64,000 nucleotides of DNA, from positions 310,001 through 374,000 of the forward strand of contig JAJDWH010000036.1 in assembly GCA_022825705.1 (NCBI GenBank), read 5' to 3'. This stretch comes from Alphaproteobacteria bacterium (GTDB lineage Bacteria > Pseudomonadota > Alphaproteobacteria > TMED109). How positions within the stretch are numbered: position 1 is the stretch's first letter; each line of letters starts with the position of its first letter. The notes under the pieces are model-generated. The model had not been told where the DNA came from. It searched no databases and saw only the letters and a list, made by a program, of their open reading frames with translations. This document shows, piece after piece, positions 1 through 64,000 of this stretch. Position numbers and translations under genes: made by a program.

Positions 1-66
1 GTTGGTTCCCTTGACGACTCGGCCGTTCTTCACGTCCAGGCAGGGAATGATCCGGATCTTCAACAC
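1..66 (-). CDS. hisF: Imidazole glycerol phosphate synthase cyclase subunit HisF, N-terminal 22 residues only
   Basis: The window edge cuts this gene. The reverse strand reads from a GTG at 66-64 into KIRIIPCLDVKNGRVVKG, the near-invariant HisF N-terminus with the catalytic Asp of the CLDVK motif. HisF makes IGP and AICAR from PRFAR using ammonia supplied by HisH. It starts three bases after the hisA stop, so it is the distal gene of the his operon read leftward. Confidence 0.9.
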   Translation of the reverse strand, partial: MLKIRIIPCLDVKNGRVVKGTN

Positions 67-69
67 TCG

Positions 70-795
70 TCAGGCGGCCAGCAGCTGGGCGGCCCGCTGC
101 ACGTCGAGGCGGCCCTCGTAGAACGCGCGCCCCACGATCACGCCCTCGATGTTGGTGTCGCCCAACGCCTTGATCCGCTCCAGGTCGCCCACGGTAGTGA
201 CGCCGCCGGATGCCACGACCGGTATGGGGCTGGCTCTGGCGACACGATGCAGCTCGGCGAGGTTGACGCCCTGCAGTACGCCGTCCCGGGAGATGTCGGT
301 ATGGATCAATGCAGCCGCTCCGAAGTCGGACACGGTGGCGGCGAACGTTTCGACGTCGACGTCGGTGGTCTGGGCCCAGCCCTCAATGGCGACCTGACCG
401 GCCCGCGCGTCCGCCGCGACGGCGACTCGACCCGGGTGGGCCCGACAGATTGAGCGCGCGGCGTCAGGATCGGTCACGGCGATGGTCCCGAGTACGATCC
501 GCTCCACCCCGGCATCCAGCCAGGCCGCGGCGGCGGCGGCGGTACGAATGCCCCCCCCGAGCTGGACCCGCATGGAGGTCTCTTCCAGCACCGCCGAGAT
601 CGCTTCCGTGTTTGGCGACCCACCCGTGAATGCACCGTCCAGATCAACGACGTGCAACCACGTACATCCCGCGTCCTCAAAACGCCGGGCCTGATCTGCC
701 GGGTCATCGCCGAACACGGTCGCGCGGCCCGGGTCTCCGCGTTCCAGGCGCACGCACCTTCCGTCCTTGAGATCGATCGCAGGATAGAGGTTCAC
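70..795 (-). CDS. hisA: ProFAR isomerase HisA
   Basis: This 241-residue TIM barrel isomerises ProFAR to PRFAR in histidine biosynthesis, in the cytoplasm. It starts NLYPAIDLKDGRCVRL, with the conserved Asp in AIDLK. It carries LGGGIRT in the first half and HTDISRDGVLQGVN plus VVASGGV in the second, the usual two half-barrel phosphate-binding sets. Length is typical. The start is a GTG overlapping the TGA of the upstream GNAT gene by four bases, which implies translational coupling. Confidence 0.96.
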   Translation of the reverse strand: MNLYPAIDLKDGRCVRLERGDPGRATVFGDDPADQARRFEDAGCTWLHVVDLDGAFTGGSPNTEAISAVLEETSMRVQLGGGIRTAAAAAAWLDAGVERIVLGTIAVTDPDAARSICRAHPGRVAVAADARAGQVAIEGWAQTTDVDVETFAATVSDFGAAALIHTDISRDGVLQGVNLAELHRVARASPIPVVASGGVTTVGDLERIKALGDTNIEGVIVGRAFYEGRLDVQRAAQLLAA

Positions 796-1310
796 GCGAT
801 CTTCTTTCGGTAGAAGTGCCCCGCGATCATCTTGCCGTCAACGAGGTGGTAGTCGGGCAGAGTTCCCCAACGTTCGTATCCATTCGCCTCGTACAGCCGA
901 ATGGCCCGTTCCTGGGTCACCCGCACGTCCAGGCAGATCTGCTTGAAACCTGCGGCCGCCGCGTGCTGCTCGGCGTGCTCAAGCAGAGCGCCAGCCAGGC
1001 CGTGCCCCCGGGCCCAGGGCGCAACGAAGTGGGTGTCGAACGACGCCGAGAACGCTCGGGCCTCGTCGCGGGTGACCGGCCGAACGACCTGGACCGAGCC
1101 CGAGATGACCCCGCGGTATCGTCCGACGATCAGGGTTCGGTGGGGAACCACCAGGACCCCCTTCCAGTAGGCTTCCAGCCGCTCGTCGGAGGGCATGGAG
1201 ACCCAGCCGAAGCCGATGCCGTCGTCGAGGGCTTTGCGGGTGGCATCGCACAGTTCGGAAAGTTCTCCTGGACGGAACCGCTCGATGATGTCGGTCGCGG
1301 TGTCGGTCAC
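792..1310 (-). CDS. GNAT-family N-acetyltransferase inside the his operon
   Basis: The product of about 172 residues has the GNAT acetyl-CoA loop in VAPWARGHGLAGALLEHAE and a C-terminal ERAIRLYEANGYERWG segment typical of the family. The start is taken as the GTG at 1310, whose GTGA overlaps the hisH stop; an in-frame GTG at 1319 is the alternative. It lies between hisH and hisA with overlaps on both sides, so it is co-translated with histidine genes. The acceptor substrate cannot be told from sequence, and it is not one of the classical histidine enzymes. Confidence 0.85.
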   Translation of the reverse strand: MTDTATDIIERFRPGELSELCDATRKALDDGIGFGWVSMPSDERLEAYWKGVLVVPHRTLIVGRYRGVISGSVQVVRPVTRDEARAFSASFDTHFVAPWARGHGLAGALLEHAEQHAAAAGFKQICLDVRVTQERAIRLYEANGYERWGTLPDYHLVDGKMIAGHFYRKKIA

Positions 1311-1945
1311 GGCGCCCACCGGACGAAGTTGGCGAGCATGCGCAATCCCGTAGCCTGGCTCTTCTCCGGGTGGAACTGGGTGCCAATCAGGTTGTCGCGT
1401 GCGAGCGCCGCCACGACGGGCCCGCCGTGGCAGGTCCGAGCGGCAACATGCTCCGGCTGATCGGGGTGCACCGCGTAGCTGTGGACGAAGTACGCGTGCG
1501 CGTGCGGCTCAAGGTCGGCAAACACCGGGTGAGGAGTCACGTCTAGGAGTTCGTTCCAACCCATGTGGGGGATCCGATAGCCGGGCTCCGGCGTCATTCG
1601 GGCAACACGAGCCGGGATCCAGCCCAGACCCGGGTGCCGCCCGTGCTCTTCGCTTTCCCGGCTCATCATTTGCATGCCGACGCAGATTCCAAGAAACGGG
1701 ATGCTCTCGTCAATGACTCGACGCTGCAGGGCCTCCGTCATGCCGGGAATCCGGCGGAGCCCCCGCATGCAATCGGCAAAGGCCCCGACACCCGGCAGCA
1801 CGATGCGGTCCGCCTTCCGGACGACAGCCGGCTCTCCCGTGACGGCAACATCGGCATCGCGCCCGTCCACCCGCAGGACGTACTCGAATGCCTTCGCGAC
1901 CGAGCGCAGGTTTCCCGATCCGTAATCGATGATGGCAGTGATCAT
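1307..1945 (-). CDS. hisH: Imidazole glycerol phosphate synthase glutaminase subunit HisH
   Basis: This class I glutamine amidotransferase supplies ammonia to HisF. The start ATG at 1945 gives MITAIIDYGSGNLRSVAKAF, the family N-terminus; the frame is open 40 codons further upstream but without homology. The catalytic Cys is in PFLGICVGMQMM, and the His and Glu of the triad are in GTQFHPEKS near the end. Length (212 residues) is normal. It follows hisB by about 30 bases and overlaps the GNAT gene. Confidence 0.96.
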   Translation of the reverse strand: MITAIIDYGSGNLRSVAKAFEYVLRVDGRDADVAVTGEPAVVRKADRIVLPGVGAFADCMRGLRRIPGMTEALQRRVIDESIPFLGICVGMQMMSRESEEHGRHPGLGWIPARVARMTPEPGYRIPHMGWNELLDVTPHPVFADLEPHAHAYFVHSYAVHPDQPEHVAARTCHGGPVVAALARDNLIGTQFHPEKSQATGLRMLANFVRWAP

Positions 1946-1976
1946 GGTTGGCACCAACGCCGTCGCGGCCCCTGGC

Positions 1977-2591
1977 TCATGCGGCTCCGGCTTGGGCGTC
2001 GTTCCGAAGGATTCCCTTGGTGGACGGGATCTGGTCGGCTGCCGCGGGGTCCACCCGTATGGCATCGCGCAGGCTGCGTGCCAGGCCCTTGAAGCAGGAT
2101 TCGATCACGTGGTGGTTGTTCACCCCGTAGAGATTCTCGACGTGCAGATTGCAGCCCGCCGCTTGCGTGAACGCCTGGAACCATTCCCGAAACAGTTCGG
2201 TGTCCATTTCACCCAGCCGGTTTTGCGTAAACGCGACCTTCCAGACCAGGTAGGGACGCCCGGACAGGTCGACGACCACCCGGGACAGCGTCTCGTCCAT
2301 GGGAATCAGCGCGTGGCCGAACCTGCGGATTCCGCGGCGGTCGCCGAGTGCGTCGGCCACCGCCCGGCCCACCGCGTAGCCGGTGTCTTCCGTCGTGTGA
2401 TGACCGTCGATGTGCAAATCGCCGTCGGCCGCGATGTCAAGGTCGATCAGGCTGTGTTTGGCGAGCTGCTCCAGCATGTGATCGAGAAAGCCGATGCCGG
2501 TGGAGATGCTGCGCTTGCCGGTGCCGTCCAGCGACGCAGTGACCCGTACCGAGGTCTCACCGGTTGATCGTTCGACGCTGGCGGTGCGCAT
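1977..2591 (-). CDS. hisB: Imidazoleglycerol-phosphate dehydratase HisB
   Basis: The 204-residue enzyme dehydrates IGP to imidazole acetol phosphate. The two Mn-binding repeats are visible as [11 protein letters not shown] (about residues 61-71) and [15 protein letters not shown] (about 157-171). It starts with an ATG at 2591 ([15 protein letters not shown]). It is the monofunctional form, without a HisN phosphatase domain, and it is the first visible gene of the leftward his operon. Confidence 0.97.
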
Positions 2592-2672
2592 GCGACATGT
2601 CGCGAACCGGCGCGATTTCCTGCGCCGTCGTCCGCCCTCCTCTTGGGTTCCTGTCCCGTCGGTTCCTGACCG

Positions 2673-3011
2673 TCAGAACCGTATCGTGGTCTGACCTGCC
2701 GATTCCCCGTTCACGAGGCACTCGTCCTTGGTCAGCTCGATCACGTCCGAATCGCTCGTCGCCTCGCAGGTCAGGGTTCCTTCAGGGAACTGGACATAGA
2801 CCGTGACGGGGAAGGCTTCGGGGTGAAACACGACGCTCTCGCCGGCTTTGACCCACCGGAGCCAGTAATCGATGGACACCTTCGCCCGGAGCTGCGGATC
2901 GGAATTGGTAACCGTGAAGGCATGTGCCGGCGCGATCGCGACAATGGAGCCCAGGATTGCCAGCAGCATTCCCAGGCGAAACGCTCGCGAGAGGTTGGCG
3001 AATGTGCGCAT
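2673..3011 (-). CDS. Small secreted protein of unknown function
   Basis: The product is 112 residues. A signal peptide is clear: LGMLLAILGSIVAIAPAHA at about residues 12-30, with an A-H-A cleavage site. The mature part of about 80 residues contains two Cys (TCEAT and ECLVN) that could form a disulfide, and it looks beta-rich. The ATG at 3011 is preferred over one 18 codons upstream because it places the signal at the N-terminus. The family was not recognised. It lies between hisB and the cyclase-family gene, all on the minus strand. Confidence 0.65.
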   Translation of the reverse strand: MRTFANLSRAFRLGMLLAILGSIVAIAPAHAFTVTNSDPQLRAKVSIDYWLRWVKAGESVVFHPEAFPVTVYVQFPEGTLTCEATSDSDVIELTKDECLVNGESAGQTTIRF

Positions 3012-3109
3012 GCGCGTCTCCCCAGGACATGGAAAGAGAGACCATGGCCGACTCCGGCCGGCCATGGTCTCAACTACCGATCAGACGCGCCGAAACGCGT
3101 CCTTGATGT

Positions 3110-4162
3110 TTACCAGATCGCGACCGGCGAGCCGATCGAACCCGTCGCGCCCTTGACGGGCACCGGGCTGTAGAAGTACGCGAACTGGTAGACGCCCGCA
3201 TCCACCAGGGTGGACAGCTTGAGGTTCTCCTGGTTCACGATCCCGTGCCTGGTCTGCAGGTACGTGTGGACGCAGAAGGCGCACGCGGGGTCGGGGTTCG
3301 GGACTGCGTCGCCCGGCCACGTGTCGAAGCCGGTCACGCCAGCCTGGACGGTTTCGGCGATCCAGCGGGCGACTTCCATGCCGATGCCGGGGCAGCCGTC
3401 GTTGAACGCAGGCGGGTTTTCCCAGTGACGCTCCCATCCGGTCCGGATGAGGATGGCGTCGCCGGGCATGGGCTCGTAGTCAGCCATGCCCTGTGCTGCG
3501 AGGGCGGCGTTGACGTCAGCCATGGTCACCACGTCACCCTTTTCCATCGGCGTGTCGCGGACGGCCGCGATGTCGAGCAGGATGCCGCGCGCGACAATCG
3601 GGTGGAGCTTCTCGCTGCCGAGGTGGTTCAGCCCGTAGGGGTTGCCCATCTGCTGTGCGGTGAAGCCGTTGTACCAGCGCATTTCGGTCTTGTCGCCGAC
3701 CGCGCCGACCTGCACGCCGATGTGCCCGAGGCCGTCAAACTGGGTACCGACCTGGCCGATCTCCGTGGACAGGAACTCGTCGTTCCACATGATCTGGTTC
3801 GCACCGAAGGCGCCGCCGGTCGGCGTGCCGGGGATCCGAAGCGAGAATTTCCGCTCTCCGAACAGCGGCATGCCGCTGACGTAGTCGTGGCCGATCTTCA
3901 TCGCGTTGCCTTGCTTGATCTGCGCAAGGGCACGCATCACGACATCGGTTTGGGTGTACCAGTTCGTGGATCCGGCTTCGTCGCCCTCACCCCAGATCGG
4001 GTGTGGCCACCACTTGGAGCCCAATGGGGTGTCCATGACGTCGCCGTCAACCCACGGTTTCCCGGCGCACTCTCCCCAACTATCGGCACCACATTCCGCG
4101 GTCGCGGAAGCGGCCCAACCTGTAACGGCGAGCACCGCCGTCAATGCGACAAGTTTCTTCAC
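3110..4162 (-). CDS. Secreted cyclase-family protein (kynurenine formamidase-like fold)
   Basis: The 350-residue protein has a signal peptide (VKKLVALTAVLAVTGWAASATAE split by the A-T-A/E site) starting at a GTG at 4162, 4-6 bases after a purine-rich GGGAGAGA. The body matches the cyclase family (PF04199). GTQFDGLGHIG stands where the family has HxGTHxDxPxH, so part of the canonical metal-binding set is replaced. Later come GDAILIRTGWERHW and VTGFDTWPGDAVPNP. These enzymes hydrolyse amide or ester bonds with a metal; the substrate is unknown and action would be periplasmic. Confidence 0.8.
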   Translation of the reverse strand: MKKLVALTAVLAVTGWAASATAECGADSWGECAGKPWVDGDVMDTPLGSKWWPHPIWGEGDEAGSTNWYTQTDVVMRALAQIKQGNAMKIGHDYVSGMPLFGERKFSLRIPGTPTGGAFGANQIMWNDEFLSTEIGQVGTQFDGLGHIGVQVGAVGDKTEMRWYNGFTAQQMGNPYGLNHLGSEKLHPIVARGILLDIAAVRDTPMEKGDVVTMADVNAALAAQGMADYEPMPGDAILIRTGWERHWENPPAFNDGCPGIGMEVARWIAETVQAGVTGFDTWPGDAVPNPDPACAFCVHTYLQTRHGIVNQENLKLSTLVDAGVYQFAYFYSPVPVKGATGSIGSPVAIW

Positions 4163-4327
4163 CTGTCTCTCCCTCTTTAGATTCGCCCTTTCGGGTCGCA
4201 GCCCGTCCACCCCGCTGCCGGCATCGGCCGCCGCGCGTTCGGGCATAACAGCGAACCTTATCACGTCGCCGTACGGGCGAAAAGGAAGGGAGTGCAATCG
4301 TTTCCGGAGAGAGTCGGCGAGTACGGA

Positions 4328-5104
4328 TCACGCTTGCGGCAAGGGCGACTGGTCGCCGGCGCACACGGCCCTCTCGAAATAGAGGCCGCGTGCCGGCGCC
4401 GTAGGCCCGGCGGCCGACCGGCTCCGGGCGGCCAGCGCGCGCGCAGGCGTGTCGATGTCGGCGCGCCCGAGCCCCACCTCGACCAACGTCCCGACGATGA
4501 TCCTCACCTGCCGGTACAGGAACGACGGGGCGCGGGCGCGGACGGTGACGTGGGCTCCGGCGTGCCCGACCGCGAGTTCCGTGAGCGTGCGCAGCGCGGT
4601 GTCCGCCTGGCAGCCCGCCGCCCGGTAACTCGTGAAGTCGTGCAGTCCGACGAGCGGCCGCGCGGCCGCCGCCATCGCGTCCGCGTCGAGTGCCTGGGGC
4701 ATCCACCAGACGTGATCCCGTCCGAATGCCGGCGCCGACGGGCGGGTCAGGATTCGATACAGGTAACGCCGCTCGACGGTGGAGAACCGGGCGTGGAAGT
4801 CCGGTGCCGCTTCGTTGCAGTCAAGCACGACGACGGTGCCCCCGACCGCCCGGGCCAGGTGAAAGTTGAGCCCCATGCGTACCGACTCGGGAGGTCGCGG
4901 GCGGGCGAGGTCGAAGTGCGCCACCTGGCCGAGTGCATGGACTCCGGTGTCCGTACGACCGCTCCCGTACACGGTCGGCGCTTCGCCCGAGTAACTTGCG
5001 ACTGCCGCCTCCAGCGCTGCCTGAACCGACGCCCCCGTGGCCTGACGCTGCCAGCCCCGGAACCGGGAACCGTCATATTCCACGGTGAGGCGATAGCGCG
5101 TCAC
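4328..5104 (-). CDS. truA: tRNA pseudouridine(38-40) synthase TruA
   Basis: The 258-residue enzyme forms pseudouridine in the anticodon arm. The family start RYRLTVEYDGSRFRGWQRQ follows a GTG at 5104. The catalytic Asp lies in YGSGRTDTGVHALGQVAHF, and RAPSFLYRQVRIIVGTLVEVG is the conserved C-terminal motif. The frame is open upstream of 5104, but that part lies inside the neighbouring acyl-CoA ligase and has no homology. It sits just downstream of that ligase on the same strand. Confidence 0.95.
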   Translation of the reverse strand: MTRYRLTVEYDGSRFRGWQRQATGASVQAALEAAVASYSGEAPTVYGSGRTDTGVHALGQVAHFDLARPRPPESVRMGLNFHLARAVGGTVVVLDCNEAAPDFHARFSTVERRYLYRILTRPSAPAFGRDHVWWMPQALDADAMAAAARPLVGLHDFTSYRAAGCQADTALRTLTELAVGHAGAHVTVRARAPSFLYRQVRIIVGTLVEVGLGRADIDTPARALAARSRSAAGPTAPARGLYFERAVCAGDQSPLPQA

Positions 5105-5123
5105 CGGATGTCCAGACTGCCGG

Positions 5124-6767
5124 TCAGAGGGCGCGCGCCCGTTCGCGCAACGCGAACTTCTGGATCTTGCCGGTCGAAGTCTTCGGAAGCGCCCCGAAGA
5201 CCACCGTCTTCGGGGCCTTGAAGTGGGCAAGTTCGCTTCTGCAGAACGCGATGAGCTCGGCCTCCGTGACCGCGTCGGCGTCATCCCGGAGTTCCACGAA
5301 CGCGCACGGCGTCTCGCCCCACCTGGCGTCGGGCCGCGCGACGACTGCTACCGCCGCGACCCCGGGGTGTCGGTACAACGCGTTTTCGACTTCGATCGAC
5401 GAGATGTTCTCGCCACCCGAGATGATGATGTCCTTCGAGCGGTCCTTCAGTTCGATATAGCCGTCCGGGTGCGCAACCGCGAGATCGCCGGTATGGAACC
5501 ATTCGTGCTCGAATGCTGTGTCAGTGGCTTCCCTGTTCTGGAGATACCCCTTCATCACGATGTTTCCTCGCATGACGACCTCGCCGATCGTGGCGCCGTC
5601 TTGGGGTACGGGTGTGAGGGCCTCGGGATCCACGACTTGAAGTTCTTCGAGCGACGGATATCGGACCCCTTGCCGGGACTTGAGATGGGCCTGCTCGGCA
5701 GCCGGCAGGGATGCCCATTCCTCCTGCCATGCGGACACCACGGCCGGACCATAGGTCTCGGTGAGGCCGTACACGTGCGTGATGTGAAATCCCTTTGCCT
5801 GCATGGCTTCGATCACGGTCGCGGGAGGCGGCGCGGCCGCCGTCATGACCCGGACCGTCCGCGGCAGCGGCTCGGTGAGCTTCGATGCCGCCTCCGTGAC
5901 GGTCGTGAGGACGATGGGGGCACCGCAGAAATGCGTCACTCCGCGGGCATGAATGGCGTCAAGAATGGCATCGCCTTCCACCCTGCGTAGACACACGTGG
6001 GTGCCGCCCAGCGCAATGATGGTCCAGGGGAAGCACCAGCCGTTGCAGTGGAACATCGGCAGCGTCCACAGGTAGACGGGATAGTGCCCGAGATCCCAGA
6101 CAAGCTGGTTGTTCATCGCGGTCAGGTAGGCGCCGCGGTGGTGATAGACCACGCCCTTCGGGTGACCGGTCGTGCCCGAGGTGTAGTTGAGGCTGATCGC
6201 TTCCCATTCGTCTTCCGGCATACGCACATCGTGTCTCGGCGTGCCGGTGCCGGCGATGTCTTCGTAGTCGGTGCCGATCGCTTCGGGCGCCGGCCCTTCC
6301 GAATCCGCTGCCCAGATCACGCGCGGGCACTCATTCGCCGGGATCTTCTCCATGGCCGCCTCGACGAGCCCGCGGTGTTCCGTGTCGGCAAACAGCAACC
6401 GCGCCTTGCCGTGCCGCAGGATGTACCTGACCGTTGCGGCATCGAGGCGGGTGTTGATGGTGTTCAGCACTGCCCCGGCCATCGGCACGGAGTAGTGGCA
6501 CTCAAGCATCGCCGGCGTGTTGGGGAGGAGCGCCGCCACCGTGTCGCCCGGCCGGATGCCGGCTTCCTGCAACCAGGATGCGACGCGGCGGCACCGAGCC
6601 AGGAATTCCTCGTACGTGGCGGACCGGCGGCCATGTACCCACGCGTGCCGGTGCGGAAAGACGTCGGCGCTTCGGAGCAGGAACCGGATCGGCGTGAGCG
6701 GCTGGTGATTGACGGGCCGGCGCTGCAGGCCGTCAGAAAAGGGATGTTCCGGTGCCAGGGGCGTCAT
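5124..6767 (-). CDS. AMP-dependent acyl-CoA ligase
   Basis: This 547-residue adenylate-forming enzyme activates a carboxylic acid to its CoA thioester. Visible motifs are the phosphate loop LNYTSGTTGHPKG, the A5 motif HVYGLTETYGP, the A7 motif EWFHTGDLA, the hinge LKDRSKDIIISGGENIS, and the A10 lysine in PKTSTGKIQKF. The architecture resembles medium-chain and methylmercaptopropionate (DmdB-type) ligases, but substrate cannot be assigned. The ATG overlaps the stop of the upstream small gene by four bases, so the two are probably co-transcribed. Confidence 0.9.
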   Translation of the reverse strand: MTPLAPEHPFSDGLQRRPVNHQPLTPIRFLLRSADVFPHRHAWVHGRRSATYEEFLARCRRVASWLQEAGIRPGDTVAALLPNTPAMLECHYSVPMAGAVLNTINTRLDAATVRYILRHGKARLLFADTEHRGLVEAAMEKIPANECPRVIWAADSEGPAPEAIGTDYEDIAGTGTPRHDVRMPEDEWEAISLNYTSGTTGHPKGVVYHHRGAYLTAMNNQLVWDLGHYPVYLWTLPMFHCNGWCFPWTIIALGGTHVCLRRVEGDAILDAIHARGVTHFCGAPIVLTTVTEAASKLTEPLPRTVRVMTAAAPPPATVIEAMQAKGFHITHVYGLTETYGPAVVSAWQEEWASLPAAEQAHLKSRQGVRYPSLEELQVVDPEALTPVPQDGATIGEVVMRGNIVMKGYLQNREATDTAFEHEWFHTGDLAVAHPDGYIELKDRSKDIIISGGENISSIEVENALYRHPGVAAVAVVARPDARWGETPCAFVELRDDADAVTEAELIAFCRSELAHFKAPKTVVFGALPKTSTGKIQKFALRERARAL

Positions 6768-7117
6768 GGTCCTTCCCTCTCACTGCTGAACGCGTTCGCG
6801 CCCGACTCGCCCCCACCCAGCGCACAGGCAGTGCCGTCGTGTTCCACCCGGAGCAAGGTCCACGAGCCGGTTTCGGGGGAGCGGTACAATTCCATGACGG
6901 CTTTGCCGTCGCCGCTGACTCCCCACCAGGCCAGGGTCTCTCCGTGGGTTTCGGCGAGAGCGCCCGTGAAGGCTTCATGGTCGCGACAGAACATCGTCCG
7001 CTGCAGGGTTCGCCACTCCGCCATACCCGTCACTGGGACTGCGAAGCCGGCCAACAGGATAATTGCAGCAAGCAAACCGCCTGCTCGAGCGGGACCGGCA
7101 GCTGGGCGGCGAGGCAC
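6764..7117 (-). CDS. Small exported or membrane-anchored protein of unknown function
   Basis: From a GTG at 7117 the product is about 117 residues: an Arg-rich N-terminus, a hydrophobic stretch GGLLAAIILLAGFAVPVTG consistent with a signal peptide, then a mature domain with two Cys (TMFCRDHEAF and DGTACALGG). The mature domain looks like a single compact fold of about 80 residues. An ATG at 7207 in the same frame is the alternative start. The stop overlaps the acyl-CoA ligase start (ATGA). The family was not recognised. Confidence 0.5.
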   Translation of the reverse strand: MPRRPAAGPARAGGLLAAIILLAGFAVPVTGMAEWRTLQRTMFCRDHEAFTGALAETHGETLAWWGVSGDGKAVMELYRSPETGSWTLLRVEHDGTACALGGGESGANAFSSEREGP

Positions 7118-7368
7118 TAGACGCTTCAGGAGTCCTGAACACGGGAGACAGCGGGGGCCTCCCGGCAGCAAATTGCGGTCGTCCGCGGCAGTCAGGGCAT
7201 TCAGCATGTCGCGCCGACCGGTCACCGCAATCGGCGTTGGCCTGGCCCCGCCGGTGCGGCTAGCGGGCCGGACGCCCGCCCGGCGAAATGATCGCAGCCG
7301 CAAGCAAGCGGGCCGCGGCGGGGCCTGGCGCTGTGCCGGCACGACCGGGTCCGTTCGACGATCCCGCG

Positions 7369-8304
7369 CTACTCGGGGAGCGCCCGAAGCAGCGCCCGTA
7401 CCACTCTCGTCGCGTTGTCAGCGGCCAGCCGGAAGAAGATGTCGAGCTGGTTTCCGGCGGCATTTCCGCCGGCGAGGTCGGACAGGCTGCGGACGGCGAT
7501 GAACGGCACGTCGTTCGCCCAGGCGACGTGCGCCACGGCCGCGCTTTCCATGTCCAGGACGAGGGCCCGGAACGTATTGAACGTGTAGTCGCGGAACGCG
7601 GCATTGTCGATGAAGGCGCCACCGGATACCCCGCTACCACCAATGACGATTTCCGGCGGATTCTGCAGGCAGTTGGCTTCCGACGTGCAGTGTTCGAGGG
7701 TGACGCTGCCGGCGGCAGCGCGGGCCGCGGCGAACATGGTCGGATCCACCGGGAACCAGAACCTCGTCTCCGGCGCCGGCGCGCCCGCCCGTCGCACGGT
7801 CACCGATCGTGGAAACATCATTCCGAAATTCCCGAACGGGTACTCGAAGAAGGGAGGTTTCCTCCAGCCGTGTTCAGTCTCGCGGGCGAAGACGGTTTCC
7901 AGGTACTGCCCCCAGCGATCCGCCACCACCACGTCCCCGATGCTTAACTCGGGGGCCACACCCCCCGCGATGCCCGAAAGCACGATGCGGTCAATGGCAA
8001 AGTGGTCGAGCGCGAGCTGCGCGGTCATCGCCGCGTTCACCATGCTGATACCGCTCAGAAACAGGACGACATCGCGTCCCTCGAGCCGGCCGGTGGTGAA
8101 CTCGACGCCGTTCACCGTGTGGACCGCCGCGCCCGCCAAGTCGTGTTTCAGGATCGTCAGTTCCGGCGCAAAGGCGGACACCACGGCGATGCGGGGGACA
8201 TCGTCACGGGCACCGTGCGCCGGCACGGGCACGGCGGTCGCTTCGGCGATCCAGCCGAAGGCGAGCATTGCGGCGGGCAAGGTCCACAGTCTGCAGATGT
8301 TCAT
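7369..8304 (-). CDS. Secreted nucleoside phosphorylase / MTA-SAH nucleosidase family protein
   Basis: The 311-residue protein starts with a signal peptide (LPAAMLAFGWIAEATA). It then follows the PNP/UDP phosphorylase fold: RIAVVSAFAPELTIL at the start of the domain, VLSGIAGGVAPELSIGDVVVA, and the purine and ribose site ALVLDMESAAVAHVAW with the Met-Glu pair, followed by FIAVRSLSDLAGG containing the catalytic Asp. Most MTA/SAH nucleosidases are cytoplasmic, so the signal peptide is unusual and suggests periplasmic nucleoside scavenging. It appears monocistronic. Confidence 0.82.
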   Translation of the reverse strand: MNICRLWTLPAAMLAFGWIAEATAVPVPAHGARDDVPRIAVVSAFAPELTILKHDLAGAAVHTVNGVEFTTGRLEGRDVVLFLSGISMVNAAMTAQLALDHFAIDRIVLSGIAGGVAPELSIGDVVVADRWGQYLETVFARETEHGWRKPPFFEYPFGNFGMMFPRSVTVRRAGAPAPETRFWFPVDPTMFAAARAAAGSVTLEHCTSEANCLQNPPEIVIGGSGVSGGAFIDNAAFRDYTFNTFRALVLDMESAAVAHVAWANDVPFIAVRSLSDLAGGNAAGNQLDIFFRLAADNATRVVRALLRALPE

Positions 8305-8616
8305 CGTTGTCCCCGTTCAGCCGTGCGCCAAATCCCCTTGAGCCCCCGCCGCAGGCCGCGCCGGCAACGCCCGAAGGTTTCGAGAGGCGAGATCTAGCCT
8401 ACGCGCGGTGGCCGTTGACCGCGATGCATATCACACGGGATTCACCGCACGTATTCCAACAGCCCTGGCGGCGTCTGAGCGGGGGCTCCAGCCCATGGTG
8501 GAAACGGTCCGTCGTAGTGGAGGTGTAGTCCGACTTGCCCGGACCGGTGCCTGTGGCGGATTTCACCCGCATAAAGCGCGACAGTCTGGTTGACAGGACC
8601 GGCCATCGACAAGCTT
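8305..8616. other. Intergenic region between the phosphorylase and the first AAA_14 gene
   Basis: About 310 bases with no supported gene. It would hold the promoters of the leftward phosphorylase and the rightward ATPase. The four-copy repeat begins at its right edge. Confidence 0.5.
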
Positions 8617-8698
8617 ATTCCGAAACGGACGGCCTGCCATCCCGAATTGGACGGCTATATACTCCGAAATGGACGGAAGGATATTCCGAACTGGACGG
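8617..8698 (+). repeat. Four direct repeats at an exact 22-bp period immediately upstream of an AAA_14 ATPase gene
   Basis: Copies of a 16-mer begin at 8617, 8639, 8661 and 8683, so every step is 22 bp. The units are ATTCCGAAACGGACGG, ATCCCGAATTGGACGG, ACTCCGAAATGGACGG and ATTCCGAACTGGACGG; the consensus is AYTCCGAANTGGACGG with unrelated 6-bp spacers. The period is not a multiple of three, so this is not a coding repeat. Two helical turns per unit would put every site on one DNA face. The last copy ends seven bases before the ATG at 8706. A binding-site array is the natural reading. Confidence 0.85.
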
Positions 8699-8705
8699 CC
8701 GATTC

Positions 8706-9980
8706 ATGGCAAAAGGGAAGAGCGTTCTGTCGCGCGACGGGTTGGTACAGCGGCACGCTGAACCCAAGGTCATCAGGGCGCTGGCAGACACGCGCGTGAC
8801 GGCCATTGTCGGTCCGCGCCAATCCGGCAAAACCACGCTGGCTCGTCGAATCGCTGATCGGGACGGGCGCTCGTTCGTCACGCTCGATGAAGCGCAGTAC
8901 AGACGGTTTGCCAACCATGACCCCGACGGCTTTATGCGCGGTCTGGAGTACGCGGTAATCGATGAAATCCAGCGTGCTCCCGACGTCATTCTCGCCATCA
9001 AGAAGGCGGTTGATGAAGACCCCAAGCCGGGACGTTACTTGATCACCGGTTCGGCCGACCTGTTCACGGGGACGCTTTCACCCGATTCACTGGCAGGCCG
9101 AGTGGAGATCGTGCAGCTCCTGCCGTTCGCGCAGTCGGAGATCGCCGGCACCCAGGCGATCGATTTTCTCGACCGGGCTTTTGCGGGAGATTTCCCTGCC
9201 ACCGCCGCGACCGGACCCACGGAAGACCTGGTGGAGCGCGTCATTTCGGGTGGGTTCCCGGAGGCGCTTTCCCGGGGCAATCCCGGGCGTCGTCGTAGCT
9301 GGTTGCTCGCATACGTCCGCTCCCTGGCCGAACGCGATGCGGCGGAGATTGCCGCTGTTGAGAGGCCGGCGATGATCAGCCGGCTGATCGAATCGGCTGC
9401 AGCGACCGCGGGGCAGCTGACGAATGCATCGCGGCTGGGGATGCAGCTCGGAGTCGACAGCAAGACCATTGCCCGCTGGATCACGGTGCTCGAGCAGATG
9501 TTCCTGGTTCGACGGATCCGGGCGTGGCACCGAAACGACCTGAAGAGGCTGGTCAAGACCCCCAAGCTGCAGTTTCTGGATTCCGGTCTGCTGGCCGCGT
9601 TGCGGCGGGCGGACGCGGCCCGTCTGGCGGCGGATCGACAGACCTTGGGCCCGCTTCTCGAATGCTTCGTGCATGCGGAACTGGCCAAGGTCGCGGCGCT
9701 AACCGACACGCCGACGTCCCTCTACCACTTCCGGGACAAGGACCAGATGGAGGTTGATTTCGTGGCGGAACGACCGGCCGGCGAAATTGTCGGCATCGAA
9801 GTGAAAGCTGCTGCAACCGTGCGGCCCAAAGATTTCCGGGGGCTTGCCCGACTGGAAAAGGTCGCCGGGGAACAATTCGCCTGCGGCATCCTCCTGCATG
9901 ACGGCGACCGCGTTCAACGCGTATCCGCCAGAATGTTCGCGATGCCGGTCGGGATGTTGTGGCACCCCCAGTCGGGCTGA
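8706..9980 (+). CDS. AAA_14 / DUF4143 ATPase
   Basis: The 424-residue product has a Walker A VGPRQSGKTT (about residues 35-44), a Walker B YAVIDEIQ (82-89) and a sensor-like LITGSADLF. A winged-helix-like middle is followed by the DUF4143 C-terminus with VEVDF and EVKAA-type residues (MEVDFV...GIEVKAA), a PD-(D/E)XK-like pattern. The ATG at 8706 is chosen because homology starts there; the open frame extends back to 8535 through the repeat array. Such ATPases are widespread in variable regions and their role is not established. A second one is at 56524. Confidence 0.88.
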   Translation: MAKGKSVLSRDGLVQRHAEPKVIRALADTRVTAIVGPRQSGKTTLARRIADRDGRSFVTLDEAQYRRFANHDPDGFMRGLEYAVIDEIQRAPDVILAIKKAVDEDPKPGRYLITGSADLFTGTLSPDSLAGRVEIVQLLPFAQSEIAGTQAIDFLDRAFAGDFPATAATGPTEDLVERVISGGFPEALSRGNPGRRRSWLLAYVRSLAERDAAEIAAVERPAMISRLIESAAATAGQLTNASRLGMQLGVDSKTIARWITVLEQMFLVRRIRAWHRNDLKRLVKTPKLQFLDSGLLAALRRADAARLAADRQTLGPLLECFVHAELAKVAALTDTPTSLYHFRDKDQMEVDFVAERPAGEIVGIEVKAAATVRPKDFRGLARLEKVAGEQFACGILLHDGDRVQRVSARMFAMPVGMLWHPQSG

Positions 9981-10017
9981 TCCGTCACGTCGGCCCGCCC
10001 GCCCGGGACACGTCGGA

Positions 10018-11013
10018 TCAGCGGAGAGGGGAGAGGTTGGCGAGGAACTGTCGGGCGCTCGCGTCCCATCCGCGCCCTTCGGCGAAACGCCGGCAGGTGA
10101 CGCGGTCCAATTTGAGGGCCGCGCGTGCGGCCCTGCCCAAGTCGTGGTCGAGAACGGCGACCTCGGGGGCATCGCCGACCACGTCGAGCGGTCCCGGCAC
10201 CGGATAGGCCGCGACGGGTACGCCGCAGGCAAGCGCTTCCAGCATCACGTTGCCGAACGTGTCGGTGCGGCTCGGAAAGACGAACACGTCGGCTTGCGCG
10301 TATGTGCGGGCGAGGTCGTCTCCGGTTCGGGTGCCCGGGAACTCGACGTCGGGAAAGCGACGTCTGAGGGACTCCCTCGCCGGTCCGTCACCCACCACCA
10401 TTTTTCGTCCCGGCAGCTTCAGCCCGAGAAACGCCTCCAGGTTCTTCTCGACGGCAACCCGACCGACTGTCAGCCAAAGCGGGCTGTCCGGCACACGATC
10501 GAGACACCTGGGGTGAAACAGCGACGTGTCCACGCCGCGACCCCAGAGCCGGACCCGTCCGAATCGCCGCTGTTCGAGTTCGGCGACCAGTCTCGGCGTC
10601 GCGGCCATCACGGTGGCGGCCCGCCGATGAAACCGCCGCAGGATGGCGTAACCCAGCGAGTCCGGCAGGCCGGTCCGCGCCTTGAGGTATTCGGGAAAGC
10701 GGGTGTGGAACGAGGTGGTGAAGGGTGTGGACGAACGGCGACACCACCGGCGCGCCGCCCAGCCGAGGGGTCCTTCGGTCGCGATGTGGACGGCTTCCGG
10801 CCGGAAGGCCTCGATGGCGCCGCGCACGCGCCACGGATTGAGGGCAATCCGAATCTCCCGGTAGGTCGGGAGCGGTGCCGTCCGGAAGCCGTCCGGTCCG
10901 ATGACCCGGACCGTGTGTCCGAGCGCCCGGAGTTCCCGCTCGAGCGCGGTGAACGTGCGAACCACCCCGTTGATCTGCGGGTGCCAGGCATCCGAGATGA
11001 TCAGGATGCGCAT
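10018..11013 (-). CDS. Glycosyltransferase family 4 (GT-B), MgtA-like
   Basis: The 331-residue enzyme starts MRILIISDAWHPQINGVVRT, the N-terminus of GT4 mannosyl/glucosyl transferases that act on lipids. It has TSFHTRFPEYL, LWGRGVDTSLFHP, LTVGRVAVEKNLEAFLGL, and the nucleotide-sugar site DVFVFPSRTDTFGNVMLEALACGVPV with the EX7E pattern. It probably transfers a hexose to a lipid acceptor at the inner membrane. It lies six bases after the LpxH-like phosphoesterase gene on the same strand, a pairing that suggests joint work on envelope lipids. Confidence 0.88.
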   Translation of the reverse strand: MRILIISDAWHPQINGVVRTFTALERELRALGHTVRVIGPDGFRTAPLPTYREIRIALNPWRVRGAIEAFRPEAVHIATEGPLGWAARRWCRRSSTPFTTSFHTRFPEYLKARTGLPDSLGYAILRRFHRRAATVMAATPRLVAELEQRRFGRVRLWGRGVDTSLFHPRCLDRVPDSPLWLTVGRVAVEKNLEAFLGLKLPGRKMVVGDGPARESLRRRFPDVEFPGTRTGDDLARTYAQADVFVFPSRTDTFGNVMLEALACGVPVAAYPVPGPLDVVGDAPEVAVLDHDLGRAARAALKLDRVTCRRFAEGRGWDASARQFLANLSPLR

Positions 11014-11019
11014 GACGCG

Positions 11020-11835
11020 TCAGGATGCCGTCGCCAGCTCCGCGGCCCGGCTCTTGAAGCGGCTCAGCGTGCCCGCCTGGAGGATTTCCAGTTGGCCGTC
11101 GAAGTGCTCGACAAGCGCGGTGCAGCTCTCGGTCCAGTCACCGTCGTTGCAATAGAGGATGTCGCCGATGGTGCGCATCTCTGCATGGTGAATGTGGCCA
11201 CAGATCACGCCGTCGACCCCCCGTTGCCGGGCCTCCTGGGCGAGCACGTTCTCGAAATCCGCGATGAACTGTACCGCGTTCTTGACCCGGTGCTTCAGGA
11301 ACCCCGACAGCGACCAGTACGGAAGCCCGCAGACCCGCCGGACCTGGTTGAAGACGCGGTTGCATTGCAGCATCACGCGGTACGACCAGTCGCCCAAGTG
11401 ATAAAGCCACCGCGCATAACGCACGACGCCGTCGAACCCGTCCCCGTGCACCACGAGGAACCGCCGGTTGTCGGCCGTCACGTGGATCGCCTCGGCGCGG
11501 ATCTTGATCCCGGCCATCTCGAGGCCATCGAACTCCCGCGCGGCTTCGTCATGGTTGCCCGGGACAAAGATAACGTCGACGCCGATGTCGGCTCGCCGCA
11601 GGAACTCGCGAACCACGGCCTGGTGGCTGGTCGGCCAGTACCAGGACTCCTTCAGCCGCCAGCAATCGACGATGTCGCCGACGAGATAGAGGGTGGCGCA
11701 CTCCACGGTGCGCAGGAACGCGAGCAAGTCATCCGCCCGGCACCCCCGCGTGCCGAGGTGGATGTCGGAGATCCACAGTGTGCGGACCCGCCGGGGGAAG
11801 CCGACGACGTTCATGTCCGGAACGCACCCCGCCAA
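11020..11835 (-). CDS. LpxH-like UDP-2,3-diacylglucosamine diphosphatase family metallophosphoesterase
   Basis: The two-metal phosphoesterase set is complete: WISDIHLGTRG, YLVGDIVDCW, FVPGNHDEA, VVHGDGFDG and ICGHIHHAEM. The 271-residue length fits the LpxH-like group rather than true LpxH (about 240). An ATG seven codons in (11814) is an equally good start. It is cotranscribed with the glycosyltransferase just downstream. In many alphaproteobacteria LpxI makes lipid X instead, so this paralogue may act on another UDP- or lipid-linked substrate. Confidence 0.85.
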   Translation of the reverse strand: MAGCVPDMNVVGFPRRVRTLWISDIHLGTRGCRADDLLAFLRTVECATLYLVGDIVDCWRLKESWYWPTSHQAVVREFLRRADIGVDVIFVPGNHDEAAREFDGLEMAGIKIRAEAIHVTADNRRFLVVHGDGFDGVVRYARWLYHLGDWSYRVMLQCNRVFNQVRRVCGLPYWSLSGFLKHRVKNAVQFIADFENVLAQEARQRGVDGVICGHIHHAEMRTIGDILYCNDGDWTESCTALVEHFDGQLEILQAGTLSRFKSRAAELATAS

Positions 11836-11965
11836 TAGCGGCGACGGTCGAACGACCCGCCGCCATCATCCAACTAGCGGCAATTGGAGCAGGTGACGTG
11901 ATGCGTTCCGGTGTCCATTCCGTGAAGAGTTTTTGACAATTGGCGGGTGCGGGTCGTGGGAGGGC

Positions 11966-12979
11966 CTACTCGTCGGCCACCTTGACGACCAGCTTGCCGA
12001 AGTTCTTGCCTTGCAGCAGCCCCATGAACGCTTCCGGCGCACGTTCGAGTCCCTCGACGACGTCCTCCCGATAGCGCAGCTTGCCTTCCTTGATCCAGCG
12101 CGCCATGCGGCGAAGGGCAATGGGGTATTTCTGCGTGAAGCGGAACACGAGAAATCCTTCCACGCTGGCCTGATTGACCAGGACATGCCGCAACGACCGC
12201 GGCCCCATGCCTTCCTCCGTGTTGTTGTACTGGGAGATCTGGCCGCAGATGGCGACCCGCCCCCACTGCGCGAGATTCGCGAAGGCCGCGTCGGTGACAG
12301 GACCGCCCACGTTGTCGAAGTAGACGTCCACGCCGTCCGGGCAGGCCTCCCGGACCGCCGCGTTGAGGTCACCCGCGGTCCGGTAATTGATGCCGGCGTC
12401 GAAGCCGAGTTCCTTGGTGATGTAGTCCACCTTGTCGTCGGAACCGGCGGTGCCGACGACTCGGCAGCCGCCGATCTTGGCAATCTGCCCGACGGCCGCC
12501 CCCACGGCGCCGGACGCCGCGGACACCAGGACCGTGTCCCCGGGAACCGGACGTCCGACCTCGAGCAGGCCGAAATAGGCGGTCATCCCCGGCATGCCGA
12601 GAATCCCGACTGACGTCGAGATGGGCGCCAGCGAGGGATCGACCTTGCGGATCTGGGCCGACGTCGCGATCGCGTAGTCCTGCCAGCCGAGCGCAAATCC
12701 TTGGACGATGTCTCCTTCCTGGAAGGCCGGATCCTGGCTCTTCTCGACGCGACCGCAGACGCCTCCCGTCATGACCCCGCCGACCGGGTTGGGCGCGGCA
12801 TACGACTTGCCGGCACTCATCCGCCCGCGCATGTAGGGGTCGAGCGACAGCCAGAGCGCGCGGACCAGGACCTCCCCGTGCCGGGGCTCGGGCACCGGCT
12901 CCTCTTCAAGGCGGAAGTTTTCGGCGGTGGGCATTCCCACGGGACGGGAGGCAAGGACGATCCGGCGATTGACGGCCAT
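11966..12979 (-). CDS. NADP-dependent MDR oxidoreductase (CurA / prostaglandin reductase-like)
   Basis: The 337-residue protein is a zinc-free medium-chain dehydrogenase/reductase. It starts NRRIVLASRPVGMPTAENF and has LSLDPYMRGRM and GGVMTGGVCGRVEKS. The Rossmann motif is VLVSAASGAVGAAVGQIAK, followed by DVYFDNVGGPVTDAA and the C-terminal LVVKVADE. These features define the NADPH-dependent curcumin/alkenal reductase group, which reduces alpha,beta-unsaturated ketones and aldehydes. It appears to be a single gene with short gaps on both sides. Confidence 0.9.
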   Translation of the reverse strand: MAVNRRIVLASRPVGMPTAENFRLEEEPVPEPRHGEVLVRALWLSLDPYMRGRMSAGKSYAAPNPVGGVMTGGVCGRVEKSQDPAFQEGDIVQGFALGWQDYAIATSAQIRKVDPSLAPISTSVGILGMPGMTAYFGLLEVGRPVPGDTVLVSAASGAVGAAVGQIAKIGGCRVVGTAGSDDKVDYITKELGFDAGINYRTAGDLNAAVREACPDGVDVYFDNVGGPVTDAAFANLAQWGRVAICGQISQYNNTEEGMGPRSLRHVLVNQASVEGFLVFRFTQKYPIALRRMARWIKEGKLRYREDVVEGLERAPEAFMGLLQGKNFGKLVVKVADE

Positions 12980-13042
12980 GGCAGGTTCCTGGGCTAGGTG
13001 GAAAGAAGGCGCCGGGTCGGGCGCCGTGAGAAGTAGAGGGTT

Positions 13043-14014
13043 TTACCCGATCAGGCCGGTGACGGGCGATGACGGGTCACCGGCGAACTTACGCGGAATG
13101 CGGCCTGCGAGATAGGCGTCGCGGCCGGCGCTCACCGCCGCGCGCATCGCCCGGGCCATCCGCACCGGGTCCTCCGCGCCAGCGATCGCCGTGTTCATCA
13201 GGACGGCGTCGCAGCCTAGCTCCATGGCGAGCGTCGCGTCCGAGGCGGTCCCTACCCCGGCGTCGACGATGACCGGGATCTGCAGGCGCTCGACGATGAA
13301 GCGGATGTTGAGCGGATTCTGGATTCCGAGCCCCGAGCCGATCGGCGCGCCAAGCGGCATCACGGCGGCCGCCCCCAGATCCTCCAGGCGTCGCGCCAGC
13401 AGCGGGTCGTCGGTGCAATACACCATCACCTCGAACCCCTCGCGGACCAGGATCTCGGTCACCCGGAGCGTTTCGGGCATGTCCGGATACAGCGTGTCGG
13501 GGTCGCCCAGCATCTCCAGCTTCACCAGCGTCCAGCCCCCGACCTCGCGCGCGAGGCGCAGGGTGCGCAGGGCATCCTCCGCCGTGTAGCAGCCGGCCGT
13601 GTTCGGCAGGTAGGTGTACGCCTTGGGATCGATCACGTCGGTCAGCCGTTCGGCGTTGGGGTCGTCGAGGTTCACGCGGCGCACGGCGACCGTGATGATC
13701 TCGGCGCCGGAGGCCTCCAGCGCCGCGCGGTTTTGGGCGTAGGTCGCGAACTTGCCGGTGCCGATGATCAGGCGCGAACGGAAGCGCCGGCCTGCGACTT
13801 CCCAACGGTCGTCGTCACCGCCGCCCACCAGTTGGACGATTTCGATGGAGTCGCCGCTCCTGAGCTTCAGAGTCCCGAATTCGGCGCGCCGCACGATCTC
13901 GCGGTTCCGCTCAACCGCGATCTTCTTGGAATCCAGCCCTAGGTCCCGCAGAAGATCATCAAGCAATAGATCGGGGGCGACGGTACGCTCCGTACCGTTG
14001 ACCGTAATCTCCAC
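13043..14014 (-). CDS. thiSG: Fused sulfur carrier ThiS and thiazole synthase ThiG
   Basis: Residues 1-66 are a ThiS domain ([20 protein letters not shown] to [11 protein letters not shown]) and residues of about 70-323 are ThiG ([66 protein letters not shown]). ThiS normally ends in a free Gly-Gly that is thiocarboxylated; here GGG runs on as DDDRWEVAG into ThiG. The Schiff-base Lys is in LVKLE. The start is a GTG at 14014. It makes the thiazole phosphate of thiamine from dehydroglycine, DXP and sulfur. No other thi gene lies nearby. Confidence 0.93.
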
Positions 14015-14090
14015 CGAATGCTACCCCGCGCGCGGTTGCCGTTCGTCGGAATCTCAAGGCATTGCCGTGCCGTTACTGTAGATTCCTTTC

Positions 14091-14564
14091 ATGGCGCAGG
14101 CTACCACCGTGTTCGTGCTGAACGGCCCGAACCTGAATCTCCTCGGGACCCGCGAGCCGGGCATCTACGGCCGCGAGACCTTGGCCGACGTGGAGGCGCT
14201 GTGCCGCAGTACGGCGGCTCCGCTCGGGCTTCGGATCGACTTCCGGCAGACCAACCACGAGGGCGTACTGGTCGACTGGATTCAGGAAGCGGCAGCCGAG
14301 GCGGGCGGAATCGTGCTCAATGCCGCCGCCTACACCCACACCTCCGTGGCGCTGCTCGACGCGTTGCGGGCGTTCGACGGACCGGTGATCGAGGTGCACG
14401 TTTCGAACGTGTACGCGCGCGAACCCTTCCGCCACCATTCCTACGTCTCGGCCCGGGCGGACGGGGTTTTGTGCGGGGTCGGCGTGGCCGGTTACGCTCT
14501 TGCGCTCGAGGCCATCGCGCCCATGCTGGATGCCCCTCCGGCTGGCGAGACCACCCGGCAGTGA
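14091..14564 (+). CDS. aroQ: Type II 3-dehydroquinate dehydratase AroQ
   Basis: The 157-residue enzyme dehydrates 3-dehydroquinate in the shikimate pathway. Motifs are [20 protein letters not shown] with the catalytic Tyr, [27 protein letters not shown] and the catalytic His in [19 protein letters not shown]. It is divergent from thiSG and precedes accB by about 22 bases, giving aroQ-accB-accC-aat. The aroQ-accB-accC order is a common bacterial arrangement. Confidence 0.96.
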
Positions 14565-14586
14565 AACGAGGGACGGCAAGGCTGGC

Positions 14587-15069
14587 ATGCCCAATTTCCC
14601 GGTAGACGAACCGCTTCTCCGTCGGTTGGCGGAGTTGATGAACGAGACCGACCTTGCCGAGCTCGAGCTGACGTTCGGGCGCCGCTCCATCCGGCTGGCC
14701 AGGGGGGCGCTGCCGCCCCCGCCCGCGCCGGTCGAGCCGCCGCCCCGTCCCGATCCGGTGCCGGCTGAGCCTGCAGCGCCCGAGCCGGCCCGCTCGTCGC
14801 CGGATCCCGACCGTCCCGAAGAATTTGCGAACCACCTGGGGGCGGTCACGTCTCCGATGGTGGGGACGCTGTACGTGGCGGCCGCGCAAGGGGCCGAACC
14901 CTTCATCAAGGTGGGGGATGAGGTCGGCGAAGGGGACCAGCTCTTCATCATCGAAGCCATGAAGACGATGAACGCGGTGCTGGCGCACCGCGGCGGGACC
15001 GTGGCGCAGATCTTTGTCGAGAATGCCACGCCGGTCGAGTTCGGCGCCCTGCTGGCGATTATCGAGTAG
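14587..15069 (+). CDS. accB: Biotin carboxyl carrier protein of acetyl-CoA carboxylase
   Basis: The 160-residue protein has an N-terminal helix region, a Pro/Ala-rich linker (about residues 41-75) and a C-terminal biotinyl domain. The domain holds the EAMKTMNAV motif in which the Lys is biotinylated by BirA. The ATG at 14587 gives the expected N-terminus PNFPVDEPLLRRLAELMNET. It carries the carboxyl group from AccC to the AccAD transferase in fatty-acid synthesis. accC starts seven bases after its stop. Confidence 0.95.
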   Translation: MPNFPVDEPLLRRLAELMNETDLAELELTFGRRSIRLARGALPPPPAPVEPPPRPDPVPAEPAAPEPARSSPDPDRPEEFANHLGAVTSPMVGTLYVAAAQGAEPFIKVGDEVGEGDQLFIIEAMKTMNAVLAHRGGTVAQIFVENATPVEFGALLAIIE

Positions 15070-15076
15070 GCATCCG

Positions 15077-16426
15077 ATGTTCAGGAAGGTGCTCATCGCC
15101 AATCGGGGCGAGGCAGCGCTCCGCATCCTCCGAGCGTGCCACGACCTCGAGATCCGGACCGTTGCCATCCATTCGACCGCCGATGCCGATGCCATGCATG
15201 TCCGGCTGGCCGACGAATCGGTGTGCATCGGCCCGGCCGACGTGCAGTCGAGCTATCTGAACGTGCCCGCCATCATCACGGCGGCCCACGTCAGCGGCGT
15301 CGACGCCCTGCATCCGGGCTACGGCTTTCTTTCCGAGAACGCCGACTTTGCCCAGATCGTCGCCCTCCACGACATCACGTTCATCGGCCCGAAGGCGGAA
15401 CACATTTCGGTCATGGGAGACAAGGTGGAGGCGCGCCGACGCATGCGCGCCCTCGGTGTGCCGGTGGTCCCGGGCGCCGAGGGCGCGCTGTCCTCCCTGG
15501 AGGAACTTCGAGCCCTGGCCGGAGAGATCGGGTTCCCCCTGATCGTGAAGGCGGCGGCGGGCGGCGGCGGGCGAGGCATGAAGGTGGTCGAGTCGGAGGG
15601 CGAGCTGGAGGGGGCCTGGCAACTGGCGCGGGCCGAGGCGCTGGCGGGGTTCGGCGACGACACCGTCTACGCCGAGCGCTACCTGGCGACGCCCCGGCAT
15701 GTCGAGTTCCAGATCCTCGCCGACGCGCACGGCAACGTGATGCAGCTTGGCGAGCGCGACTGCTCGGTCCAGCGGCGCCACCAGAAGATGGTGGAGGAAG
15801 CGCCCTCGCCGGTGATCGATGCCGACGCGCGGCGGCGGGTCGGCGACACGATCGTGGCGGCGGTGCGGGAGCTCGGGTACCTCGGACTGGGTACTGTGGA
15901 AATGCTCTACGACGACGGCGAGTTCTACTTCATTGAAATGAACACGCGCCTGCAGGTGGAGCATCCGGTGACCGAGATGGTGACCGGAATTGACCTGGTG
16001 TGTGAACAACTGCGTGTCGCGGCCGGCGAACCGGTGAGCTTCAAGCCCGACGCGTTCACCGTCACTGGCCACGCCATCGAGTGCCGAATCACCGCCGAGG
16101 ATCCGGAGACGCTGACGCCGCAGCCTGGCCGGGCGGAGGTCTACCATGCGCCGTCAGGGCCCGGGGTCCGGGTCGACTCGGCGATGTTCGGCGGCAGCGA
16201 GGTGTCGCCGCACTATGACAGCCTGATCGCCAAGCTCATCGTGCACGGCCGCGACCGCGACGAGGCGCTCCGCCGGCTGCGGCGCGCGCTCCGCGAGTAC
16301 GCGATCGACGGACTGGCCAATACCATCCCGCTGCACCAGCGAATCCTCGAGCACCCGGATTTCGCTGCCGGGGAGTACGACGTTCACTGGCTGGAACGAG
16401 AGCTCATGGGCCGGGAGAATCCGTGA
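15077..16426 (+). CDS. accC: Biotin carboxylase subunit of acetyl-CoA carboxylase
   Basis: The 449-residue ATP-grasp enzyme starts MFRKVLIANRGEAALRILRA. The glycine-rich ATP loop KAAAGGGGRGMK is at about residues 157-168. MEEAPSPVID-type and YFIEMNTRLQVEHPVTEMVTG motifs follow, the latter with the Mg-binding Glu residues. It carboxylates biotin on AccB. Length is exactly that of stand-alone AccC. Its TGA overlaps the GTG of aat by four bases. Confidence 0.97.
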   Translation: MFRKVLIANRGEAALRILRACHDLEIRTVAIHSTADADAMHVRLADESVCIGPADVQSSYLNVPAIITAAHVSGVDALHPGYGFLSENADFAQIVALHDITFIGPKAEHISVMGDKVEARRRMRALGVPVVPGAEGALSSLEELRALAGEIGFPLIVKAAAGGGGRGMKVVESEGELEGAWQLARAEALAGFGDDTVYAERYLATPRHVEFQILADAHGNVMQLGERDCSVQRRHQKMVEEAPSPVIDADARRRVGDTIVAAVRELGYLGLGTVEMLYDDGEFYFIEMNTRLQVEHPVTEMVTGIDLVCEQLRVAAGEPVSFKPDAFTVTGHAIECRITAEDPETLTPQPGRAEVYHAPSGPGVRVDSAMFGGSEVSPHYDSLIAKLIVHGRDRDEALRRLRRALREYAIDGLANTIPLHQRILEHPDFAAGEYDVHWLERELMGRENP

Positions 16427-17151
16427 CGGCGGCCGCCATCCTGCCGGTTGCGGGGGTGCTCGAAGCGTATCGGCAGGGCTGGTTTCCCATGGCGCAGAGC
16501 CGCGGCGACCAGAAGGTGTACTGGATCAATCCGGACGTCCGGGGGGTGCTGCCGCTGGCGCGTTTTCACGTGCCGCGCCGGCTTGCGCGCACGCTCCGGC
16601 AGCGCCCGTTCGGGCTCACGGTCGACCAGGCGTTTCCGGCGGTGATCGGCGCCTGCGGCCGGTGCGATCCTGACGGGGACCGCTCGGAGACGTGGATCAA
16701 TCCGGCGATCCGGGCCGTGTTTCTGCAGCTGTACGAGGAAGGCCACGCCCACTCGGTGGAGTGCTGGCGGGACGGTGAGCTGGTCGGCGGCCTCTACGGA
16801 CTTGCCGTCAACGGCGCCTTCTTCGGCGAAAGCATGTTTTCGGTCGTTCGGGACGCCAGCAAGGTTGCGCTTGTGCACCTCGTGGACCGGCTCCGCGCTG
16901 GCGGGTTCGTGCTGCTCGACGCACAGTTCGAGAACGATCACCTGGACCAGTTCGGTCAGGAACGCCTGTCACGTGCCGCGTTTCGCCGGCACCTGGAGGT
17001 CGCGGTGGCGCGTGATGCCGACTTCTTCCGGATCGGTGGCGCCGGGCAAGTGCCGGACAACCTGTATCCGGATTCGGATCGCCTGCCCATGACCAGCGGC
17101 GGGTCGCGACCGGCCAGGCCGAGGCATGCGGAAACGGTGCCTTCCGTCTAA
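16423..17151 (+). CDS. aat: Leucyl/phenylalanyl-tRNA--protein transferase
   Basis: The 242-residue Aat attaches Leu or Phe to N-terminal Lys/Arg, creating N-degrons for ClpS/ClpAP. Motifs are YRQGWFPMAQ, YWINPDVRGVLPL, TWINPAIRAVF, LVGGLYGLAVNGAFFGESMFS, and LLDAQFENDHLDQFG. The start is a GTG coupled to the accC stop. The C-terminal 25 residues past the conserved core are Ser/Pro/Arg-rich and variable. aat downstream of accBC is common in alphaproteobacteria. Confidence 0.94.
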   Translation: MTAAAILPVAGVLEAYRQGWFPMAQSRGDQKVYWINPDVRGVLPLARFHVPRRLARTLRQRPFGLTVDQAFPAVIGACGRCDPDGDRSETWINPAIRAVFLQLYEEGHAHSVECWRDGELVGGLYGLAVNGAFFGESMFSVVRDASKVALVHLVDRLRAGGFVLLDAQFENDHLDQFGQERLSRAAFRRHLEVAVARDADFFRIGGAGQVPDNLYPDSDRLPMTSGGSRPARPRHAETVPSV

Positions 17152-17165
17152 ACGCACGGCGGCGG

Positions 17166-17756
17166 TCAGCGCGGGCTCTCGTCCGCGACCCCGGGTTCGA
17201 CGGGTGGTGTCGGCGGCTCCGTCGCGGGCTCAGGTTCCTGGGTTCCCCCTAGCCGGCAATCCAACACCCAGACGTCGTGCGTCGGGTATTCGAGGGCGGA
17301 CAGGCCGGGGCTGGAGGCGAACATCCACCCCCTGAAGATCTCCGACCCGGTGAAGCGGCCGGCTGGGTCGCGCTCCGTGATCACAAGAAAGGCGGCACTC
17401 TCCGGCACGTCCTCGGGCGGCGGTTCCCAGCAGCGGGTCGGCACAATCTCCAGCGGGCCCACCCGGGTCGTGGTGTGGAGCGGCGCCTCGATGGCGTACG
17501 CGCGGGCCGGCCCCTTCTCAAGGATCCGCAGAACCACCACGGGTCCTTCGGCCACGGCGGCATTCAGTCCGAAAACGGCTCCGGCAAGTCCTGCACAGAG
17601 CGCGCCAAGACGGCGCGCACCTGCTCGGGGTCGGCGCCCATCAGCACCCCGTCTTCGAGCGCATCCCGCGCGAGATCCCGGATCTCGCGGATGTTCTCGT
17701 TGAGCACCTTGATCTTTTCCGTGCACGACAACGGCGTCTGGTCCGGTGCAAGCCAT
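17166..17756 (-). CDS. DUF2155 domain-containing exported protein
   Basis: The conserved part (about residues 70-170) has VVVLRILEKGPARAYAIEAP, PLEIVPTRCWEPPP, ESAAFLVITE, FRGWMFASSPGLSALEYP and YDVWVLDC, the DUF2155 signature. A hydrophobic segment LGALCAGLAGAVFGLNAAVAE precedes it as a signal peptide. No ATG/GTG/TTG lies directly before that segment. The start must lie further up, within the overlapping small gene: an ATG at 17756 or a GTG at 17726. A Pro/Glu-rich tail ends the protein. It is part of the conserved NDUFA12-mlaD-small gene-DUF2155-aat cluster. Confidence 0.78.
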   Translation of the reverse strand: MACTGPDAVVVHGKDQGAQREHPRDPGSRAGCARRRGADGRRPRAGARRLGALCAGLAGAVFGLNAAVAEGPVVVLRILEKGPARAYAIEAPLHTTTRVGPLEIVPTRCWEPPPEDVPESAAFLVITERDPAGRFTGSEIFRGWMFASSPGLSALEYPTHDVWVLDCRLGGTQEPEPATEPPTPPVEPGVADESPR

Positions 17757-17788
17757 TGCTCGGGAATGAACTCCGAAGATGCAGTCAC
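17564..17788 (-). CDS. Small conserved protein between mlaD and DUF2155
   Basis: A 74-residue product from a GTG at 17788: TASSEFIPEQWLAPDQTPLS then CTEKIKVLNENIREIRDLAR, and DALEDGVLMGADPEQVRAVL. It is highly charged and helical, with a likely coiled coil. It recurs at this position in alphaproteobacterial mlaD/DUF2155 clusters to my recollection, but I know no function. It overlaps the 5' part of the DUF2155 gene in another frame, and starts 17 bases after the mlaD stop. Confidence 0.7.
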   Translation of the reverse strand: MTASSEFIPEQWLAPDQTPLSCTEKIKVLNENIREIRDLARDALEDGVLMGADPEQVRAVLARSVQDLPEPFSD

Positions 17789-17804
17789 GGGGCGTCCGCG
17801 CGGG

Positions 17805-18260
17805 TCACTGGTTGCCGAAGAGCTTCGAGATGGCGCGCAGGAAATCAACCGCGGATTCGGTGTTCTCGATGGTGTCGCCCGGTGCCAGCATGGTGTCTTC
17901 GGCACCCGGGCTCACGCGCAGGTGGGCGCCCCCCATCAGTCCGTCGCTGGCCACCGAGACGTAGGAATCGCTCGGCAGCTGGACCTCGGGTTCCAGCATC
18001 AGGGTGACAACCGCCTCGTAGGTGTCCGGATCGATGGCCTGGCTGACGACCGTCCCGACGGTGATGCCGCTGACGCGCACCGGAGCGCCCACGGTGAGGC
18101 CCCCGACCGACGCGAAGCGGGCCGAGAGCTCGTAGCCGCCGCCCGCCTGCAGCGCGGTACGCTCGTGGGCATAGACCAGGAAGAACGCCGCGGCCACCAG
18201 GACCACGGCACCGAGGAGCGTTTCAAGAGCGTTTCGGGACAGGGGGAGTCTCCTCGTCAA
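17805..18260 (-). CDS. mlaD: MlaD family outer-membrane lipid-asymmetry protein
   Basis: The 151-residue protein has one N-terminal membrane anchor (ALETLLGAVVLVAAAFFLVYA) and one MCE domain (GYELSARFASVGGLTVGAPV, RVSGITVGTVVSQAI, MLEPEVQLPSDSYVSVASDG, LMGGAHLRVSPGAED). It would form the periplasmic hexameric ring of the Mla phospholipid transporter. The partners mlaE, mlaF and mlaC are not in this window. It overlaps the end of the NDUFA12 gene. Confidence 0.92.
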   Translation of the reverse strand: MTRRLPLSRNALETLLGAVVLVAAAFFLVYAHERTALQAGGGYELSARFASVGGLTVGAPVRVSGITVGTVVSQAIDPDTYEAVVTLMLEPEVQLPSDSYVSVASDGLMGGAHLRVSPGAEDTMLAPGDTIENTESAVDFLRAISKLFGNQ

Positions 18261-18633
18261 GTGCGGGCGTCCACGGCTGATACGGACGCGGCGACGGGGG
18301 AGTGGTGCCGAGCAGCGAACCCGGCGGGCGGTGGGCCTCCGCCGTTCCGGTCAGATTCGGACGGTGGGGTCGCTGCCAGGGATAGGGGGCGGGTGCGCCT
18401 TCGCTGGGCGGCTGGTCGGTCGTGTGCGTGAGCCACGCCTGCCAGAGCGGTGGTACCGCGGACCCTTCGGCGGGCCCCCGGTAGAGTACCCAGCGTCGTT
18501 CCCGATCACCAACCAGCGGGCGTCCCCGGTAGTACCGGTTGCCGAATTCGTCGACGCCGACCCGGGTGCCAAAGAGCTGGACGGTGAGCCAGATTGCCGG
18601 ACTGTTGGACACGCCTGTTACTAGCTCGTTCAA
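18223..18633 (-). CDS. NDUFA12-type accessory subunit of NADH:ubiquinone oxidoreductase
   Basis: The 136-residue protein has the NDUFA12/B17.2 pattern: LFGTRVGVDEFGNRYYRGRP, RRWVLYRGPAEGSAVPPLWQ, AWLTHTTDQPP, HRPNLTGTAEAHRPPGSL and YQPWTP. This accessory subunit of complex I is shared by mitochondria and alphaproteobacteria, which supports the taxonomic placement. Its 3' end overlaps mlaD by about 38 bases; it is the first gene of the leftward cluster. Confidence 0.92.
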   Translation of the reverse strand: MNELVTGVSNSPAIWLTVQLFGTRVGVDEFGNRYYRGRPLVGDRERRWVLYRGPAEGSAVPPLWQAWLTHTTDQPPSEGAPAPYPWQRPHRPNLTGTAEAHRPPGSLLGTTPPSPRPYQPWTPALDEETPPVPKRS

Positions 18634-18781
18634 TGCCCGGAGACGGGTCGCACGTCACCCCTCCGGAGGCACACGAGGTCCCCAAATTGCCGCCGTTCGC
18701 TAAGTGTGGCAGGAATCGACGGGAACCGCACGCCCTAAATGCATCGTGCCGCCCCTTTCCCGCCAAGCTTAGGAATGCCAG

Positions 18782-19423
18782 ATGACCGGTCCATTGATGC
18801 CCAAGGCGACGGCCCTCTGGCTGATCGACCACACGACGCTGACCTTTGAGCAGATCGCGCGCTTCTGCCAATTGCACGTGCTGGAGGTGCAGGGAATCGC
18901 CGATGGGGATGTGGCCGCCGGCGTCGCAGCCCGGAATCCGGTGGTCAGCGGCGAGGTGGAGCAGGCGGAGATCGATCGCTGTCAGCAGGATCCCTCAGCC
19001 CACCTGACAACCAATCCGAACCTGAACGTGGATGACGAGGCCCGCCGCACGGGCCCGCGCTACACGCCGGTAGCCCGTCGTCAGGATCGTCCGGATGCGG
19101 TGGCCTGGCTGCTCCGGCACCATCCGGAACTGAGCGACTTCCAGATCGGCCGGCTGGTGGGGACGACGAAGGGGACCATCGACAAGATCCGGAACCGGGA
19201 ACACTGGAATTCTCCCAACATCACGCCCCGTGATCCGGTGCTGCTGGACCTGTGCGGCCGGGCCGAATTGGTGGAGGCGGTCGAGAAGGCACGCAAGTCG
19301 AAGCGCTGGCTCGAACGGGAGCGGGCACGCGAGGAAGAGGAACAGCAAAAGGCGGCCGAGGACACGGCTGAGCCCATGCTCTTACGGTCGCTGGTCGAGC
19401 GGCAGGCCGAGCCCTCCGAATAG
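18782..19423 (+). CDS. DUF1013 family (TrcR-type) cell-cycle transcriptional regulator
   Basis: The 213-residue protein starts MTGPLMPKATALWLIDHTTL and has QIARFCQLHVLEVQGIADGD in the N-terminal domain. FQIGRLVGTTKGTIDKIRNR is a clear helix-turn-helix-like segment, followed by SPNITPRDPVLLDLCGRAEL. The C-terminus is a charged helix rich in Glu/Arg. DUF1013 is alphaproteobacteria-specific and some members are annotated as the cell-cycle regulator TrcR. It is divergent from the NDUFA12 gene. Confidence 0.88.
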   Translation: MTGPLMPKATALWLIDHTTLTFEQIARFCQLHVLEVQGIADGDVAAGVAARNPVVSGEVEQAEIDRCQQDPSAHLTTNPNLNVDDEARRTGPRYTPVARRQDRPDAVAWLLRHHPELSDFQIGRLVGTTKGTIDKIRNREHWNSPNITPRDPVLLDLCGRAELVEAVEKARKSKRWLERERAREEEEQQKAAEDTAEPMLLRSLVERQAEPSE

Positions 19424-19762
19424 GAGCGGTCCCGACCAGGGTAAGCGGCGCAGACGCCAGCGCCCAAATCCCGGTTACGTGCCTTGGGCGAGTTTCGTCA
19501 GGCCGTCGACGCCGGAGGACAGACGCCGTCCCGGAGGCATCAGCGTGATCTACTGTCGGCCCAAGCGCACCCGCTCGGGTTCGCGGACACCGGATTACGT
19601 TCCAGTAGTGGCGATGATGCTGCAGGTTGAGAGGTCAATCCACTCAAGTGGGTCGACTTGATGGCCACCGTGGAAAAGGTGCGGAAGTCCGACCGGTGGC
19701 AGGAAGCGCGGGACTTATCCGAGGAGGCAAGGCCCTCGGGCCAGGACCCGTTGGGCGACCCG
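19424..19762. other. Gap with a possible decayed repeat of the DUF1013 C-terminus
   Basis: No intact gene is seen. At 19634-19700 the plus strand reads VNPLKWVDLM then ATVEKVRKSDRW, which resembles the DUF1013 C-terminal helix (LVEAVEKARKSKRW) about 380 bases upstream. This may be a decayed partial duplication. The similarity is short. Confidence 0.3.
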
Positions 19763-19795
19763 GAACGGGGCAGGCGCGCTCGCCCCGCCCCGTTC
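19763..19795. terminator. Strong GC hairpin between two convergent genes
   Basis: GAACGGGGC (19763-19771) pairs perfectly with GCCCCGTTC (19787-19795) around a 15-base loop that can pair further. It lies between the convergent ends of the DUF1013 and SRPBCC genes. There is no U-tract on either strand, so intrinsic termination is uncertain. Confidence 0.4.
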
Positions 19796-19806
19796 GGAAT
19801 CACTGA

Positions 19807-20328
19807 TTACTGGGAAACAAACGCCGCCATTTCCTTGGCGCCGTCCGCATAGATACCGGTCAGTGTGGCGGCAAGACCGTCTGCTGCGGCCATGTCGGGC
19901 ATGGCTGAACGATCGAACACGCCCGTCCAGCTAACGATGCTCGTTCCCGCTTCTGCGCCAGCGGTCACCATGAAGGTGCCGTGGTACTGGATGCCGGCGA
20001 GAAAACCGGCAGTCATCGCGTAGGTGTAATGCATCGGCCCCGCGGCGACCATCGGTTCATCCACGACTTCGCCGTTGGCCAGTTCAAGGCGTCGGACGGA
20101 GCCCATGCCGCCGTCGCCAGCAATGATCTCGCAGGTCACGACGAGGCTAAGGAAGTCCGCGAGGTTGCAGAAGCCGCCGACGCGGGCCCATGCGTCCGCC
20201 GGCGCAACCTGCACCGTCTCTTCGCTGTGAATGACCTCGATGTCGGCGGCGAGTGCCGGGCTCAGGCTGGCAACAAACATGACGGCGGCAAAGAGTGCGG
20301 CAGCGGCACCGCGGAACAGATGGTTCAT
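19807..20328 (-). CDS. Secreted SRPBCC (START-like) family protein
   Basis: The 173-residue product has a signal peptide (LFAAVMFVASLSPALAA, cleavage ALA/AD). Its mature domain reads VQVAPADAWARVGGFCNLAD, GMGSVRRLELANGEVVDEPM, HYTYAMTAGFLAGIQYHGTF and TSIVSWTGVFDR, the polyketide cyclase/SRPBCC fold that binds small hydrophobic ligands. The ATG at 20328 follows GAGAAG-like bases. Upstream codons in the open frame are not part of the gene. Ligand unknown; location periplasmic. Confidence 0.83.
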   Translation of the reverse strand: MNHLFRGAAAALFAAVMFVASLSPALAADIEVIHSEETVQVAPADAWARVGGFCNLADFLSLVVTCEIIAGDGGMGSVRRLELANGEVVDEPMVAAGPMHYTYAMTAGFLAGIQYHGTFMVTAGAEAGTSIVSWTGVFDRSAMPDMAAADGLAATLTGIYADGAKEMAAFVSQ

Positions 20329-20843
20329 GAGAAGTGCTCCTTGGCGAGGGACGGCCCCCAGGCTGTGGCAAGGGGCGATGGGTTCGCGTGATTGGACTGC
20401 ACAGATATCGTGCGACGCCACGATAGCATGACCAAACAAAGGCCCGCGAATCTCCTTGGTGTCGCCGGGGAAGTATCCGGCGCGCGGGCGAAACAACATT
20501 TCTTCGTGATGGGAGATCCCACTTCCGGGGAGCGGGTCAGGTACTGCGGCTAGACGGCGGAGGCAGACGCTTGGCGGCTGCCGATCCTGGTTCCGCGGGT
20601 CCGTGCAGAGCCGCCGGCCAGCTGGCTTCGGGGCTTGGCGCGCGGGCGAACGGGAGCACCGCATGCCGCGTGACAATGGCCCGTATGTCCCGGAGATCCG
20701 CCACCGGTTGGAATTCTCCGGCTCCGCTGGGGATGCCGGGGTCGGCCATCCGCCGCGCCCGCCAGCCGCAGGCTTTGACTTGCACAGGCGATCGTGGCAA
20801 AGGGGCGTCCCCGCCGCACCGATTTCCACGAAGGACTTGTATC
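20329..20843. other. Intergenic region between divergent genes
   Basis: This 515-base gap must hold promoters for the leftward SRPBCC gene and the rightward TIGR02300 gene. A TTGACT-like box lies near 20776, but spacing to a -10 is unclear. Open frames here show no family features. Confidence 0.4.
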
Positions 20844-21137
20844 GTGCCGGAACTCGATCTTGGAGAGAAACGCGCCTGCAGCGACTGCGGCATTCTCTTC
20901 TTCGACCTCAACAAGTCACCGCCCAAGTGCCCGAAATGCGGAAACGAGGTCCGAATCATGCAGCAGAGGACGGCGGCGGCCGTGCAAAAGACCGACGTTG
21001 CCAGTGATGACGTCGTGGACGACGCCGCCGATGAGACCAAGCAAGAGGAAGATGAGTTCGAAGAAGACACCGATAGCGTGACGCTCGGACCCTCTCCTAA
21101 GCCGACCATCGAGGACGAAGCACTGGAGGACGAATAG
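20844..21137 (+). CDS. TIGR02300 (FYDLN acid) family protein
   Basis: The 97-residue protein starts at a GTG: PELDLGEKRACSDCG, ILFFDLNKSPPKCPKCGNE. The FFDLNK core with CxxC...CxxC forms a zinc ribbon; the remaining half is very acidic (DEFEEDTDSVTLG...EDEALEDE). The family is confined to alphaproteobacteria and has no firm function. It lies about 60 bases upstream of tRNA-Ala, a pairing seen in other alphaproteobacteria as I recall. Confidence 0.9.
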   Translation: MPELDLGEKRACSDCGILFFDLNKSPPKCPKCGNEVRIMQQRTAAAVQKTDVASDDVVDDAADETKQEEDEFEEDTDSVTLGPSPKPTIEDEALEDE

Positions 21138-21198
21138 CGCTGACAGGTTGCGCGCTTGCATTCGTTTGCACACAATCCAGCCAACCCGCCGGAGGATC

Positions 21199-21274
21199 GG
21201 GGCCGTAGCTCAGTTGGGAGAGCGCGTGAATGGCATTCACGAGGTCAGGGGTTCGACCCCCCTCGGCTCCACCA
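21199..21274 (+). tRNA. tRNA-Ala (GGC anticodon)
   Basis: The 76-base gene folds as a complete cloverleaf. The acceptor GGGGCCG pairs with CGGCUCC, the D arm is GCUC/GAGC, and the anticodon arm CGUGA/UCACG encloses AUGGCAU with GGC at 21232-21234. The T arm AGGGG/CCCCU holds UUCGACC. The discriminator is A and CCA is encoded. It reads GCC codons. Its 3' part is the attachment site of the following island. Confidence 0.97.
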
Positions 21275-21282
21275 CCCGGAAT
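21229..21282 (+). repeat. attL-like 54-bp direct repeat inside tRNA-Ala
   Basis: These 54 bases run from the last base of the 5' anticodon stem, through the CCA end, to eight bases beyond it. They recur exactly at 28745-28798 in the same orientation. Tyrosine recombinases of islands commonly use the 3' part of tRNA genes in this way; here the intact tRNA lies on the left. Confidence 0.9.
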
Positions 21283-21403
21283 CCAGATAAGAGATGCGTA
21301 TAGAGACACTTGGTTAGACAGTAGTTGCTTTACCTGCTGAGATTTTTCACATGAGTTGATCGATTTTCTCACCTTATGGTGAACGTAGAGTTTCGCTCAA
21401 CTA

Positions 21404-21985
21404 ATGGTGAACACCGCCACGCCAGCATTCAATCCGTTATTTCACTGCAACTTTCGCTGGTTTTGCAGCACCCCGGGCCGGCCGTCGCCGGGATGTAAGC
21501 GCGCCTACCCGATCGGGCAGCCTCTCCCGCACCAGGGCCGTGTCCACACGAAGGCGCACCGCTACGTCCCGCAGACGTACATGAGGTGCCGCGCGCACGA
21601 TCTCGTCGAACCGGAAGCCAACCGCATCCCAGTCCCGCCGCGACCACCGGGTGCCCCGTTCGACGGCGCACGGGCTTGGCAGGTCCTCCGGCGTCTCCCG
21701 GCCTACCGGGCGGCCTGGCGCAGCCGCCGCAACCAGCAGCAGTCAAGCCTCCCGGAGCGGGCCCCGTTCCCGATCCGGCTACAGACGGTCGCGGACCTGG
21801 CCGCGGCGCGGTTCGGGTTGCTCGCTTGGTTGGACCCGTTCGCCGCCTCGGGGCCGAACTCGCCGTTCTGGGCGGTGGTGCTGGTGCGGCCGGCGGAGGC
21901 GGTCGAGGCCGAGGCTGTGATGGGCGACGCCCCGGCGTTTGCAGTCGGGGAAGCAGCCGCGTCCGCCGGTGCGGACGATGAGTAG
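21404..21985 (+). CDS. Possible DUF6499/DUF2285-type regulator of an integrative element, degraded or partial
   Basis: The in-frame segment at about residues 87-150 reads FDGARAWQVLRRLPAYRAAW and, after a gap, AARFGLLAWLDPFA...FWAVVLV. It resembles the WEFLRR-PxYRAA-WGL-DP-FW pattern of small regulators found in alphaproteobacterial conjugative elements. The first 85 residues look non-coding, and the frame stops before a DUF2285-like part would follow. It lies just inside the left island end. Both identity and start are uncertain. Confidence 0.3.
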   Translation: MVNTATPAFNPLFHCNFRWFCSTPGRPSPGCKRAYPIGQPLPHQGRVHTKAHRYVPQTYMRCRAHDLVEPEANRIPVPPRPPGAPFDGARAWQVLRRLPAYRAAWRSRRNQQQSSLPERAPFPIRLQTVADLAAARFGLLAWLDPFAASGPNSPFWAVVLVRPAEAVEAEAVMGDAPAFAVGEAAASAGADDE

Positions 21986-22065
21986 ATCGGCGGGGTCCGC
22001 GGTCTCGGCGGCCCCCTCCCCGATGGCGGGGCGGCGGATCGCGTCGCAGGATGGAACCACGGCGG

Positions 22066-23313
22066 TCACGTGAGCGCCCTTTCCAGCGCCGCCAGCGTCG
22101 CGTCCACCTCCTCCCGGGTGTTGTAGTGAACGAGGCCGATGCGGAGCACCCCTGTTGCTTCGTCGATTCCGAGGTGCCGGACGGCCTCCAGGGCATAGTT
22201 GTGCCCCGACCACACGCAGACCCCCTGGCGCGCGAGGCGTTGGGCCACCTGCGGCGGCGACATGCGCGCGTGGGTCATTGACACTGTGGGCACCCGCCCC
22301 GCCACCTGGTCGGGATCGGTGATTCCGTGGACGGTGGTGCCCGGAATGGCCAGGATGCCGTGGATCAGGCGCGTCGCCAGGCCTGCCTCGTGGTCGATGG
22401 CCGCATGGTAGGCCGCCTCGATGCGCGTGCGCCGCGAATCCGCGTCGCTCACCTCCCGTCCCAGCCAGTCGTGGTAGTCGACGCAGGCGGCCAGCCCCGC
22501 GAGCAGCTCGGTCTGCGGGGTGCCCGTCTCCCACTTCCATGGCGGCTCGTCCGAGGCGCACCGCACCTTGTAGGCCGTCAGCTCGTCGAGCAGCTGCCGC
22601 CGCCCCCACAGCACCCCCAGGTGGGGGCCGAAGTACTTGTACGACGAGCAGACCAGGAAGTCGCAGCCGAGCGCCTGGACGTCGATGGGTCGGTGCGGTG
22701 CGAGCTGCACCGCGTCGACATATGTCTGCGCACCGGCCGAGCGCGCCAGCGCAGCCAGGGCCGCTACGTCGTTGATCGACCCGGTGAGGTTGCTTGCAGC
22801 ATTCAGCGCCAGCAGTCGGGTCCTGGGGCCGAGCAGGGTCCGCAGGTCCTCGGGTTCGATCCGCCAGGTGTCGAGGTTGAACGGCAGCCACTTGACGACC
22901 AGGTCCAGATCCTCCGCGAGCAGCAGCCACGGCGACACGTTGCCCTCGTGGTCCATGCGGGTCACGATGATCTCGTCGCCCGGGGCCCAGCGTCGGCCCA
23001 GGGACCGCGATACGTGCAGGGTCAGCGCGGTCATGCTCTGGGCGACCACGATCTCGTCCGGCGAGCGCGCGTTCACGAAGTCGGCCATCGCACCGTGAGC
23101 GCGGGCGTGGATCGCCTCCGCGTTGCGGGAATTCTCGAAGAAGCCGCCGTAGTTGCTGGCCGCTCCCACCATGGCGTTCGAAACGGCGTCGATGACCCGC
23201 CGGGGAAGCTGCGTACCGGCCGGGTTGTCCATGAACACGCGGGGCCTGCCGTTGTGCGACTGGGCCAGTGCCGGGAACTCCCGGCGCACTCGGGCGATGG
23301 GAAAGGGCCGCAT
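22066..23313 (-). CDS. Class V aminotransferase, cysteine desulfurase-like
   Basis: The 415-residue PLP enzyme starts MRPFPIARVRREFPALAQSH at an ATG at 23313. Motifs are VFMDNPAGTQLPRRVIDAVS, ITRMDHEGNVSPWLLLAED, LLALNAASNLTGSIND, TYVDAVQLAPHRPID, and the PLP lysine in FLVCSSYKYFGPHLGVLWG. It belongs to the cysteine desulfurase-like group (TIGR01976) whose substrate is uncertain, not to IscS or SufS proper. It lies inside the tRNA-bounded island and has no partner sulfur genes. Confidence 0.88.
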   Translation of the reverse strand: MRPFPIARVRREFPALAQSHNGRPRVFMDNPAGTQLPRRVIDAVSNAMVGAASNYGGFFENSRNAEAIHARAHGAMADFVNARSPDEIVVAQSMTALTLHVSRSLGRRWAPGDEIIVTRMDHEGNVSPWLLLAEDLDLVVKWLPFNLDTWRIEPEDLRTLLGPRTRLLALNAASNLTGSINDVAALAALARSAGAQTYVDAVQLAPHRPIDVQALGCDFLVCSSYKYFGPHLGVLWGRRQLLDELTAYKVRCASDEPPWKWETGTPQTELLAGLAACVDYHDWLGREVSDADSRRTRIEAAYHAAIDHEAGLATRLIHGILAIPGTTVHGITDPDQVAGRVPTVSMTHARMSPPQVAQRLARQGVCVWSGHNYALEAVRHLGIDEATGVLRIGLVHYNTREEVDATLAALERALT

Positions 23314-23420
23314 GGTGTCGTCAAACCTCGCACGAGGGACAAGGGCGGATGGCGGGCGAGTATGCACCCCCGGTCGGCGGTACTGAGGTGGGTCGCGCCT
23401 GCGATACGCAGGTACAGCTA

Positions 23421-23767
23421 AGGCCGACGGATGACTGCACGTAAACCGAGGCCTGTTCTATCCTCGCTTCGTGGAAGCCCTGTGTCGTGACTGCGGCAGC
23501 CGGCCGGACGCCGATCCCCAGGCCTGTCCGGCCTGCGGCTCGTCGCGGATCGTCCGACACCGGGAACTCCACGATCTCGCCATCGCCCATCTCGACTGCG
23601 ACGCGTTCTATGCCGCCATCGAGAAGCGCGACCGTCCGGAGCTGCGCGACCGGCCCGTCATCGTCGGCGGGCACCACCGTGGGGAGGTCGCGGCTTGCTG
23701 CTACCTGGCGCGCAGCAGCGTGCACTCGGCCATGCCGATTGACAGGCCTTTACGCTCGGACCATTAG
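23421..23767 (+). pseudogene. dinB: 5' fragment of dinB (DNA polymerase IV)
   Basis: From a GTG at 23471 it encodes about 90 residues almost identical to the start of the full dinB at 24589: [44 protein letters not shown]. It diverges after SAMPI and ends at 23767. Homology with the intact gene covers 23421-23739 versus 24538-24860, including about 50 bp upstream of the start. There are scattered substitutions and a small deletion (RSSVHS for RTSGVRS). The polymerase active site is incomplete, so it is non-functional. Confidence 0.9.
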
Positions 23768-23848
23768 GTGCAACTGAATACGGTCGCAGTTTCAGGCAAC
23801 GGTGCCTATACTGATTTCGAGACACATGACGGGAGTGCAGAAGGCAGA

Positions 23849-24103
23849 GTGAGTCGGCGCGAAAAGCTGGTGACCCGGTTCAAGGGGAAGCCGAACGACT
23901 TGACATGGGACGAGCTGGTCAGACTGCTTGGCAGGCTGGGTTACACTGAGGTGGCGTCTGGCAAGACGGGTGGGTCCCGGCGACGGTTTGTTCATATCAC
24001 TGCCCCGACCATCGCGCTGCACAAGCCGCACCCCGGCAACATCGTCAAGATGTACGTCATCGAGTACGTGTTGCAGGTGCTGACCGAGGAGGGTCTGGTA
24101 TGA
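23849..24103 (+). CDS. hicA: HicA family mRNA interferase toxin
   Basis: The 84-residue toxin from a GTG at 23849 has SRREKLVTRFKGKPNDLTWD, ELVRLLGRLGYTEVASGKTG, GSRRRFVHI and LHKPHPGNIVKMYVIE. The catalytic His of the dsRBD-like fold is in the SLHKPHP-type motif. Its TGA overlaps the hicB ATG by four bases. Toxin-first order is normal for HicAB. It sits between the broken and intact dinB copies. Confidence 0.92.
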   Translation: MSRREKLVTRFKGKPNDLTWDELVRLLGRLGYTEVASGKTGGSRRRFVHITAPTIALHKPHPGNIVKMYVIEYVLQVLTEEGLV

Positions 24104-24450
24104 GCAGATTGCTGGAATACAAGGGGTACCTCGGCACAATCGAGTACAGCGACGACGACGAGGTGCTGCACGGGCGGCTGGAGTTCATTCGCGACCTGGT
24201 GACCTATGAAGGCAGTGACGCGAAGAGTCTGAAGGCGGCATTTCAGGAGGCCGTCGACGATTATCTCGAGTTGTGCGAGGCCGAAGACCGCAATCCAGAT
24301 GTGCCGCTGAAGGGCAGCTTCAATGTACGTCCGGGCCGCGATCTGCACCGTCGTGCGATGCTCTATGCCAAGCGCCAGCGGAGCAACCTCAATACGGTCG
24401 TCAGCGATGCACTGCGCTTCTATCTCGACCGCGATGAGCATACGGCCTGA
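24100..24450 (+). CDS. hicB: HicB family antitoxin
   Basis: The 116-residue antitoxin begins with the degenerate RNase H-like domain (YKGYLGTIEYSDDDEVLHGR, LEFIRDLVTYEGSDAKSLKA, AFQEAVDDYLELCE). It ends with a ribbon-helix-helix DNA-binding segment (KGSFNVRPGRDLHRRAMLYA, then NTVVSDALRFYL). It neutralises HicA and probably autoregulates the operon. Confidence 0.92.
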   Translation: MSRLLEYKGYLGTIEYSDDDEVLHGRLEFIRDLVTYEGSDAKSLKAAFQEAVDDYLELCEAEDRNPDVPLKGSFNVRPGRDLHRRAMLYAKRQRSNLNTVVSDALRFYLDRDEHTA

Positions 24451-24588
24451 GACGAATAGTCTGGAATGGTTGGGATTAAATCTGACAGGCGGTGGTAACT
24501 GGCGGGTACCCTGCTAGGGGGACGGGTTCGGAATGACAGGCCGACGGACGGCCGCACCTGAACCGAAGCCTTGTTCTATCCTCGATCC

Positions 24589-25875
24589 GTGGAAGCCCTG
24601 TGTCGTGACTGCGGCAGCCGGCCGGATGCCGCCCGCAAGGCCTGCCCGGCCTGCGGCTCGTCACGGGTCGTTCGACACCGGGAACTCCACGATCTCGCCA
24701 TCGCCCATCTCGACTGCGACGCGTTCTACGCCGCCATCGAGAAGCGCGATCGGCCGGAGCTGCGCGACCGGCCCGTCATCGTGGGCGGGCACCACCGGGG
24801 GGTGGTCGCCGCCTGCTGCTACCTGGCGCGCACCAGCGGCGTGCGCTCGGCCATGCCGATGTTCAAGGCCCTGGAGGCCTGTCCTGAGGCCGCCGTCGTC
24901 AGGCCCGACATGAAGAAGTACGCCGCCGTTGGCCGCGAGGTCCGGGCGATGATGACGAGCCTGACGCCGTTGGTGGAGCCGCTCTCGATCGACGAGGCCT
25001 TCATGGACCTCTCGGGCACGAAGTCCCTGCATCGCGCCAGCCCGGCCACCACGCTGGCGGCGCTGGCGCGCCGGGTGGAAGCCGAACTGGCCATCACGCT
25101 CTCGATCGGGCTCAGCTACAACAAGTTCCTGGCCAAGATCGCCTCGGACCTGGACAAGCCGCGCGGCTTTGCCGCGATTGGCCGGGCGGAGGCGGGGTCA
25201 TTCCTGGCGACCAGGCCGGTCAGTCTGCTGTGGGGGGTGGGCCCGGTCATGCAGCGGCGCCTCGCCCGTGACGGCATCACGCGGATCGGGGAATTGGCCG
25301 GCATCGGGGAAGAGGAACTTGCCACCCGGTACGGCAAGATCGGGCGGCGACTGTGGTCATGCGCCCGGGGCGAGGACGATCGTCCGGTCGATCCGAACCG
25401 TGGGGCCAGGAGCTTGTCCTCGGAAATCACGCTTGAGGAGGACATCGCGGATTCCGAGCAACTGCGCCCGATCCTGTGGCAGCTCACCGAGACGCTGGCG
25501 CGGCGTCTGCGGAAGGCCGGTCTCGCCGCCGGTGGCGTCACGCTGAAACTGAAGACGGCGGGCTTTCGCACGGTGACCCGCTTCAGGCGCCTGCAGACGG
25601 CCACGCGGTCGGCGGACCGGATGTTCCGGGTGGCCGAGCCGCTGCTTGCGCGCGAGGCCGACGGGCGCGCGTTCCGCCTGATCGGCGTCGGCGCCTACAA
25701 CCTGGTGGCGGACGGACCGGACACCCAGGCCGGCCTCTTCGACGCCGGTCCGAGCGAGGAGGACCTCGACGACGTGCTGGACGCGCTGCGCGACCGGTTC
25801 GGCGAAAATGCCGTCGTCCGGGGCCGTGGCTTCCGCGTGAGGCTCGCGCGGGATGGCCCCTCGAAGGTGGAGTGA
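24589..25875 (+). CDS. dinB: DNA polymerase IV (Y family) with N-terminal zinc ribbon
   Basis: The 428-residue translesion polymerase has Cys 5, 8, 19 and 22 in CRDCGS...CPACGS, a zinc-ribbon extension common in alphaproteobacterial DinB. Catalytic carboxylates are Asp42 and Asp44 region ([15 protein letters not shown]) and Asp135-Glu136 (PLSIDEAFMDLSG). Other motifs are SIGLSYNKFLAKIASDLDKP and LLWGVGPVMQRRL. The little-finger domain is complete, but no clamp-binding motif was identified at the C-terminus. A GTG at 24589 matches the fragment copy; a TTG six codons upstream is possible. Confidence 0.93.
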   Translation: MEALCRDCGSRPDAARKACPACGSSRVVRHRELHDLAIAHLDCDAFYAAIEKRDRPELRDRPVIVGGHHRGVVAACCYLARTSGVRSAMPMFKALEACPEAAVVRPDMKKYAAVGREVRAMMTSLTPLVEPLSIDEAFMDLSGTKSLHRASPATTLAALARRVEAELAITLSIGLSYNKFLAKIASDLDKPRGFAAIGRAEAGSFLATRPVSLLWGVGPVMQRRLARDGITRIGELAGIGEEELATRYGKIGRRLWSCARGEDDRPVDPNRGARSLSSEITLEEDIADSEQLRPILWQLTETLARRLRKAGLAAGGVTLKLKTAGFRTVTRFRRLQTATRSADRMFRVAEPLLAREADGRAFRLIGVGAYNLVADGPDTQAGLFDAGPSEEDLDDVLDALRDRFGENAVVRGRGFRVRLARDGPSKVE

Positions 25876-26038
25876 GCGGCAGGCGCGGCCACTGATCGGG
25901 GCTTCGAAAGCGACGTGTGCGCAGGGATTACCCGGCAAAAGTACGTGAGCAAACTCTTCGTCGGCTTGAGCCTATTGGATGTTTGACGACGAGCCCATGG
26001 CTGCGAGCGACCAAGTACGGATGAAATCATGCATAGCT

Positions 26039-26947
26039 TCAACTGCGTGCGACCGGGAGACCGTCACGAAGGATCTTCCACAAAGCGTGATCGCGCTGGT
26101 GAGGATCGGCCGCGAGTTCCGCCTCCGCAGGGTCCAGCTCCGTGAGGAAGGCGAGCCCCTTCAGGCAGGCAGCGGCGATCTCGACAGGGTCGATCGCCTG
26201 CGTCCGCCGGACCAACTGCCGGAGATCGTCCCAATCGAATGCGGTGCCATCGTCGAACTTCGCCATGAGGGCTTCCGGATCGAACCCGTCGCCGGCCTGC
26301 CAGAGCTTGAGCACGACGAGCCGGCGGATGAGCGGTTGGTCCAGGGGGCGCGTGGCGAACACGCTGAGGTCGTAGATGTCGCGTGCCTTGCTGCGCTGAT
26401 AACAGGCCCTGATTTTCTCGGCGATGATCTCGGGCAGCGCCAGGCATGATATGTCCACCGGGTCGAAAGGCAGGTGCCGGAAGTAGCTCTGAAGGCGTTG
26501 AGCGTTCCGCGACGCGGGAAGGGTAGGCACCTCGCGGCGGCTGACCTGGAGCCTGATCAGGCTTTGACCGTCCCGGTTCCACTCGTGTGCGTAGACCGGG
26601 TTGACGCCCCAGGACAGGCCGTCCTGGGTTTCGTAGTAGCTGTCGTCGGGCACGCCGAACCGGAGCCCGTGAAACGGCTGCTCGAACGCCTCCATCATGG
26701 CGAGGATCACGTCTTCGTGGTCGTGTTCTTCGACCCGCGTAAAGTCCAGATCGGTGGAAAAGCGCCCCCCGCTGCCGATGAACATTTTGCGAAGGCAGGT
26801 GCCGCCCTTGAAGGCGAGCTTGTCCAGGATGCCGCGCTCCGCCAGCAACTGGAGCAGGTAGGTGAGCACGATCTCGTTCTCGGCGATCATGACGTTGCGC
26901 AGGCCGGCCTCGACGGAGTAGCGCTGGACCTGGGGGCGGGTGAGAAT
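26039..26947 (-). CDS. AbiEii/AbiGii family nucleotidyltransferase toxin
   Basis: The DUF1814 nucleotidyltransferase has LAFKGGTCLRKMFIG then RFSTDLDFTRVEE, with the metal-binding Asp pair in DLD, and ALPEIIAEKIRACYQRSKAR, DIYDLSVFA further on. The first ATG is at 26890 (283 residues). In-frame codons upstream read LTRPQVQRYSVEAGLRNV, which matches the usual family N-terminus; the only start-like codon before them is an ATT at 26947-26945, four bases past the AbiEi stop. The longer form is given here. It is the toxin of a type IV TA/Abi system. Confidence 0.85.
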   Translation of the reverse strand: MLTRPQVQRYSVEAGLRNVMIAENEIVLTYLLQLLAERGILDKLAFKGGTCLRKMFIGSGGRFSTDLDFTRVEEHDHEDVILAMMEAFEQPFHGLRFGVPDDSYYETQDGLSWGVNPVYAHEWNRDGQSLIRLQVSRREVPTLPASRNAQRLQSYFRHLPFDPVDISCLALPEIIAEKIRACYQRSKARDIYDLSVFATRPLDQPLIRRLVVLKLWQAGDGFDPEALMAKFDDGTAFDWDDLRQLVRRTQAIDPVEIAAACLKGLAFLTELDPAEAELAADPHQRDHALWKILRDGLPVARS

Positions 26948-26950
26948 GGC

Positions 26951-27808
26951 TCAGCGCTCCCGGTCGACCGATCGTGGCCGCGCGATGCCGGTGCTGTCGC
27001 TCAACTCGTGGCTGGCGACGTTGGCAGTGAGCTGCCAACTCTCCTGATAGCCGAATGCGCCGGGTCTGGGGATTCTCGGGCCGAAGAACGCCTTGCCGGT
27101 ACCCTTCGCAAGGTCGTGGAGGTGCGTGCGCACGTCCTCGGGGATGGTGCCGCCGGCACGCTCCGCTAGCCACCCGACGCGTCGCGTGAGCGTCTTCGAG
27201 GACATCCGCTCCAGGTAGCCGGCCGCCTTGTGCCAGTCGATGCGGCGGCAAGCCGTCGCCAGGACGGTCGCCGCTTCTCCCTCGCCGCCGGCGAGGTCAG
27301 GACGGTCGATGCAGTCGATGGCAGTCTTTTCGCGATCGGACATCATGACGGTGTAGCCCAGGACGTCGACCGGGCCGAAGCCGAAGAACTTCCGCGGGAC
27401 CGGATTGACGATGCGGACCTCGGTATCGAGCACGCGACGGTTGCGCGTTCGCACCGGCGTGACCAGTCGAATGACCTGGCGGTGCTGCGTCGTGAAGCCG
27501 TGGTGCATCGCGGCTGTTCCGTAGCCAAAGTAGTAGGGATCGGCGATGCGGCTGGCGAGCGCCAGAACGTTGCTTTCTCCGAGAGCGTCGGGGCCCATTT
27601 CGGGAGGAATGAGCAGGTAGCGGCCCCAACTGGCGCGCTCCAGCCATCCCTTCCGGCGTAGCGATCGGATCACGTGGTCGGCGGCCTGCGGGCTGACGCC
27701 GAGCATGTCGATGATCTCCCCGCGCTCTATTTCCTTGCTGCCGTGCTCTGCCATGCCGAGGACGATGCGACTCTCCTGGGGCGAGAGCGAGCGTGTGACG
27801 AACTTCAT
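26951..27808 (-). CDS. AbiEi family antitoxin
   Basis: The 285-residue protein has an N-terminal winged helix (EIERGEIIDMLGVSPQAADH, VIRSLRRKGWLERASWGRYL) followed by the AbiEi domain: YYFGYGTAAMHHGFTTQ, VRIVNPVPRKFFGFGPVDVL, MSDREKTAIDCIDRPDLAGG. It represses its operon and counters AbiEii. It starts with an ATG at 27808, upstream of and coupled to the toxin gene. Confidence 0.92.
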   Translation of the reverse strand: MKFVTRSLSPQESRIVLGMAEHGSKEIERGEIIDMLGVSPQAADHVIRSLRRKGWLERASWGRYLLIPPEMGPDALGESNVLALASRIADPYYFGYGTAAMHHGFTTQHRQVIRLVTPVRTRNRRVLDTEVRIVNPVPRKFFGFGPVDVLGYTVMMSDREKTAIDCIDRPDLAGGEGEAATVLATACRRIDWHKAAGYLERMSSKTLTRRVGWLAERAGGTIPEDVRTHLHDLAKGTGKAFFGPRIPRPGAFGYQESWQLTANVASHELSDSTGIARPRSVDRER

Positions 27809-28744
27809 AGTCGGGCCAGGCGCGAAATATGAGTAATTTCTGTGTTTTGATGAACAATGTAACCACGGAAGGCGCCGCAGTCAATTACTGTTGCATCAAA
27901 ACAAAGAAATACCCACAGTTTCGCAGTATGGAGAGACCTAATTTGAGACGAAAAATGAGGCGCGAGCCAAGGGGGAACAGAGAATTTCGATTGGATGCAG
28001 GGAGGTAGCGCCGACGGAACTACCGGACCAATTCGCGGATTCCGGGAGATGATAGCCAGGGGGTCGAGGGACGCCGTGGGAAGGAAGGGGACCAGCGCTC
28101 GCGGTGTGGTCGAAATCGAGACTCGAGTGGTTGTTTGGAGGGCTTCACGTTCCAAAATGGAACGTTGCGCGGGCGGACAGGCCAGTTGGGCCAGACGTTG
28201 GAATCGCATGCGGGAGTCAAGATGACCGCACCGCGGCGGGCGGGCATCGTCGTCATCTCCCGCCTTGTCCGTTATCGCGTCGAGAGGGTCCGGCTGCCGG
28301 ACCGCTCTGGCCACGACATTCCCCTTGAGCGCGAGACGGAGGTCGATCGGCGGCTGAATCTGGCTTCGGAGCCTTCGCCCGCAAGCGCCTGTTCGAATCA
28401 TGCGGCCGGGCAGGGACTCGGTCAGCGGGTGATAGAGCGGAACCGTACCGCTGCCGATGTGGCAGGAGCACCGGACCAACCGGGCTCGCTCAGGACACTG
28501 AGCGCCATCGACTCCGAATTCCCACGCGGCGACCAAACGAAAACTGTCACACGCACGTTGATCGAAACCTACTCCGTGGCAGGCATCGCCACCCGCGCGC
28601 AGGCGTAGGGGTTCCTAGTGTTTGCCAATTGTTTGCCAACGGGTGTGCAGCGGCGGAATAGGGAAGAGAAGAACTCTCAATAAAGGACATATAAATAACC
28701 ACTTATTTAGAATTCCCTGGCAGATGATTGGACAGGATATCCTC
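27809..28744. other. Right island end without a recognised gene
   Basis: About 935 bases. The first 150 are AT-rich and would hold the AbiE promoter. The remainder has long open frames on both strands, but none shows family motifs. A doublet GTTTGCCAA at 28620 and 28631 and an AT-rich stretch near 28680-28720 precede the att copy. An integrase would be expected at one end; I do not see one. Confidence 0.5.
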
Positions 28745-28798
28745 AATGGCATTCACGAGGTCAGGGGTTCGACCCCCCTCGGCTCCACCACCCGGAAT
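28745..28798 (+). repeat. attR-like 54-bp direct repeat (copy of the tRNA-Ala 3' part)
   Basis: Identical over 54 bases to 21229-21282. It lacks the 5' half of the tRNA, so it cannot be a functional tRNA gene. The bases outside the repeat differ on both sides, defining the crossover core. Confidence 0.92.
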
Positions 28799-28810
28799 GT
28801 GAGTTGAAGC

Positions 28811-28836
28811 AAAGTCTCAGACTATTCTGAGACTTT
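28811..28836. promoter_or_regulatory. Perfect 11-bp inverted repeat just outside the island
   Basis: AAAGTCTCAGA and TCTGAGACTTT flank a CTAT loop. A further AT-rich stretch with CTGAG follows. It may be a terminator for the leftward nucleotidyltransferase gene or a binding site near the attachment site. The arms pair perfectly; the role is not established. Confidence 0.5.
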
Positions 28837-29042
28837 CATCGTTTTGAGTAATTCTGAGTTTTTCGTGCCGAGAGCCAACGCCACGCGGATTCCCTGTCTC
28901 AGATCGCGCACCCTGTCTCCACAGATTAGCGTCCGGACATGCGGGTAGCCGGGCAGGATCGTGGCTGCGAGAGGGAGCGATTGCCGTCGTGTGGCTCGCT
29001 TTAGGCGTGGGCCTGCATTCGGTGGGCGTTCGAAGCCAGTGG

Positions 29043-29645
29043 TTACGGTACCGCACGAGCGACCGCCGGCGGGTGGCGAACTTGGCGTTGGGCGTCAGCG
29101 CTCGTGTCCGCCGGGAGCGCTGCGTTTTGGGCCGGCGTTGCCGATTCTCCTTCGGACGGCGCCTGCAGGACCTTGTGGCGGACCGTTCGTTCGCGCTGGT
29201 ACTGCCGGAATGCCTCCAGCCGCGGCAGCGACTCCCGATCCCTCGGCCGGTTGGCAGCGCGTTTGCTCTCGATAATGTCGTCGAGCGAGCACACGGGAAT
29301 GCCGTCGATCTCGACGCCGCGAGACCAAGCGTCGTCGAATGTTTCGATGCCGTCGGGCGCAAAGACGATGTCCATGTCGAACGGGCCACTCCGCAATTGG
29401 ATGAAGTCCTTGCCCCGTTCGATTTCCTGGGCCTGCCGATCATCGAGCGGGAACCGCAGTTCGCGAAGTGCGTTCACGAGTGCCCGTCCGTTCGCGGCTG
29501 CCTTGCGGACGAAGATGTTGGTGTTCTGAGTGGTGTCGGGAAAGCCATGGAGGAGGGCGCCGCTCTTCCCGATCACGAGGTAGGCGACACCGTGCCGGGT
29601 CAGGGCGTCGTGCAGTTCCTGGAGCTGCCGGTAGTCAAACGCCAT
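29043..29645 (-). CDS. MNT-type nucleotidyltransferase family protein
   Basis: From an ATG at 29645 the product is 200 residues: MAFDYRQLQELHDALTRHGV, AYLVIGKSGALLHGFPDTTQ, NTNIFVRKAAANGRALVNAL, GPFDMDIVFAPDGIETFDDA and VCSLDDIIESKRAANRPRDR. The GKSGALLHG...NTNIF region is a variant of the family's G(G/S)xA...TxDxD motif with Asn replacing the metal-binding Asp, while MDIVF retains one. The last 45 residues look non-homologous, so a frameshift near the 3' end is possible. It is preceded by a small partner gene. Confidence 0.7.
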   Translation of the reverse strand: MAFDYRQLQELHDALTRHGVAYLVIGKSGALLHGFPDTTQNTNIFVRKAAANGRALVNALRELRFPLDDRQAQEIERGKDFIQLRSGPFDMDIVFAPDGIETFDDAWSRGVEIDGIPVCSLDDIIESKRAANRPRDRESLPRLEAFRQYQRERTVRHKVLQAPSEGESATPAQNAALPADTSADAQRQVRHPPAVARAVP

Positions 29646-29844
29646 AGCCCAGCCAGTCGGGAAGCTCGTCGCGGCACCATCGGCGGTACTCTTCCATCGT
29701 ATCGAAGGAGCGGTACGGCGCATCGTCCAGAATTGGCTTGTGGGTCTTGACGAACGCATAGCGCAGTCGAAGTTCGAGTGGCCTCGCGGCGGCGGCGTCG
29801 AAGTCGGCGCGCCATTCGGGGTCGATCTTGGCCTTACTGGACAA
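29635..29844 (-). CDS. Small partner of the nucleotidyltransferase
   Basis: About 69 residues from a TTG at 29844: KIDPEWRADFDAAAARPLEL, RLRYAFVKTHKP, then DDAPYRSFDTMEEYRRWCRD, ELPDWLGYG. The PYRSFDTMEEYRRWC...PDWLGYG ending recurs in short proteins encoded next to nucleotidyltransferases of this kind, as I recall. It overlaps the nucleotidyltransferase start by 11 bases. It probably forms a two-gene TA-like module with it. Confidence 0.6.
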   Translation of the reverse strand: MSSKAKIDPEWRADFDAAAARPLELRLRYAFVKTHKPILDDAPYRSFDTMEEYRRWCRDELPDWLGYGV

Positions 29845-30177
29845 AGTGGCTCTCGGGGTGCGGGCGGTAGAACATGTGGAGGACGGTGCCGGGTCGGACA
29901 TGATACCCACGGGGCGTGCCAGGTTTTCTCGGCGACAGCCGTCGGGACGCGGTAAGGCGGCGCTGCATGGCAAGCAGTCAGGTGGTCCCTGCGTGCACGA
30001 TTGCCGGGCAGGTCACTGAACTCTCAGAAGTGCAAACGGCCAAGGCCCCATAAAGGGACAAACAGCGACAAACTACGTGGTGTTTGACAGGAGGCGCGAC
30101 CGCTGACCGTGGTCGGTGCGCGACATTGATTTCGGTGACTCAGAACCGAAACTGAACGCGAGACGGCTGGCGGTCCG
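29845..30177. other. Intergenic region
   Basis: About 330 bases. I see no gene, tRNA or strong repeat here. Confidence 0.4.
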
Positions 30178-30744
30178 CTACTCCAGCGGCTGGACGATCG
30201 TGAACGCTCCCCTGATATCTCCTGCCGCGAAGCCACGCGCCTGATCGCCCGGATACAAGGCGTCAAGCTGGGCAATGATCTCCGGCGCAATACTGCTGCC
30301 ATGGCATGTCGTGCAGACCTCTTGCGTGATGATGGCCTTCATGTACCGGAAGTTGCGATCGCCATCGCCTGCCACGATTTCGGCGTGGTCCAGCGTCTTC
30401 GGGTCGGCCCCGGCCGCCTTGCGGGCTTCGAAGTCATGAAGGACGGCCATTTCCCACGCATCGGGCGCATTGTCGGGGTTCCTGAGCTTCAGGCTGGTCC
30501 GCCCGACGCGCCATCCGTGGGCCGCGGATTCCGCCTGCGCAATGCCGGGCGCGGCCAGGTTGCACACCTCGATAGCGGCCACCGGCCCGCCGTCGGCCAT
30601 GGCCAATGACAGCTGCTCTTTCAGCGCTCCCACAAACGACTTGATCACATCCCGGCTGGCCGCCGTGCGGGCGGCCACGTCGTCATCGGCGAACGCGGGG
30701 TTGAGGACGACGAGGAGACCAAGGACGGCCAGAAACACTCGCAT
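30178..30744 (-). CDS. Exported Tll0287-like (DUF3365) c-type haem protein
   Basis: The 188-residue product from an ATG at 30744 has a signal peptide (MRVFLAVLGLLVVLNPAFAD). The DUF3365 pattern follows: AIEVCNLAAPGIAQ, WRVGRTSLKLRNPDNAPDAW, FRYMKAIITQEVCTTCHGSS (one CxxCH haem site) and GDIRGAFTIVQPLE. These periplasmic single-haem proteins resemble sensor input domains and are thought to sense redox state or ligands. It appears monocistronic. Confidence 0.88.
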   Translation of the reverse strand: MRVFLAVLGLLVVLNPAFADDDVAARTAASRDVIKSFVGALKEQLSLAMADGGPVAAIEVCNLAAPGIAQAESAAHGWRVGRTSLKLRNPDNAPDAWEMAVLHDFEARKAAGADPKTLDHAEIVAGDGDRNFRYMKAIITQEVCTTCHGSSIAPEIIAQLDALYPGDQARGFAAGDIRGAFTIVQPLE

Positions 30745-31014
30745 AAGCGACCTTCGACGGTGGTTCGCGATCCAGCTTATCAAAGTCGCGGCTCACCGAC
30801 GTCCGGCCCGGCAACGCACTGGATCGGCGCGCCTCGTCTGCCTGCCGCCACTCGTCGGCCGGCCGCGAATCGTTTGCTGGCGGCCGCAGCATGGTGCCGT
30901 GCGGCAGGCCAGGGCGGGCTCGCGAACTGCACGGGCCCAGTTCAGCGACGAAGCCGAATGGCGACGACGGACATCGGGGAGGGAGCGGCCTGGGCCGGTT
31001 CAGAGAAACTGAGC
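30745..31014. other. Divergent intergenic region
   Basis: No gene is supported. It separates the leftward DUF3365 gene from the rightward efflux operon and leads into the twin inverted repeats. Confidence 0.4.
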
Positions 31015-31031
31015 CATGCAGTTGTTGCATA
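31015..31031. promoter_or_regulatory. Candidate operator, upstream copy: CATGCA-N5-TGCATA
   Basis: CATGCA (31015-31020), GTTGT, TGCATA (31026-31031). An inverted repeat with the same half-site and the same 5-base spacer recurs 79 bases downstream. Both lie upstream of the HlyD gene. Confidence 0.6.
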
Positions 31032-31093
31032 TCTTGGTCTCAAAAGTTCGCACGGATATTCCTGAAATTTGCTGAGTTTTGGGCATTGCTCAT

Positions 31094-31110
31094 CATGCAG
31101 AAATTGCATG
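31094..31110. promoter_or_regulatory. Candidate operator, downstream copy: CATGCA-N5-TGCATG
   Basis: CATGCA (31094-31099), GAAAT, TGCATG (31105-31110): a perfect 6-bp inverted repeat. It is the twin of the site at 31015 and lies 104 bases before the HlyD start. No regulator gene is adjacent. Confidence 0.6.
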
Positions 31111-31214
31111 ACTTCCTTGACTCCTTTTCGACGCAGGTGGAGCGTGTATGCCTTGGGAGAGGCATGCACCTGACCGATCAGGCAACGGGGCATGGCCTCG
31201 GACGGAATTGATCC

Positions 31215-32405
31215 GTGAAGACAAGCACGATCGTGGCACTGCTGATGGCCGTCGTCATCGTGGCGGGGCTCGGGGTTTGGGGCGCCGTTTGGTGGCAGGA
31301 GCGCCGCCATTTCGAGGTCACCGACAACGCCTACGTGCGCGGTAGCATCACGATGATTGCTTCCCGCATCAGCGGCTATGTCACCGAAGTACCCCCACCG
31401 ACGCACACGCATGTCCATCCCGGCGATGTGCTGGCAGTGTTCGAGACCGAGCCCCTGGCAGCGGTTGTGGACGAGCGGCTGGCGAGTGTCGAGGTGGCCG
31501 AGGCAGCAATGTCCGCCGCCTTGGCCGAAGTTGAAGCTGCCAACGCCGCAGGTGCCGCAGTGGCCGGCCACCGGGTTACGACCGAAGCCCGCAAGGTGGC
31601 GAAGCAGGTTGAAGTGCGGAGCGCCGAGGCCCGGGCGGCTTCGCTGGAGGCCGAGCGTGACCACGCAGCCATGGACGCCGAGCGGGCGGAGACGTTGTAC
31701 GACGCGCGTTCAATCAGCCGCAGCGGCCTGGATGACGCCAGGACCCGGCTGGTGCGCGCCGAACACGATCTCCAGGCCGCCATCGCGGACGCCGCCAAGC
31801 TCCGGAGCGAGCTTCTGGTGCTCGATGCCGAGATCGCCGAGCTGGATGCCGAGGCCACGGAACGCGAAGCCAACCTGAGCCGGGCGAATGCCCGCCATCA
31901 GAGTGCCGCCGCCGCGCTCGAAAGCGCGAAGGCCAAGCTGGAGGCGGCGGAACTGGATCTGGCGTCGACCGAAGTGCGCGCGCCGATCGAGGGATTCATC
32001 GCCAACCAGACGGTTGAGCCGGGCTTCTACATCGAGGAAGGCTGGCCGATGATGGCAGTGGTGCCGCTGCACAGCATCTGGGTTACGGCCAATTTCAAGG
32101 AAACGCAGCTGGAACGGCTGCGCGTCGGGCAGGAAGTGCAAATCGAGGTCGATGCGTTCCCGGACCATCCGATCACCGGCCACATCCTGAGTTTCGCGCC
32201 GGCGAGCGCCGCGTCGTTCTCTCTGTTGCCGCCGCAAAACGCATCCGGCAACTTCGTGAAGGTCGTGCAGCGAGTGCCCGTCAAGATCCGGTTCCAGACG
32301 CCGGAAGCCCTCACCAACCGGATCGTGCCCGGCATGTCGGTCGTGGTCGCGGTTGACACTCGCACGGCGCCGCAGGGTGCAGCCCTAGCGGAGCGCACAC
32401 AGTAA
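31215..32405 (+). CDS. HlyD/EmrA-type membrane fusion protein
   Basis: The 396-residue adaptor has an N-terminal membrane anchor (IVALLMAVVIVAGLGVWGAV) and a beta-barrel/lipoyl start (FEVTDNAYVRGSITMIASRI, SGYVTEV). A long Ala/Glu-rich coiled-coil hairpin follows (about residues 85-245), then VRAPIEGFIANQTVEPGFYI and WVTANFKETQLERLRVGQEV. It bridges an inner-membrane MFS pump to an outer-membrane channel. The start is a GTG. The MFS gene follows within about 75 bases. Confidence 0.93.
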   Translation: MKTSTIVALLMAVVIVAGLGVWGAVWWQERRHFEVTDNAYVRGSITMIASRISGYVTEVPPPTHTHVHPGDVLAVFETEPLAAVVDERLASVEVAEAAMSAALAEVEAANAAGAAVAGHRVTTEARKVAKQVEVRSAEARAASLEAERDHAAMDAERAETLYDARSISRSGLDDARTRLVRAEHDLQAAIADAAKLRSELLVLDAEIAELDAEATEREANLSRANARHQSAAAALESAKAKLEAAELDLASTEVRAPIEGFIANQTVEPGFYIEEGWPMMAVVPLHSIWVTANFKETQLERLRVGQEVQIEVDAFPDHPITGHILSFAPASAASFSLLPPQNASGNFVKVVQRVPVKIRFQTPEALTNRIVPGMSVVVAVDTRTAPQGAALAERTQ

Positions 32406-32479
32406 GCACGCCCTCCGTCCTGCCGCCAGCAATCGATGTCGGCGGACTGACTCCATCCGGCCGTCTCGCCTTCTGGGCG

Positions 32480-34009
32480 ATGACCGGCGGGATGTTCCTG
32501 AACCTGATGGGGGTTCAGAATCTGGCCATCGCTTTCCGTCATATCCAGTCGGGTCTGGGGGCCGGACCGGACGAGGTCAGCTGGATCATCACGTCGTTCC
32601 TGATCGCGGAAGTCGTGATGCTCGCAATGTCCGGGTGGCTGCTGCGGGTGCTCTCGATCCGCTGGATGTTCACGATGTGCGCGGGAGGGTTCACCGTCGG
32701 GTCGATCCTCTGTGCGCTCGCCTGGGACATCAATTCCGCTGTCGCCTTCCGCGCCGTCCAGGGGCTGTTCGGCGGCGGCATCATGCCGTGCGTCTTTTCG
32801 GTGATGTTCACGCATTACCGACCGGAGGCCCGCGATCGCGTGAGCATGCTGGTCGGGCTCTTCGCGACCGCGGCGAGCGCGCTCGGCCCCATCCTCGGGG
32901 GCTTCATCGCCGAATCCCTGTCGTGGCGCTGGATCTTTCTGTCCAACGTGCCGTTCGGCATCGTCGTGACCCTGCTCGGCGCGTCGCTCGGCCGATACGA
33001 CTCGCCGGAAACAGGCCTCTGGAAGAGGGCGGACATGCCGGGGATCGTGCTCGCGATCCTGGTCCTGGGTCCCGGCCTGGTCGTGCTGGAAGAGGGTCGC
33101 CGCGCCGACTGGTTTGCCTCCGACCTGATCACCTCACTGACCGCGGTGTCGGCCATAGCCCTCCTGCTGTTCCTCGCCCGCGAACTCACGTGCAAGAATC
33201 CGGTGGTCGACCTCTCGGTATTCAAGACACGGAACTTCGCGCTCGGGAGCGCCGTCGTGTTTTGCTGGGGAGTTGTGCTGTTCGCGCCGGCGTACCTGCT
33301 CCCCGTATTTCTTGCACGGGTGCGCCTTCTCGACAGCATCGTCATCGGGCAGATGGTGTTCGTGCTCGGGGCCGGCCAGTTCCTGTCCGGTTTCATCACG
33401 CTCGCGCTGTTCCGGATCTGGCCGCGCCGGATCGTGGCCCTCGTCGGCATCCTGATGATGGGCACGGGCACCCTGATGCAGGGCTTCATGTTCGCCGGAC
33501 CGGGTTTCTGGGACGTGTTTCCGGCGCAGACCGTGCGTGGCCTCGCCGCGCAGCTGACGTTTCTCCCGATCCTGAACCTGGCGCTCGGCTATCTCGGGCC
33601 CGATCGCATCAAGAATGCGTCGGGCCTCTTCAACCTGATCATGCGGCTCGGCGCGGCGGTCGGGATCGGCGCGATGAACTCCATCCTGGAAGCCAGAATC
33701 CAGCACCACTACACCCATCTCTCGGACGTTGCCCGGAACTCGGCCGCCGTGGCCCACGACTGGCTGCGGATGCTCCACCGCGGCCTGGAACCGACGGTGT
33801 CAGACTCGTTTGCCGCCGTCCGGGGAACAGCGAGTTACATCTACCTGGTTGCGGAACGCGAGGCGATGGTGCTCGCGTTCAACGAATCGATGCTGGGGCT
33901 TGGTGCAGCGATGCTGCTGCTGGCGCCGTCGGTGCTGTTCCTCAAGAGCATTGCAGGAATTCGGCCGACGCCGCGACGCGGTGCCGGTAGTAGGGTGCCT
34001 AGCCCATGA
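32480..34009 (+). CDS. DHA2-family MFS efflux permease (EmrB-like)
   Basis: The product of at least 509 residues has 14 predicted membrane segments. Motif A-like GWLLRVLSIRWMFT and motif C-like LGPILGGFIAESLSWRWIFL mark the DHA2 drug:H+ antiporters. The first ATG (32480) falls within helix 1; the frame is open upstream (PPAIDVGGLTPSGRLAFWAM) to within the end of the HlyD gene without an ATG, GTG or TTG. The true start may therefore be an unusual codon. It works with the upstream HlyD protein; an outer-membrane factor is not in the window. Confidence 0.92.
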   Translation: MTGGMFLNLMGVQNLAIAFRHIQSGLGAGPDEVSWIITSFLIAEVVMLAMSGWLLRVLSIRWMFTMCAGGFTVGSILCALAWDINSAVAFRAVQGLFGGGIMPCVFSVMFTHYRPEARDRVSMLVGLFATAASALGPILGGFIAESLSWRWIFLSNVPFGIVVTLLGASLGRYDSPETGLWKRADMPGIVLAILVLGPGLVVLEEGRRADWFASDLITSLTAVSAIALLLFLARELTCKNPVVDLSVFKTRNFALGSAVVFCWGVVLFAPAYLLPVFLARVRLLDSIVIGQMVFVLGAGQFLSGFITLALFRIWPRRIVALVGILMMGTGTLMQGFMFAGPGFWDVFPAQTVRGLAAQLTFLPILNLALGYLGPDRIKNASGLFNLIMRLGAAVGIGAMNSILEARIQHHYTHLSDVARNSAAVAHDWLRMLHRGLEPTVSDSFAAVRGTASYIYLVAEREAMVLAFNESMLGLGAAMLLLAPSVLFLKSIAGIRPTPRRGAGSRVPSP

Positions 34010-34115
34010 AGTACTGCACGATAGGCTCCATGCGGTTATATGGCGCGAGAATTTCATCGCTTCGCGCCGGCAGCCGTGAAACGGTGAGTTCTTCGCGCTA
34101 AGGTCGCCCTGCCCC

Positions 34116-35420
34116 ATGCAAAACGCCACCCGCTTCCTGCTAGACGACTCCCACGCCGGGGTCGGCCCGGACGACGTCCCGTCCGTCTTCCGGCTCCGCC
34201 AGCAGTTTCCGCGCCCCGCCGAGCAGGATCTCGTCGCGGCGGTGCGGCGGGAGATGGCGCCAGTAGCCGCCGATGTGCGGCCCGGCCAGCGCATCGCGGT
34301 GACGGGTTCGAGCCGGGGCATCGCGAACCTCGCGACCGTGGTGCGCGAGTGCGTGGGCGCCCTGCGCGACGCGGGCGCCCGCCCCATCGTCGTCCCCGCG
34401 ATGGGCAGCCACGGCGGTGCGACGGCCGACGGGCAGGCGCGGGTGCTCGACGACATCAACGGCATCACCGAGGCGAGCGTCGGCTGCCCCATCGAATCGA
34501 GCATGGAAGTGGTGCAGATCGGGACCACCGACAGCGGCTTCCCGGTGTACCAGGACAGGATTTGCCACGACGCGGACGGCGTGCTCGTGGTCAATCGGGT
34601 CAAGCCGCATACCGGCTTCACCGAGCGGGTGGAGAGCGGCATCTGCAAGATGCTCGTGATCGGCATGGGCAAGCAGGCCGGCGCGTCGAAGATCCACCAC
34701 CAGGCGTTGCGTCTGGGCATGGGCCGGCTCGTGCTCGAAGCATCCCGCATGATCGTGGAATCCGCCCGCCCGCGGCTGGTCGGCGCCATCGCGCTCGTGG
34801 AGAACGCATTCAAGGAGACCGCCGTCGTCCAGGGCGTGCCAGTCGGAAGCTTCGACGCGCTGGTCGACGCGGAAGGCAAATTGCTCGAACGCGCCTACTC
34901 GCTTCTGCCCCGGCTTCCGTTCGAGGATCTCGACGGCCTCATCGTCGATGAGATGGGGAAAAACGTGAGCGGTGCGGGCATGGACACCAACGTCATCGGG
35001 AAAAAAGACGGCATGACGAGCCCGCGGATCGGCGCCATCTACGTGCGCGGGCTGACCGAGGACACCCACGGCAACGCGGTCGGCCTGGGAAACGCCGACA
35101 TCATGCCGCGCTCACTGCTTCCGCACGTCGACCTCAATTCCACGTACATGAACGCGTTCACCGCGAAGCGACTGTCCGTCTGCAAGGTGCCGATGCTGGT
35201 GGAGAACGAGCTGCAGGCGCTGCAGGTCCTGCTCAATTTCCGGGCCGAGGAGGATCCGGCGTCACTGCGGCTCGCATGGATCCGCAACACGTCGATGCTC
35301 GACGAGATGTGGGCCTCTGAGGCGCTGCTCGGCGAGGCGCGCGCTGCTTCGAACATCGAAGTGTTGTCCGCGCCGGCCCCGATCCGTCTCGACGACGGGC
35401 TCGCGCTTGCCGCACCCTGA
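34116..35420 (+). CDS. DUF2088 (LarA N-terminal-like) domain protein
   Basis: The 434-residue protein has GQRIAVTGSSRGIANLATVV, PIVVPAMGSHGGATADGQ and VLVVNRVKPHTGFTERVESG, with the HTGF and GSHGG motifs of the nickel-pincer racemase LarA N-terminal domain. KMLVIGMGKQAGASKIHHQA and DGLIVDEMGKNVSGAGMDTN follow. Many DUF2088 proteins lack racemase evidence, and the substrate here is open. It is probably a monocistronic gene about 105 bases downstream of the MFS gene. Confidence 0.85.
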   Translation: MQNATRFLLDDSHAGVGPDDVPSVFRLRQQFPRPAEQDLVAAVRREMAPVAADVRPGQRIAVTGSSRGIANLATVVRECVGALRDAGARPIVVPAMGSHGGATADGQARVLDDINGITEASVGCPIESSMEVVQIGTTDSGFPVYQDRICHDADGVLVVNRVKPHTGFTERVESGICKMLVIGMGKQAGASKIHHQALRLGMGRLVLEASRMIVESARPRLVGAIALVENAFKETAVVQGVPVGSFDALVDAEGKLLERAYSLLPRLPFEDLDGLIVDEMGKNVSGAGMDTNVIGKKDGMTSPRIGAIYVRGLTEDTHGNAVGLGNADIMPRSLLPHVDLNSTYMNAFTAKRLSVCKVPMLVENELQALQVLLNFRAEEDPASLRLAWIRNTSMLDEMWASEALLGEARAASNIEVLSAPAPIRLDDGLALAAP

Positions 35421-36023
35421 TCAGGTCCGCCCCACCGCTATCACCATTGCCAGTCCTGCTCCCGCCGGATCGCGGAGTTTTCGTCGCCGTACGTGTCGAA
35501 AGTGGCCGGGCCGTCACGCTCCGGCGCGGCTTCTGCACCTGGATTACGAACCAGGTTTGCACGGAAACACGCGCCCCGGGCACCGGAAGGCACACTGCAA
35601 CCGCTACCGGAATCGGCTGTCCTGGCACCGGGGCGCGTTGACAATATCTCAATGCTACTGCCGGACGAGGCTCGCTTCTTGTAGGCCTACGTGCGCCAGG
35701 AGGCCATGTGCACCTCACGGATCAAGGGCACCCAGTCGTCGCTGTCGGATCGTTTCCGGTGGTACCGATCCACTGTTCCAGACCGTCGAGGCGGTACGTC
35801 AGGTGTGAGACCGCGTCCACGCGTACGGAATTGAGGCCCCGTTCCCGCAACGGGACTTCCATTCGAAACCAGGTGAGGTGGCCCTCAGGACGGAATCCGA
35901 CCCGACGGAGCGGCAGGACCAGCCGCGGGCCGTGTGACCTCGCCGTCCTCGTTCAGGCTGCCCCCGATTTCCCGCTACTTGGGCGGCCGCGACGCTGGCG
36001 GCGTACCGCGGTGCGCCGAGCGA
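35421..36023. other. Gene-poor stretch with decayed coding remnants
   Basis: Besides the Fic-like remnant at 35648-35760, the minus strand at 35742-35950 reads a sensible frame (RRVGFRPEGHLTWFRMEVPL, NSVRVDAVSHLTYRLDGLEQ) without a start or recognisable family. The stretch looks like a graveyard of transferred genes. Confidence 0.45.
35648..35760 (+). pseudogene. Fragment of a Fic family protein (Fic_N region)
   Basis: The plus strand reads ISMLLPDEARFL, an in-frame TAG, then AYVRQEAMCTSRIKGTQSSL, SD. It matches the Fic_N motif xxxxYVRxEAxxSSxIEGTQSSLSDLL. The HPFxxGNG catalytic motif and the remainder are missing. A stop codon and truncation make this a clear remnant. Confidence 0.7.
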
Positions 36024-36860
36024 TCAGTGCGACAGCAGCACCGGGACCGTCATGCTCGTCAGCAGGTCGCGCGTGACGCCGCCGAGCCACAGTTCCCGGA
36101 TGCGGGCATGGCCATACGCACCCATCACGAGGAGATCGATCCCGGCGTCCGAAATTCGGTTGAGGATCAGGTCGGAGATCGGCACGTCCGGAGCGTTCAG
36201 CTTCTCCACGGACACATTGACGCCGTGCCGCGCGAGATGCCGTCCAAGATCCGCGCCGGGGACGGGGCCGTGCCGGTCGCCCCGCTCTTCGGGGTCAACC
36301 GAGAAGGTCACGACCTCCGCCGCCCGCTGCAGGATGGGGAGTGCGTCGGCTACGGCCCGGGCGGCTTCCCTGCTCGCGTCCCACGCTACCATCACGCGCT
36401 CGCCCACCTTCGGGTAGGTGCCGAAGTGGGGAACCACGATGACCGGTCGCCCGCTCGCTAGTACGACATGCTCGGCGAGGTCGCGGGATGCCCCGAAGGC
36501 GCCGCCTTCGCGGCCACTCTGACCGATGACGGCAATGTCCGCGTGCCGGCTGAAGAGGGCGGCCGTCCTGACCGGGTCTCCTTCCGTGGAATGCCACTCG
36601 TGGGCAACCCCCGCCGCCTGCGCGCTCCGTTCAAACCCCTCGCGGATCCGCGCGTGGGCCGCGTCCTCCGTCTGTCGCCGTTTGTCCAGATCTCCCGAGA
36701 ACACGTCAGCGGCGGCGTACCCGGCAAATGACAGGTCGTCTCGAAGCATCATCCCGATCGCGTGTGCCTCGTGGCGTGCAGCCAGCCGGATCGCGTACTG
36801 CACGCGCTCCTTGCTTTCAGGCGTGTCGTCCGCCACCACGAGGATGTCCTTGTAAGCCAT
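36024..36860 (-). CDS. Tandem-domain universal stress protein
   Basis: The 278-residue protein has two Usp domains. The first begins MAYKDILVVADDTPESKERV. The second begins GERVMVAWDASREAARAVAD and ends with the ATP-binding type signature LLVMGAYGHARIRELWLGGV, TRDLLTSMTVPVLLSH. The first domain lacks the full G-2x-G-9x-G motif. The ATG at 36860 is preceded by AAGGAG. It probably acts as a cytoplasmic stress protein. Confidence 0.93.
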   Translation of the reverse strand: MAYKDILVVADDTPESKERVQYAIRLAARHEAHAIGMMLRDDLSFAGYAAADVFSGDLDKRRQTEDAAHARIREGFERSAQAAGVAHEWHSTEGDPVRTAALFSRHADIAVIGQSGREGGAFGASRDLAEHVVLASGRPVIVVPHFGTYPKVGERVMVAWDASREAARAVADALPILQRAAEVVTFSVDPEERGDRHGPVPGADLGRHLARHGVNVSVEKLNAPDVPISDLILNRISDAGIDLLVMGAYGHARIRELWLGGVTRDLLTSMTVPVLLSH

Positions 36861-37294
36861 CGCGTACTCCTTGCCGCTGCCTCGGCAGCTGTCCTTGAAC
36901 TCTTGTGGAAGTAGCACCGCGTCGCCGGCGCAGGATCACGACGTCCGGGCGTCAGCCTCTCCGGACGGGTGATCGGCGTCGATCGATTGGCCTGGGCGGA
37001 ATGTTAGTGCAAGGCGGGGCCGGCGGCCAAGCAGGTCGTCAGGCGTGCCGGCGTTCCGACGCGCGGCCGATCTTCGGTCGACACAAAGCGGCGGATAATA
37101 GCTGACATCCTCAGGATGAGACGAGTTGGAAACGCCGGATGGTTGCCCGGGAATCCCGAGCCCGGCACGCCTTCGCGTCGCTTCGGGGCCACCAAGCATC
37201 GAAGTCGCATCAACGGCTGTCCTAGAATCACCTGTCCGTGTTCAAGCCATTGGCCGGCCACGTCCCGACGGGAGCGGACGGCAATGGCGGCCCT
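36861..37294. other. Intergenic region
   Basis: About 430 bases. I see no supported gene. It contains the promoter of the leftward universal stress gene. Confidence 0.4.
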
Positions 37295-38170
37295 TCAAGC
37301 GGCGGCCTGCTCTCGCCGGTACAAACCCGGAGTGCCGCGCACGCTGATCCGCCACAGGAGACGTTCGGTCCCGGGACCGTCCGGATCGCCCATCGGCGCC
37401 GCGGAGTGCATGGTCATCTGGGTGTCCCAGATGCCGATATCGCCAACTTCGTACTTGTGCGCGTAGATGTACTGGTCCTGCACGCAGTGGTCCTTGAGCG
37501 ACCGCAGGAGGGCATCCGAGGCCTCTTGAGGCATGCCTTCGACGGCGCGAGGCGTGCCACTGACCGCGTACAGCGTGCGCTCGCCCGTGATCGAATGAGC
37601 GCGCACCAGCGGATGCGACACGGGCGGCACGGTGGCAGCCTGCGCGTCGGTGAGTTGCTGGGTCGGGTGTTCACCGTCACGTCCGGCCGTCGCCCCGTAG
37701 TAGTGAACCGCGACCAGCCCGTCGATACGTGCGCGTGTGTCCTCGTCGAGATCGTCGTAGGCGGCCTTCATGTCGAGAAATCGGGTCTCGCCGCCCACAT
37801 CGGGGACCTTCTGGGCGTACAGCATGGTCGCGCTGGCAACGTCGGCCTCGTAGGACTGGTCCGTATGCCAGAAGACGGCGGTGTTCCGGCTGTACTCCCG
37901 CCAGCGTCGCGTCACGTTTCCCACTTCAAGGAGATCCGGGTAGCCCGGCATCCGTGCCGTATCAATGACGTGCTGGATCGGGACTCCCCACTGGCGGCCG
38001 AACCGGAGATACGCGTCCTTGCCGCAGGTCTGCTGCTTCAGGACCACCAGACGATGCCGGTAGAGCGCCTGCGACAGCGTGAGGAACTCATCGTCGCTCA
38101 CCCCTGCCGCGAGATCCGCGCCATAGGCAGCTTGGCCGAACGGGCCGTCGAGTGGCTCGAAACGAATCAT
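37295..38170 (-). CDS. TauD/TfdA-family Fe(II)/2-oxoglutarate dioxygenase
   Basis: The 291-residue enzyme has the facial triad: His102 and Asp104 in FWHTDQSYE, His255 in TQMTMHSAAP. The 2-oxoglutarate-binding Arg is at about 274 in RLLWRISVRG. The N-terminus IRFEPLDGPFGQAAYGADLA is typical. Such enzymes hydroxylate taurine, phenoxyacetates, or many other small molecules; the substrate is unknown. A decayed hydrolase lies upstream on the other strand. Confidence 0.9.
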   Translation of the reverse strand: MIRFEPLDGPFGQAAYGADLAAGVSDDEFLTLSQALYRHRLVVLKQQTCGKDAYLRFGRQWGVPIQHVIDTARMPGYPDLLEVGNVTRRWREYSRNTAVFWHTDQSYEADVASATMLYAQKVPDVGGETRFLDMKAAYDDLDEDTRARIDGLVAVHYYGATAGRDGEHPTQQLTDAQAATVPPVSHPLVRAHSITGERTLYAVSGTPRAVEGMPQEASDALLRSLKDHCVQDQYIYAHKYEVGDIGIWDTQMTMHSAAPMGDPDGPGTERLLWRISVRGTPGLYRREQAAA

Positions 38171-38319
38171 GGCGAGACCCTCGTTTCGATGAAATGCGGT
38201 GGGCGGGACCCCATGGTGGCGTCGACTGCGGCGTCACGCAACCGCGCTGGCGGCGAAGTGGGCCGATGATTGCGGACCCCCCCCCGGCCTGTGCGCCGAA
38301 TCGCTTGACCAACCAGGGC

Positions 38320-38687
38320 GATCGTTCGGCGGGGTCGTGCTTCGCTTGGCGAGGAGCCGGACCATCCCCGTCGGCGACCGCTTTCGGGCCACCGTTGCCT
38401 ATTACCCGTGGTGCGGCAACCAGCTTCGGGAAGAGCGGCACACCCCGGTACTGGTACTCATCGGTGAACACGACGACTGGACGCCAGCGTTCCACTGTGT
38501 CGAAGGTCAGGGTTATGCGCGCGGCGCTCCCTTTGAGGTGAAGGTCTACCCCTCGGCACACCACAGCTTTGACCTGCCCATGGGGACGTACCGGTACAAG
38601 GGGTACACGGTGGCAGGAAACCCCGCCGCCGCGGCCGCTTCCCGGGACCGGATGGTCGCGTGGTTCCGGGAGCACGGGACCTTCTGA
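38320..38687 (+). pseudogene. C-terminal fragment of a dienelactone hydrolase family protein
   Basis: The frame reads FGGVVLRLARSRTIPVGDRF, RATVAYYPWCGNQL, TPVLVLIGEHDDWTPAFHCV and YPSAHHSFDLPM, carrying the catalytic Asp and His of the alpha/beta hydrolase. The nucleophile-elbow part before FGG is not homologous and no proper start precedes it. The N-terminal half has been lost. Confidence 0.75.
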
Positions 38688-38869
38688 CAGTCGTACGCCC
38701 GTACGCCGGGAAGCGTGCGTGCCAGCGCCCTCACGCACTAGTGGCCGCAACATCTGTAACGCTGTCTCGCGACCGCCATTTTCTGACCTTCCAAACGGGT
38801 TGCCGTACATGCATGTCAGTTCGGAACGGGCTCATTGAGATGACTTGATGGTTGGTCCAGTATCCGGTC

Positions 38870-39118
38870 ATGATCAAGATCAACATTGCCGAAGGCAGGG
38901 CGCATTTTTCGCGGTATATCGAGTCGGTCGAGCGTGGCGAGACGGTGACCATCTGCCGACGGAACGTGCCAACTGCAGAAATCCGGCCACTGCAGCGGCC
39001 GCTGCGCGAGCTGCGTCCCGTCGGTATCGATCGCGGCATGGAGGTGCCCGCCAGCTTCTTCGAGCCGCTCCCTGACGACGTGCTTGCAGCCTTGGCGGGC
39101 GGGGCCGGCGGAGAGTGA
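38870..39118 (+). CDS. Phd/YefM-family antitoxin
   Basis: The 82-residue protein MIKINIAEGRAHFSRYIESV, ERGETVTICRRNVPTAEIRP is a Phd-type DNA-binding antitoxin domain. The C-terminal half (ASFFEPLPDDVLAALAG) is the usual toxin-binding tail of VapB-like partners. It is directly followed by a damaged PIN toxin gene, so it may now be an orphan antitoxin. The ATG at 38870 is chosen from the family N-terminus. Confidence 0.85.
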   Translation: MIKINIAEGRAHFSRYIESVERGETVTICRRNVPTAEIRPLQRPLRELRPVGIDRGMEVPASFFEPLPDDVLAALAGGAGGE

Positions 39119-39501
39119 GGTCGCAGCGCGATTTCTAGACCCTGCTTTGGTCGCCGGCAGATAACTTACGGCTGATGAAGACGGCTCTGGCGAGGTGCCG
39201 CGACCCCGCGAACGAAGTGCTCCTCAGTGCCTTGTCTGTTTGGGAGATCGCCGTCAAGTACCGGCTTGGTCGTTTGCCGCTCCCGGCTCGGCCCGAGCGT
39301 TATGTTGTCAGCCGCCGCCGCTGGCTCAGACTGGAACCGCTTGCATTTGACGAGAGCGGTGCCGCGCACGATGCGCTGCTGCCGAACCATCACAGGGATC
39401 CTTTTGATCGAGGTCTGGTGTCCCAGGCCATTCTGAACGGTATGGCGATTGTCACGCCGGACCCGATGATTGCCCGTTGCCCGGATCCCATTGTGTGGTG
39501 A
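39119..39501 (+). pseudogene. VapC-type PIN toxin gene with disrupted 5' end
   Basis: From an ATG at 39175 the frame encodes 108 residues with DPANEVLLSALSVWEIAVKY, RLGRLPLP and HHRDPFDRGLVSQAILNG, the PIN domain minus its first strand. The missing start (LLDTHxLLW) appears just upstream split over frames: ARFLDP near 39135 in one frame and TLLWSPADNLRL in the main frame. An indel therefore separates the first catalytic Asp from the rest. It is probably inactive. Confidence 0.7.
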
Positions 39502-39676
39502 GCGCCGCAAGAGCCCCCGTGACTCCGTCCGGTAGTCTCGCGATTGCATGACTCTTATGGCGCCTCGAAGCGTCAGTTGGTTCGAGCGTGAAGCCGTTCG
39601 AGAGGCATCAGGCGCCGTCCGCCACACGCGGCTACGGTCGGATATCCACGCTGGCGCACTGCGAGGGAAGAATGCG

Positions 39677-40060
39677 ATGAGCGATCAAGAGCGGAACAAG
39701 TCGAACGTCGTCGCCTTCTATGACCTGATGTTCAACAAATGCAACCCCAGGCAGGCCGTCGCGATGTATGTCGGTGCGGACTACATCCAGCACAATCCCC
39801 ATGTCGCCACAGGGAAGGCGGGCTTCGTTCAGTACTTCGAGGACATGGCGCGGAGGTATCCCGGCAAGTCGGTCGAGTTCAAGCGTGTGTTCGCGGACGG
39901 ATCGTTCGTTCTACTCCATTGCCATCAGGTCTGGCCTGGTCTCCCGGACTACGCCGGCATCGACATCTTCCGTCTCGACGAGCAAGGCAAGATCGTCGAG
40001 CACTGGGACGTCCTGCAAGAGATTCCGAAGGAATGCGCTCACACGAATGGCATGTTCTGA
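39677..40060 (+). CDS. SnoaL-like / NTF2-like protein
   Basis: The 127-residue protein starts MSDQERNKSNVVAFYDLMFN after a GAGGGAAG ribosome-binding site. It continues AMYVGADYIQHNPHVATGKA, GFVQYFEDMARRYPGKSVEF, VLLHCHQVWPGLPDYAGIDI, and EHWDVLQEIP. These features match the SnoaL-like predicted ester cyclase/polyketide-cyclase group. The substrate is unknown and it stands alone. Confidence 0.87.
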   Translation: MSDQERNKSNVVAFYDLMFNKCNPRQAVAMYVGADYIQHNPHVATGKAGFVQYFEDMARRYPGKSVEFKRVFADGSFVLLHCHQVWPGLPDYAGIDIFRLDEQGKIVEHWDVLQEIPKECAHTNGMF

Positions 40061-40126
40061 CGCACCGACGCCGTCATTGAGGTGCCGGGCACCGGCGGCG
40101 CCAGCCGGGCCAAGGGGGTCTCGAGA

Positions 40127-42130
40127 TCAGTCCGCGAGGCCCTCTGCCAAGCGCATCATGGTCACAGCTTCTCGTCGATAACCGAAGCGATCGTCGCCCG
40201 TATTGGCCTCGGCCAGCGCGATCGCATCAGGATAGGACCACGCTTCAAGGTAGCGGCCGCCCCGCAAGATTTGCCCGAAGCCGGCAATGGCGGCGGCGAA
40301 ACGAGTGTCCGCACTGGCGATCCCCATACTGGGCGTGATCGCCAACTCGACGAGCTGGCTTTCGGTCTCACCCGGTGCCTTGTACCGCAGGCGCAGGTAC
40401 GCGAGTTCCCCATCCAAGTCCCGCGTCGCCTCGCCGGATTCGGCATAGCGCAAGGGATCGTTGAGCACGGCCGGCGACCCGACCGGCGTGATCTCGTAGA
40501 GCGCCGTCACCGAGTGGCCGGCACCGATCTCCCCCGCGTCAACTTTGTCGTTGTTGAAATCCTCGCGCGCGAGCGCGCGGGTTTCGTAACCGATCAGGCG
40601 GTATTCGGCGACGACAGCGGGATTGAACTCCACCTGGATCTTGACATCGTTGGCGATGGGAAAAAGTGCCCCGGTGAGCTGGTCCACGAGCACTTTCCGC
40701 GCTTCGGCGAGCGTGTCGATGTAGGCGGCCTGGCCGTTCCCGTACTGGGCAAGCGCCTGCATGGTCGCATCGTCCAGGTTGCCCCGGCCGAAGCCTAGGA
40801 CGGACAGGTAGATGCCGCTTCGGCGCTTGCGGGCGATGAACTCCTCCAGGGCGTCGGGGTCCGCGATACCCACATTGAAATCGCCATCGGTGGCGAGAAG
40901 CACCCTGGTGACCTCCCCTTCGGCCGCCATCCGTTCCGCGGTCTGATAGGCGAGGCGGAGGCCCTCGGAGCCGGCCGTCGATCCGTCGGCATGTAGCTGG
41001 TCCAGCGCGGCGAGGATGGCCGAGCGATCGTCGGCGGGCGTTGCGCCCAGTACGAGGCCGGCGCTCCCGGCGTAGGCGACGATGGCGATCTGGTCTTGCG
41101 GCCGCAGCTGCCCGAGCATCAGGCGGAATGACTGGACCAAGAGCGGCAGCTTGGCGGGATCATCCATGGATCCCGACGTATCCACGAGGAAGACGAGGTT
41201 CAGTGGCGGCCGACTCTCGACGGCAGGTGATCTGCCCTGGAGCGCGATGTGGATCAGTTGCGTGTCCCGGTTCCAGGGGGTTTCCATGACGGTGACGGTG
41301 GGCCGGAATGCGCTCCCGCCCGCCTCCGGTTCGGCATACCCGTACGGGAAGTAGTTGATCATTTCCTCGATCCGTACGGCTTCGGGAGACGGCAGGAAGC
41401 CATGCATCAGCGTCGAGCGGATAAAGGCGTAGCTGGCCGTGTCCACGTCTATGGCAAAAGTCGAGACAGGCTCTTCGGCCGTAATCCTGAGTGGTTGCGG
41501 ATCGGCGTTGGCGAAGGTTTCCGAACCAGGCCCGCCCATGCCGTCGTGCCCGGTGGGCTGAGCTTCTGCGATGCTCTCGGAGCGAAGGGCGAGCTCCACT
41601 TCCCGGTCGGCCGCGCTTGACCGAAGGCTGCGCACGCTCGGGGCGACATCCAGGCTCTCAGTTTCGGCAAGGTCAATCGGACTGCCCACGGCCGCCACGG
41701 GTGCGGGTGCAGACGGCGGTTCGACGGCAGCAGGCGCTGCAGCGATTTCCGCGACGTCGCCGCCAGCAGGGCCAATCGAAATTCCGTCTTGTGCGACCAT
41801 GGTGCCCGACAAAGGGTCTTCCGGTTGCAGAAGCGGTACGCTGCCCTCGCGGATCAGGGGCACCAGTACGATCAGGCCGAGAGCAGCGAGACCGGTAGTG
41901 GCGGCCAGCGCCGGGCGTGCGGCAAGTGCTGCAAACATGCGTCCTATTCCGGTTTTCCAACCCGCCCAGCCGGTGGGTCGGTCATGGGTAGGACGCGGCG
42001 CCGCGGCCAATCCTTGGGCACGCTCGAAGAGCTCCTGCGCGCGTGCCAGATTGGCGGCGCGCCGAGCCGGGTCCGGCATCGGGGTCGCGCGATCCATTGC
42101 GTGTTTCAGTTCGTCGAGCGGGTCCGTCAT
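40127..42130 (-). CDS. Membrane-anchored von Willebrand factor A domain protein (YfbK-like)
   Basis: The 667-residue protein has a cytoplasmic N-terminus of about 70 residues, one membrane segment (about 71-93), an Ala/Pro-rich linker, a YfbK-type domain (FAIDVDTASYAFIRSTLMHG) and a VWA domain. The MIDAS motif DTSGS is at 317-321, and LLATDGDFNVGIADP follows. The start overlaps the upstream sigma-factor stop by four bases. In related gene pairs the N-terminal part can act as an anti-sigma factor; that is an inference here. Confidence 0.9.
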   Translation of the reverse strand: MTDPLDELKHAMDRATPMPDPARRAANLARAQELFERAQGLAAAPRPTHDRPTGWAGWKTGIGRMFAALAARPALAATTGLAALGLIVLVPLIREGSVPLLQPEDPLSGTMVAQDGISIGPAGGDVAEIAAAPAAVEPPSAPAPVAAVGSPIDLAETESLDVAPSVRSLRSSAADREVELALRSESIAEAQPTGHDGMGGPGSETFANADPQPLRITAEEPVSTFAIDVDTASYAFIRSTLMHGFLPSPEAVRIEEMINYFPYGYAEPEAGGSAFRPTVTVMETPWNRDTQLIHIALQGRSPAVESRPPLNLVFLVDTSGSMDDPAKLPLLVQSFRLMLGQLRPQDQIAIVAYAGSAGLVLGATPADDRSAILAALDQLHADGSTAGSEGLRLAYQTAERMAAEGEVTRVLLATDGDFNVGIADPDALEEFIARKRRSGIYLSVLGFGRGNLDDATMQALAQYGNGQAAYIDTLAEARKVLVDQLTGALFPIANDVKIQVEFNPAVVAEYRLIGYETRALAREDFNNDKVDAGEIGAGHSVTALYEITPVGSPAVLNDPLRYAESGEATRDLDGELAYLRLRYKAPGETESQLVELAITPSMGIASADTRFAAAIAGFGQILRGGRYLEAWSYPDAIALAEANTGDDRFGYRREAVTMMRLAEGLAD

Positions 42131-42672
42131 GAACTCAATTCCTCCTGTCGCATGGCGCGGAGGCGCTTGCGGATTTCCGAAAGGCGCCAGCTGACGGTGC
42201 CTTCGGAGACGCCGAGTACCAGGGCGGCCTCGGCATGGGTGAGTTCCTCCCCGAGAACGAGTGCGGCGGTATCGCGAAGCGGCTCCGGCAGCGCGGTCAT
42301 GGCGTGACGCAGCCAGCGGAGGTTCGCGGCCGAGTCCTCGACGGCCGCGCGCCGGTCGGACTCCCAGCGGCCCCAGCCCTCGGCCGATTTCGCACGGGTG
42401 GCGGCGCGGCGCCGGCGGTCATGGGCGGCGTTCACGGCCACGCGGTAGAGCCAGGTCGTCAGCTGGGCTTCGCCGCGAAAGTGCTTCAGTTTCGCCGGCA
42501 GGGCCAGGCAGATGTCCTGGGTCAGGTCCTCCGCGGCTTCCCGGCGACCTGTGAGGCGGAAGCAGAGGCCGAAGAGGCGGTCGTAATGACGCGCCAGCAG
42601 AGCGGCAAATGCCGCCCGATCCCCGCTGGCGGCGGCCAGGGCCAGGTCGCGGTCACCGTTAGCCATGCACAT
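42127..42672 (-). CDS. ECF-type RNA polymerase sigma factor
   Basis: From an ATG at 42672 (or 42666) the product is about 180 residues. Region 2 is visible as YDRLFGLCFRLTGRREAAED, LTQDICLALPAKL and TWLYRVAVNAAHDRRRR; region 4 is LTHAEAALVLGVSEGTVSWR, LSEIRKRL. It is coupled to the VWA protein through an ATGA overlap. The pair probably senses an envelope signal. Confidence 0.92.
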   Translation of the reverse strand: MCMANGDRDLALAAASGDRAAFAALLARHYDRLFGLCFRLTGRREAAEDLTQDICLALPAKLKHFRGEAQLTTWLYRVAVNAAHDRRRRAATRAKSAEGWGRWESDRRAAVEDSAANLRWLRHAMTALPEPLRDTAALVLGEELTHAEAALVLGVSEGTVSWRLSEIRKRLRAMRQEELSS

Positions 42673-42922
42673 CGCATCACATATGACGCACGAGCGCAGC
42701 CGATTCTTGGCGCGGGAATCCTGCTGCCCGGCGCCGGACCGGCGCGCACGTGCAACGCATGCCCACTGTTGTACCCCAGCGAGCACGGTGCGCCCACGCT
42801 GGTGGAAGTGGCGGATGTCGTCCGCCCCTGAAGCTCTCCCGCCGGCACGGCGGACCGGGGGAACGCGGGCCTACCCGAAGAAGGCCAAGCGGCCGCGACC
42901 TCCCGGCGTCACGGACGAGGTC

Positions 42923-43840
42923 CTATGGCTTCCCTTGGGCGCCAAACACGCCCACGTAGCGACCAGTGTCGAAGACGCCGAAGGTCTCGCTGTGGTCCGG
43001 GCCGAGGAAATGTCCTTCAAGATAGGCGTCCTCGATCTCCGAGGCATAGCGGCCGCTGGCAAGCGCCATGGCCGCCCAGCCCGGAGAATTGACGTCAAGT
43101 CCAGGGATGGCGATGTCCACACCAACACGGGGCCGGGACAGATCGGCGATCGTGATGGTGGCGGTTCCCTGGTGGCGCTGGGACGTTGCGGTAGAGGCTG
43201 CCTCCACGATACCGGTCCACGTCGCGGTCCCGGTTCCGCCGGGGTTCGAACCTGACGTGTCGCCGATGACGTAGGCACCTGCAAACCCCATGCTTCCGCT
43301 GATCTCGGTCCCGTCGGTCAAGCCGGACGCCGTGGCATCGACGATGTCGATTGCGGCGAAGCCGTACTCCCCCCAGAACCCGTAACTGTTGATCGTCGGG
43401 TCGGCGGTCAACGTGATCTCGGGAATGCTCTCCTCGACTTCGAACACGCCGTGCAACGTTGCCGTGTCGAAACCGCCGCGCGAACCCAGTTCGAAGTCGG
43501 TCGAAGCGATGGCGGAGGACGGATCAACCAGGTCCGCAATGGTGATCTCGGTGCCATCATCTTCGGCCACGCATCGCACGCCGGAACAGGCGAAACCGAC
43601 GACCAGCTCGTCGGTCAGCGTCACACCTTGCGACGAGAACGAATAGCGGAGGTGGAGATTCGGGATGACCAGGGTGTCCGCCCGTTCGAGAACGCCCTCA
43701 AGTCGAACTATCCGCGGGTCAGAGCGGAGCTCGTCAAGTCTGCGGTCCGTTGCGGTTGGGCTGCCGCCACCACCGCTACAGGCGGCAAGCATCAACGGAA
43801 TTGCCACCGCCATGGAAATCAGCACGCGTGCGGGTTTCAT
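42923..43840 (-). CDS. TbpB-like barrel surface lipoprotein
   Basis: The 305-residue lipoprotein has a signal peptide and lipobox (AIPLMLAACSGGGG, Cys about 21). Near the C-terminus SEIEDAYLEGHFLGPDHSET then FGVFDTGRYVGVFGA matches the transferrin-binding-protein-B-like beta-barrel ending (GxFxGPxxxExxGxF...xGxFGA). The middle is Gly/Thr-rich and beta-strand-like. It may be surface-exposed; no TonB receptor lies nearby. The ATG at 43840 is chosen to place the signal. Confidence 0.75.
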   Translation of the reverse strand: MKPARVLISMAVAIPLMLAACSGGGGSPTATDRRLDELRSDPRIVRLEGVLERADTLVIPNLHLRYSFSSQGVTLTDELVVGFACSGVRCVAEDDGTEITIADLVDPSSAIASTDFELGSRGGFDTATLHGVFEVEESIPEITLTADPTINSYGFWGEYGFAAIDIVDATASGLTDGTEISGSMGFAGAYVIGDTSGSNPGGTGTATWTGIVEAASTATSQRHQGTATITIADLSRPRVGVDIAIPGLDVNSPGWAAMALASGRYASEIEDAYLEGHFLGPDHSETFGVFDTGRYVGVFGAQGKP

Positions 43841-43982
43841 GGCTGCCTTCCTAGACGCCTTCAAGGTGCCGCAAACCCTGGGAACGAACGTCCTGTGGCA
43901 TCCGCAGAAAGTTGCCCACCGGGTCACCGGTCGGCGACCGATGCACTAGGTGATCGCGGGTCGGACGGAGCTATCAGTTGCG

Positions 43983-45278
<1,296 letters not shown>

Positions 45279-45293
45279 TCACCTGGAAATCGT

Positions 45294-45608
45294 ATGGTAC
45301 TTCGCTTGTTTCTGTCGGCTGCGGCAATCACGATGAGCTTCGAGCTCTTGGCGCCCGCGCCATCCGACGCCTCCTTCGTGCACTCTGTGGGGCGTGACTA
45401 CATGATCCGTGAATGGGTCGACCAGGAGCTGGATTCCGTTCTCATCGAGATCACCCCGATCATGCACGAGGGCAATCCCGCCTACCGCGTTAGTTTTCGG
45501 CCGCGCTCGGACGCTCCGGATTCCCGGCCGACGGAAATCCTCGTCCGGGCCGATGACTTCCGCGACATGAAGCCGGTGCTGGTGCACCCGCGCCAAGACG
45601 ACGGGTAG
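45294..45608 (+). CDS. Small exported protein of unknown function
   Basis: From an ATG at 45294 it is 104 residues with a signal peptide (LRLFLSAAAITMSFELLAPAPS, cleaved near SDA). The mature part reads REWVDQELDSVLIEITPIMH, EGNPAYRVSFRPRSDAPD and EILVRADDFRDMKPVLVH. No family was recognised. An ATG at 45189 in the same frame is the alternative. It precedes the kinase gene by about 35 bases on the same strand. Confidence 0.55.
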   Translation: MVLRLFLSAAAITMSFELLAPAPSDASFVHSVGRDYMIREWVDQELDSVLIEITPIMHEGNPAYRVSFRPRSDAPDSRPTEILVRADDFRDMKPVLVHPRQDDG

Positions 45609-45643
45609 GTTCGCTGCCCCGGCCCACTGCACCCGATGCGGCG

Positions 45644-46639
45644 TTGCTGCGGGTCCTCGCGGAGCTTGACCTGGACCGCGGAGCAGAACCGCTCGAAGTA
45701 TCCCCGCTGACCGGGGGCGTATCGTCCGACATCTGGAAAGTGGTGTTTCCCGGGCGCACCGTCTGCATCAAGCAGGCCCTCGCGAAACTCCGCACCGAGG
45801 CGGACTGGTTCGCGCCGGTGGGACGCAATGCGGCGGAAGCCGACTGGCTCCGCTGGGCCGGCCGCGTGGTGTCGGGGTCGGCGCCGGCGCTGCTGGCGGA
45901 GGACCGTGGGGCGGGCCTCCTTGTCATGGAGTACCTCGCGCCCGATCGGTACCCGCTGTGGAAGGCGGAGCTGATGGCCGGCCACGTGGATGCGGCGTTT
46001 GCCGCTCGGGTCGGGGAGACGCTGGGGCGCCTGCATGCGGCGGCCGCGGCGGATCCCGCCCTGCCGGCGGGGTTTCCCAATGCCGCGACATTCCACGACA
46101 TCCGCATCGAGCCGTACCTGCTGCATCCGATCGAGCGGAACCGCGACCTCCGTGCTCCCCTCGAAGCGATCGCCGGCGATCTGGCCGGCCGGGCGCCGAC
46201 GCTGATCCACGGTGACGCCAGCCCGAAGAACCTGCTGCGGTCTCCCGGGGGTGGGCCCGTATTCCTCGATGCCGAATGCGCCACCGCCGGTGATCCGGCC
46301 TTCGACCTCGCGTTCTGCCTGAATCACCTGCTGCTCAAGGGCCGCCTGTTTCCGGGCCGCGGGGCGGAGCTGCTCGCCAGCGCGGCCGCCCTGCGCGAAG
46401 CCTATCTTCGGCGGGTGGCCTGGGAAGAACCGGCCGCGCTCGAGACGCGCGTGGCGCGGCTGCTGCCCGGCCTGATGCTCGGTCGCGTCGACGGGCGCTC
46501 GCCGGTCGAGTACCTCGATACCGAGCCGCTGCGGGCTCCGGTGCGCGCCTTCGCCCGCGCGCATCTGATCCGGCCCGCGTCGAACCTGCCCGCGCTCTTT
46601 GCAGACTGGGCCGATCTCCTGGAGAAGCTCAATGCCTGA
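45644..46639 (+). CDS. APH-family small-molecule kinase
   Basis: The 331-residue kinase-fold protein has a glycine-rich loop LTGGVSSDIWKV, Lys43 in TVCIKQAL, the catalytic loop LIHGDASPKN (Asp191, Asn196) and the metal-binding FLDAE (Asp209), then GDPAFDLAFCLNHLLLK. The VCIKQALAKLR segment recalls methylthioribose kinase, but the match is partial. The start is a TTG at 45644; nothing better lies upstream. It overlaps the enolase-like gene by eight bases, so both products likely act on one pathway. Confidence 0.85.
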   Translation: MLRVLAELDLDRGAEPLEVSPLTGGVSSDIWKVVFPGRTVCIKQALAKLRTEADWFAPVGRNAAEADWLRWAGRVVSGSAPALLAEDRGAGLLVMEYLAPDRYPLWKAELMAGHVDAAFAARVGETLGRLHAAAAADPALPAGFPNAATFHDIRIEPYLLHPIERNRDLRAPLEAIAGDLAGRAPTLIHGDASPKNLLRSPGGGPVFLDAECATAGDPAFDLAFCLNHLLLKGRLFPGRGAELLASAAALREAYLRRVAWEEPAALETRVARLLPGLMLGRVDGRSPVEYLDTEPLRAPVRAFARAHLIRPASNLPALFADWADLLEKLNA

Positions 46640-47924
46640 CACGACCATTCGCGGCGTGCAGGGACGCCGGATCTGGGATTCACGCGGTCATCCGACCGTG
46701 GAGGCCGACGTGATCCTGGCGGGTGGTACCAGGGGGCGCGCGGCCGCCCCCGCGGGCGCCAGCCGCGGGGGCGGGGAGGCGATCGACCTTCGTGACGGCG
46801 GCGCGGCGCTCGGTGGCCGGGACGTGGCAGGTGCGCTCCGGGCGCTCAATGGACCGGTGCGCGATGCGCTCATGGGCGTGGACGCCGCCGACCAGCCGGC
46901 CGTAGACCGGATCCTCGCGGAGCTGGGCGGCGAGGGGTTCGCGAAGATCGGCGGCAACACCTCTACGGCCGTGTCGTTGGCCGTCCTCGACGCTGCTGCC
47001 CGGGCCCATGGGCTCGCGCGCTGGGAGCTGCTGGCGGGCGACAGCGCGCCGCTGCTGCCGTTACCCGAAATCCAGCTGCTGGGCGGCGGCGCCCATGCCG
47101 CACGGGCCCTCGACCTGCAGGACATCATGGTGATGCCGGTCGGCGCGTCCTCGTTTGCGGAGGCTCTCCGGATCACCGGCGAGACATACCGGGCCGCCGG
47201 TCAGCTGCTGGCGGACGCCGGGCGGCTTGCGGGCGTGGCGGATGAAGGCGGCTATTGGCCCGTCTTCGATTCCAATCGGGAGGCGCTCGCGTTCGCCGTC
47301 CAGGCCATCGAGGCCGCCGGCCTCCGCCCGGGCACCGACATGGCGCTCTCGCTGGATGTCGCGGCCAACCAGCTGCATGAAGACGGCCGGTACCGGCTGC
47401 GCCTCGAAGACCGTGAGCTGGAGCCCGATGCCTTCGCGGACGAGCTGCTCGGCTGGTGCCGGGAGTTCCCCGTCATCTCGATTGAGGATCCGCTGGCGGA
47501 AGACGACGGGGATGGGATGGTCCGGTTCGTGGCGGCGGTCGATGGGCGGGCCCAGGTCGTGGGTGACGATTTCCTGGTGACCGACGCCAAGCGCACGGCC
47601 GCTGCCGCCGAGGCGTGCGCCGCGACGGCACTGCTCGTGAAGCCCAACCAGGCGGGCACGGTCACCCGGTCACGGGAGGCGCTCGACGCGGCCCGGGCCG
47701 CGGGCTGGGGCACCATTGTGTCGGCGCGTTCAGGCGAGACCGAGGATGTGTCGGTCACGCACTTGGCGGTGGGCTGGCGGGCGGGCCAGATCAAGGTCGG
47801 TTCCTTCGCCCGTTCCGAGCGCATGGCAAAGTGGAACGAAGCGCTCCGGATCGAGGAGCATGCTGGTGCCGATGCCCGCTTCGCTGGTCGTGCCGCCGTC
47901 GTGGCACCCCGGTTCGGTGCCTGA
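46632..47924 (+). CDS. Divergent enolase-family protein lacking the catalytic His
   Basis: The 430-residue protein aligns with enolase throughout. Retained are Ser44, His155 (GGGAHA), Glu205 (DEGGYWP), the metal ligands Asp242, Glu285 and Asp312, Lys337 (LLVKPNQ) and Lys388 (QIKVGS). Changed are Glu168 of yeast enolase to Asp164 (LQDIMV) and His373 to Ala365 (SARSGETED for SHRSGETED). The phosphate-site loop around 40-50 is also unusual. It probably acts on another phosphorylated acid. It is translationally coupled to the kinase. Confidence 0.88.
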   Translation: MPDTTIRGVQGRRIWDSRGHPTVEADVILAGGTRGRAAAPAGASRGGGEAIDLRDGGAALGGRDVAGALRALNGPVRDALMGVDAADQPAVDRILAELGGEGFAKIGGNTSTAVSLAVLDAAARAHGLARWELLAGDSAPLLPLPEIQLLGGGAHAARALDLQDIMVMPVGASSFAEALRITGETYRAAGQLLADAGRLAGVADEGGYWPVFDSNREALAFAVQAIEAAGLRPGTDMALSLDVAANQLHEDGRYRLRLEDRELEPDAFADELLGWCREFPVISIEDPLAEDDGDGMVRFVAAVDGRAQVVGDDFLVTDAKRTAAAAEACAATALLVKPNQAGTVTRSREALDAARAAGWGTIVSARSGETEDVSVTHLAVGWRAGQIKVGSFARSERMAKWNEALRIEEHAGADARFAGRAAVVAPRFGA

Positions 47925-48513
47925 TCTGGGCTGACGGCAGACAGATTCCAATCCCGCGAGAATAGGGCCGGGCCCGTCAGACTTGGTCACGTGAGCCCGC
48001 ACCCGTTGTGGAGCATCGAGGACGTGCTGCGGCTTCCCCAGAGCCAGGCAAGTCTGCGCTGGCGATCGTCTTTCGAGGTTCTACGATCTGTGCGCCCGCA
48101 AACACGTCATGTTTCGGACGACGCAACGGCTGCTGAGTTGGCTTGCGCGGCAACTCCTCTGACGGCTAGTGCCGCGGACCCGCGTCTACATTCCATGCCT
48201 CTGATGGTCGGCGGATCACATTTGCGGGCAAGACCGGGAGTCCGTCGTCATTCCCCTGAATACGCCAACTGAAACTGCCCGGCACCGGAGGCTAGCCAAC
48301 TCGCGCCCGAGCCCTTCTGCTCTGCCGAATAGTGTGGATTGACATTCCCCTGGTCATATTTGATCTCGTTGCCGTGTCCCATTCGGACCTCGCTGCTGGT
48401 GCAGCGCAGACACTGGTACACCCCGAGGGACCGGCGCTGGCTTTGTCATCTCGTGCAAGTATCCGAGTCCTGTAGTATGATTTTCCGGTTCTGATATTCA
48501 GAGTATATACAAC
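47925..48513. other. Intergenic region upstream of an AbrB-VapC module
   Basis: About 590 bases without a supported gene. The last 60 bases are AT-rich (GTATGATTTTCCGG, AGTATATACAAC) and probably contain the TA promoter and operator. Confidence 0.4.
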
Positions 48514-48729
48514 ATGCGAATTTCTGAGCGTGGTCAGGTCACCATTCCCAAGGCCTTGCGAGATCGCTTTGGGATGAGCCACAACGTAGAGGTGGAAATT
48601 ACTCCGACCCGGGAGGGCCTTCTCATCCAGAAGCAAACGTCCGCAAAACATCCAGTGGAGCGCGTGTACGCAATCTTGAGCAACGTTGGCGACACGGACG
48701 AATATCTTGAAGAAATCCGCGGAAGGTGA
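48514..48729 (+). CDS. AbrB/MazE-family antitoxin (VapB-like)
   Basis: The 71-residue protein begins MRISERGQVTIPKALRDRFG, MSHNVEVEITPTREGLLIQK, a swapped-hairpin AbrB domain. A short helical tail follows (ERVYAILSNVGDTDEYLEEI). Its stop overlaps the PIN toxin GTG by four bases. It should bind the toxin and repress the operon. Confidence 0.92.
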   Translation: MRISERGQVTIPKALRDRFGMSHNVEVEITPTREGLLIQKQTSAKHPVERVYAILSNVGDTDEYLEEIRGR

Positions 48730-49121
48730 TCACCGCGGTCGACACAAGTGTCTTGCTTGACGTGTTCATAGCCGATGCTCAGCACGGCGAACGGTCGAAG
48801 TCGTGGCTGCGCGCCGCCTACGATGCGGGCGCCATTGTGGTATGCGATATCGTTTATGCGGAGCTGGTTCCGGCTTTCCGCGATCGGTCAGTTCTCGACC
48901 GCGCATTGCTGGAAATCAATACAGCCGCTTCTCCAATAGATACTGCTGTCGCCTACGAAGCCGGCATTCGCTGGAAGCGTTATCGGCAATCGGGCGGGCC
49001 AAGGAATCGGATCATCACCGATTTCCTGATCGGTGCCCACGCCGTTACTGTTGCTGACAATTTCCTAACGCGAGATCGAGGTTTCTACGCCACGTATTTT
49101 CCGGAGCTGATGAAACCATGA
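48726..49121 (+). CDS. VapC-type PIN domain ribonuclease toxin
   Basis: The 131-residue protein has all PIN acidic residues in place: AVDTSVLLDVF (first Asp), CDIVYAELVPAF (Glu), IITDFLIGAHA (Asp) and FLTRDRGFYA (Asp). It starts with GTG, coupled to the AbrB-type antitoxin. VapC toxins cleave tRNA or rRNA. This copy appears functional, unlike the PIN gene at 39 kb. Confidence 0.93.
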   Translation: MITAVDTSVLLDVFIADAQHGERSKSWLRAAYDAGAIVVCDIVYAELVPAFRDRSVLDRALLEINTAASPIDTAVAYEAGIRWKRYRQSGGPRNRIITDFLIGAHAVTVADNFLTRDRGFYATYFPELMKP

Positions 49122-49519
49122 TTGACGGGTCGGATCAGCGTACTGTACTCCGCATCGATTACCACGACCTCGTCTGAGGCGGGCAGTTCCAAAACCTGCG
49201 ATTCGCACCAGCCTCTCGCCACGCGATCTGCAATGTCTTCACTGGCGGCAGGGGTGAGAAAATCACCGAATTTCTCGCTGACATGACACTGTCATGCTGT
49301 ACCGGAACCGAGTTCAAGCCCGACGCTGGGTTGGGCAATGGCTTTACTGTGGCTGGCCCCCGACCTTGTCTCGTCGCCGAACCTTGGTTCGAGGTCTCTA
49401 CTGCCACGGCACGTGCACTTACGGTGACTACCGTCAAGATCGCTCGTGCGGGTGCTCTGGTCAGGGCCAGCGCGGTAACGGAGGCGATCCGAAACGCAAA
49501 CCGATGCACCGTTGGGCAG
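49122..49519. other. Gap with no supported gene
   Basis: Between vapC and the HigB remnant. A minus-strand frame at about 49100-49290 (FGDFLTPAASEDIADRVARG, ESQVLELPASDEVVVIDAEY) looks protein-like but has no start or known family. Confidence 0.35.
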
Positions 49520-49749
49520 CCGCTAAGGTGGTGGTACGCAGTCGCCGCAGCTGCAGACAGGAGTTCCCGGCAGCTGTCAAGGCGGCTGACAGAAACGCGG
49601 GCATCGTCGGCAACGACGGAACTGGCTTCAACATGGCAGGGAACAGGGATCCGTCCCTGATTCAGTTTGACCTCAGTAATCGAATTGGCTTCGTACGGTT
49701 CGTGGGATCGCATGCCGAATACAACGAAATCGACGCCTCGAATGTGTAA
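49520..49749 (+). pseudogene. higB: Frameshifted HigB-type toxin remnant
   Basis: One frame gives GQPLRWWYAVAAAAD. A second gives PAAVKAADRNAGIVGNDG, GFNMAGNRDPSLIQFDL and IGFVRFVGSHAEYNEIDASN. Together these match HigB (PLRxWY, ADVKAxxRNASIVGN, RIVFNIAGN, FVRFVGTHAEYDxID). The frames switch near 49560, the N-terminus is missing, and RYRLI is altered to RDPSLI. It lies directly upstream of an intact HigA gene. Confidence 0.8.
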
Positions 49750-49759
49750 GGGGACCAGC

Positions 49760-50134
49760 GTGGAAATTAAGCCAATCAGAGGCGAAGCCGATTATCACGG
49801 CGCGCTGGAGACGATTGACGCTCTGATGGGAGCGCCACCCAACACTCCGGAAGCTGATGCATTTGAAATAATTGCCGTGCTTGTCGAAGCCTACGAGGCG
49901 GAGTACTGGAATGTTGGGGCACCGGACCCAGTAGCCCTGATCGAACAGGTAATGGAGGCCCGTGGCTACCGGCAGAAGGACTTCGAGGTGCTGACTGCGT
50001 CGCAGCGGCGCGCTTCGGAGGTGTTCAACCGCCGCCGTCGCCTCACACTTCCGATGATTCGCGCCTTGGCGTCGGATTGGAAGCTTCCCGCTGAAATGCT
50101 TGTTCGGGAGTACGATCTCACGCGGCGCCCTTAG
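49760..50134 (+). CDS. higA: HigA-type antitoxin
   Basis: The 124-residue protein from a GTG preceded by AAGGGG reads VEIKPIRGEADYHGALETID, ALMGAPPNTPEADAFEIIAV, DPVALIEQVMEARGYRQKDF and MIRALASDWKLPAEMLVREY. This is the HigA antitoxin with its helix-turn-helix in the C-terminal half. It looks intact although its toxin is broken, so it may persist as a repressor or anti-addiction gene. Confidence 0.88.
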   Translation: MEIKPIRGEADYHGALETIDALMGAPPNTPEADAFEIIAVLVEAYEAEYWNVGAPDPVALIEQVMEARGYRQKDFEVLTASQRRASEVFNRRRRLTLPMIRALASDWKLPAEMLVREYDLTRRP

Positions 50135-50232
50135 TTGGTGTGGCGGTGCCGGGGAGCGCGTATCAAGGGGTTTACCGCTCTTGCAAGCTACGCGTCAGTC
50201 TCCGCCAGGGAAGCAGGATGATCGCCGACGGA

Positions 50233-50706
50233 CTAGCTCGTCGTTACTTGAAGATCCGGGAGCGAAGGAACCGCTTCAATGGCGACGATGTAGCCCGACG
50301 GTAAGTTAAGTTCCCGGGCTCCCGCGAGCACCAGGTTCTTGTACCAGTCGAACGGCTGGAGCGTGGCGTCACGTGCTTCCGGCTTCGCCAGATACATCGT
50401 GGCGTCCATCAATTGTTCGCCGAGCGTCACCCTGACGGGTTCCCGTCGGTAACCAGGGCCCTCAATCCGATCCAGTTTGGTGATCTGTGCATCGGTCAGG
50501 CGGTCGAGCGCGCCCCATACCCGGTCGTCCGGATGGCCCGTGTGGAACGCATCGCATTTGCCGGTGCCGTCTCGTCCACCCACCTTGTGAAATCGGAGCG
50601 CGTGCCCCGTGAGATAGGCCGCCCCGAGCCGCTCACAGGTGCCGAGACGAGCCTCGATGCGCGCCCTGAACATGTTGGATCCGTACGACAGGTGCAGCAA
50701 TGTCAA
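50233..50706 (-). CDS. Gamma-glutamylcyclotransferase-like protein
   Basis: The product of about 157 residues begins near a TTG at 50706 (or 50700) and reads LHLSYGSNMFRARIEARLGT, then YLTGHALRFHKVGGRDGTGK, VWGALDRLTDAQITKLDRIE and FDWYKNLVLAGARELNLPSG. YGSNM is the GGCT-fold substrate loop, and the acidic catalytic position is in LDRIEG. The family converts gamma-glutamyl dipeptides to 5-oxoproline. It seems monocistronic. Confidence 0.85.
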   Translation of the reverse strand: MTLLHLSYGSNMFRARIEARLGTCERLGAAYLTGHALRFHKVGGRDGTGKCDAFHTGHPDDRVWGALDRLTDAQITKLDRIEGPGYRREPVRVTLGEQLMDATMYLAKPEARDATLQPFDWYKNLVLAGARELNLPSGYIVAIEAVPSLPDLQVTTS

Positions 50707-50960
50707 CTCCGTACGGACGATCCACGGTGTCGCGCCAGGAGGACAAGGCCGCTTCGGGACGGATCCTGCGGCCGGCAGCCATGTTGGCCGAAATCTTCGT
50801 TGGCGCCGATCAACATAGCGGCCCCGTAGCGAGCAGCCACAGTGCGGCATGGCCGCCGATGCGTCTCAAGATGGAGTTCCGCGGTGCATTCCCGTAATAC
50901 CTAGAGATTCGAACATGCTTTAGGATGGCCGGTTCTGCGCGGATTGGATTGGAGGCGTCG

Positions 50961-52082
50961 ATGCCGAGGGTGATCAAGTTCGGAATGGCAGTGGCTCTCC
51001 TTGCGGGCGGCCTGACTGCCACCAACGCAACTGCCAAGGATCTGACCTTCGCCATTGGCTTGCCGCCCATCCACACCTGGTCGAAGACGCTGGCCTACGT
51101 CGACGAACACATCGACGAGCGGTCCGGCGGGGCACTCTCCACGGAGGTTTTCTACGGGTCACTCCTTAACCTCAAGCAGGGGCTTAACGGTGTCCGCGAC
51201 GGACTGGCCGATGCCGCCCTCCTGGTGCCTGGCTATCACCCGGCGGAGATGCCCCAGGTCAACCTGATTCTCGACCTGGCGATGCTCGGGCATAACGCCA
51301 CGGTCCTCTCAGCGGCGACCAGCGAATACATGTTCACCTGCCCGGAGTGCCTTGCGGAATCCGAGGCCAACGGCTCCGTGTTTCTCGCCATGACCTCGAA
51401 CGCTCCGTACATGCTGCTTACCACGGAGCCGATGACCACGCTGGAGTCCCTCAGGGGCAAGAACATCCGCAGCTTCTCGGCGTTCGGGCGGTGGGTCGAG
51501 TTCATCGGCGGGATCAAGATGTCGCTGTCAGCCAACGACATCTACGACGCCCTGAGCCGCGGAACGCTGGACGCGAACCTGCATCCGGCCACCGAGCTCT
51601 ACAACCTGAACTTCAAGGACGTCGCCAAGTTCATCACGCGGCTGCCGCTCGGCACCTACCACGGCAATCAGTTCAACATGAACATCGACACGTGGCGGAA
51701 TCTCACCACCGACGAGCGTCGCCTCCTGCTGGACCTGTTCGCCGAAGCGTCGGCTCTCACCACGGTGCAGTTCCAGACGTTCAACGACGACATCCTGAAC
51801 GGCGGCGGAGCCGCCGACGGGATTCAGGTTCTGGAGCCGGCGCCGGAGCTGGTGGCGGCCACCGAACAGTTCATCGCCGAGGACATGGCCAACATGGAGG
51901 TCATGGCCAGGGACAACTACGGCATCACGGATGCCGAGCCCCGCATCGCTCGGTTCACCGCCCTGATCGAGAAGTGGCGCGGACAGCTGGCGGCCATTGA
52001 CGCGACCGATGTGGATGCGGTGACGGCGCTCTACAAGCGCGAGATCTGGGACCGTGTCGACGCCGCCACGCATGGGATGTGA
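50961..52082 (+). CDS. TRAP transporter substrate-binding protein (DctP family)
   Basis: The 373-residue protein starts MPRVIKFGMAVALLAGGLTA with a signal peptide to NATAK. The mature part reads LTFAIGLPPIHTWSKTLAYV, LKQGLNGVRDGLADAALLVP, LRGKNIRSFSAFGRWVEFIG and MSLSANDIYDALSRGTLDAN. These are the DctP-type features, including the Arg in NIRSF at the carboxylate-binding position. It delivers an organic acid to the permease subunits encoded next. Confidence 0.92.
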   Translation: MPRVIKFGMAVALLAGGLTATNATAKDLTFAIGLPPIHTWSKTLAYVDEHIDERSGGALSTEVFYGSLLNLKQGLNGVRDGLADAALLVPGYHPAEMPQVNLILDLAMLGHNATVLSAATSEYMFTCPECLAESEANGSVFLAMTSNAPYMLLTTEPMTTLESLRGKNIRSFSAFGRWVEFIGGIKMSLSANDIYDALSRGTLDANLHPATELYNLNFKDVAKFITRLPLGTYHGNQFNMNIDTWRNLTTDERRLLLDLFAEASALTTVQFQTFNDDILNGGGAADGIQVLEPAPELVAATEQFIAEDMANMEVMARDNYGITDAEPRIARFTALIEKWRGQLAAIDATDVDAVTALYKREIWDRVDAATHGM

Positions 52083-52157
52083 ACCCATCGTGCTGGGCCG
52101 TTCGGTTTCAGGCGCCTAGCGCTGCACCGATGAGTACGGCGCTGAACTAGGACCGGC

Positions 52158-52718
52158 ATGCATCGCCTGGGGCGCATCCTCGGCCGCTTGACGGACATCC
52201 TCGCCGTGATCGGCTGCGTGGCAGTCGTCCTGATGATGCTGCACATCACGCTGGACGTGTTCATGCGGCTGATCGGCCACCCGATCCCGGCCACGGTGAC
52301 CATCGTGCCGCACTACTACATGCTGCCGATCATCTTCCTGCCGCTGGCGCTGGCCGAGCGCAACGACGCCCACATCACGGTGGAGGTCTTCGTGCAATTG
52401 CTGCGCCGGCGATGGCAGCGAGCGCTCGCGGTAGTGAGTTGGGCGACCTCGGCGGTCGTCTTCAGCCTGCTCTTCTACCAGACCCTTCTTGACGCACTGG
52501 AGAAAACGGCGGTCGGGACGTTCATGATGGAGGTCGACTGGAAGATTCCGATCTGGGCTTCCTACTACTTCCTGCCCGTCGGCTTCGCACTGGTCGTGGT
52601 CGTGCTGCTGTACCGGATCGCGGTGACGGTCATGGGGGTGAAGAGCAGCCTGGGCGAGGTCCAGCACGACGCCTTTAAAGAATCCCACGTCAAAGAATCC
52701 CACGTCGGCCTGGAATAG
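52158..52718 (+). CDS. TRAP transporter small permease (DctQ)
   Basis: The 186-residue protein has four membrane segments, the first at ILAVIGCVAVVLMMLHITLD. The DctQ motif VFMRLIGHPIPATVTIVPHY and LAERNDAHITVEVFVQLLRR are visible. The C-terminal tail carries a short in-frame duplication (KESHVKESHV). It pairs with DctM in the inner membrane. The large permease starts directly after. Confidence 0.92.
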   Translation: MHRLGRILGRLTDILAVIGCVAVVLMMLHITLDVFMRLIGHPIPATVTIVPHYYMLPIIFLPLALAERNDAHITVEVFVQLLRRRWQRALAVVSWATSAVVFSLLFYQTLLDALEKTAVGTFMMEVDWKIPIWASYYFLPVGFALVVVVLLYRIAVTVMGVKSSLGEVQHDAFKESHVKESHVGLE

Positions 52719-52719
52719 C

Positions 52720-54030
52720 GTGTTCGACCGCACCGAAATCGGATTGATCGGAATCGGCGTCCTGCTCGTCCTGATCCTGCTGCGGATTCCGGTGGGGATT
52801 TCGTTGATTGCGGTGTCGTTCGGCGGGATCTGGGTACTCGTCGGACTGAAGCCGGCCTGGGGCATCCTGACGGCTGTCCCGTTCGACTTCGGGGCCAAGT
52901 GGACCCTCACCTCGGTGCCCATGTTCCTGCTCATGGGCTTCTGCTGCTACCACGCCGGTCTCACCCGGGGCCTGTTCGAGGCCGCGCGCAAGTGGCTGTC
53001 CGGGCTCCCCGGCGGCCTGGCGGTCGCCTCGGTGTTCGGGGCCGCGGGGTTCTCGGCCGTTACCGGATCCTCCGTCGCCTGCGCCGCCGCCATGGGCCGG
53101 ATCGCGGTGCCCGAGATGATGCGGAACCGGTACGACGCCACCCTCGCGACCGGCACCGTGGCCGTGGCGGGGACCATCGGCGCGCTGATCCCGCCGTCGA
53201 TCCTGCTCATCCTCTACGGCATCTTCGTGCAGGTGCCGATCTCCAAGTTGTTCCTCGGCGGTATCGGTGCCGGCCTGCTGACCGTGGCCGCCTACACGCT
53301 CGTCATCATCGTTCGGGCCAAGCTTCATCCGGAGCTCGCACCGGCCGTCCGCGAGCGCACGTCGCTCGGCGAGAAACTGCTGGCGCTGGCCGACACGTGG
53401 CCGATCATTCTCCTGGTCATCGGGGTGTTCGGCGGCCTGTTCGCGGGCGTGTTCACGCCGACCGAGGCCGGCGCGGTGGGCGCCTTCCTCGCCTTCGTGA
53501 TCGCCGGCGCGAAGGGCGCGCTGACCTGGGCGACGTCACGGCAGGCGGTGGTCGAGACCATTCAGACCACGGCCGCGATCTTCGTGATCGCCATCGGCGC
53601 GAATCTGCTGACCCGATTTCTGGCGCTCTCCGGCGCCTCGCAGTTCCTGTCGCAGATGGTCATCGATCTCGGCGCCGACACGGTGCTGCTGATGGCCGGT
53701 ATCGCCGTGATGTTCCTGATCCTCGGGATGTTCCTGGAGCCGCTCGGCGCGATGCTGCTCACCATCCCGGTGCTGCTGCCGATCCTTCAGGACACCGGGC
53801 TCAGCCTGATCTGGTTCGGCGTGGTCCTGACGAAGTTCCTGGAAATCGGGATGATCACGCCGCCCATTGGGCTCAACGTCTTTGTGATCAAGGGGGTGGT
53901 GGGGAATCTCGCCACCACCACGCAGATCTTCAAGGGCATTGTGTACTTCCTGCTAGCCGACATCGTGGTGGTCGTGCTGCTCATGATGTTTCCCGACCTC
54001 ATCCTGTTCTGGCCGAACCTGATCGACTAA
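52720..54030 (+). CDS. TRAP transporter large permease (DctM)
   Basis: The 436-residue protein begins with GTG and has about 12 membrane segments. DctM features are LTSVPMFLLMGFCCYHAGLT, SAVTGSSVACAAAMGRIAVP, TIGALIPPSILLILYGI, GVFTPTEAGAVGAFLAFVIA and ITPPIGLNVFVIKG. It transports the solute using a Na+ or H+ gradient. It is separated by one base from dctQ and followed at 28 bases by an acyl-CoA ligase. Confidence 0.95.
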   Translation: MFDRTEIGLIGIGVLLVLILLRIPVGISLIAVSFGGIWVLVGLKPAWGILTAVPFDFGAKWTLTSVPMFLLMGFCCYHAGLTRGLFEAARKWLSGLPGGLAVASVFGAAGFSAVTGSSVACAAAMGRIAVPEMMRNRYDATLATGTVAVAGTIGALIPPSILLILYGIFVQVPISKLFLGGIGAGLLTVAAYTLVIIVRAKLHPELAPAVRERTSLGEKLLALADTWPIILLVIGVFGGLFAGVFTPTEAGAVGAFLAFVIAGAKGALTWATSRQAVVETIQTTAAIFVIAIGANLLTRFLALSGASQFLSQMVIDLGADTVLLMAGIAVMFLILGMFLEPLGAMLLTIPVLLPILQDTGLSLIWFGVVLTKFLEIGMITPPIGLNVFVIKGVVGNLATTTQIFKGIVYFLLADIVVVVLLMMFPDLILFWPNLID

Positions 54031-54058
54031 GCCTGTCCGGGGCGCGACGGAACCATCC

Positions 54059-55768
54059 ATGGATCAAGACGCTGTCGTATCCGAAGCCGAGTACCTGGAC
54101 CGCCTCCGCGCGATCCAGGCCGCCAACTGGCCGACCGGCGTGCCCAGGGAGCCGCACTACCCGCTCGGCGAGATCGCGCTGACCGACCATCTCCGGCACT
54201 GGGCCACCGAGACCCCGGACGCGGCGCTCTACAACTACTACGGCCGGGTCGTGACGTTCGCCGAGATGGATCGGCTCAGCGACCGGTTCGCGGCGCTGCT
54301 CCAGCAGGAAGGTGTCGGCCCGGGCGACGCCGTGGCGGTGTTTCTCGGCAACTGCCCGCAGTTCGCGGTGGCTTTCTTCGGCATCCTCAAGGCGGGAGCG
54401 ATTCACGTACCCGTCAACCCGATGTTCAAGGCGCACGAGCTCACGTACGAGCTCAACGACACCAGGGCGACGCTCATCGTCGCGGACCATGCACTGGTCC
54501 CGCTCGTGCGTTCGGTCGAGGGCGAGACCAGCATCCGGCAGGTGTACGGGACCGGCATCGGGGCCCTGATTCCGGAGGAGCCCGCCTTCCACGTGCCGGA
54601 AGCCGTGGCCGGATCGGCCCGCACGTCCGATGCCGACGACCTCTTGGTCGCCCTGGAACGGGCCGGGGAGCCCAGGCGGGCCGCTCCCGACCTCGACGCC
54701 GTCGCCGCCCTTAACTACACCGGCGGGACCACGGGCCTGCCGAAGGGATGCGTCCATACGCAGCGCGACATGCTCTACACGGCCGCGACGGCGTGCGCGA
54801 CCAATTGTCCGCTCGAGGCCGGCGACACGACGGTCAACTTCCACCCGCTGTTCTGGATTGCCGGTGAGGACCTCGGGCTGATTTTCCCCGCGTTTGCCGG
54901 CGCGACGTGCATTCTGCTCGCGCGCTGGGACCCCCTCAGCTACATGCAGGCTGTCCATGCCGAGCGGCCCAATCGCGCGGTGCTGCTGGTGGACAGCGCG
55001 GTGGCGCTCATGGAGCATCCCGAGGTCGGGCGCTACGACTTGACGTCGATCGACACGACCGGGGTGTCCTCCTTCGTCAAGAAGCTCAACACGGAATACC
55101 GGGCGCGCTGGCGGCGGCTGACCGGATCGACGATGGTGGAGCTGTCCTACGGCATGACCGAGACCCACACGTGCGACACCTTCACGGTGGGGCTGCAGGA
55201 CAGCGATTTCGATCTCAGCATGCAGCCCATCATGTGCGGGTTTCCGGTTCCCGGAACGGAACTGAAGGTCTGCGACTTCGAGACGGGCGCGCTGCTGCCG
55301 CTGGGAGCGGAAGGCGAGATCTGCGTGCGCTCGCCGTCAATCCTGAAGGCCTACTGGAACAAGCCGGATGCGACCGTCGAGGCGCTCCGCGACGGCTGGC
55401 TGCACACCGGCGACATCGGCGTGATCAACGAGAGGGGGCTGCTGCAGTTCCTCGGCCGGCGCAAGGAAATGCTCAAGGTCAGCGGCATGTCGGTCTTCCC
55501 TGCCGAGATCGAGGCGATGCTCGGCCGCCATCCCGCCGTCGTCGGTTCGGGCGTCATCGGCCGGCCGGACGACGAGCGCGGCGAAGTTCCCGTGGCATTC
55601 GTCGTGCTCGACCCCGAACGGGAAGTCGTGGCCTCGGCGGCGGATATTCGATCGTGGTGCCGGGAGGCCATGGCCACCTTCAAGTGTCCGGAGGTGCGGA
55701 TCGTGGAGTCGCTGCCCATGACGGCGACCGGCAAGGTGAAGAAGGGCGAGCTGGCGAAGTTGCTGTAA
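54059..55768 (+). CDS. AMP-dependent acyl-CoA ligase linked to the TRAP transporter
   Basis: The 569-residue adenylate-forming enzyme has LNYTGGTTGLPKGCVHTQRD, ELSYGMTETHTCDTF, GWLHTGDIGVINERGLLQFL, RRKEMLKVSGMSVFPAEIEA and PMTATGKVKKGEL with the catalytic Lys. It follows the three TRAP genes in the same direction with short gaps, so the imported organic acid is probably activated to its CoA ester by this protein. The substrate is unknown. Confidence 0.92.
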   Translation: MDQDAVVSEAEYLDRLRAIQAANWPTGVPREPHYPLGEIALTDHLRHWATETPDAALYNYYGRVVTFAEMDRLSDRFAALLQQEGVGPGDAVAVFLGNCPQFAVAFFGILKAGAIHVPVNPMFKAHELTYELNDTRATLIVADHALVPLVRSVEGETSIRQVYGTGIGALIPEEPAFHVPEAVAGSARTSDADDLLVALERAGEPRRAAPDLDAVAALNYTGGTTGLPKGCVHTQRDMLYTAATACATNCPLEAGDTTVNFHPLFWIAGEDLGLIFPAFAGATCILLARWDPLSYMQAVHAERPNRAVLLVDSAVALMEHPEVGRYDLTSIDTTGVSSFVKKLNTEYRARWRRLTGSTMVELSYGMTETHTCDTFTVGLQDSDFDLSMQPIMCGFPVPGTELKVCDFETGALLPLGAEGEICVRSPSILKAYWNKPDATVEALRDGWLHTGDIGVINERGLLQFLGRRKEMLKVSGMSVFPAEIEAMLGRHPAVVGSGVIGRPDDERGEVPVAFVVLDPEREVVASAADIRSWCREAMATFKCPEVRIVESLPMTATGKVKKGELAKLL

Positions 55769-55774
55769 CTGGCT

Positions 55775-56038
55775 TTAGCCGTAATGCGTCCAAAGACGCC
55801 GGATCTTTACCGCCCGTTCCTCTTCGATGAAGTGGAATACCAGCCTAGGCCGGATGTTGATCCACCAGGAGAGTCCTCCCGTTAAGTCGCCGAGGAGCTT
55901 TTCGCAAGGGGGTGGGTGCGCAAACGGGCCCGCTTCACGGATGGCCGGGAGTTCCTGAGCCTTTCGTGCGGAACCGGCAGACGCTAGTTCGCTGGCGTCT
56001 CTCTTGGCTTGCTGGGTAAAGTCGAGCGTCCAGGTCAC
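55775..56038 (-). CDS. Txe/YoeB-family RelE-fold toxin
   Basis: The product of about 87 residues from a GTG reads TWTLDFTQQAKRDASELASA, GPFAHPPPCEKLLGDLTGGL, SWWINIRPRLVFHFIEEERA, VKIRRLWTHYG. The PF...P...LxGxLxGxxSxRIxxxxRLVF...HY pattern is that of YoeB, although the usual Arg of SRRI is replaced by WINIRP. The GTG overlaps the antitoxin TGA by three bases. It is convergent with the acyl-CoA ligase gene. Confidence 0.85.
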   Translation of the reverse strand: MTWTLDFTQQAKRDASELASAGSARKAQELPAIREAGPFAHPPPCEKLLGDLTGGLSWWINIRPRLVFHFIEEERAVKIRRLWTHYG

Positions 56039-56277
56039 CAATCGAGCTTGGCGTCGCACTCTTCCAGACTCTCTGCCATTCCGTCGCGGATTGATTCGCG
56101 CATCCCTGGAATGGAGAGTAGATGAAGCGTTTCGTTGATCGCATTCCAGTCTGGTTCAGAAATCAGGACGGCGTTGCCGCGCTTGCCCGTGATCGTGATC
56201 GGCTTGTGGGTTCGGATCGTCTCGTCGATCAGACGGTACAGATTTGAACGGGCCTCTGCGGCACTCAATGTGTTCAT
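56035..56277 (-). CDS. YefM/Phd-family antitoxin
   Basis: The 80-residue protein MNTLSAAEARSNLYRLIDET, IRTHKPITITGKRGNAVLIS, EPDWNAINETLHLLSIPGMR is a textbook YefM domain with toxin-binding C-terminus. The antitoxin is upstream of and coupled to the YoeB-like toxin. Confidence 0.93.
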   Translation of the reverse strand: MNTLSAAEARSNLYRLIDETIRTHKPITITGKRGNAVLISEPDWNAINETLHLLSIPGMRESIRDGMAESLEECDAKLDW

Positions 56278-56489
56278 CGGGCCACCTCCAGTTGCTGCCC
56301 GTGTACGTAGTCACGAACGTGCGGTCAAACGCGCGGCGGTCGGTGACAGGCCGGCCGCATCGATCTCTGCACCCGGGGAGATCGGGCAAGAGCGGTTTCG
56401 GGGTTTTCGGCACCGGGTGCGATCGTGGGGGGCTCGCGGACCGACACAACGCGCACGATGTGCATGGTTCGTCCGCAAGGGGTTTGCAA

Positions 56490-56532
56490 ATCGCCCATCT
56501 TATGAGCGATAATCGCTCACGATATGGGCGAT
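56490..56532. promoter_or_regulatory. 43-bp nested palindrome spanning the AAA_14 start codon
   Basis: Four copies of the 9-mer ATGRGCGAT (one with G for A at position 1) alternate in orientation: 56490-56498 (-), 56502-56510 (+), 56512-56520 (-), 56524-56532 (+). The centre is base 56511, flanked by perfect TGAGCGAT / ATCGCTCA arms. Starts step by 12, 10 and 12 bases. The fourth copy contains the ATG (56524) of the following ATPase, so binding or RNA folding here would affect both transcription and translation. Confidence 0.85.
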
Positions 56533-57759
56533 CAGCAGTACCTCCCTCGAGTCGCCTCGCGACTGCTTGAGCGCGCTTTGGCCGCGTCACCGGTCGTCGT
56601 CCTGATGGGTGCCCGTCAGACCGGCAAGAGTACGCTGGTGCAGGCCGAGCCGTTTCTCGACGATCGTCTCTACCTGACGCTCGACGACCTTGGGGTTCGG
56701 GAGCGCGCGCGAATGAGCCCTGATGACCTGGTCAGGAGCGCCGACCGGATCATTCTCGATGAGGTTCAGCGCGAGCCGGACCTGCTTCTCGCGGTCAAGC
56801 GCGCGGTGGATGAGGACCGTCCCCGCAAGAACGGCCGCTTCGTTCTCACGGGCTCCGCCAACCTGCTGCTGATGCACCGTGTCTCGGAGTCTCTGGCCGG
56901 CCGGGCAACCTACGTCAATCTGTGGCCACTGACCCGCCGGGAGCGGATGGGACATGGCCGTGCCGGAATCTGGAGCGAGTTCTTCTCGGCAGCCGTTTCC
57001 AAATGGCCTGAACTTGTTGCATCCAGGCCGGCCGCACCGGCGAGTTGGCAGGACGAGGTGCGCCGCGGCGGATATCCGACTCCGGCAGCGGAACTACCGG
57101 GAGATGACGCCCGCGCGCTGTGGTTCGACGGCTACCTTCGCACCTACCTTGAGCGTGATCTCCAGACCGTTGCAGCGATCAGCAACCTGGTCGATTTCCG
57201 GCGCCTCATGCGCGTCGCCAGCCTGCGTCTTGGGACCGTGGTCAACCAGACCGGATTGGGTCGCGACACCCAGATCCCGCGCGCGACGGTGCAGCGCTAC
57301 CTGAATTTGCTCGAAGCTTCCTTCCAGTTGGTACGCGTTGAAGCCTATGCGCTCAGCGGCACCAAACGGCTGGTCAAAAGCCCGAAGCTCTATTGGAGCG
57401 ATCCGGGACTCGCCCTTTGGCTGGGCGGTGCCGACACTGCTTCCGGAGCCCATCTCGAGAACCTGATCCTGAGCGACCTCCTGGTGTGGCGCGATAGTCA
57501 GATTCCCGCTCCCGAGGTCCTGTTTTGGCGCACCGCCACCGACCTCGAGGTCGATTTCGTGCTCGAGACCCGTGGCGGTCTCTTGCCAGTCGAAGTCAAA
57601 GCTGCTGCGAGCCCCGGCTTTGCCGATACCCGGGGACTGCGGGCGTTTCGGGAGGAATACCGGGACCAGTTTGTCGGTGGCCTGCTGCTCCATGGCGGGA
57701 GCCAGACGCAGTGGATGTCCGATGAGATCCTCGCTGTTCCCTGGTGGCGGGTGCTGTAG
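56524..57759 (+). CDS. AAA_14 / DUF4143 ATPase (second copy)
   Basis: The 411-residue protein has Walker A MGARQTGKST (about residues 28-37), Walker B RIILDEVQ, sensor FVLTGSANLL, a DUF4143 region (LVDFRRLMRVASLRLGTVVN, RLVKSPKLYWSDPGLALWLG) and LEVDFV...LPVEVKAAA near the C-terminus. It has the same architecture as the gene at 8706 but is clearly diverged. The start codon lies in the palindrome. It precedes the hipBA pair. Confidence 0.88.
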   Translation: MGDQQYLPRVASRLLERALAASPVVVLMGARQTGKSTLVQAEPFLDDRLYLTLDDLGVRERARMSPDDLVRSADRIILDEVQREPDLLLAVKRAVDEDRPRKNGRFVLTGSANLLLMHRVSESLAGRATYVNLWPLTRRERMGHGRAGIWSEFFSAAVSKWPELVASRPAAPASWQDEVRRGGYPTPAAELPGDDARALWFDGYLRTYLERDLQTVAAISNLVDFRRLMRVASLRLGTVVNQTGLGRDTQIPRATVQRYLNLLEASFQLVRVEAYALSGTKRLVKSPKLYWSDPGLALWLGGADTASGAHLENLILSDLLVWRDSQIPAPEVLFWRTATDLEVDFVLETRGGLLPVEVKAAASPGFADTRGLRAFREEYRDQFVGGLLLHGGSQTQWMSDEILAVPWWRVL

Positions 57760-57985
57760 TCGCGGGGAACCTCCGAAGGGCAAGGCCGTTATCGGCCCGC
57801 TTTGAAACACATCCTTAATCGCATTGGAACTCCCCCCACCGAGATTCCCTCAAGGACAGACACGCTCTAATCCGGCATGATCCCGAGGGGTTAGGGTCGG
57901 GCGCCGAGTCACGCGGGACCTTGGCGCTTGGAGGATGCTGACCGGGTAAGGGGTGCGGCCGCCACACCAAGATCAGAGTATCGTG

Positions 57986-58007
57986 TATGTAAGCTTTATG
58001 GTACATA
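57986..58007. promoter_or_regulatory. Candidate HipB operator
   Basis: TATGTA (57986-57991) and TACATA (58002-58007) form an inverted repeat with a 10-base spacer, about 30 bases upstream of hipB. HipB proteins bind inverted repeats of this size. No experimental support. Confidence 0.4.
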
Positions 58008-58037
58008 TCTGGTCATTGTGCTTCCTGAAGGCTTCAT

Positions 58038-58373
58038 ATGCCGACTCCTCACAATCCTTCCGCCGCCGTCCGGCGGGCACTGCGAAAGCTTGGAGCGGAC
58101 ATCCGTGATGCCCGTCGTCGTCGTCGGTTGCCGATGGCGGTCGTGGCTGAGCGCGCCTTCACGTCCCGCTCCAGCCTTCAACGGGTCGAAGCCGGCGACA
58201 CCAGTGTCAGCATCGGCATCTACGCCGGTGTCTTGCAGGCGCTCGGCCTGCTCGACGGCATGGGCCAGATCGCCGACATCAGCAATGACAGCGTCGGCCA
58301 GGCCCTTGCGAGCGCCGAGCTCCCCAAGCATGTGCATCTCAAGCGGCGGGTCGGGTCATCCCGCGATGGCTGA
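58038..58373 (+). CDS. hipB: HipB-like XRE antitoxin
   Basis: The 111-residue protein contains a helix-turn-helix: KLGADIRDARRRRRLPMAVV, AERAFTSRSSLQRVEAGDTS, then VSIGIYAGVLQALGLLDGMG. It represses the operon and binds HipA. Its stop overlaps the hipA start by eight bases. Confidence 0.88.
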   Translation: MPTPHNPSAAVRRALRKLGADIRDARRRRRLPMAVVAERAFTSRSSLQRVEAGDTSVSIGIYAGVLQALGLLDGMGQIADISNDSVGQALASAELPKHVHLKRRVGSSRDG

Positions 58374-59613
58374 CTTCGAGGTCCATATCGATCTTCACGG
58401 CCGCACCCGGCAGATCGGGCTGGCGCGGAGCAACCGTGTTCGCGGCACGGAGACCATGGTGTTCGGGTATGACGGCGCCTGGCTGGAAGACCCTGACAGG
58501 TTCTCGCTGGAGCCTGCCCTTGCCCTGGGACGGGGCGCCTTCGCGCCGCTCGCCGGCCACGCTACCTTCGGATCCATCGGTGATTCAGCGCCCGATACCT
58601 GGGGCCGTCGGCTGATGCAACGCGCCGGACGCCGCCTTGCCGAACGCGAAGGTCGCGCTGTTCGCACGCTCATGGAGAGCGACTATCTCCTCGGCGTGGC
58701 GGATGAGACCCGGCTGGGCGCGTTGCGCTTTCGCTGGGCTGGGGACAACGTGTTCCAGGCTCCGGTCCGCGCTGGGGTGCCGGCTCTGATTGAGCTACGC
58801 CGCCTGCTTCGGATTACCGAGCGGTTTCTCCGCGACGAGGAAACCGACGAAGATCTCCAGCTCATCTTCGCACCCGGCTCCTCCCTGGGCGGTGCGCGCC
58901 CGAAGGCGTCAGTAATCGACCAGCAGGGCGACCTCTCGATCGCCAAGTTTCCGAAGGAGACCGACGACTACTGCTTGGAAACTTGGGAGGAAATTGCGCT
59001 GCGCCTGGCGGGACAGGCAGGCATCGCCACGCCCACGCATGATCTGATCGACGTCGCCGGCAAGAAGGTCATGCTGTCACGGCGCTTCGATCGCTACGGC
59101 GCAATCCGCATTCCGTTCCTGTCGGCCATGGCGATGATGGGCGCGAGAGACGGCGAACGCGGCAGCTACCCCGAGATCGTCGATGTTCTCGCGGAACACG
59201 GTGCCCGGGGAAAGTCGGACGCCCATGCCCTTTACCGCCGCGTCGTCTTCAACGTGCTGATTTCGAATGTCGACGATCATCTGCGCAACCACGGCTTCTT
59301 GTGGCTTGGAACGACGGGATGGTCGCTTTCTCCCGCCTACGACCTCAATCCGGTACCCACGGACCTCAAGGCGCGGATCCTGACCACCAACATCGATCTC
59401 GACGAGGGCACGTGTTCGCTCGATCTGCTGGAGGCCGCCTCCGGGTTCTTCGCGCTCACGCTGGGGCAGGCTCGCTCGATCATCAAAGAAGTCGCGGCCG
59501 TGACCGCGACCTGGCGTGACACCGCGAAAGCGGTGGGCGCGCGCGCCGCCGAGATCGAGCGGATGGCCGGCGCCTTCGAGCACGACGACTTGAAGCAAGG
59601 ACTGGCCCTGTGA
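58366..59613 (+). CDS. hipA: HipA-family serine/threonine kinase toxin
   Basis: The 415-residue kinase has an N-terminal domain (VHIDLHGRTRQIGLARSNRV), the Gly-rich loop SSLGGARPKASV (about 172-183), the Lys of LSIAKFPKE, the catalytic loop FNVLISNVDDHLRNHGFLW (Asp303) and the metal site SPAYDLNP (Asp326). HipA toxins phosphorylate aminoacyl-tRNA synthetases and cause growth arrest. The pair is flanked by an intact AAA_14 gene on the left and a decayed AAA_14 tail on the right. Confidence 0.92.
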   Translation: MADFEVHIDLHGRTRQIGLARSNRVRGTETMVFGYDGAWLEDPDRFSLEPALALGRGAFAPLAGHATFGSIGDSAPDTWGRRLMQRAGRRLAEREGRAVRTLMESDYLLGVADETRLGALRFRWAGDNVFQAPVRAGVPALIELRRLLRITERFLRDEETDEDLQLIFAPGSSLGGARPKASVIDQQGDLSIAKFPKETDDYCLETWEEIALRLAGQAGIATPTHDLIDVAGKKVMLSRRFDRYGAIRIPFLSAMAMMGARDGERGSYPEIVDVLAEHGARGKSDAHALYRRVVFNVLISNVDDHLRNHGFLWLGTTGWSLSPAYDLNPVPTDLKARILTTNIDLDEGTCSLDLLEAASGFFALTLGQARSIIKEVAAVTATWRDTAKAVGARAAEIERMAGAFEHDDLKQGLAL

Positions 59614-59663
59614 TGAAACCTGCCTTCAGAGCTTAAGGCCACCAGCGGATGGTGCTGATACCG

Positions 59664-59756
59664 GTGCCACCGTCGATCTGAGCGTCGAAGTCAAGGCCGC
59701 GACGCAGCGGATGTCCGATGCGATCCTCTTGGTGCCCGGGTAGCGGGTGTCGTAGT
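59664..59756 (+). pseudogene. Decayed 3' end of an AAA_14 ATPase gene
   Basis: The plus strand reads VDLSVEVKAA, then directly TQRMSDAILLVPG, a stop and RV. This matches the end of the ATPase at 56524 (LPVEVKAAA ... TQWMSDEILAVPWWRVL), with the middle part deleted and a stop in place of Trp. DNA similarity is clear (for example GATGTCCGATG and GATCCTC). Confidence 0.7.
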
Positions 59757-60121
59757 CGTCGGGTGCACATGCGGGGCAAGACCGTTCGCCTCCGGTGGGA
59801 CCGCCCACGTCTATGGGCACCGTTAGGCCGGGAACGCGCACGACTTCATTACCGCTTGGGTTGCATCGCGTCACCACTGCACGGAAGCCGGACGACAATC
59901 CTCCACAACATCCGCTAGTTTTGGCGGTGGCCGGGTGGCGATCCCGGCTTGGGTTAACGGCTTCGGCGACTAAGCTGCCCGCGATTTGTGCCGGACCGAG
60001 GATCGCCGGCACTTGGAAAGTTCTTGGAAGTGAATCGGTAGTACCTGTTCGGAATTTCCGCGCCCGGCGCCGCGATGCGGCGATCACCGAAGGCCCGTCG
60101 AATGGCCCCATTGGAGAGACC
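59757..60121. other. Intergenic region
   Basis: About 365 bases before the hydroxy-acid oxidase gene, containing its promoter. I see no supported gene. Confidence 0.4.
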
Positions 60122-61216
60122 ATGAGAAACGAACCGCCTCGCGAATTCTTTGCGTTGCACGAGATCGTGCGCGCCGCGCGGAACAACCTGTCCCACCAGG
60201 TGTGGGACTATCTCGTGGGCGGCGCCGAGACCGAGACCACCCTGAAACGGAACCGGGTCGCCTTCGACTCGGTGGGCCTCCGGCAGCGCGTCTTGCGGGA
60301 CGTTTCCAGCGTGGACTGTACGGGCGAACTGCTGGGACGCCGCTTGCGCCTGCCCCTGATTCTCGCGCCGATCGGCTCGCTCGAGTCGTTTGCCGAGGGT
60401 GGCGGCGCCACGGCCGCCCGGGCCGCCGCGGAATTCGGCGTTTGCCACATGCTGAGTTCCGTGTCGCAACCGTCCCTCGAGGAGGTGGCGGCGGCGGCCG
60501 ACAACATGAAGATCTTCCAGCTGTACGTCCGGAGCGATGACGCGTGGGTGGATGACATGGTCGGGCGCGCGGTGGCGGCTGGCTACGACGCGTTCGCCAT
60601 CACCGTCGACGTCATGCACTACAGCCGTCGTGAACGGGACATCGCCAAGCGCTTCGAGAAGACCTGGAACCGGCGCGCTCTCGGCGACCTGGAGTTCCAG
60701 TCCTCGTTCGACTGGGATCGGCTGGCCCGGTTCAAGTCGAAGCATGACATCCCGCTGTTCATCAAGGGGATCGCGGAGGTGGACGATGCGCTCCGCTGTA
60801 TCGAGCTGGGGGTCGAGGGGATCTACGTGTCCAACCACGGCGGCCGGCAACTGGACCACGGCCTGGGCTCGGCGGATGTCCTCCCGGATATCGTGGACGC
60901 TGTCGACGGCCGGGCGACGATCATCGTGGACGGGGGCATCTACCGGGGCACGGATCTCGTGAAGGCGGTGGCGCTGGGCGCCGATGCCGTCGGCGTGGGG
61001 CGCCTGCTCGGCCTGGGGATGGGCGCGGGCGGCTCTGCCGGCGTCGTCCGCATGCTGGAGCTCCTCGAGGACGAGGTGCAGACTTGCCTCGGTCTCATGG
61101 GGGTCACCAGTCTGGCCGACGTGGACCGAAGCATGCTGCGGGATGCGCCCCTGGTGACGCAGCCGGGTCTGCTGAGCGCGTTTCCGCTCATCGACGTTCC
61201 GGAGCCGCAATATTGA
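60122..61216 (+). CDS. FMN-dependent alpha-hydroxy-acid oxidase
   Basis: The 364-residue TIM-barrel flavoprotein has LILAPIGSLESFAEGGGATA, IFQLYVRSDDAWVDDMV, FAITVDVMHYSRRERDIAKR, PLFIKGIAEVDDALRCIELG, the active-site IYVSNHGGRQLDHG (His239, Arg242), and the FMN phosphate site DGGIYRGTDLVKAVALGADA, VGVGRLLGLG. It belongs to the lactate/glycolate/mandelate oxidase family; the substrate is open. The ATG at 60122 follows GGAGAGA. Confidence 0.92.
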   Translation: MRNEPPREFFALHEIVRAARNNLSHQVWDYLVGGAETETTLKRNRVAFDSVGLRQRVLRDVSSVDCTGELLGRRLRLPLILAPIGSLESFAEGGGATAARAAAEFGVCHMLSSVSQPSLEEVAAAADNMKIFQLYVRSDDAWVDDMVGRAVAAGYDAFAITVDVMHYSRRERDIAKRFEKTWNRRALGDLEFQSSFDWDRLARFKSKHDIPLFIKGIAEVDDALRCIELGVEGIYVSNHGGRQLDHGLGSADVLPDIVDAVDGRATIIVDGGIYRGTDLVKAVALGADAVGVGRLLGLGMGAGGSAGVVRMLELLEDEVQTCLGLMGVTSLADVDRSMLRDAPLVTQPGLLSAFPLIDVPEPQY

Positions 61217-61707
61217 GCAGGGAACGATGGAAGCGCTGCGTTTCCGGAAATGCGGACCCACGTTGTCAGGCGGAAGTTGCGGGCCATCGGACGACTTGAT
61301 TAGCGCGTGAAGAACGCAGACCTCCCAGCAGACGTTGTGCAATACGACCTGATGAAGGTTTCTGCCACCCAACGCGGAAAGTATGCATTGAAGTGTGTAT
61401 TCAGCGGAGCAGCCGCGTCATCAACTGCGGCCGAATCGGCGCCATCGACGTCTGCCTTATTCGGCTATCCGGCGTGGAGGAATGCCCCACGCGCATGAAA
61501 TTCCTGCGCGAGGAGCGCCTGCCTCCCGGTCCCTGAGCGCTCAAATCGCAACATCGCAAACTGAACTGCCCCCACTGAATTCGTCTATCGATAATGTGGG
61601 TGAGCGGGTCAGATTACTCACCCTGGCGGTAGACCAATTCAAGGGGGTGGGTCATGGGAGCATTTCACGCAGCGCCGGACTGGGTCGGGCCCGAAGCCGT
61701 GTTCGCA
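61217..61707. other. Intergenic region
   Basis: About 490 bases between the oxidase and the convergent PIN toxin gene. Open frames have no family motifs. I see nothing else. Confidence 0.4.
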
Positions 61708-62145
61708 TTACCGGAGTGCCGCACCTCTCAAACGTTCCACAGCTTCACGGTCCGTAATCAAGGGAATGCCCTCAACCTCCTTGAGGGCCAGCATATGTCT
61801 CTTGTCGCCGGAGACGCTGAAGTCAACTTGTCCGGCAATGGCTGCAGCCAGAATCCGATTGTCCGCAGGATCGGTCGATAGTGCCACTGACGGCGGTCTG
61901 TCGATCACGATGGCACGCGTTCCGAGGTGCCCGACGATGACCGAAGCCTCGGTTGCGTCGATGTATTTTTGCAGGCGTCGGCGGGAGAGGGTTCGGGCCA
62001 GTTCACGGATTTGCTCGATTGATGTCACCAGTTCGAACTCGCCTCGCAGCCACGCCCGATACAATTGATCGGGCGGGGTGCCCTTGGTAACGAGGGCGCC
62101 GATCAGGATGTTGGTGTCAAGAACGACCCGCACGCGCCGCGTCAA
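61708..62145 (-). CDS. PIN-family TA toxin
   Basis: The 145-residue protein has VRVVLDTNILIGALVTKGTP (first Asp), ELVTSIEQIRELARTLSR (Glu), STDPADNRILAAAIAGQVDF (Asp) and SVSGDKRHMLAL (Asp). This is the PIN subgroup often annotated as toxin component of a putative TA system. The start may be the TTG at 62145 or the GTG at 62133. It overlaps the end of the upstream antitoxin gene by 17-29 bases. Confidence 0.9.
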   Translation of the reverse strand: MTRRVRVVLDTNILIGALVTKGTPPDQLYRAWLRGEFELVTSIEQIRELARTLSRRRLQKYIDATEASVIVGHLGTRAIVIDRPPSVALSTDPADNRILAAAIAGQVDFSVSGDKRHMLALKEVEGIPLITDREAVERLRGAALR

Positions 62146-62353
62146 CCTCTTCGTCGATTAGCTTGAGGATGGCCTGTTGGTCGTAGGCTGCATTGCGATC
62201 CTTGATCTGGGCAACAGTGAGGTCCAGAAGTCGTCGCCGCACGGCTTCTTCGACGAACCGGGACAAGCCGCCCTTCTTGGCACCCATGCGCCCGAGAAAG
62301 GCGCGGACCGCTCGGTCGGTCTCGGCGGGAATGGAGAGGTTCCATCGAGGCAT
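62117..62353 (-). CDS. Ribbon-helix-helix antitoxin
   Basis: The 78-residue protein MPRWNLSIPAETDRAVRAFL, GRMGAKKGGLSRFVEEAVRR, RLLDLTVAQIKDRNAAYDQQ has an RHH fold with a helical toxin-binding tail. It is the upstream partner of the PIN toxin. Overlapping palindromes 17-34 bases before its start are a probable operator. Confidence 0.88.
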   Translation of the reverse strand: MPRWNLSIPAETDRAVRAFLGRMGAKKGGLSRFVEEAVRRRLLDLTVAQIKDRNAAYDQQAILKLIDEEVDAARAGRS

Positions 62354-62369
62354 TGCCGTCGCTCCACTT

Positions 62370-62387
62370 ATATGCGCATATGCATAT
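62370..62387. promoter_or_regulatory. Overlapping palindromes upstream of the RHH-PIN module
   Basis: ATATGCGCATAT (62370-62381) and ATATGCATAT (62378-62387) are both perfect palindromes sharing four bases. They lie just upstream of the antitoxin start on the minus strand in otherwise GC-rich DNA. An RHH dimer array could bind here for autoregulation. Confidence 0.55.
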
Positions 62388-62555
62388 AGGCGCAGAAATT
62401 GCGTGAGGGAACAACAGCTGTACGTTCGCGGGCAACTCGCTCGGGGCGGGGCGGTGTTCGCAGGAACAACGCAGTTGTGACGCACCAGCCCGCTACCCGG
62501 GCGACGGGCAATCCCGTGCCGTTGCTCGAGAGGCGCCGGGATGGCGCCGGCGCCT

Positions 62556-62990
62556 CTATGGCAGCTTCCCGATCACCCAGGAACCCAGGAACATTCGAGC
62601 CCACCGCACGACCGCGGGAGTGTGGCGCGCATGGCTCCTGAACTGTTCGGCAGCCGGTTGTGCGCCTGGTATCGGCAGGAACCGATCCAAGTAGCGGCTC
62701 ACCCAGAACCGCCTGCCGGATTCCATGACCTCGGGACGGAACCGGAGCCCCACGGGATTCTTCCGGCGCCGTGCCTGCACGGAAAACCTGCCGCTGGTAG
62801 CGAGGACTTCTACATCCGGTAGAAGCGACATGCCTTCGGCGTGCCACTGATAGAAATGCATCGGTTCGGGAATGACCGGCGGGGCGCCGTCAGCCGGGTC
62901 GACACAATGCCAGCCCACCTCGCAATGGCCGAGCGGATGCGCATGGACTTCACCGCCGACCGACTCGCTGCTCGCCTCGGTACGGCAAGA
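62556..62990 (-). pseudogene. C-terminal fragment of a class I glutamine amidotransferase
   Basis: The minus strand reads VGGEVHAHPLGHCEVGWHCV, PEPMHFYQWHAEGMSLLPDV, EVLATSGRFSVQARRRKNPV and GLRFRPEVMES. This matches the C-terminal half of GMP-synthase-like amidotransferases (HPxGxxExGWH, HxYQWHxExF, AFRxGxxxYGxQFHPE). The catalytic His of FHPE is changed to Arg, and the N-terminal part with the nucleophile Cys is missing. It is a decayed gene. Confidence 0.65.
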
Positions 62991-63093
62991 TGACCGAATT
63001 CTGGGTGCCTGGGCCGTTTACTGCTTCGGATCAAGTGGGGTGGCACGGGTCGTGGGAACGGTACCCGGAGAACCCAAGCGAAGGGGGGACGTG

Positions 63094-64000
63094 ATGACTG
63101 CCTTCACGGACTACGAGGAGCACGATGCGCTCGGATTGGCAGCGCTTGTCACGCGTGGCGAGGCCACGCCGGAGGAGATTCTGGAGGCCGCTATCGAGCG
63201 GGTCGAAGCGCGAAACGGGACCGTCAACGCGGTCACCAACCAGCTCTACGACGAGGGCCGCGCGGCTCTCGCAGACGGCCTCCCCGACGGTCCGCTCAAG
63301 GGCGTGCCCTATCTCCTGAAAGACCTCGGCTCTTCGCTTGCCGGGTGCCCGACCACGAGGGGCTCCAAGTTCTTCGAAGACGTCGTTCCGGTGGAAGACA
63401 GCGAACACGTCAGGCGGCTGAAGCGGGCCGGTATGGTGATCTTCGGACGGACCAACACCTGCGAACTCGGCCTCAGCCTCACCTGCGAGCCCCGGTTGCA
63501 CGGCGCGACGAAGAATCCCTGGGACCCGACGCGTATTTCCGGGGGCTCGAGCGGCGGCGCGGCCGCCGCGGTCGGCGCGCGCATGTTGCCGGCCGCCCAC
63601 GCCTCGGACGGCTTCGGCTCGATCCGTGCGCCGGCCGCCTGCTGCGGACTTGTTGGCCTCAAGCCGACCCGTGGGCGCAACACCATGGCACCGTATCTCG
63701 GAGAAGGTAGCGGCGGACTTTCCACCGAGCACGCCGTCACGCTGAGCGTGCGCGACAGTGCCGCCATCCTTGACGCCACGCGCGGCCCCGGCGTCGGTGA
63801 TCCCTACAGCGCGGCCCCGCCGGCTCGCCCTTTTCTGGAAGAGGTCGGCGCCGATCCGGGCAGGTTGCGCGTTGCATTCACAGCGCGCACCCCAAACGGC
63901 GCCCCGGTCGAAGCGGATGCCCTACGGGTGCTGCAGGAAACCGCAACCCTGGCCGCGGACCTTGGACACCACGTGGTGGAGGCCGATCCCGCCATCGACG
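63094..64000 (+). CDS. Amidase signature family protein (3' end outside the window)
   Basis: The visible 302 residues start MTAFTDYEEHDALGLAALVT after an AAGGGGGG ribosome-binding site; a GTG directly before the ATG is also possible. The Ser-cisSer-Lys set is complete: Lys in PYLLKDLGSS, and GGSSGGAAAAVGARMLPAAH, ASDGFGSIRAPAACCGLVGL with the nucleophile Ser in GSIR. It hydrolyses a carboxamide such as an aryl or alkyl amide. It is cut by the window end. Confidence 0.92.
   Translation, partial: MTAFTDYEEHDALGLAALVTRGEATPEEILEAAIERVEARNGTVNAVTNQLYDEGRAALADGLPDGPLKGVPYLLKDLGSSLAGCPTTRGSKFFEDVVPVEDSEHVRRLKRAGMVIFGRTNTCELGLSLTCEPRLHGATKNPWDPTRISGGSSGGAAAAVGARMLPAAHASDGFGSIRAPAACCGLVGLKPTRGRNTMAPYLGEGSGGLSTEHAVTLSVRDSAAILDATRGPGVGDPYSAAPPARPFLEEVGADPGRLRVAFTARTPNGAPVEADALRVLQETATLAADLGHHVVEADPAID

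Follow-up and report, generated by a model that had tools for sequence, protein, structure and literature searches.

A Direct-Repeat Array Before a PDC-S01 ATPase-Nuclease Gene as a Probable Operator for Its Own Product

Introduction

Direct repeats placed about two helical turns apart resemble replication iterons and transposase-binding sites. For example, iteron-binding replication initiators and Tn7-type end-binding proteins work with direct-repeat arrays whose units lie some 22 bp apart, and MalT binds repeated boxes at promoters. Among the systems linked to defence, RptR is reported to be a defence-island autorepressor, which represses its own promoter through three direct repeats, two of them overlapping the -10 box (PMC12255303). 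RptR is a homodimeric repressor, with 9-bp repeats arranged around TAGCTA (PMC12255303).

A survey of defence systems describes S01 as an ATPase fused to a member of the PD-(D/E)xK group and ranks it fourth in frequency among the defences of prokaryotes, PDC-S01 being counted in 29,494 bacterial and 9,986 archaeal systems, with validation still pending for most such defence candidates (PMC12988326). PDC-S01 is also given as the most frequent individual locus in rumen genomes (PMC13356809).

Here we describe an array of direct repeats immediately before a PDC-S01 gene in a window of 64,000 nucleotides, i.e., the whole stretch of DNA that was analysed, from contig JAJDWH010000036.1 of an alphaproteobacterium, together with its recurrence among homologous genes and the manner in which the repeated units vary with the protein.

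The Array and Its Gene

The first-pass annotation had described four 16-bp units spaced by exactly 22 bp and ending seven bases before an AAA_14 ATPase gene, and this description was confirmed (Table 1). The 6-bp spacers between the units are CCTGCC, CTATAT, and AAGGAT, the ATG of the AAA_14/DUF4143 gene lies at 8706, and two of the four units differ from the annotated consensus, by one base each. The best three-copy periodicity of the array region is 22 bp, with a score of 0.88; no shuffle out of 200 scored as high (p = 0.005, the lowest value that the test allows), and the same test on the stretch 400-630 nt upstream gave p = 0.84.

When a two-unit pattern was searched with up to three mismatches over the whole 3.49-Mb genome, it recovered the array, in three overlapping placements, and one additional match with three mismatches, while its reversed control had no matches. 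This search found no second array in the genome, and the idea of a genome-wide set of arrays was rejected, given that there is only one. The single unit, with up to three mismatches, has six matches in the window against 4.4 expected, and a genome-wide search for the 13-mer with one mismatch gave 66 matches, compared with 32 when the pattern was reversed. These single-unit counts are unremarkable, and it is therefore the spacing rather than the unit that makes the array stand out.

A scan of 8300-8800 with the sigma-70 consensus returned one promoter-like match against a mean of 0.2 in shuffles, which counts as a match to the consensus only and not as evidence of function. It lies within the direct repeats at 8617-8698, and its second hexamer (8658-8663) starts in the spacer that follows unit 2 and ends within unit 3.

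Table 1. Features of the locus in window coordinates, and the loci of the Fic-type arrangement
Feature	Position	Strand	Detail	Basis
Segment with gene and array	8323..10030	.	At the site in 4/7 genomes of the genus, not found in 3	
Array unit 1	8617..8632	+	ATTCCGAAACGGACGG	Sequence
Array unit 2	8639..8654	+	ATCCCGAATTGGACGG	Sequence
Array unit 3	8661..8676	+	ACTCCGAAATGGACGG	Sequence
Array unit 4	8683..8698	+	ATTCCGAACTGGACGG	Sequence
Sigma-70-like promoter match	8634..8663	+	CTGCCA-18-TATACT, inside the array	Consensus scan of 8300-8800
ATP-binding protein, AAA_14 + DUF4143, PADLOC PDC-S01	8706..9980	+	424 aa	PDLC04790, E 1e-154
AAA_14 ATPase domain	8790..9143	+	Residues 29-146	Profile match, conservation in 18 sequences
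Predicted winged helix-turn-helix	9366..9575	+	Residues 221-290	AlphaFold2 secondary structure
Predicted recognition helix	9459..9497	+	Residues 252-264; Lys253 codon 9462-9464	
PD-(D/E)xK-like nuclease domain	9636..9899	+	Residues 311-398	Conservation of E319, D351, E365, K367; AlphaFold2 model
Fic-type loci			L083, L084, L087, L092, L093, L094, L105, L107, L114, L123, L135, L137, L138, L140	

The encoded protein belongs to the candidate family PDC-S01 by a match to the whole-protein PADLOC profile PDLC04790, which spans residues 12-420 with 513 bits (E 1.2e-154), and it also matches, above both cut-offs, AAA_14 (81 bits, residues 29-146) and DUF4143 (148 bits, residues 209-368). The residues G41 K42 T43 T44, which we take to be the Walker A motif, and D86 E87, presumably Walker B, are invariant across 18 sequences, as are E319, D351, E365, and K367, so that, with these residues assigned by us to the ATPase and PD-(D/E)xK motifs, both signatures appear intact. 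All of the ten proteins scanned, array-bearing and array-free, had PDLC04790 as their best match, and the PADLOC models do not separate the two kinds.

The AlphaFold2 model, built from a 42-row alignment, has a mean pLDDT of 90 and a pTM of 0.91. It places helices at 221-233, 241-248, and 252-264 and strands at 268-271 and 287-290, and the helices 221-264 with the strands 268-290 are predicted to form a winged helix in which 252-264 would be the recognition helix; residues 243-301 weakly match a solved transcriptional regulator, 2fbh (E 0.025). Within the nuclease-like domain, the model has a hairpin between strands 338-344 and 349-355, with Lys345 (codon 9738-9740) in it. A search of predicted viral structures returned weak AAA+ matches only.

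The segment that holds both the gene and the array is of variable occurrence within the genus. In the three genomes without it, homology resumes at 10030-10034, and one of the three also shows the left edge, near 8322; gene and array were gained or lost jointly at this one site. The source genome has nine DUF4143 matches, and significant direct-repeat arrays were found at two of the five with upstream DNA inspected, i.e., the window locus and C34:49958.

Recurrence Among Homologues

The first-pass annotation would have been refuted had its homologues shown no periodic repeats upstream, and this was not the case. The periodicity test covered periods of 12-40, with significance at p ≤ 0.01, and in a first sample of the class (289 genomes, 32 of them with a match at E ≤ 1e-30, to which further copies were added) 21 of 48 homologues were significant, 12 at 23 bp, nine at 22 bp, and none at any other period, with none of 44 control stretches significant. 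The larger set was extended by sampling the phylum and also the phyla to which four further genomes belong (349, 148, 149, 145, and 149 genomes), as well as 20 genomes reached through array hits, for a total of 166 unique homologues, 164 of them tested; the homologues of the wider phylum samples were kept at E ≤ 1e-50 only, which favours nearer homologues. In this set, 72 of the 164 were significant, 27 at 22 bp, 43 at 23 bp, and two elsewhere, compared with two of 156 control stretches (at 13 and 39 bp) and six of 154 stretches after the stop codon (one at 22 bp and two at 21 bp).

As the 164 homologues include some from genomes reached through array hits (L157-L186), these were omitted to give a set of 134, in which 58 are significant at 22 or 23 bp and two at other periods. 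The controls of this set had none of 126 significant at 22/23 bp, and none of 124 after the stop codon, with two and three, respectively, at other periods. By distance, significant arrays at 22/23 bp occur in 57 of the 83 nearer homologues compared with one of the 51 distant ones, and at p ≤ 0.05, in the fuller set, a 22/23-bp array is missing from 22/98 of the nearer homologues and from 60/66 of the distant ones. Among 262 other open reading frames, which were six-frame frames of at least 200 aa and not all real genes, none was significant at 22/23 bp and five were at other periods. A further control, from the other reading frames of loci fetched by pattern, was discarded as invalid, given that those loci had been chosen for their arrays (21 of 283 significant, 15 at 22 bp).

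Such arrays are not peculiar to this locus and characterise a portion of the gene family. Many of the nearer homologues carry repeats of their own, which differ in sequence, and the same step is found in several phyla. The number of units is three to seven per array (82 arrays at p ≤ 0.05), and the median identity to the window protein is 47% for the 22-bp class and 39% for the 23-bp class. The earlier idea that all units face the same side of the helix is roughly right for 22 bp (about 2.1 turns), but fits 23 bp more poorly, which is the period of 43 of the 70 significant 22/23-bp arrays; given how common the 23-bp step is, a fixed protein-to-protein step seems the more apt description.

The end of the array core lies at a median of 11 nt before the first in-frame ATG or GTG (range -1 to 57) in 51 of 54 arrays, with no such codon found in the other three. 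TATAAT-like hexamers were counted by spacer from the gene end and are most frequent in the second inter-unit spacer, with 11/54, compared with 2/54 and 3/54 closer to the gene and 5/34 and 1/12 beyond it; upstream of the arrays, such a hexamer was found in 1/54. The 80 nt next to the start contain an inverted repeat (p ≤ 0.05) in 25 of the 71 homologues without an array, compared with eight of 79 array-bearing ones and seven of 150 controls, and 46 of the 71 array-free homologues have neither an array nor an inverted repeat. Repeated sites at the start of many members' own genes are what self-regulation predicts.

A second gene of the PDC-S01 type is present in the window at 56524-57759 (L062 525-1760). 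It has no array, and a short inverted repeat, TGAGCGAT-A-ATCGCTCA, stands just before its ATG (p 0.07 when taken alone). In Thermus, no array of this kind was seen by eye in the 320 nt upstream of the DUF4143 gene TT_P0211, which is up 6.6-fold with plasmid DNA in an Argonaute-bearing strain (PMC4406477).

Arrays Found by Pattern

The reverse search, one run of a two-unit pattern over the genome_contigs collection, returned 67 stretches. An AAA_14/DUF4143 frame follows just downstream on the same strand in 36 of them, and 31 are without an intact adjacent AAA_14 gene, which in part bears out the second refuting case of the first-pass annotation, that of the same repeats occurring elsewhere with no ATPase beside them. 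Fourteen of the 31 are loci of the Rhodobacteraceae in which a two-unit array of the CTTTCAAT type stands before a Fic-type gene (Table 1), identified by Pfam in L105 (DUF4172 and Fic) and by the N-terminus in the other loci. These genes often lie behind DUF1403- and ScpB-like genes, for which Pfam gave DUF1403 and ScpB in L083 and ScpB in L114. The search of 13 genomes with this arrangement found one with a close homologue of the ATPase (45% identity), three with homologues near 35%, and four with weaker ones, and in the remaining five there was no homologue at E ≤ 1e-20.

By eye, L108 looks like a truncated copy of a neighbouring gene start (compared with L100) and L141 like a decayed AAA_14 start, although in neither did tblastn at E ≤ 1e-3 recover any part of AAA_14. 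The other 15 of the 31 fit none of these descriptions, L115 among them. At L115 (4278-5714), the two-unit array follows an AAA_14 gene rather than preceding it, some 180 nt past the end of the gene. The gene-less arrays indicate that the array is separable from the gene, which a self-operator does not fully explain.

Two further observations concern Fic genes. On a plasmid of Rhodoferax antarcticus (L306 67-2778), a Fic-annotated gene lies directly upstream of a PDC-S01 gene, which connects Fic with this family a second time, and in Sulfitobacter sp. EhC04 (L140 3244-6546) a Cas9-like frame follows the Fic cassette (judged by eye on the first part of its translation).

Covariation of Unit and Protein

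Motif distance follows protein distance (Mantel r 0.74, reached by 0/2000 permutations) over 69 arrays, which, like the 44-sequence set below, still include some loci from array-reached genomes. Where protein identity is at least 60%, the mean motif similarity is 0.82 within phyla (119 pairs) and 0.79 across them (61 pairs). In 20 pairs of paralogues from the same genome, motif similarity is 0.21 to 0.72, matching their lower protein identity; the window gene, compared with its paralogue of 48% identity, gives 0.53.

For comparisons at the level of residues, units were aligned automatically to the seed consensus in a common 15-column register, and the 24 of 109 arrays with scores below 0 were dropped, leaving 85 sequences, with L273 and L188 kept despite low scores. 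At unit position 4, proteins with lysine at residue 253 have C in 15 of 16 cases, those with valine T in 28 of 29, and those with glutamine A in nine of ten; at position 5, proteins with aspartate at residue 251 have G in 13 of 14, and those with asparagine or serine C in 56 of 57. Some loci among these 85 sequences were retrieved with a pattern that constrains positions 4 and 5, and a recount in 44 non-redundant sequences that leave these out gave seven of seven for K with C, 7/8 for V with T, 6/7 for Q with A, and 5/6 for D with G.

Overall protein distance was then regressed out in a set of 56 sequences (score of at least 2, L273 and L188 again kept, one sequence per 85% identity). Of the columns compared, K253 ranked first for position 4 (0.37, the next column 0.27) and K345 first for position 10 (0.58, the next 0.39), and residue 251 was outside the top ten columns for position 5. 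In the 44 sequences, K253 (0.35) and K345 (0.60) again lead, and Q347 is fourth for position 12 (0.26); the values of K253, K345, and Q347 were reached by 0, 0, and 1 of 1000 permutations, with 42 of the 44 sequences in one permutation cluster, so that these permutations hardly control relatedness and the regression alone does so. A partial Mantel test on sliding segments did not single out the winged helix, its best segment being 331-355 (partial r 0.31). By mutual information with average-product correction, columns 141, 406, 68, and 33 score about as high as 251 and 253, and this ranking mixes likely contact columns with lineage columns.

L226 is closer to the proteins of the TTTCAAT type (54-59% identity, against 47-49%), yet has an array of the TCCGAA type. 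Of some 45 discriminating columns, it shares with the TTCCGAA-type group its states at 251, 253, 270, 304, and 378. L273 and L188, with TTCCGA arrays, also carry D251 and K253, and the pairing of D-x-K with TTCCGA may be one ancestral state rather than the product of repeated changes. When 14 held-out proteins were predicted, K253 gave C correctly in four of four, and position 4 was right in 7/14 and position 5 in 4/14. The misses are due mainly to rhizobial proteins with S251 and V253, whose word, TT[AT]AAAT, was hardly present in the training set, and the residue code is thus partial.

A Probable Self-Operator and Its Alternatives

The unit sequence changes along with the region of the protein that putatively reads DNA, which points to a protein able to recognise its own promoter and to control it. 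We consider it probable, on comparative grounds, that the array is a self-operator, bound head to tail by the ATPase-nuclease through its winged helix and probably also its hairpin, and likely to control the promoter of the gene itself. The first-pass annotation had offered the array as either the target or the regulator of the ATPase, and the covariation with recognition-helix residue 253 favours such a relationship, with the reservation that the residue code succeeds only in part on the held-out set.

In the mechanism we infer, the winged helix would contact the first half of each unit, TTCCGAA, and the hairpin of the C-terminal PD-(D/E)xK domain would probably contact the second half, GGACGG, with one protomer per unit, head to tail, and the step constant at 22 bp, or at 23 bp in the sister clades. 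The bound oligomer would most likely repress its own gene, cooperatively, since the array both overlaps the likely promoter and extends up to the start codon, and release may follow when the ATP state, titration by other DNA, or infection alters the complex. The protein may also have a role in defence. A broader generalisation is advanced only tentatively, and we regard it as rather doubtful: PDC-S01 members may be ATPase-nucleases that read a clade-specific bipartite DNA word with the winged helix and the nuclease-domain hairpin, and assemble head to tail on the 22/23-bp ladder at their own promoter as the off-state of a self-contained sensor-effector, in which case one gene would be repressor, switch, and effector at once, mobile with a private, lineage-specific operator.

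On the other hand, the protein may bind the array for the purpose of enzymatic action, whether as an iteron-like site at which an AAA+ oligomer is loaded or DNA is cut, or as the end of a mobile unit. The invariance of the nuclease residues in 18 sequences would fit such a role, as would the gain and loss of gene plus array at one site in the genus and the existence of arrays without the gene or, at L115, downstream of it. Nevertheless, array cores lie within a few tens of nucleotides of the start codon, the regions after the stop have no significant array at 22/23 bp in 124 (one of 154, at 22 bp, in the fuller set), and there is no second array in the genome, so we hold this explanation to be unlikely. 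The end of a transposon or insertion sequence in particular was rejected, as it would call for matching repeats at both ends, and the genome has no second array and the regions after the stop no significant 22/23-bp array. Somewhat more improbable still is an operator for another regulator, encoded by the host, which draws its appeal from the Fic cassettes, given that these have the same units and that 12 of the 13 genomes searched with such a cassette yielded no close homologue. A host protein of this kind would sit poorly with a motif that follows the ATPase about equally well between phyla and inside one, and with residues 253 and 345 being the best of the compared columns for unit positions 4 and 10.

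A chance, coding, or RNA origin, such as slippage repeats, a coding repeat, a CRISPR fragment, or a structured leader, is very improbable. An open frame of 481 aa from the TTG at 8535 does cross the array, and a relative that is 92% identical (L065) retains the ATG at 8706. A coding repeat was rejected because the step of 22 is not a multiple of three, and the step holds at 22 or 23 in spite of the divergence among units; an RNA element was rejected because the region 8300-8800 has no Rfam match at E ≤ 1, and the step also recurs with different units in several phyla. The self-operator accordingly remains the preferred reading of the array.

Comparison with Known Systems

PDC-S01 is among the most widespread of the uncharacterised genes linked to defence, and a self-operator with a partly readable code would provide the first biochemical handle on it, i.e., a known DNA ligand for binding, structural, and reporter work. 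Such a code would also show which residues read DNA, and would flag likely functional members from their sequence.

The best Foldseek matches of the model include 2qen, 2fna, NRC4, MalT (8bob), and RPP1, which we take to be STAND ATPases, and also RuvB, with modest TM-scores of 0.2-0.5 (TMt 0.52 for 2qen). The protein may have a certain likeness in fold to the STAND ATPases (the archaeal PABY2304 and SSO1545, MalT, and the plant NLRs), although we know of none that has a C-terminal PD-(D/E)xK domain or a winged helix that covaries with DNA. In contrast with the iteron and Tn7-type systems, there is no second array in the genome here, and none of 124 regions after the stop was significant at 22/23 bp.

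The PDC-S01 genes surveyed in PMC12988326 are of the same family as the window gene, and the available text of that survey mentions neither upstream repeats nor self-recognition. No earlier report of such arrays was found in the literature searched, which did not extend to the preprint that defines PDC-S01 (Payne et al. 2024).

By analogy, the closest described logic would be that of RptR, in which direct repeats at a promoter are read by the product of the gene that they control. The window array differs in that its putative reader is the ATPase-nuclease itself, and in that its units are asymmetric and of 15-16 bp, set at a step of 22 or 23 bp.
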